A stretch of 20,647 nt of DNA, taken from IMG/VR virus record IMGVR_UViG_3300035698_004186, positions 1 to 20,647 of that record, one strand, 5' to 3'. A program made the translations under genes and the position numbers. The notes under the pieces were generated by a model, which saw nothing but the letters and a program-made list of their open reading frames with translations, was not told the DNA's origin and did not search any database. This stretch comes from a virus. Positions 1-20,647 of this stretch are shown here, piece after piece. How positions within the stretch are numbered: the stretch's first letter is position 1; every line of letters begins with the position of its first letter.

Positions 1-1412
1 CAAGCAACCTACTCACAAACTGGTATCTTGACGATTGGACAGGGTGGACAGACGAGGGGACGCCCAGTGCATCCGGGGCTATGACCGCGGCACAACAGAT
101 ATTCTCATTGGGTGCTGAGTTTACGAGTGACGCAGCGAATGAGGGGAAGTATCAGGATTACACCTGTACGGCTGGTGACGACTTCGTTATCAGAGCAATC
201 GCACATTCAGACGGTACGAGTGTCCCGAAGGCTGAACTATACGACCAGGATAACGGCGCTAGTATTGGACTGTTGACAGGATCAACGGCAAGCACACGTG
301 GAGCACCCGATGTATTCATATTCACTGGTGAGGCTCCGGCAGGATGCACAACGCTGAGAGTTAAGATCACGAACACGGCAGCGTCAGGTGTAACCTACGT
401 GCATCAGGTGGAATTACTGGCGAATGAATTTTCTAACCCGTCGCTAGTAGCGGGGGCGGGCGACCCGTGGATACCAACTGGATGGAGTAGTGTGGATCTG
501 GATGCCGGTGATTCACTTTCAAGTGCTGGAAGTGGCGCAGTTATTCATAGTGGCGTAGATTGTATTGAGTTTGCAACTGGCGCAGTCAATGAAGGTATAT
601 CCGCTGGCAGCATAACGGCTGTTGGAGCTGGAACATTCTTTGCAATGGGCGGGTGGGAATACGGTGACACAGCCGCCACTTTGAGTATTGGTCCATCGGG
701 TGCTAATGGTGTTTTACAACGCGCAACAACCGCATCTGGAATTCGCTATCTAACATGGTCCAATACGAATGCCTGGAAGCATGCAGGCGTGATTGAAAGG
801 TCATTGGCGACAAACCCGACCATCACAGTTTCCGCAAGTAGCGGTGCATCCGGAGCGCGATACCTGGACGATTTGTATATGGTCAATCTCGACGCTGTAA
901 CCCTAACCGCCACACCAGCCAGCGAAGCGAACAGCGCAGAGGGCACTGGCATTCGGGTTGACGGGCTGGATACGCTGACGCAACCACGAAACGCAGACCT
1001 AAAGGCGAACAAGGGCACTATCAAGTTTGGGGCAACGGCACGACACAACCCGGCTGACTGGGCTAAGTTCGGCAACGCAGAGGGTTATCTACTGGATATG
1101 TACGAGGACGCCAACAACTATTTGAGAGTATACGAATCAGCGGCTAACACAATGACGATTGCCTACAACGCGCAGGGGGCTGGAGAGGTCACAGACGATT
1201 ACGACGCAACAGCTGTTACGTTTGCAGACATCTTGCTGCAATACCAGGTTGAGTATGGTGGATCTGGCGCATCGCTCAGAATTGGCGGGGCGATAGTAGC
1301 TCTGGCAGTAGGGGCGGTAGCATTTGCGACGGCTCCAACAAACGACCTTAACTTTGGTCACAAGAATGATGACACGGCGCAATTTGACGGCGTGATCTCG
1401 AATCCAGTATGA
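1..1412 (+). CDS. Tail fibre-like / minor structural protein, 5' truncated by the window edge
   Basis: The frame is open from base 3, upstream of the first ATG at 81, so this is the C-terminal 469 or so residues of a longer protein. The first visible residues (NLLTNWYLDDWTGWTDEG) look like the start of a carbohydrate-binding jelly-roll. A second copy of that type starts near visible residue 144 (NPSL...PTGW) and runs to about 298. The remaining ~170 residues resemble a concanavalin A/LamG-like sandwich, ending in a typical F-x-G-V-I-S-N-P-V strand. The composition is rich in Gly, Ala, Ser and Thr with no catalytic motif visible, as expected for a virion adhesin. The inferred role is host-surface glycan binding on the tail or fibres. 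The fold calls rest on pattern recognition only. The stop overlaps the next small ORF by ATGA. Confidence 0.7.
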   Translation, partial: SNLLTNWYLDDWTGWTDEGTPSASGAMTAAQQIFSLGAEFTSDAANEGKYQDYTCTAGDDFVIRAIAHSDGTSVPKAELYDQDNGASIGLLTGSTASTRGAPDVFIFTGEAPAGCTTLRVKITNTAASGVTYVHQVELLANEFSNPSLVAGAGDPWIPTGWSSVDLDAGDSLSSAGSGAVIHSGVDCIEFATGAVNEGISAGSITAVGAGTFFAMGGWEYGDTAATLSIGPSGANGVLQRATTASGIRYLTWSNTNAWKHAGVIERSLATNPTITVSASSGASGARYLDDLYMVNLDAVTLTATPASEANSAEGTGIRVDGLDTLTQPRNADLKANKGTIKFGATARHNPADWAKFGNAEGYLLDMYEDANNYLRVYESAANTMTIAYNAQGAGEVTDDYDATAVTFADILLQYQVEYGGSGASLRIGGAIVALAVGAVAFATAPTNDLNFGHKNDDTAQFDGVISNPV

Positions 1413-1495
1413 TAGTCATACACGTAGGAATCGGCATAGTAATCGGGGCAGTCGTGTTGATGCTCATAGACATAGCTTTAGAGGAGAGACAATGA
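1409..1495 (+). CDS. 28-residue single-span membrane miniprotein
   Basis: This tiny ORF encodes a short start (MIVIH), one uninterrupted hydrophobic stretch (VGIGIVIGAVVLMLIDIAL) and a charged tail (EERQ), which is a typical single transmembrane helix. Its ATG overlaps the stop of the upstream fibre-like gene (ATGA at 1409-1412), and its own stop overlaps the ATG of the next gene (ATGA at 1492-1495). It therefore fills the gap exactly and is probably translated by coupling, since no good ribosome site precedes it. The ribosome site GGAGAG of the next gene lies in its last codons. Function is unknown. A holin-like or host-membrane role is possible but unsupported. Confidence 0.55.
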   Translation: MIVIHVGIGIVIGAVVLMLIDIALEERQ

Positions 1496-1848
1496 CGAAG
1501 AAATACCGCGCGACTCAGCAGGAACCTTACATTGACGGCAATCAAGACCCGTTTATTAACTGGGACGTTTGGGCGCTGGACGATGACGGCGATATTATAC
1601 CGGGCAGGCACAAGACTATCTCAACACCGGCACTGGAAACACGCACGGCGCTGTTGTCTGGTGGCGCTGCGGTTGTCGCATTACTCAAGGCATACGCGCC
1701 ACCTGGTTGGGACAACGTGGGGTTAGAGGAAGCATTAGCACAAGAGGCAGATAAGCAAGAGGCTCTATCGTTAGCATCCACAGTCAGCGATGAGGTTGAA
1801 GCATTCGTTGACGGTATTGGCGGCTTCCCGAAAGAGTTTAACGTTTAA
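1492..1848 (+). CDS. Hypothetical protein, 118 residues
   Basis: I do not recognise this protein. The start at 1492 follows GGAGAG at a good distance and overlaps the preceding stop by ATGA. The product is acidic and soluble. It has an N-terminal segment rich in aromatics and Asp (FINWDVWALDDDGDIIPGRH), which could be beta-stranded, and a C-terminal half that reads as alpha-helical (LEEALAQEADKQEALSLAS). There is no signal peptide, membrane span or metal motif. It lies between the fibre-like gene and a probable virion protein, so a role in fibre assembly or a small structural role is conceivable but not shown. Confidence 0.7.
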   Translation: MTKKYRATQQEPYIDGNQDPFINWDVWALDDDGDIIPGRHKTISTPALETRTALLSGGAAVVALLKAYAPPGWDNVGLEEALAQEADKQEALSLASTVSDEVEAFVDGIGGFPKEFNV

Positions 1849-1858
1849 CGGAGGGGAA

Positions 1859-2341
1859 ATGGGTAAACCATACAACGCAGCACGAACAGCAGATGAGATT
1901 ATAACGGCAACATTCACAGTGGACACCAGCGCATACGCATCAGGCGATTTGATGTCACAGCCGGTCAAGCTGGAAGGCGCGGCACACGCTGACAGATATG
2001 GACGGGTGACAACGCTCGTTAGTGCTACGGTAGCGGACAAGAACGGTGGTGGCAATGGCGAGAATTTCACCATCATCCTGCACAGCGCAGATCCTGGCAA
2101 CTTGGGCGCATTGAACGCCGCGCCTGGATTTGCCGCTGCGAAGATGGACAGCTATGCGGGTGAGGTCATCATTGATACGTGGTCTGATATGACCGTTGCT
2201 CAGACCAGCACCGAGAGCGGTATTGGTCTTGAAATACAGGCTGACGAAAACGGTGACGTGTGGGCGTGGTTGCTATCGGTTGGCGCTGGCACATACGCAT
2301 CTGGTCAGCTTGACATCACGTTTGGCTTCTATCGGAGCTAG
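1859..2341 (+). CDS. Probable virion structural protein (VDTSAYASGD-type beta-rich protein)
   Basis: The start at 1859 is chosen because a near-perfect ribosome site (GGAGGGG) precedes it. An ATG 69 bases upstream lies inside the previous gene and lacks one. The product has 160 residues. After a short N-terminus it shows the sequence TFTVDTSAYASGDLMSQPV, a pattern I associate with small beta-rich phage proteins usually encoded near capsid genes, and it ends in a strand-like segment (GQLDITFGFYRS). It is Gly/Ala/Thr/Asp rich with no cysteine and no enzyme motif. A decoration or accessory virion protein is the likeliest reading, based on memory of similar proteins and not on a search. Here it sits upstream of terminase instead of after the capsid gene. 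Confidence 0.65.
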   Translation: MGKPYNAARTADEIITATFTVDTSAYASGDLMSQPVKLEGAAHADRYGRVTTLVSATVADKNGGGNGENFTIILHSADPGNLGALNAAPGFAAAKMDSYAGEVIIDTWSDMTVAQTSTESGIGLEIQADENGDVWAWLLSVGAGTYASGQLDITFGFYRS

Positions 2342-2578
2342 ATGAGCAAGTGCAGCTTTCTTGGGTCAATCGCACCATTGCAGTCAGCTATACAGATTCA
2401 CGCTGATGGCGGTATGCGGATTAAGATTGACATACCACAGAACCAGGAAGGGGCAGCACTGGAACTATTGACGTTACGGGGCAAGACGTTACGGGTTACG
2501 CTTGAGTTAGATGAGGGGAACGGTAGTGAGCGAAATACAGCTATTGGCAGGCGAAGTACAAAGCAAAGAGTCAAGTAA
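2342..2578 (+). CDS. Hypothetical protein, 78 residues
   Basis: The gene begins directly after the TAG of the previous gene. The ribosome site GGAG lies four bases before the ATG, inside the upstream coding end. The centre (GGMRIKIDIPQNQEGAALELLTLRGKTLRVTLELDEG) suggests a beta-strand, a helix and a second strand, as in a small alpha/beta fold, and the tail is basic (RRSTKQRVK). Its last 53 bases overlap the terminase small subunit gene in another frame and carry that gene's ribosome site. Function is unknown. The location just before terminase suggests a packaging or regulatory accessory role, but nothing in the sequence proves it. Confidence 0.6.
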   Translation: MSKCSFLGSIAPLQSAIQIHADGGMRIKIDIPQNQEGAALELLTLRGKTLRVTLELDEGNGSERNTAIGRRSTKQRVK

Positions 2579-3122
2579 AGCGATTATGGCTTGCAATGAT
2601 TACCTGCGTATGGGTGCAGGTCGTTCCCTCGCGGATTTACATCGACAGTACACAGCAGACAACACAAGTACACAACTTATCCCTCCAACAATGATATATG
2701 AGACACTGCGAACATGGTCAAGCCGCTATGTATGGGCATCACGCGCAGAACAATGGGACTCACTAGCAGAGGGACGTAAAACGCTAGAATACAATATTGC
2801 AATGAAGCATGGCCTCGCATTGGATTACGAGCGAGTGAATAGCCTGAAAGAATTAGCTGTATTCCTTGAAGAACAAATATATGAGCAAGGAATTGGGGGA
2901 CGCTATCACAACGTATGGCTTCCTGATGTAAAAGCGGTTGATGGTGTTAAATATGATATTGAACGATTCAATACAGGCATCTTGCAACAGTACAGAGGGA
3001 CGCTTGACGACCTGGCTAAAGAGACAGGTGGGCGCGTGAACAAGACAGAACTGAGTGGCGCTGATGGTGGCGCGGTTCAATTCGTACAGATTGGCGGTAT
3101 CAACGTAGATGAGGACATTTGA
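2526..3122 (+). CDS. Probable terminase small subunit
   Basis: I choose the GTG at 2526, seven bases after GAGGGG, over an ATG at 2511 that has no ribosome site. The product then has 198 residues. The N-terminal third has a helix-turn-helix-like layout (NDYLRMGAGRSLADLHRQY), followed by TLRTWSSRYVWASRAEQWD. That W..R..W..RA..WD pattern is usual in small terminases that recognise packaging DNA. The middle is helical, suited to oligomerisation. The gene sits immediately before the large terminase gene and overlaps it. Known role of the family: ring-forming DNA recognition at pac or cos and regulation of the large subunit. The call rests on this motif and gene order, since small terminases diverge strongly. 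Confidence 0.72.
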   Translation: MSEIQLLAGEVQSKESSKAIMACNDYLRMGAGRSLADLHRQYTADNTSTQLIPPTMIYETLRTWSSRYVWASRAEQWDSLAEGRKTLEYNIAMKHGLALDYERVNSLKELAVFLEEQIYEQGIGGRYHNVWLPDVKAVDGVKYDIERFNTGILQQYRGTLDDLAKETGGRVNKTELSGADGGAVQFVQIGGINVDEDI

Positions 3123-4387
3123 ATGTGGAGAGTCACGAGTTTTACTTTTACGGAGGGGCGCTTGAGTTCACAGCCTATCACGGGTCAGAGGCTATATTAC
3201 ACGGACCTGCTGAGACAGGCAAGACCATATCGCTACTGTGGAAGTTACATTTATGTGCGTTAAAGTACAAGAACGCATCACTGGTTATTGCGAGGAAAAC
3301 GCAGACCAGCATTTACAGTACAGTGATGATGACCTATATGCAGAAGGTGTTAATGGGCGACCCGAAACAATGGGGCATATCACCGTATGGAGCGAAGAAA
3401 CCAGAGTGGTTCGATTATCCAAACGGATCACGAATATGGATTGCAGGGCTGGACAAAGCAGGCAAGGTGCTATCTGCGGAGCACGATATTGTTTATATTA
3501 ACCAAGTCGAGGAGCTAACACTTGCAGACTGGGAGACAGTCACGACACGCACAACGGGGAGGGCTGGACACATGCCGTATTCGCAGACAATAGGCGACGC
3601 TAACCCCGCGTATCCTACCCACTGGATGTATAAGCGTGACAGTATGCGGATGTTCTACTCAAGGCACGAGGATAACCCAACGCTGTACGATCAGGCTACG
3701 GGCGCAATTACTGAGCAGGGCATAAAGACAATGGGTGTACTCGACGCACTAACTGGTGTGAGAAAGCAAAGGTTAAGATACGGCAAACCAGCACAAGCAG
3801 AGGGCGCGATATACGATGAATGGAACGAGGCTGACCACCTAGTCTACGCACAGGACGCGCCCAGTGAGTTTAGACGCTATGTGGTAGGCATAGACTGGGG
3901 ATACCGTAACGCGGGCGTTATGGGAGTATTTGGGTTAACGGGTGACGATGATATGTATTTGATTGCTCAATACTATCACACCGGCAAGCGTGATGATTGG
4001 TGGTTAGAGAAGGCGATGACTGTCAATGATGAGTTCGACATAGAAGCGTTTGTGTGTGACCCGGCAGAACCAGCATACATTGACCTGTTCACATCAGCAG
4101 GACTGCCAGCAATCAAGGGCGATAACGCTGTATTACCAGGTATAAACGCAGTCAAGAAACGACTGGCTGATAAGCGGCTAAAGATTGTGCGCGGTAGCTT
4201 GAGAGAACGTGATGAGACACTAGCAGAGGCACGCAAGCCGCTATGTGTGCAAGATGAGTTCCCAGCTTATGTGTGGGCAGACAACAACAAAGAAACGCCG
4301 GTAAAGGTTGACGATCACGGTGTTGATATGGCACGATACGCAGTGAAGTACGTGGACGGTAACGCTACCTGGTGGATAACGTTCTAG
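3119..4387 (+). CDS. terL: Terminase large subunit (packaging ATPase/nuclease)
   Basis: This two-domain motor pumps DNA into the prohead and cuts concatemers. Numbering is from TTG 3119. Walker A is GPAETGKT (29-36). The Walker B region is IVYINQVEEL (124-133), where the usual Asp is Gln-Val but the catalytic Glu pair is kept, as in many phages of this type. The coupling motif is GDANP (159-163). The RNase H-like nuclease shows GIDWG (Asp259), CDPAEP (Asp314) and HGVDMARYA (Asp403). At 422 residues it is complete for the PBSX/Terminase_3 type. The start is ambiguous: TTG 3119 overlaps the upstream stop, while GTG 3125 sits nine bases after GAGGA and may be the true start, two residues shorter. 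Confidence 0.96.
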   Translation: MNVESHEFYFYGGALEFTAYHGSEAILHGPAETGKTISLLWKLHLCALKYKNASLVIARKTQTSIYSTVMMTYMQKVLMGDPKQWGISPYGAKKPEWFDYPNGSRIWIAGLDKAGKVLSAEHDIVYINQVEELTLADWETVTTRTTGRAGHMPYSQTIGDANPAYPTHWMYKRDSMRMFYSRHEDNPTLYDQATGAITEQGIKTMGVLDALTGVRKQRLRYGKPAQAEGAIYDEWNEADHLVYAQDAPSEFRRYVVGIDWGYRNAGVMGVFGLTGDDDMYLIAQYYHTGKRDDWWLEKAMTVNDEFDIEAFVCDPAEPAYIDLFTSAGLPAIKGDNAVLPGINAVKKRLADKRLKIVRGSLRERDETLAEARKPLCVQDEFPAYVWADNNKETPVKVDDHGVDMARYAVKYVDGNATWWITF

Positions 4388-4405
4388 CACCAGAAAGGTG
4401 AAGCG

Positions 4406-4660
4406 ATGGCAGAGCTATGCGGACAAAACGTGACGATTACATTTAGCTATGACGACCAGGCTAGTGTGGCGTTTGACAGTGCAATAGCAGATATTGATTC
4501 GTGGTCAACAATAACGGCAAACGCCGATGAGGAAGTTTATATTGGTGGCGATTGGACATCAGGATACCTAGAGACAACAGTCGAATGGCGTTGTGAGTAT
4601 TGCGGGACGCTGAACGATGCATACACACTTAGATGCCGTAGTTGCAGGGCGTCAAGGTGA
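4406..4660 (+). CDS. Small protein with a C-terminal RanBP2-type zinc finger
   Basis: The product has 84 residues. The first 60 are acidic and beta-like and not recognised. The C-terminus is a four-cysteine zinc module: W61, C63, C66, N70, C77, C80. This fits the W-x-C-x2-C-x3-N-x6-C-x2-C consensus of RanBP2-type zinc fingers, which in eukaryotes bind single-stranded RNA or ubiquitin. In this phage a nucleic-acid or protein docking role near the packaging motor is possible. The gene sits between large terminase and portal, where phages often carry small accessory genes. The ribosome site AAGGTGA precedes the ATG by about five bases. The motif is directly visible; the function is unknown. Confidence 0.75.
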   Translation: MAELCGQNVTITFSYDDQASVAFDSAIADIDSWSTITANADEEVYIGGDWTSGYLETTVEWRCEYCGTLNDAYTLRCRSCRASR

Positions 4661-4669
4661 AAGGATAGG

Positions 4670-4921
4670 ATGATGGGCAAGGGAATTATGACAATAGATT
4701 TAAGTCTGGTCGAGAAGGCGTTTCTATTACCTGATGGTATGCACATTATTACTGTTGGTATGCACGATAGATTCAGGGGCGACGAGTTATATATGCTGGT
4801 TGAGCACGAAGATATACCAGAGAAAGAACCAGGAGCACTATTGCCAAGAGTTGAGTTAACATATCACAGGCAAGAAAATGGCGTAGTTGAATTAGAGAAA
4901 TGGACAACCGACCATGATTAA
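4670..4921 (+). CDS. Hypothetical protein, about 83 residues
   Basis: I do not recognise this small protein. Two adjacent ATGs (4670 and 4673) follow AAGGATAGG, and either may be used. A third in-frame ATG (4688) is also possible. The sequence reads as alternating strands: a start around LSLVEKAFLLPDGMHIITVG, then an acidic, polar second half (HEDIPEKEPGALLPRVELTYHRQ) ending in ELEKWTTDHD. There is no membrane span, signal peptide or cysteine motif. It lies nine bases after the zinc-finger gene and just before portal, so these two may form an accessory pair inserted into the packaging operon. Confidence 0.6.
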   Translation: MMGKGIMTIDLSLVEKAFLLPDGMHIITVGMHDRFRGDELYMLVEHEDIPEKEPGALLPRVELTYHRQENGVVELEKWTTDHD

Positions 4922-4945
4922 CTGTGTCGTTTTCCAGGGGTGACA

Positions 4946-6451
4946 ATGGGATTTACATACGTGGACGGGCGCAAGGCGGTAAGTATCAGCACGATTGATA
5001 ATTTCCTGGAATATCTGGTCAATCAGAATACGGGCGTTAAGAACAAAGACCAGCTTGTGCAGACAGTGGCATTTGCCTATCGTGCTGTACAGCTACGGTC
5101 ACAGGCAATCAAGGCATTGCCGTTTGAGATAACGCGCATCAAAGAACAGGGTGATGAAACCGGCAAGCCCGTTGACACCAGCGCAGACTATAAGGGCGTG
5201 CTGGAATGGCTGCCAAGCCCTACCCGTATGCTGGACCTGATGGAACAATCATTGTGTGTAGCGGGGCGTGCGTATTGGTTTAGACCGCGCAACCGTGTGA
5301 TACCGCTTGAACTGCAATACTGGAACCCGTATACGATTAAAGAAAAGATTGACGGCAAGACGGGTCTATTCTACTTCGAGCGGACTATTAACGAAGAGAC
5401 ACCCAAACGGTTTGAGGTTGATGAGGTGTTCTACGTCTGGCCTCCCGACTACCGGGTAGAACTAGGCCCACCGCGCGGGTCACCCATTGAAGCGGCATTC
5501 AAAGCGGCTGGTGTGCTTGACGGTATAGATGAGTTTGTCAAGATGTTCTTCGAGAACGGCGCTATTAAACCGCTATTGATTGCAGCGAAGGGCATGACTA
5601 ATCAGAAAGAGAGGGAACGGGTACGTGATTGGTTCAAAAAGGGATTGACCAGTCTGAAACAGGCATTCGGCGTTGAGGTTGTAAACGCCGACACGCTAAC
5701 CGCACTATCGATAGGCGAAGGCATCGAGAACCTGGACAACAACGCCTTGACAATGGAGCGCAGAGAATCGGTGGTTGCAGCGTTGGGTGTGCCTATGTCG
5801 ATGATCCTGAGTAGCACAATCGCCGGTATGGGTGGCGGTGGTGTAGCGACACAAGATGAATTGAACTTCAACAAGAACACCATACGACCAGAAGGCAATA
5901 TTATCGCTGAGATTATGAACAAGCAACTATTCGAGCCGGAAGGGTATAGGTTCAAGTTCCTATTCGATACAATGGACGTATTCCAGGTAGACGAACAGAA
6001 ACGCGCTATGTCATTCCAGATATACACGACAGGCACAAGCCCTATGCGCCCAGAGGTTGCGGCAACGATGCTTGGCCTTGAGATACCGAAAGATGACGCT
6101 ATCAAAGACTGGTATGCGGATGCATTCATTGAACCAGAGCCAGTACCGGAAGCACTAGCACAAGATGAGGGTGGCAAGGACGATGTGCCTCCAGCGGTAG
6201 AAAAGGAGCTGACCAAAGAACGCAAGAAAGAAAAGGATGACCAGCTCAAGGCATCCGACCTTGACAAATGGCTAGGCTTTGCAGTCAAGCGATTTAACGA
6301 GGGGCATCCAGAGAAGGCGCTACTATTTGAGAGTGATGAGATTGTGCCGACGCTACACGCAGGCATCCAGGGTGCGCTTGAAGGCTGTGAGGACGTTAAC
6401 GAGGTTAAAGCGGTATTTGCAAACGCCGCGTTATGGCAGGGGTATCCGTAG
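4946..6451 (+). CDS. Portal protein (HK97-type)
   Basis: The portal is the dodecameric ring at the unique capsid vertex through which DNA enters and leaves. It docks terminase and head-tail adaptors. The ATG at 4946 lies five bases after AGGGG and is preferred over GTG 4940. The product has 501 residues. Family-type segments are visible: AFAYRAVQLRSQAIKALPF near residues 42-60, the EYLPSP-like EWLPSPTRMLDLMEQSL, the loop ALGVPMSMI, and the helical FRFLFDTMDVFQ-like stretch before a TSPMRPEVAATMLGL segment. The last ~100 residues form a charged, Lys/Glu-rich extension (VEKELTKERKKEKDDQLKAS) that probably lies inside the head and is variable in the family. The stop overlaps the next start by one base. 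Confidence 0.93.
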   Translation: MGFTYVDGRKAVSISTIDNFLEYLVNQNTGVKNKDQLVQTVAFAYRAVQLRSQAIKALPFEITRIKEQGDETGKPVDTSADYKGVLEWLPSPTRMLDLMEQSLCVAGRAYWFRPRNRVIPLELQYWNPYTIKEKIDGKTGLFYFERTINEETPKRFEVDEVFYVWPPDYRVELGPPRGSPIEAAFKAAGVLDGIDEFVKMFFENGAIKPLLIAAKGMTNQKERERVRDWFKKGLTSLKQAFGVEVVNADTLTALSIGEGIENLDNNALTMERRESVVAALGVPMSMILSSTIAGMGGGGVATQDELNFNKNTIRPEGNIIAEIMNKQLFEPEGYRFKFLFDTMDVFQVDEQKRAMSFQIYTTGTSPMRPEVAATMLGLEIPKDDAIKDWYADAFIEPEPVPEALAQDEGGKDDVPPAVEKELTKERKKEKDDQLKASDLDKWLGFAVKRFNEGHPEKALLFESDEIVPTLHAGIQGALEGCEDVNEVKAVFANAALWQGYP

Positions 6452-7158
6452 TGGACTATACGCACCGGGCAGAGAAGGAAAAGCGACTGGCACGGCTTAT
6501 CGCTGGGCTAGGCTCCAGGCAGAAACGTGAACTGCTCAAGATTATGGGCGACCCTCCGAAGATGGAGAACGTTGACGCGCAATATTGGAACGGTGCATTG
6601 AGCGAATGGCGGGGACTGATGACGCCTGAACTTGAGGAAATATTTGTGGATAGCGCGGTATCAATGATGGGCGAATGGCCTGGGTTGGGCGTTGACTGGG
6701 GGCTAGTCAATGAGGATGCGGTTCGATGGTCACAACAGTATGGCTATGACCTGGTAACGGGCATCAACAGCACAACGCAACGCGGGTTACGGCAGACTAT
6801 GGCGCAATCGTTTGAAACGCCAATGACGCAAGCACAGTTGAGCAAGAAGCTATCGCGGTGGTATGGCCCCGTTAGGGCTGAGATGATAGCGGTAACAGAG
6901 ACCACACGCGCAGCGGTAGAGGGTGAACGGGCAGCCATCAAGGAACTTGCAGCCCAGGGCATTGAGATGACTGAGATATGGGAAACTGCGCAAGATGAAA
7001 TTGTTCATCAATGCCCGATATGCTGGCCTAAACAGGGGATAGCAAAGGGCGTTGGAACTGGAGCGGCTTACTGGGATGAGAGTATGGGACCGCCAGCCCA
7101 CCCTCGCTGCCGCTGTAATGTACGGCACGAGCTGATAATGCCAGAGGATAACGAATGA
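6451..7158 (+). CDS. SPP1 gp7 / Mu F-like minor head morphogenesis protein
   Basis: I prefer the GTG at 6451, which shares one base with the portal stop and lies eight bases after GGCAGGGG. An ATG at 6433 inside the portal gene is the alternative. The product has 235 residues. It is helical, with the segment EMIAVTETTRAAVEGERAA and a C-terminal CPIC...PPAHPRCRCNVRHEL, which is the conserved Cys/His end of the Mu F-like family. Family members are minor capsid proteins present in few copies, bound to portal and involved in prohead assembly or DNA ejection. Some carry extra enzyme domains, but none is present here. Its place directly after portal is canonical. Confidence 0.88.
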   Translation: MDYTHRAEKEKRLARLIAGLGSRQKRELLKIMGDPPKMENVDAQYWNGALSEWRGLMTPELEEIFVDSAVSMMGEWPGLGVDWGLVNEDAVRWSQQYGYDLVTGINSTTQRGLRQTMAQSFETPMTQAQLSKKLSRWYGPVRAEMIAVTETTRAAVEGERAAIKELAAQGIEMTEIWETAQDEIVHQCPICWPKQGIAKGVGTGAAYWDESMGPPAHPRCRCNVRHELIMPEDNE

Positions 7159-7607
7159 CCATACGCATAGACGCTGACGACCTGGTACGCAAGATTAAGA
7201 CGCTCTCCGAGTTGAAGGAACTGAGCAAGGCGGTATCGGCTGCGGCATACCACGTCAAGGGCGTTATATCCAAGTACCCAGAGGGCAACCAGCACCGCAG
7301 CGTTGACACTAGCCTGTGGACAAAGAAGCAACGGGGCTATTTCTTCTGGGCGCTCAAGAATGGCAAGATACAAGTGCCGTATAAGCGCACTAGGTTTCTG
7401 AGTGATCGCTGGACGGTACGAAAGAGCAACAGGGGGCTGACTGCCACGATAGGCAACAAAGCATCATACGGCCCGCTGGTGCAGGGTGGAAAGCAAACGG
7501 GCTATCACGCAACGACTGGGTGGAACACGACAGATAAGGTTATAGACCAGGAGCGGGGCGCGGTCATCAATTTCATACTGCAAATGCTGAGGAAGATTGT
7601 CGGATGA
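7155..7607 (+). CDS. HK97 gp10-like / virion morphogenesis protein
   Basis: The product has 150 residues. The N-terminal ~40 residues are helical (DDLVRKIKTLSELKELSKAV). The rest is basic and strand-like, with KRTRFLSDRWTVRKS, the segment ATIGNKASYGPLVQGGKQ, and a helical end. The W-x-V ... IGN..SYGPLVQGG pattern is that of gp10-like tail-completion or virion morphogenesis proteins, which help join head and tail. The start at 7155 overlaps the previous stop (ATGA) and has AGAGGA seven bases upstream. It is found here just after the Mu F-like gene, earlier than the adaptor and terminator genes. The assignment is moderate because the family is divergent. Confidence 0.72.
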   Translation: MTIRIDADDLVRKIKTLSELKELSKAVSAAAYHVKGVISKYPEGNQHRSVDTSLWTKKQRGYFFWALKNGKIQVPYKRTRFLSDRWTVRKSNRGLTATIGNKASYGPLVQGGKQTGYHATTGWNTTDKVIDQERGAVINFILQMLRKIVG

Positions 7608-7708
7608 CGCTACACCAAACGCTAACACTGATTGACATTGTACGCAGGGCGCTACTGATGATCGTGCGCCATTTGGAGAAGCTGCAAGACGAGCTGAAAG
7701 GGGAATGA
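7604..7708 (+). CDS. 34-residue helical miniprotein
   Basis: This short ORF starts with ATGA overlap on the gp10-like gene. It has GAGGA about ten bases upstream and ends so that its stop abuts the next ATG at 7708. The product is one long helix: a hydrophobic first two thirds (LTLIDIVRRALLMIVRHLE) with two or three basic residues, then a charged tail (KLQDELKGE). It may be amphipathic or weakly membrane-associated. Function is unknown. The exact overlaps on both sides support it as a real coding unit, but its size leaves doubt. Confidence 0.45.
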   Translation: MTLHQTLTLIDIVRRALLMIVRHLEKLQDELKGE

Positions 7709-7887
7709 TGGATAAGGTCTACATTGTGATCTACGAAAGTTACGGGGGTATACAGATAATCGGTGTCTTTGGTTCTAAGGATTTAGCAGGATCATTTGTA
7801 ACTGAACGCAAAACGAATTGGCACGCACCAGATGGTTTCAATATCGAGGAATGGACAGTAGACTAACATTGAAAGGGGAATGATGGA
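7695..7887 (+). repeat. 18-base direct repeat flanking one small gene (7695-7712 and 7870-7887)
   Basis: The same 18 bases, TGAAAGGGGAATGATGGA, occur at 7695-7712 and 7870-7887. Each copy holds a ribosome site (AAAGGGG) and the doubled ATGATG start of the next small gene. The copies are 175 bases apart and bracket the 52-residue gene almost exactly. Recombination between them would remove that gene while leaving a working start signal. The repeat could mark gain or loss of a cassette, or merely duplication of an efficient initiation signal. Confidence 0.8.
7708..7866 (+). CDS. Small protein resembling the DUF7336-type family, 52 residues
   Basis: The product starts MDKVYIVIYESYGG, continues with IIGVFGSKDLAGSF, and ends NIEEWTVD. 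I recall this as the layout of very short proteins (KVYIV...GVF.S...A...EEW.VD) annotated DUF7336, common in phages and mobile elements, with no known function. The fold is probably a small alpha/beta unit. Of two overlapping ATGs (7705, 7708), the second is in frame and follows AAAGGGG by four bases. The gene is bracketed by an 18-base direct repeat and is more AT-rich than neighbouring structural genes, which suits a gained accessory (moron-like) gene. The family call is from memory. Confidence 0.6.
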   Translation: MDKVYIVIYESYGGIQIIGVFGSKDLAGSFVTERKTNWHAPDGFNIEEWTVD

Positions 7888-8173
7888 ACGCGATTGGTCA
7901 AACTTGCTTGAGGATATTCGATATTTGAAGGGGAGACTTGACACGGAAGGCGATAGTGGATTTTCGTGGGGCGTTGGTGAAAGCTATAAAGATGAACACA
8001 CGATTGATCTTTATGGGCTTGCTGTTCGAGCGACCACAAAGAAACTTTATGATGGTGATAAAATCGCTATTTTGGTTTATCTTAGCACAGACCTGATACG
8101 TGAGCCAATAGCAACCAGGGTGATTAACTCAGGAGTATTAGAGGAGCTAGACTACTTTTTAGCAAACAACTAA
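7883..8173 (+). CDS. Hypothetical accessory protein, 96 residues
   Basis: I do not recognise this gene. By analogy with the copy of the same start signal at 7708, I take the second ATG (7883); 7880 is equally possible. The product is acidic, begins with a helix (DWSNLLEDIRYLKGRLDTEGD), and continues with strands (HTIDLYGLAVRATTKKLYDGDKIAILVYL) and a C-terminal helix (SGVLEELDYFLANN). It has no membrane span or signal. It precedes a strong terminator hairpin, so it is the last gene before the capsid unit. Codon use is more AT-rich than portal or capsid, suggesting an accessory gene placed between the portal and capsid modules. Confidence 0.65.
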   Translation: MERDWSNLLEDIRYLKGRLDTEGDSGFSWGVGESYKDEHTIDLYGLAVRATTKKLYDGDKIAILVYLSTDLIREPIATRVINSGVLEELDYFLANN

Positions 8174-8210
8174 CCTAACAAGCGAATAGCAAGGGCCGCA
8201 CTGTAAAGTC

Positions 8211-8274
8211 CCGCCCACAGTTCAGAGGTATCAGCGTGAAGGCGCTCACACTTCTGAGGTGTGGGCGGTTTTTT
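8211..8274 (+). terminator. Strong intrinsic terminator-like hairpin just before the capsid gene
   Basis: The arms 8211-8228 and 8251-8268 pair over 18 positions. There are nine perfect pairs at the base (CCGCCCACA with TGTGGGCGG), one G-G mismatch, then eight more pairs including two wobbles. The 22-base loop holds a small inner hairpin (AGCG...CGCT). Six T follow directly (8269-8274). This is a textbook rho-independent terminator on the + strand. Unusually, it lies only eight bases before the capsid ribosome site with no room for a promoter in between. It may therefore attenuate upstream mRNA, be antiterminated, or protect a processed capsid mRNA. Confidence 0.85.
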
Positions 8275-8291
8275 GTTATCACGGAGGGGAG

Positions 8292-10148
8292 ATGGACAAC
8301 GCATTAAAGGCAATTAGTCAGACTGAGGATGAGATACGGGTAGGCAACTATATTGTGATGTTTGGTGGTCGTGACATGACGGGTGTACCAGTGGAAGGGT
8401 TTAATACCGGGCCGAAGAACGCAGACGGTAGCGCGGGTGAGTGGTTCGATAAGGACACTCAGATAGAAAGCCAATTCACAGCACTCGGCAAGATACCGCT
8501 TGACTGGGAGCACAGCAGAAACCCGGAAGGCATAGACGTTGGAATGCTAGGGTTTGTGGACTGGACAACCAAGTCTGTTGACGATACGGGCGTATTTGTT
8601 GAGCGTGTTTTGTATCGGCACAATAAATATGTCAATGCAATCAAACAGCTTATTGACTTTGGTGTAGTTGGTAGTTCGGTTGAGCCAAATCAGCGCAAGA
8701 TAAAATCAGCATCCAACGGGCGCATTGAATCATTCCCGATTATACGCGACACGCTGACGGTTACACCTATGGATATACGGATGCTTGATGAGAATGTTAT
8801 CCAGGCGTTTAAGGCGCTTGGTTTAGCAGAAACGCAGGAACCAGAGGCAACACCAGAGGGCAGCAATGCCGGTGATGCGGTGAAAGCGTCGGACGTTGGA
8901 ATTAACGAAGATGATTCACACATTAACGGAGGTATTGAGATGGAGAAAGAAGAAACTCCACAAGTCGATGTTGCCGCAATCGCTAAAGCCGCAGCAGAAG
9001 AAGCTGTAAAGGCGTATCGCAAGCAACTCGAAGCAGAACCAGCCGTGAAGTCAGCGGGCGTATTGGTTGAAGGGCCAGTTGTGGTTACTCACGATGAAGC
9101 CGACAACCCGTTCACCAGTCTGGCAGAACAGGCACGGGCAGTTAAGTCTGCCGCAGCCGGGTATAAAGCAGATTCCAGGCTAAGACGATTGGCGTTGAAA
9201 GCCCCAACAGGGGCTAGTGAGGGAACTCCCTCGACAGGTGGTTTCATGGTTGACCCCACACTTTCACCTGACATTATGAAGCCGTTGCACGAAGAAGGAC
9301 CGTTCACCAAACTCGCCCGCAAGATGCCCGTAGGCGGAAACTCTAACTACGGTTGGATCAATGGCGTTGATGAAACATCACGCGCAGATGGCAGCCGGTG
9401 GGGTGGGATTCGTGGTTATCGACTGGCTGAAGGTGCTGACAAAACAGCATCCAAACCATCATTCAGACGCATTAACTGGGAACTGAAAAAGTATGCTGTT
9501 CTCGTTTATGCAACTGATGAACTGTTGGCCGACGCTTCATTGTTCTCAACCATTGTCCGACAGGGCAGCGGTGAAGAACTGATGTTTATGGCTAATGATG
9601 ACATCCTGAATGGCGCTGGCACTGGTGGCCCCGCTGGTATCCTCAACTCTGGCGCGTTAGTGGCAGTAGCGAAGGAAACCGGACAGGCAGCCGACACCAT
9701 CGTTACCGAGAACCTGAACAGAATGTGGAGCCGTATGCACCCTCGCAGCAAGGCGAAAGCAGCCTGGTATGTGAACACTGATGTTATGACGCAGCTCGAT
9801 GACCTGGTGCTGAACAGCGCAGCCGGTTATCTCGAACCGCGTTTCATTCGCTACGGCGCAGACGGTGTTATGACGATGCGTGGCAAGCCAGTCTATGAGA
9901 CAGAGTTCAACGCCTCAGTAGGGACGGTTGGCGATGTTGTGCTGGCAGATATGAGCGAATACCTGTTCTGGGAAAAGGGCGGAGTACAGGCAGCCGTTTC
10001 TATCCACGTAAACTTCGTGGGTGATGAGACAGTATTCCGTTTCGTCTATCGATGTGACGGACAGACCTCGATGGCTTCACCGTTGACCCCGTACAAAGGG
10101 ACTGGAAACACGCTGAGCTCATTTGTAGCTTTAGCATCCAGGGATTAA
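8292..10148 (+). CDS. Prohead protease-major capsid protein fusion
   Basis: One ORF of 618 residues joins two functions usually encoded separately. The start at 8292 follows GGAGGGG; an ATG at 8259 lies inside the terminator arm. Residues 1-180 resemble the HK97 gp4-type prohead protease, with IPLDWEHSRNPEG (His74), a GMLGFV strand and GVVGSSVEP (Ser128/129). The usual third-residue motif (L-y-E-v-S) reads IIRDTLT, so the Glu is replaced or moved. Residues 180-216 are an acidic linker. Residues 217-310 form a helical, Ala/Glu/Lys-rich scaffold-like delta domain (AAIAKAAAEEAVKAYRKQLE). Residues ~310-618 are the HK97-fold capsid protein (GGFMVDP, NYGWING, YATDELLADA, ILNGAGTGGPAGIL, HPRSKAKAAWYVN). 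The protease presumably trims the delta domain during maturation. Confidence 0.9.
   Translation: MDNALKAISQTEDEIRVGNYIVMFGGRDMTGVPVEGFNTGPKNADGSAGEWFDKDTQIESQFTALGKIPLDWEHSRNPEGIDVGMLGFVDWTTKSVDDTGVFVERVLYRHNKYVNAIKQLIDFGVVGSSVEPNQRKIKSASNGRIESFPIIRDTLTVTPMDIRMLDENVIQAFKALGLAETQEPEATPEGSNAGDAVKASDVGINEDDSHINGGIEMEKEETPQVDVAAIAKAAAEEAVKAYRKQLEAEPAVKSAGVLVEGPVVVTHDEADNPFTSLAEQARAVKSAAAGYKADSRLRRLALKAPTGASEGTPSTGGFMVDPTLSPDIMKPLHEEGPFTKLARKMPVGGNSNYGWINGVDETSRADGSRWGGIRGYRLAEGADKTASKPSFRRINWELKKYAVLVYATDELLADASLFSTIVRQGSGEELMFMANDDILNGAGTGGPAGILNSGALVAVAKETGQAADTIVTENLNRMWSRMHPRSKAKAAWYVNTDVMTQLDDLVLNSAAGYLEPRFIRYGADGVMTMRGKPVYETEFNASVGTVGDVVLADMSEYLFWEKGGVQAAVSIHVNFVGDETVFRFVYRCDGQTSMASPLTPYKGTGNTLSSFVALASRD
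8926..8942 (+). promoter_or_regulatory. Internal ribosome-binding site and in-frame ATG within the fusion gene
   Basis: The sequence ACGGAGGT at 8926-8933 is a full-strength Shine-Dalgarno element. It lies seven bases before the ATG at 8940, which is exactly in frame (codon 217). It falls in the linker between the protease and the scaffold-like delta domain, which is where a stand-alone capsid gene would begin. In protein terms it encodes INGGIEMEKEE. Spacing is better than at the main start (7 versus 4 bases), so the internal start could be the stronger one. Confidence 0.8.
8940..10148 (+). CDS. Major capsid protein from internal in-frame start (nested in the fusion)
   Basis: Initiation at 8940 would yield 402 residues: a ~94-residue helical delta/scaffold region followed by the HK97-fold capsid domain. 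That is close to the 385 residues of the HK97 capsid precursor, so the nested product is a canonical full-length precursor, and the protease-carrying long form would be a minor species. The arrangement recalls lambda C/Nu3, where a scaffold protein starts inside the protease gene, but here it extends to the capsid protein itself. The likely cleavage zone is near GASEGTPSTGGFMVDP. Expression from this start is inferred from the ribosome site and the domain boundary. Confidence 0.75.
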   Translation: MEKEETPQVDVAAIAKAAAEEAVKAYRKQLEAEPAVKSAGVLVEGPVVVTHDEADNPFTSLAEQARAVKSAAAGYKADSRLRRLALKAPTGASEGTPSTGGFMVDPTLSPDIMKPLHEEGPFTKLARKMPVGGNSNYGWINGVDETSRADGSRWGGIRGYRLAEGADKTASKPSFRRINWELKKYAVLVYATDELLADASLFSTIVRQGSGEELMFMANDDILNGAGTGGPAGILNSGALVAVAKETGQAADTIVTENLNRMWSRMHPRSKAKAAWYVNTDVMTQLDDLVLNSAAGYLEPRFIRYGADGVMTMRGKPVYETEFNASVGTVGDVVLADMSEYLFWEKGGVQAAVSIHVNFVGDETVFRFVYRCDGQTSMASPLTPYKGTGNTLSSFVALASRD

Positions 10149-10160
10149 GGGAGGTATAAA

Positions 10161-10637
10161 ATGTCTGGACTTTATTCAGAACTGGTACACGTTATTGATG
10201 TATTGGCTCCGGTTGATACCGCAGGAGCGACCATTGAAACTGACATCGTTGACGCTGGAGAAGCGACACGGTTACAGTTCATAATTCAATTCGGCGTTAT
10301 CACTGGTGATACCGTTGTTATTACTCTCGAAGAGTGTGATGACATCACAGCTTCCAACTCTACCGCAATCGGGTTTAACTATCGTGAGAGCGCAGGCGTT
10401 GGAACTGACACAATGGGCGCAATCACCGCCGTAGGAGCTGGGGGCGTGACCGCTGCCGCAGACGACGATGGACACTCGTTCCTCATTGACGTTGATCCGG
10501 CAATGTTGGCTGCGGGTTATCCGTATGTGCGGCTAGTGGCTGACCCAGGTGGGTCTGCTTCTGTATGTTTGCTGAACGCTATTTGTATAGCAATTCCTCG
10601 GAATGCTCAGAGCGTTACACCGTCGATGGTTGACTAA
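10161..10637 (+). CDS. Probable capsid decoration or accessory head protein
   Basis: The product has 158 residues, is beta-rich and acidic, and has segments such as RLQFIIQFGVITGDTVVITLEE, a Gly/Ala-rich middle and YPYVRLVADPGGSASVC. It has no enzyme motif. The gene follows the capsid gene by 12 bases with ribosome site GGGAGGT. This position is usual for head decoration or stabilising proteins, and similar proteins are commonly encoded directly after capsid genes. With the capsid gene it forms a two-gene unit bracketed by hairpins (8211-8274 and 10658-10681), which would fit coordinated high expression. The decoration role is an inference from position and composition. Confidence 0.7.
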   Translation: MSGLYSELVHVIDVLAPVDTAGATIETDIVDAGEATRLQFIIQFGVITGDTVVITLEECDDITASNSTAIGFNYRESAGVGTDTMGAITAVGAGGVTAAADDDGHSFLIDVDPAMLAAGYPYVRLVADPGGSASVCLLNAICIAIPRNAQSVTPSMVD

Positions 10638-10657
10638 CTAATATCTAACCCTGGAAT

Positions 10658-10681
10658 GTGTGGGGTGTAAAAGCCCCACAC
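10658..10681 (+). other. Perfect 8-bp hairpin after the capsid/decoration pair
   Basis: GTGTGGGG (10658-10665) and CCCCACAC (10674-10681) pair perfectly around the 8-base loop TGTAAAAG. No T run follows, so it is not a good intrinsic terminator. It more likely acts as an mRNA 3' stabiliser or processing hairpin, or as a weak pause. It is followed 13 bases later by the AGGAG ribosome site of the beta-helix gene. Its stem shares the motif GTGTGGG with the terminator before the capsid gene. Confidence 0.65.
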
Positions 10682-10708
10682 TCATACAGGTTAATAGGAG
10701 AATAAGAA

Positions 10709-11647
10709 ATGACTTTCAAAGTAGGACGTACAGCACTGTACGTTAATAAACAAAGTGGTGGTATGTTCACCATTGAGGACTTAGTAGACCACCCCGGCGG
10801 GATTTTCTTCGTCGATAGTGGACACACATCCGCATCAGATACCGCTGGATTTGGTAAGAGTCCTGATGCCCCTTATGCCACGCTTGACTATGCAATAGCA
10901 AGCTGCACGGCGAATAGTGGTGACGTTATCTATATAATGCCTGGACACGCTGAAACAATCATAGCTGATAGTGGCGTTGATATTGATGTGGCAGGCGTTA
11001 AGGTTATTGGACTGGGATGGGGCGCATCACGCCCGACGTTTACATTTACAACGGATGTGGCCGCTGACTTTAAACTCGCAGCCGCAAGCGTTTGGATCGA
11101 AAACCTGCTGTTCCTGGGTGGTATTGACGGCACAACCGGCATAGTTGAAATTAGCTGTGCTGATGCCATTGTTAAGAATTGCGAATTTAGGGACGGCACT
11201 GGACAGGCTACAGACTGCTTGATGATCCTTGACGGCTCTGACCGCACGAAGGTTCTTGACTGCAAGTTCAATATGGCAGTAGCGGCAGGGGCAAACAGCG
11301 CAATCGCTATCGTTTCTAGTGATGACGTTGAGATAGGTGGATGTAATCTGTATGGTAACTTCGCTGTAGGTGGGATTGACCTGAGAACGACAGCAAGCGC
11401 ACGGCTTAGTGTCCACGATTCAAAGATATGGACTGCCAACGCCGCTGACATTTGCATAGTGGATACCATCACCGCATCAACTGGAACCATTGGCCCGAAC
11501 CTAGACCTTGTATTGCTGCAAAACGCAGCAAACCTGACTGAAGCTGTCACTGGCGCAACGTTCTATATGCACAGGGAAGTCTTCGTTACCAATGCAGTTG
11601 ATGAAGGTTCCATCCTCATAAACTGGACGCCTGTAACGGACGCATAG
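10709..11647 (+). CDS. Right-handed beta-helix virion protein
   Basis: The product has 312 residues. After a short N-terminal piece, residues 33-80 carry the pattern FVDSGHTSA...GKSPDAPYATLDYAI...GDVIYIMPGHAET, which I recognise as the entry segment of phage pectate-lyase-like beta-helix proteins. Repeating coils follow (VWIENLLFLGG, AIVKNCEFRDG, TKVLDCKFNM, VEIGGCNLYGN, LSVHDSKIW) at ~20-26 residue spacing, then a C-terminal cap. No clear catalytic set is visible. The inferred role is a surface-exposed head fibre or decoration that binds glycans, because the gene lies between capsid and head-tail adaptor and not among tail-tip genes. The ribosome site is AGGAG. Confidence 0.8.
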   Translation: MTFKVGRTALYVNKQSGGMFTIEDLVDHPGGIFFVDSGHTSASDTAGFGKSPDAPYATLDYAIASCTANSGDVIYIMPGHAETIIADSGVDIDVAGVKVIGLGWGASRPTFTFTTDVAADFKLAAASVWIENLLFLGGIDGTTGIVEISCADAIVKNCEFRDGTGQATDCLMILDGSDRTKVLDCKFNMAVAAGANSAIAIVSSDDVEIGGCNLYGNFAVGGIDLRTTASARLSVHDSKIWTANAADICIVDTITASTGTIGPNLDLVLLQNAANLTEAVTGATFYMHREVFVTNAVDEGSILINWTPVTDA

Positions 11648-11657
11648 GAGGAATGAA

Positions 11658-12353
11658 ATGACTATAGAACAAAAAACCCTCCGTGATTCCGTAGTGTATC
11701 GGGATAGTATCAAAACTTGGCGCTGGTATGATGCCGTAGGTGAACACGTTACCAAATGGGATGAGGACTGCGTTACGTGGTCTGAAGCCCCTTATACCGT
11801 GACGGATGCAACAGCAGGCACGATTGCTGTAGTCGCTGGTGCTCTGGGTGGGAATATCCAGATGGACCCCGACGCTACCACAGAAAATCACGGTATTCAG
11901 ATGCAACTCTTGGGCGAAGCGTTCTATTTCGCATCAGGTTATCCCTCGTACTTTGGGATACGATTTGCGATAAATGACGTTGACCAAGTTGACGCCTTGG
12001 CTGGTTTGTGTATCACCGACACAAGCGCAGTTACGGCAGTATCAGACGGTATGTTCTTCCGAACCGTTGACGAAAGCGCAATACTCCAATTCGTTGTTGA
12101 AAAAGACAGCGTAGAGGACGTTGTAGCGTCGGCAACCTTAACTGATGCTGGCTGGATAACCTGTGAATTTTACTTTGATGGGACAGATGTGACGGCATAC
12201 ATTGACGGGGTAAGCGTTGGAAGTGTAGCAGCGACCAGCACCAGCTTCCCTGATGATGAATACCTAACACCGACTGTTGCTATGCTGACTGGTGAAGGCG
12301 TGGCGAACACCCTGATAATTGACTGGATGAAAGCTTTCCAGCTTCACGGTTAA
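11658..12353 (+). CDS. LamG/concanavalin-like virion protein
   Basis: The product has 231 residues and starts after AGGAGGAATGAA. The N-terminal ~35 residues are polar with aromatics (SIKTWRWYDAVGEHVTKWDED). The remainder reads as a beta-sandwich of the concanavalin A/LamG type: SYFGIRFAINDVDQVDALAGLCITD, then FRTVDESAILQFVVEKD, ITCEFYFDGTDVTAYIDG, and a final strand near VANTLIIDWMKAFQL. Such domains bind sugars or act as structural adhesins. It lies beside the beta-helix gene in the head module, so both may form surface projections of the capsid. There is no catalytic evidence. Confidence 0.75.
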   Translation: MTIEQKTLRDSVVYRDSIKTWRWYDAVGEHVTKWDEDCVTWSEAPYTVTDATAGTIAVVAGALGGNIQMDPDATTENHGIQMQLLGEAFYFASGYPSYFGIRFAINDVDQVDALAGLCITDTSAVTAVSDGMFFRTVDESAILQFVVEKDSVEDVVASATLTDAGWITCEFYFDGTDVTAYIDGVSVGSVAATSTSFPDDEYLTPTVAMLTGEGVANTLIIDWMKAFQLHG

Positions 12354-12361
12354 GAATAACC

Positions 12362-12516
12362 TGGGGAGATAACCGGAATGATAAAGAACGCAAAGGTATA
12401 TGAAATAGTAGATAGGCTTACCTCAATATGGGCTTATGCGGCTATAACAATGATGGTGGCAACTTCACTTTTTTTGTTTATATGCTTTACGTTACTCATT
12501 TCTGGTTATCTCCCCA
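12362..12516 (+). repeat. Inverted repeat enclosing a small membrane-protein gene and pairing with its ribosome site
   Basis: The left arm 12362-12377 (TGGGGAGATAACCGGA) and right arm 12501-12516 (TCTGGTTATCTCCCCA) pair over 16 positions: 13 perfect pairs, a G-U wobble and two more pairs, with a loop of 123 bases. The left arm contains GGGGAG, the ribosome site of the small gene at 12378. The right arm lies in its last codons (G-Y-L-P). Folding would hide the ribosome site. It could be a translational control or the footprint of a small insertion. Confidence 0.8.
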
Positions 12517-12521
12517 ACTGA
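12378..12521 (+). CDS. 47-residue membrane miniprotein
   Basis: The ORF starts at ATG 12378, nine bases after GGGGAG, and ends just before the next ribosome site. Residues 1-17 are polar and basic (MIKNAKVYEIVDRLTS). Residues 18-43 form one hydrophobic stretch (WAYAAITMMVATSLFLFICF, then TLLIS), a clear transmembrane helix, and the tail is GYLPN. The gene is markedly more AT-rich than its neighbours, with a run of eight pyrimidines mostly T, suggesting separate origin. It lies in a 174-base gap between structural genes and is enclosed by a 16-bp inverted repeat. Function is unknown. A holin-like, superinfection-exclusion or toxic role would fit tight control, but this is speculation. Confidence 0.65.
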   Translation: MIKNAKVYEIVDRLTSIWAYAAITMMVATSLFLFICFTLLISGYLPN

Positions 12522-12527
12522 GGGACT

Positions 12528-13373
12528 ATGACAATTACCAACGGGTATGCAACGCTGAACGAAGTAAAGCAAGCGATGTCAATCGCCAACACATACACGG
12601 CGATAACGATTAGCTTTGACACAACGGCTGACACGATAGCAGATAGCGCCTATGGACTGAAACGCTTCCAGGCGGGTGACATCATCCATTTAACCGGATC
12701 AACGTCAAACGATGGATACCACACCATAGACGCAGCCTCAGGGAATAGTGCCGCAAGTTTCACGGTTGACACAAACCTGACTACTGAGATTGCAGGGGAT
12801 ACCGTCATCATCACCGTTGCAGACGACCAGCAAGACGACGCCGCAATAGAGCGGGCTATCAACAGTGCGTCACGGTGGATCGACAAGACAACTGGCACGC
12901 GCTTCTACCGCAACAGCGCAGACGAAACGCGGGTCTACACCTGCAAGTATCACGAAGTCTTTTTCTGTCCTGATGACATTGGCAGCATCACCACGCTGAA
13001 AACAGATGAGGACGGTGACGGTACGTTTGAGATTACCTGGACGGTTGCAACAGACTACCGCCTTAAACCGGCTAACGCTGTGCTCGACGGTGAACCATAC
13101 ACGTCTATTGTTATCGGTCCAAACGGCTCGTACACGTTCCCCTCCATCGACCAGGGCTTACAGCTTATCGGTAAGTTTGGCTATAGCGCATCCACACCTG
13201 ATGAAGTCAACTCAGCTTGCATCATCCTGGCACAGCGGGCGTTAAAACGCAAAGACGCGCCGCTTGGTGTTATGGGTAATGTGACGGTGGGCTATGTGCA
13301 GTTGCAACACGCGCTTGACCCAGACGTTGAAAACTACCTGACACCGTGGCTGACGCGGAGGGCATACGGATGA
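12528..13373 (+). CDS. Head-tail adaptor (gp6/gp15-like connector) with inserted domain
   Basis: The product has 281 residues. The framework is of the HK97 gp6/SPP1 gp15 adaptor type: YATLNEVKQAMSI at the N-terminus, then DDAAIERAINSASRWIDKTTGTRFY (~103-127), CPDDIGSITTLKTDEDGDGTFEITW, TDYRLKPAN, GKFGYSASTPDEV and helical ends. Adaptors bind under the portal and link it to the tail. Residues ~20-98 split this framework with a beta-rich domain (FQAGDIIHLTGSTSNDGYHT, then GDTVIIT) of a type I recall from other phage structural proteins. The start at 12528 is three bases after GAGGGA, a short spacing. The next start overlaps its stop. Confidence 0.82.
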   Translation: MTITNGYATLNEVKQAMSIANTYTAITISFDTTADTIADSAYGLKRFQAGDIIHLTGSTSNDGYHTIDAASGNSAASFTVDTNLTTEIAGDTVIITVADDQQDDAAIERAINSASRWIDKTTGTRFYRNSADETRVYTCKYHEVFFCPDDIGSITTLKTDEDGDGTFEITWTVATDYRLKPANAVLDGEPYTSIVIGPNGSYTFPSIDQGLQLIGKFGYSASTPDEVNSACIILAQRALKRKDAPLGVMGNVTVGYVQLQHALDPDVENYLTPWLTRRAYG

Positions 13374-13792
13374 GCATACTAGAAACGGCAATCCAAAATC
13401 TGCAAGACGATATGCGAACCATACCAGGTATCAGACAAGCACCATACGCGCCACCGGATAACATACAGGGGTATCCTTTTTGTACCGCTTATGCCGGAGC
13501 ATTCAGGGCAACAATAGGACAGCCATCGCAGATGTACACAATGGTCTCTACGATTGTGTTGCACCTTCACGTTTCCCGTGCTGATTTGGAGCAGGCATAT
13601 CGTAAAAGCATAGGCTATCCTGAGGCTGTTACGAGCAAGCTACTGGCTAACCCAACACTTGACGGGCTGGGCACAATAGTCGCAGATGACGGCAGCATAG
13701 AGGGTGACTGGACAAGCGTTACCTGGTCAGAGGATACACCCGCAACAATAGCATGGGAGATACGATTTCCATTCAAGATACAAAGTACGTAA
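13370..13792 (+). CDS. Probable tail terminator/completion protein
   Basis: I choose ATG 13370, which overlaps the previous stop (ATGA) and has GGAGGG about eight bases upstream. An ATG at 13346 lacks one. The product has 140 residues. An N-terminal helix (SILETAIQNLQDDMRTIPGI) is followed by strands and helices (IVLHLHVSRADLEQAYRKS, then VTWSEDTPATIAWEIRFPF). The length, position between adaptor and major tail protein, and alpha/beta pattern match tail terminator proteins that cap the tail tube and join it to the head. No single signature motif is present, so the call is mainly from gene order and general pattern. Confidence 0.68.
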   Translation: MSILETAIQNLQDDMRTIPGIRQAPYAPPDNIQGYPFCTAYAGAFRATIGQPSQMYTMVSTIVLHLHVSRADLEQAYRKSIGYPEAVTSKLLANPTLDGLGTIVADDGSIEGDWTSVTWSEDTPATIAWEIRFPFKIQST

Positions 13793-13804
13793 TGAGGAGA
13801 AACT

Positions 13805-14809
13805 ATGGCAGGAAAATGGAGTAGAAAAGTAACGCTCGGTAAGGAAACCACAGCGGGAACGGCAGTACCAACAACCGTTGTGTGGGCTGGAAACGGGCTT
13901 GCAAATGAAGAACGCGATATGGTTACGCTGGACTATGACGACGGTAGCATTATGGGCAATGACGACAGCTACACGCAGAAGGTTAGCGGTGTGCTACCCC
14001 TTGAGGAAACCGAAGCTACCTTCGAGCAGTTGCCTATGATATGTGAAATGGGGATAGTGAGTGTGTCGGGGTCTGCGGACGGCTCGGGTTCCGGGTATAT
14101 ATACACGTATCCATTCCCTGAACTGGCTGACCAGACCATTAAGACCGCAACCGCTGAATCCGGTGACACAATCCAGGCTAAAGAAATGGATTACGTCTAC
14201 TGTGAGGACTTCACCCTGACCGGCATAGCGGGCGAAGCAATGAAGATGGCTGCAAACTTGCGTGGGCGACAGTGGACACCAACCACAGCTACCGCAGCGT
14301 TGACGCCTATCAGCGTAGAGCCTATCCTGTTTGGCAAGGGTGCGTTGTACATTGACACAACCTTTGGAACTTGGGGCGATACGGTTAAAGCGTCCACCCT
14401 CCTGGGAATGGCGTTAAACGTTACCACAGGCAAGAAGGCGAAATATACCGCCAATGGTGATATTGAGTTTGACTTCACGTATCAGGGCAAGTGTGAAATT
14501 ATGCTTGACATCACGTTTGAGTATGACGCAACCGCCGTTGCTATGGAAGCCGGTTGGCGTGCTGAGACTCCCTATTATATCGAGCTGATATGGACGGGTT
14601 CTGCGCACGGCACATCAGGCACGACATACTCGAGCAAGACGCTTGACTTAATGCTCTATGGTAAGTGGATCAGCTTCGAATCTATGGCAGACCTTGACGG
14701 GAATAACATTATGACCGGCACATTCAAGGGTATGTACGATAGCGCCAATACAGTCACCGGCAGCATTGTCGTTGTGCCTGAACTTGCAGATGTCTGGGCT
14801 GGGTCATAA
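13805..14809 (+). CDS. Major tail (tube) protein
   Basis: The product has 334 residues. The N-terminus WSRKVTLGKETTAGTAVPTT is typical of tail tube proteins, followed by the long beta-rich body (QKVSGVLPLEETEATFEQLP, MDYVYCEDFTLTGIAGEAMK, and a C-terminal YYIELIWTG then FKGMYDSANTVTGSIVVVPE). The size is on the large side for the family, but there is no clear extra Ig-like domain at the end. It follows the terminator-like gene and precedes the gpG/gpGT chaperones, which is the canonical place. Hexameric rings of this protein build the non-contractile tube. The ribosome site is GAGGAG. High expression is expected. Confidence 0.88.
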   Translation: MAGKWSRKVTLGKETTAGTAVPTTVVWAGNGLANEERDMVTLDYDDGSIMGNDDSYTQKVSGVLPLEETEATFEQLPMICEMGIVSVSGSADGSGSGYIYTYPFPELADQTIKTATAESGDTIQAKEMDYVYCEDFTLTGIAGEAMKMAANLRGRQWTPTTATAALTPISVEPILFGKGALYIDTTFGTWGDTVKASTLLGMALNVTTGKKAKYTANGDIEFDFTYQGKCEIMLDITFEYDATAVAMEAGWRAETPYYIELIWTGSAHGTSGTTYSSKTLDLMLYGKWISFESMADLDGNNIMTGTFKGMYDSANTVTGSIVVVPELADVWAGS

Positions 14810-14822
14810 AGGAAGGAAGTAA

Positions 14823-15137
14823 ATGGCTATTGATTTTGAGAAACTAAAGATCATTGAGACGGTTGACTTTGGTGAGTATCACCCTGCGTATGAGGGGCAA
14901 GACATAGAGGTGTGGGTTAATCCATCGCGTCGCGCTTGGCAGGAACATCCCATTGACGAGGACGTGGAAGGGAGCCACGCACGCGCATTCTTCTGCACCG
15001 TTTGGCAGTGTGACGGGGATACCTACGATCAATTCCAGGATGCCGCAGCGTTTGGCTTGTGGGATTACGTTGTCAATGAGACATCTCGGCTAGTCACAGA
15101 ATACAGTGACAAACGAAAAAATCCAGAAAAGGTTTGA
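14823..15137 (+). CDS. Tail assembly chaperone, short form (gpG-like)
   Basis: The product has 104 residues, is acidic and mostly helical, and starts after AAGGAAGG. It sits between the major tail protein and tape measure genes, where gpG-like chaperones are always found. These coat the tape measure during tail assembly and are absent from the mature virion. Its last codons contain A AAA AAT in the right frame for a -1 shift, which fuses it to the following ORF. The sequence (for example NPSRRAWQEHPIDEDVEGS and FQDAAAFGLWDYVVNETSRL) is not individually diagnostic; position and the frameshift signal make the case. Confidence 0.85.
   Translation: MAIDFEKLKIIETVDFGEYHPAYEGQDIEVWVNPSRRAWQEHPIDEDVEGSHARAFFCTVWQCDGDTYDQFQDAAAFGLWDYVVNETSRLVTEYSDKRKNPEKV
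15116..15122 (+). promoter_or_regulatory. -1 programmed frameshift slippery site A_AAA_AAT
   Basis: Codons CGA AAA AAT (15114-15122) give the canonical heptamer A AAA AAT. A -1 slip moves decoding into the frame of the next ORF, reading K-S-R-K-G-L-T-P-W with no stop. The zero-frame stop follows 13 bases later (15135-15137). The downstream ORF has no ATG or ribosome site at its start, so this shift is the natural route to express it. A modest stem (GGTGG/CCGCC near 15161-15175) lies downstream, but it is rather far and weak. Confidence 0.85.
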
Positions 15138-15346
15138 CACCGTGGCTACAGAAGAAGTATGGTGGCAAGCCGCCTGAGTTTATACAGCGGATACTGGACG
15201 CGAAGCTAATCAACAACGTTATGGGCGGTCAGTTTGTGACCCCGTGGAATTATGACCTGCTACCAGCCGAAGATATTCACGAGCTGGAAATGTACGTCGA
15301 TAGCAGTCACAAGGTATCGCAGTTAGGGAGCAAAGAGAATGGCTGA
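15134..15346 (+). CDS. Tail assembly chaperone T-extension (gpGT-like), made by -1 frameshift
   Basis: This frame encodes about 70 residues (PWLQKKYGGKPPEFIQRILDA and onward) ending NG. It has only a TTG at its 5' edge and no usable ribosome site. It joins the gpG-like frame through the slippery heptamer at 15116-15122, giving a fusion of about 174 residues that spans 14823-15346. In lambda the T extension binds the major tail protein and recruits it to the tape measure. The same arrangement is conserved in siphophages. Its 3' end overlaps the tape measure start (ATG 15339) by eight bases. The short and long forms together control tail assembly. Confidence 0.82.
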   Translation: MTPWLQKKYGGKPPEFIQRILDAKLINNVMGGQFVTPWNYDLLPAEDIHELEMYVDSSHKVSQLGSKENG

Positions 15347-17003
15347 TGAAAAATTAAGAATAGTCATAGAAGCACTGAATAATGCCAAAGGGCAACTTAA
15401 AACCCTTGAGAAAGATATCGACGGCATTGCCGCGTCAACGAAGAAAGCAAACGCCAACATAGTAAACACAGGACCGGCGCTTGCAAAATTCGCTGCCGCT
15501 GGTGTTGCCGCTGCCGCTGCATTGAAGAAGGTCTACGCATTCGGCAAACAAGGCGCATTGATGGAGCGCACCGCTGCCGGTTTTGAGTTGGTCAGTGGTG
15601 GCGCTGGTCTAGCCGCAGCAAACCTTGACTTGATGCGTGAAGCGACCAGAAACACCGTATCAGACGTTGAGCTTATGAACGGTGCCACAAACATTATGGC
15701 GCTTGGACTGGCGAAAACAGGCGATGAGCTTGGATCCGTTATGCGGAACGTCGAGGCGTTAGGTTCACGTTTCGGTGGCACAATGCAGATATTCCAACTG
15801 ATGATGTCAAACAAAAGTCTGATGCGTATTGACAGCTTTGGTATCGGTGTGGAGGAAGCCACAGACCGCATAAAAGAATTTAAGGACGCGGGGATGGATG
15901 CTGATAAGGCGTTCAATGTTGCAATCCTTGAATTGATGACTGAGAAATATGAGAGCCTGGGCGGTGCTATTGAGGATGATGCACTAGCCTATGAACAGCT
16001 TGAAACGAGCATCCAGAATATTACAGACGGTTACAAAGTGCAACTGAATGAAACCCTTGGGCCATTAGTCGCGCTGTACGCTGAATTTGTACAGGAAACG
16101 ATAGACGCTGACAAATCACTCATAGGATTCGGCGCAACTGTACGAATGATCAACACGGTAATGGGTACTACGGACAACCTGACAGAATGGGAAAAGAATA
16201 TCAAGCATATTGGTGATGCCGCTGAGGAAGCGAAAACAAAGCATCAAGGGTTAGTAGGTAATATTAGCTCCCTAAAAGATATGGCGAAAGAAGCCGCCCC
16301 GCCAGTTTATGACACCGCAGGTGCATTCGAGCAATACAACCGGGCTATTGCCAGTGCTGATACAGCGAAGATGGACGCAATAGCAAAGAACACACAAAAG
16401 GCTGCCGACGCTGCGAACAACGCCGCAAGCGGATTTAATAACGCAGCCGCAGGTATTTCAGAATTGACAATGGCTTCATTCATAGCTGACCAGGTGGCAG
16501 CGTTAAAAGAACAAATGGCGCTTGCTGGTGGGTCAGCTCAGGATTGGGCCGATGCAGAAGAAAACTTGATGCTTCAGTTGGGCTATCTTACAGAAGAAGA
16601 ACAAGGGATACAGGAAGTGATGGGGGCGTTACACAAGGCGCAGGGTGACGGCAGATTAAGCTCTGCTGGTTGGGCAGATGCAATGGCAATCCTATGGAGC
16701 AACATTCAGAAGCTACAAGACAAAACCATCACAGTCACAGTTAAACAGCGGTATGAACACCTCGGCGGTTATATGCCATCAACACCAGACAGAGGCGAGG
16801 ACGCAATCCCTCTTGCCGGTGGATATGACGGTATTGTAAGCAGTCCAACATTATTTATGGCTGGTGAAGCAGGTCCAGAACGGGTAAACGTTAGTCCTAT
16901 AAATAACACATACAACCATAATTACAATCAGACCGTCAATACTCAGGCGACCAGTGACACATACGGGCAGGACTTTTACCTGATGCAAGCCCTCGCACAG
17001 TAG
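15339..17003 (+). CDS. Tail tape measure protein
   Basis: The product has 554 residues. An N-terminal helical start (VIEALNNAKGQLKTLEKDIDG) is followed by an Ala-rich hydrophobic segment (KFAAAGVAAAAALKKVYAFG, about residues 49-68). Long helical Ala/Glu/Lys-rich regions come next, with typical phrases NGATNIMALGLAKTGDELGS and DSFGIGVEEATDRIKEF. The C-terminus carries the GEAGPERVNVSP motif found in many tape measures, then an Asn/Tyr-rich end. Its length sets tail length; at about 0.15 nm per residue this predicts roughly 83 nm, short for the type. No peptidase or lysozyme domain is visible. The start at 15339 overlaps the frameshifted chaperone end. Confidence 0.93.
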   Translation: MADEKLRIVIEALNNAKGQLKTLEKDIDGIAASTKKANANIVNTGPALAKFAAAGVAAAAALKKVYAFGKQGALMERTAAGFELVSGGAGLAAANLDLMREATRNTVSDVELMNGATNIMALGLAKTGDELGSVMRNVEALGSRFGGTMQIFQLMMSNKSLMRIDSFGIGVEEATDRIKEFKDAGMDADKAFNVAILELMTEKYESLGGAIEDDALAYEQLETSIQNITDGYKVQLNETLGPLVALYAEFVQETIDADKSLIGFGATVRMINTVMGTTDNLTEWEKNIKHIGDAAEEAKTKHQGLVGNISSLKDMAKEAAPPVYDTAGAFEQYNRAIASADTAKMDAIAKNTQKAADAANNAASGFNNAAAGISELTMASFIADQVAALKEQMALAGGSAQDWADAEENLMLQLGYLTEEEQGIQEVMGALHKAQGDGRLSSAGWADAMAILWSNIQKLQDKTITVTVKQRYEHLGGYMPSTPDRGEDAIPLAGGYDGIVSSPTLFMAGEAGPERVNVSPINNTYNHNYNQTVNTQATSDTYGQDFYLMQALAQ

Positions 17004-17036
17004 GGCAAATTCAACAGAAAGGGGCGAAAAACGCAG

Positions 17037-17057
17037 ATGGTGACACAACATGAGTGA
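17037..17057 (+). CDS. Possible 6-codon upstream ORF overlapping the Dit start
   Basis: ATG 17037 begins a six-codon frame (MVTQHE) that ends at TGA 17055-17057, just past the Dit ATG at 17050 and in a different frame. The only ribosome site nearby, GAAAGGGG (17017-17024), is 12 bases from this ATG but 25 from the Dit ATG. Translation of the mini-ORF could therefore deliver ribosomes to the Dit start by local reinitiation. It could equally be chance. Confidence 0.3.
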   Translation: MVTQHE

Positions 17058-19524
17058 CCAATGGCACATAATAGAACCATCAGAGGATGATAACCTTGTC
17101 AAGAATCCGCAATTCTGGAACAACATCACAGACAGTTGGACCAGTCAGGACTTCGGCGCGGGGGCTGCGTTTGCCCGTGATACGACTGTAACATATTACG
17201 GCATTGGCAGCGCAAAGATCACAGCGGGTGACGGGGTGGCGCAATTATATTCTAACACTTTTTCGCTTGCCGATGGCGCCACGCTGTATGCTCAGTGTGA
17301 ATCGCAGTCTACCGTAGCAACGAAAAATCAACTCGCTATATACGAAACGACTACACCTGGGGGCACGTCAACCGTTGGGACAGCGGCTAATACCTGGGAG
17401 AAGCTAACAGTAAGTCACACAAATTCTACTGGTGGCGCTGTGACGGCACGTATAGACGTGAGAAACCTAGCTGCCGATAGCGCGGCTATCTGCTATTTCG
17501 ACGGTGTGCAAGCTGAACGTACCGCGGAGACAACGTACATCGACGGCGATCAGCCTGGCTGTGAGTGGAACGGCGAAGCGCATAACAGCACATCAACACG
17601 CAGCGCATTGTCGTACCAGGGCGGGGTCGAGTACGATCTAAAAACAGACCTATCTTTTGCGGTTGATGCCGAACTAGGGTTATCAGCACCGCCAATATCA
17701 AACACATTTCGCAACCTTCCAAAGTCTGCCGGTGGTATGTACGATGGAACAGACGTGCAAGCACGCCCGTTCACACTGGGCGGTCAGTTGACAGGCTCAA
17801 GTAAAACCGACCTGCACGATAAGATGAAAGTTATGATTGATCGGTTCGCCGTGACAGGCGGTGATGAGGTGTTGCTGCGTTATAGCGGTGGCACGAGTGA
17901 GAAGCGCATTGTAGCACGGTATGAGGCGGGGTTAGAGGGCAACTACACATCGGGCAATCCTCTCACGTCTAAGCTAGGCATTAAACTATACGCCGCAGAC
18001 CCATATTTCTACCAGGTCAACGATACCAACGACGTCCTGGATACCAACGACACGGCAACGCTCTATTACTTGGCTGGACGCAAACGCAGCACAGGACAAT
18101 GGAGTAACTTGGGACTATCCGCAATTCCAACGGCAGACGGTTTAATTACCGCAGTTTATTATTCAAGTAATAAGTCTGTTTACTTTGGTGGTTTATTTGA
18201 TGGCATAAATAACAATGACCCAGTAGGCGGAGATTATATTATTAGATATGACCCGTATGCTGGAACGTGGAATCTGTTAGTAGGCGGGAGCGATCTCAAT
18301 GGCGCTGTTTATTGTATCAGCGAGGGACCAGACGGGCTGATTTATTTAGGTGGTGCATTTACACAGGTTAACGGGGACGCAGGCGGTGATTCAGATTATA
18401 TTATCGCCTATAACCCATCGACAGATGCGTGGAGCAAGTTAGGCGTACCGAATACGGGTGCGGCAGCGATAACATCTGTTACGGCTATGGCTTGGGATAG
18501 CGCAGGCAATTTGTATATTGGCGGTGCGTTTACTAATTTTGCGGATGTCGCAAATGCTGATTACTTTGCTAAGTGGGATGGTACAAGTTGGACGGCTGTA
18601 AGCAGTGGTGGATCTGGAAATGTAAACACTATTGCGATTGACGTTGACGATAATATTTATATCGGTGGAAGTTTTCTTAACTGGGCAGCAGATGCAAACG
18701 CCGATTACTGGGCATGGTGGAACGGCACGGCGTGGGCAGCGGTCAATGATATTGCATTGGCGGCTAATGTAAATGTTATGAGGTTTGACGCAGCCAATAA
18801 TCTCTATGTTGGCGGCGACTTCACTGACGCAGACAGTAATACAAGCGCAGATTATATATTCAAATGGACAGGAACACAAGTCACGTCTATGGGCACGCCG
18901 CCAAATGATGCTGTTAATCAAATAAAAATAGCCGGTAATGGCGATGTCTGGGCAAGCGGTCAGTTTACAACTATAGGAGGTTATCCCGCCGTTGATAGAT
19001 TAGCTGTATGGAATGGATCAACTTGGACAATTCCAGACATTAACTTGCCTGGTGCTCCCCTTGTTTATGACCTGGATTTCGGTAATGTCGATCCAGAGAA
19101 TAATGATAACTATGATGTATATATTGGATTCAACACAACCGGCTCTGGTTATTTCGCCGGTGATGCAACCGTTGACAACGACGGCAACGCCGCCGCATAT
19201 CCGAAGTTCATCCTCAAGCGTTCAGGCGGTACGAGCGCGACGCTGTACAGCATCCGCAACGAAACGACAGGCAAACAATTATACTTCCATCACGGATTCC
19301 CAGACGGCGAAACGTTCACCATCGAACTGTCGAAAGACGGGGCAACGGTTGACAGTGACTTCCTGGGACCACGCAGACACGCCATACTTGCCAACTCAGA
19401 CATCAAGACATTCTTACTTGAGCCTGGTGACAATCTCATAACGTGCTTTGTCGATGTGGCAGGAGCGCCAACGATAACCGCTAATTGTCTGCATAAGGCG
19501 CGATTCGGGGGGTATGACGACTGA
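17050..19524 (+). CDS. Giant distal tail protein (Dit) with carbohydrate-binding-like domain and inserted beta-propeller
   Basis: The product has 824 residues, against roughly 250-300 for a plain Dit. Residues 14-185 form a carbohydrate-binding-like jelly-roll (NLVKNPQFWNN ... CYFDGVQAERT, TTYIDGDQPGCEW). Residues ~190-325 are a Dit/siphovirus tail component N-domain (RPFTLGGQLTGSSKTDLHDK, LRYSGG, KLYAADPYFYQ). Residues ~345-705 hold six clear propeller blades and a degenerate seventh; the xYxGGxF strands start at 377, 431, 488, 536, 585 and 633, then near 689. Residues ~715-824 resemble the Dit C-terminal domain (YSIRNETTGKQLYF, GETFTIEL, LEPGDNLITCFV). The propeller is thus inserted between the two Dit halves. 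The inferred role is baseplate hub ring plus receptor or glycan binding. An upstream in-frame stop at 17041 fixes the start. Confidence 0.88.
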   Translation: MSDQWHIIEPSEDDNLVKNPQFWNNITDSWTSQDFGAGAAFARDTTVTYYGIGSAKITAGDGVAQLYSNTFSLADGATLYAQCESQSTVATKNQLAIYETTTPGGTSTVGTAANTWEKLTVSHTNSTGGAVTARIDVRNLAADSAAICYFDGVQAERTAETTYIDGDQPGCEWNGEAHNSTSTRSALSYQGGVEYDLKTDLSFAVDAELGLSAPPISNTFRNLPKSAGGMYDGTDVQARPFTLGGQLTGSSKTDLHDKMKVMIDRFAVTGGDEVLLRYSGGTSEKRIVARYEAGLEGNYTSGNPLTSKLGIKLYAADPYFYQVNDTNDVLDTNDTATLYYLAGRKRSTGQWSNLGLSAIPTADGLITAVYYSSNKSVYFGGLFDGINNNDPVGGDYIIRYDPYAGTWNLLVGGSDLNGAVYCISEGPDGLIYLGGAFTQVNGDAGGDSDYIIAYNPSTDAWSKLGVPNTGAAAITSVTAMAWDSAGNLYIGGAFTNFADVANADYFAKWDGTSWTAVSSGGSGNVNTIAIDVDDNIYIGGSFLNWAADANADYWAWWNGTAWAAVNDIALAANVNVMRFDAANNLYVGGDFTDADSNTSADYIFKWTGTQVTSMGTPPNDAVNQIKIAGNGDVWASGQFTTIGGYPAVDRLAVWNGSTWTIPDINLPGAPLVYDLDFGNVDPENNDNYDVYIGFNTTGSGYFAGDATVDNDGNAAAYPKFILKRSGGTSATLYSIRNETTGKQLYFHHGFPDGETFTIELSKDGATVDSDFLGPRRHAILANSDIKTFLLEPGDNLITCFVDVAGAPTITANCLHKARFGGYDD

Positions 19525-20647
19525 TGGCTAGGGGTCCAGAATATAAGCTCATATTGACCACAGATAGCGGGTCGCGGATGTACAATCCGCTATCACTACA
19601 GCACGGCTTCACAGCGATGCGGAAGGCGAACACCATCAGTCCGTGCAGCGTCAACCTGAACTATAGATTCGGTTCCAAGCTGTTCACCGTGGCGAATCCA
19701 AAAGAGTACATGCTCCAGGTGTGGTATAAGCCACCGGGGGGCACGATGTCCCTGTTTAACAATTATTTCATCACCCGGTTTGAACGTAGCGCCACGCCAA
19801 CGCCTGAGGGTAGCGTAACTCTGATGGGCTATGACGCAAACATCTTGTTATACCGGCGCATTGTGGCAGCATACGCGGCAAGCGCACAGGCACAACTAAC
19901 CGAAGAAGCCGACGATATGCTCAAGACGCTAATGACAAACGCACAGTCTGACGATAACGATCCAACGCCAACGGCAGGGACGCGGGCATGGCCTGGGCTT
20001 ACGGTAGGCGAAAAGGTAACGGCTGGACCGTCATTGACGCTTGACCTGCAATTTCAGAAGTTGCTCACCTTTTCAGGTGGTGGCGCATTCAAGAAGATTG
20101 TTGACGCATCCAGAGAAGCCGGTACAGACTTGTTCTTTGACGTACACCCAAATGACCTCCAGGAGAACAGTATTGACTTTATGTTCGATACCTACACCGG
20201 CCAGATAGGGCAAGACCTGACAGACGAAATAACCTTGAGTATAGGCAACAACGCGATACGCAACGGCAAGGTCGTGTGGGACATGTCGAAAGGTGAGAAC
20301 TACATCTATGCCGGTGGCAAGGGTATTGAGGCTGACCGCACCGTTGAACAGGCCTATGATGCAGATGACTACCTGCGGGGCAAGTATACGCGCTCTGAGG
20401 GATTTAAGGATAGCCCAGGTGTAGACAATGGCAGCTTGCAGAACGAAGCCGACGCGGAGTTGTACGCCAAACGCCGCACCATCAAAGCGACGGGTGACAT
20501 CACCGATACACCGCAGCTTAGATATGGGCGTGATTACAACTTTGGCGACCTGATAACGGCGAAGATGTTTGGTGATACGTTTGACGCGATGATTACAAGC
20601 GTACAGATTGGACTTAAAATAAACGCAGAACCTATCCTCAAGATAGG
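19524..20647 (+). CDS. Siphovirus ReqiPepy6 Gp37-like tail protein, 3' truncated by the window edge
   Basis: The start at 19524 overlaps the Dit stop (TGATG), with GGGGGG about 11 bases upstream. The frame stays open to the window end, showing ~374 residues. The N-terminus (PEYKLILTTDSGSRMYNPLS) and the body, with SPCSVNLNYRFGSKLF, VTLMGYDANILLYRRIVAAY, ENYIYAGGKGIEADR and a C-terminal YGRDYNFGDLITAKMFGDTF, match what I recall of the ReqiPepy6 Gp37-like family. This family is the functional equivalent of tail-associated hub (Tal/gp27-type) proteins, forming the tip that contacts tape measure and cell surface. Its place directly after Dit is canonical. Downstream parts, including any fibre or lytic domain, lie outside the window. 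Confidence 0.88.
   Translation, partial: MARGPEYKLILTTDSGSRMYNPLSLQHGFTAMRKANTISPCSVNLNYRFGSKLFTVANPKEYMLQVWYKPPGGTMSLFNNYFITRFERSATPTPEGSVTLMGYDANILLYRRIVAAYAASAQAQLTEEADDMLKTLMTNAQSDDNDPTPTAGTRAWPGLTVGEKVTAGPSLTLDLQFQKLLTFSGGGAFKKIVDASREAGTDLFFDVHPNDLQENSIDFMFDTYTGQIGQDLTDEITLSIGNNAIRNGKVVWDMSKGENYIYAGGKGIEADRTVEQAYDADDYLRGKYTRSEGFKDSPGVDNGSLQNEADAELYAKRRTIKATGDITDTPQLRYGRDYNFGDLITAKMFGDTFDAMITSVQIGLKINAEPILKI

Follow-up and report, generated by a model that had tools for sequence, protein, structure and literature searches.

Positions 8292–10148 of the window, by which we mean the whole 20,647-nt stretch of viral DNA analysed here, very probably form a two-start nested gene, encoding a 618-aa protease–capsid protein and, from an in-frame internal start, a 402-aa capsid precursor. 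As judged from the sequence, a single gene would thereby probably supply both plain capsid subunits and subunits that bear a protease. The features on which this reading is built are listed in Table 1. The neighbourhood is one of ordinary head genes, with a portal gene at 4940 and a Mu F-like gene at 6433. The flanking genes at 7880–8173 and 10161–10637 gave no PHROG match, the second gave no Pfam match either, and an Rfam scan of the window returned zero matches. Searches of phage and plasmid collections found no relative that was both close to the window and full-length.

Table 1. Features of the proposed nested gene and its upstream region (SD, Shine–Dalgarno sequence; coordinates are those of the window)
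Feature	Position	Strand	Basis or remark
Strong hairpin directly 5' of the long start	8211–8268	+	-39.8 kcal/mol
U-tract TTTTTT 3' of the hairpin	8269–8274	+	Read from sequence
SD of the long start, GGAGG	8283–8287	+	Duplex energy -10.0 kcal/mol
Long ORF, encoding the protease-like domain, the linker and the capsid precursor	8292–10148	+	618 aa; ATG at 8292, stop at 10148; frame open and alignable over its full length in relatives
Protease-like domain, residues 1–160	8292–8771	+	His74 and Ser129 invariant in 30 aligned domains
Codon of His74	8511–8513	+	Invariant position
Codon of Ser129	8676–8678	+	Invariant position
Predicted disordered linker, residues 161–227, containing the internal start	8772–8972	+	pLDDT < 50; poorly conserved in alignment
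Internal SD, AACGGAGGT	8925–8933	+	GGAGG core at 8928–8932
Internal ATG, codon 217, putative start of the stand-alone capsid precursor	8940–8942	+	Sequence comparison
Nested capsid precursor ORF	8940–10148	+	402 aa; PF05065 and TIGR01554 matches; HK97 fold
N-terminal region of the nested protein, ~100 aa	8940–9236	+	Resembles the HK97 scaffolding (delta) domain in position and size
HK97-fold capsid core, residues 316–601	9237–10094	+	Profile matches and predicted fold

The capsid half of the long ORF is firmly identified as an HK97-type major capsid protein. PF05065 matches the core with an E-value of 1.8e-36 (126 bits, cut-off 24.2), and TIGR01554 matches residues 222–599 with an E-value of 1.4e-46 (159 bits, cut-off 27.5). 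The latter match covers model positions 24–381, so that an ordinary HK97 capsid precursor would begin near codon 217. The predicted structure of this part has the HK97 fold, with the GTA capsid as the best PDB match (E 2.5e-13) and HK97 and T5 also among the matches, and the predicted structure of the whole protein has a helix at residues 227–248. In HK97 itself, a scaffolding region of 103 residues precedes a capsid domain of 281 residues (PMC10275583); the nested frame divides into about 100 and 302 residues, which bears out the original prediction of a 402-residue product with the layout of an HK97 precursor. By analogy, the N-terminal region of about 100 residues would presumably play the part of the delta domain and be removed at maturation.

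The assignment of the N-terminal domain is less direct. The domain in the window matches no protease family, with nothing from PF04586 (Peptidase_S78) or TIGR01543 at E ≤ 1. Among 30 homologous domains that could be aligned with it, 12 match PF04586 (best E-value 1.4e-11) and 10 match TIGR01543 (best 8e-12), and all keep the candidate His and Ser (His74 and Ser129). In an AlphaFold model of the domain (pLDDT 76), the 13 best PDB matches are herpesvirus capsid proteases, albeit weak ones, with E-values of 0.026–0.08 and TM scores of about 0.2–0.35. We take the first 160 residues, on the basis of their relatives and predicted fold, to be a putative prohead protease of the phage and herpesvirus kind. 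The fusion of an HK97 gp4-like protease to a capsid protein had been read from the window alone; the capsid part of that reading stands on profile and fold, and ‘gp4-like’ is an indirect label for this sequence, its closest solved folds being the herpesvirus proteases with their weak scores. The NCBIfam model for prohead protease/major capsid protein fusions, NF045541 (cut-off 525 bits), gave no match to the window; the relative L040 scores 23.6 bits, below that cut-off. Several relatives (L021, L060, L049 and L026) carry an extra segment of the type CKEKVM..G..EEAAYGICYMSV before the protease domain, which is absent from the window, and one of the 30 aligned N-terminal parts matches DUF6582 (E 1.5e-28).

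Between the two domains lies the putative second start, where codon 217 is, as predicted, an ATG at the domain junction, 7 nt from the GGAGG core. Its SD has the strongest duplex energy of the in-frame starts scored, -10.8 kcal/mol, as computed with a standard 16S tail, which is assumed for the host. The linker is predicted to be disordered, so that a start inside it cuts no domain. Relatives were drawn from IMG/VR and one Chloroflexota genome and reduced to 64 distinct capsid sequences, with three contigs cut at the 5' end (L032, L039 and L070) left out of the calls of fused or split genes. The scored set consists of 35 distinct fused-frame sequences, the window included, which make up 25 groups at an identity threshold of 60%.

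Each of the 35 has, 41–59 codons before a conserved capsid motif, an ATG whose SD energy is ≤ -5 kcal/mol. The same threshold is reached by 11.8% of the other in-frame ATGs (n = 416; Fisher P = 2.7e-29 against the junction) and by 4.6% of selection-matched 21-codon windows from the same ORFs, each given the same best-of-21 search (n = 812). The mean SD energy is -7.7 kcal/mol at the junction and -2.1 kcal/mol at the other in-frame ATGs. In every case the ATG lies at an SD spacing of 5–11 nt, compared with an ATG of any sort in 35% of the control windows. The residues at the start are diverse (NGGIEM, SKENTM, QGVTEM, TGVKTM and LGANKM, for example), and the comparison proposed with the original prediction, of whether SD and ATG are kept while the linker varies, thus came out in its favour.

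Several observations show that selection acts here on the nucleotides. When codons were resampled with the amino acids fixed and each ORF's own usage retained, the mean SD energy was -4.8 kcal/mol and none of 1000 resampled sets reached the observed mean (z = -7.1), a signal that is collective, the P values of single sequences being mostly weak and the 35 relatives not being independent of one another. Two codon registers are used for the SD core, (A)GGA GNN in 15 sequences and AAG GAG or similar in 20. Because these encode unrelated residues, of the Gly-Val type and the Lys-Glu type, respectively, the conservation is of nucleotides rather than of protein. The mRNA around the internal start is also richer in A+T than the rest of the ORF and ranks with its most open stretches (median rank 0.9%). 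Compared with codon-resampled sequences, the junction is lower in G+C (0.357 versus 0.437) and less folded (MFE -2.6 versus -4.6), values which none of 200 resamplings reached. By these comparisons the internal SD and ATG are beyond chance expectation, and the tests together support a working second start.

Further information comes from relatives in which the two genes are split. In the capsid tree the fused sequences do not form one clade; four split sequences (L010, L026, L028 and L029) form a fully supported clade among the fused ones, adjoining the fused L040 (support 89/91). Within this clade a stop or frameshift falls in the linker, and the capsid gene opens, with an SD, at the counterpart of the internal ATG. 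The protease frame of L026 is closed by an in-frame TAA, from which there are 17 codons to the capsid ATG; in others the protease and capsid are in different frames. A second split case, L024, has its SD beside the protease stop. The sequences of the split relatives thus suggest that the product of the internal start can suffice as a capsid protein.

The evidence bears on three other explanations. One is that all the capsid protein is made in the long form and cleaves itself at the linker, the internal start being unused or marginal. Whilst a disordered linker would be cleavable, and fusions in cultured phages are annotated as single products (PMC5513430, PMC7302621), we consider this improbable: it implies one protease for each subunit within the shell, and it leaves unexplained both the ATG, SD and open, A+T-rich mRNA kept beyond amino-acid need in 35/35 sequences and the split relatives whose capsid begins at the same point. 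It is very improbable, too, that the internal SD and ATG are an unselected remnant from before two separate genes were joined. Tailed phages do commonly encode protease and capsid in separate genes, and split relatives exist, but the fused relatives have diverged (median end branch 0.23) with the signal decayed in none of them, deep lineages included, and the codon resampling shows that it is maintained. Moreover, the best-placed split clade is nested within the fused ones, which fits fission of a fused gene better than a recent fusion. That the SD-like sequence, lying as it does at a domain boundary, pauses ribosomes to aid folding and is not a start is scarcely credible, since pausing needs neither an ATG at 5–11 nt, as found in all 35 sequences, nor an open start region.

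In the two-start reading, ribosomes at 8292 would make the 618-aa protease–capsid protein, and those starting independently at 8940 would make the 402-aa precursor, consisting of a scaffold-like N-terminal region and the HK97 fold. We infer that both proteins are made, with the short form in excess. Since the capsid and scaffold-like parts are common to both products, co-assembly would be expected, giving a procapsid composed mostly of short subunits with a minority of long ones. The long subunits would carry the protease inside the shell, facing inward with the N-terminal region. There it would cut the N-terminal region off all subunits, after which the former protease carriers would be ordinary mature capsid subunits, identical to the rest. 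As the two SDs differ little in strength (-10.0 and -10.8 kcal/mol), the ratio of long to short product is not readable from the sequence.

The long start has a conserved feature of its own. Directly before its SD lies a 58-nt hairpin followed by six U (8211–8274). A hairpin with a U-tract (≤ -12 kcal/mol) is found within 130 nt upstream in 21 of the 27 fused sequences whose long start could be scored, the U-tract beginning 13–46 nt before the long start in these 21, and a hairpin of ≤ -20 kcal/mol is found in 18 of the 27. Background SD-bearing ATGs from the same loci gave 7/204 and 2/204 at these two thresholds, respectively. The split relatives L026, L029 and L024 also have a hairpin and U-tract before the protease gene. 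The structure looks like an intrinsic terminator, which is puzzling ahead of the most-needed gene; it may be overcome by read-through or antitermination, or may serve to stabilise the 5' end of the mRNA.

Nested genes of this general kind are known. In phage lambda, the structural protein Nu3 is made from a second start, in frame, within the protease gene C. The herpesvirus UL26/UL26.5 pair is likewise a protease gene with a nested C-terminal gene; UL26.5 is a separate transcription unit and, unlike the nested product in the window, it encodes a scaffold and not a capsid protein. About 10% of the scaffold of herpes simplex virus is linked to the protease (PMC12474303). Phage Mu and the Mu-like phages of P. 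aeruginosa have a protease gene with an in-frame internal start and SD for the scaffold (PMC4378225). The likeness of Mu and lambda to the window is thus an in-frame SD start inside a protease gene, here conserved among relatives; what they nest is a scaffold, which later leaves the head, whereas here the nested product would be the major capsid protein together with a scaffold-like region. Outside head genes, the Enterococcus phage endolysin LysIME-EF1 has been proven by experiment to use an SD (AAGGAGA) and ATG inside a linker; the C-terminal domain made from them assembles with the full-length protein, which is a lysis enzyme and not a capsid protein (PMC7098653).

Fusions of protease and capsid have themselves been described before (PMC5513430, PMC7302621, PMC11080557, PMC6563490). 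Those of the actinobacteriophages (Arthrobacter AM/AU/AN, Microbacterium EE/EL and Rhodococcus RRH1) and of Lactococcus phage 1706 and its relatives also have one ORF with the protease followed by an HK97-type capsid; they are annotated as one product, named ‘major capsid and protease fusion protein’ in the actinobacteriophages, with no internal capsid start noted (PMC5513430, PMC7302621, PMC11080557). The actinobacteriophage and 1706 fusion phages were absent from the matches of a tblastn search with the protein of the window. The thaumarchaeal proviruses Nvie-Pro1 and NCAV2-Pro1 also have a protease fused to the capsid protein, but are archaeal (PMC6563490).

We looked at internal starts in three other sets of fusions. 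Ten named phages of the 1706 type (L114–L121, L100 and L101) have a start codon at one aligned linker position, ATG in eight, GTG in one and TTG in one, with an SD energy of -5.7 kcal/mol or better and with 358–437 residues remaining. In most of them an NVF(D/E)-like motif follows directly on the aligned start, whose residue varies between Met, Val and Leu, all from start codons. In these ten phages the SD is no stronger than codon resampling yields, because the codons for a conserved Glu-Gly pair are already apt to read GAAGG; the family is thus consistent with an internal start, selection being undemonstrated by the resampling. In many fused phages with small genomes (Arthrobacter AN type) an ATG closely follows the protease domain, mostly with a weaker SD, and we do not count these phages as proof of an internal start. 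In Chloroflexota (L140–L169), NF045541-like protease–capsid frames were present in 60 of 301 sampled genomes, several with a strong SD and ATG after the N-terminal domain (for example at codon 218 in L140, -13.5 kcal/mol). Eight distinct sequences from these prophages passed the anchor filter and their junction is loosely defined, so the starts are suggestive only.

We found no report of a conserved internal capsid start in protease–capsid fusions in the open-access literature, which does not by itself prove novelty. Within the known nested genes and fusions, what appears to be new is the combination of a major capsid protein as the putative nested product with a start conserved across the family. 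We give an even chance to a more general rule, namely that the protease–capsid fusions of tailed phages, in several separate families, have two starts, the internal ribosome site fixing how much capsid is made relative to protease–capsid protein, and that the annotated fusion is the minor product. A shell built of hundreds of capsid subunits needs a few copies of the protease to mature, and a nested start would solve the dosage of the protease and its delivery together. It would also put tailed phages with fused genes alongside Mu, lambda and the herpesviruses, all of them using the same C-terminal sequence both with and without an N-terminal protease. For the clusters annotated as encoding a ‘major capsid and protease fusion protein’, that product may be the minor form, with the start of the capsid protein left unannotated.
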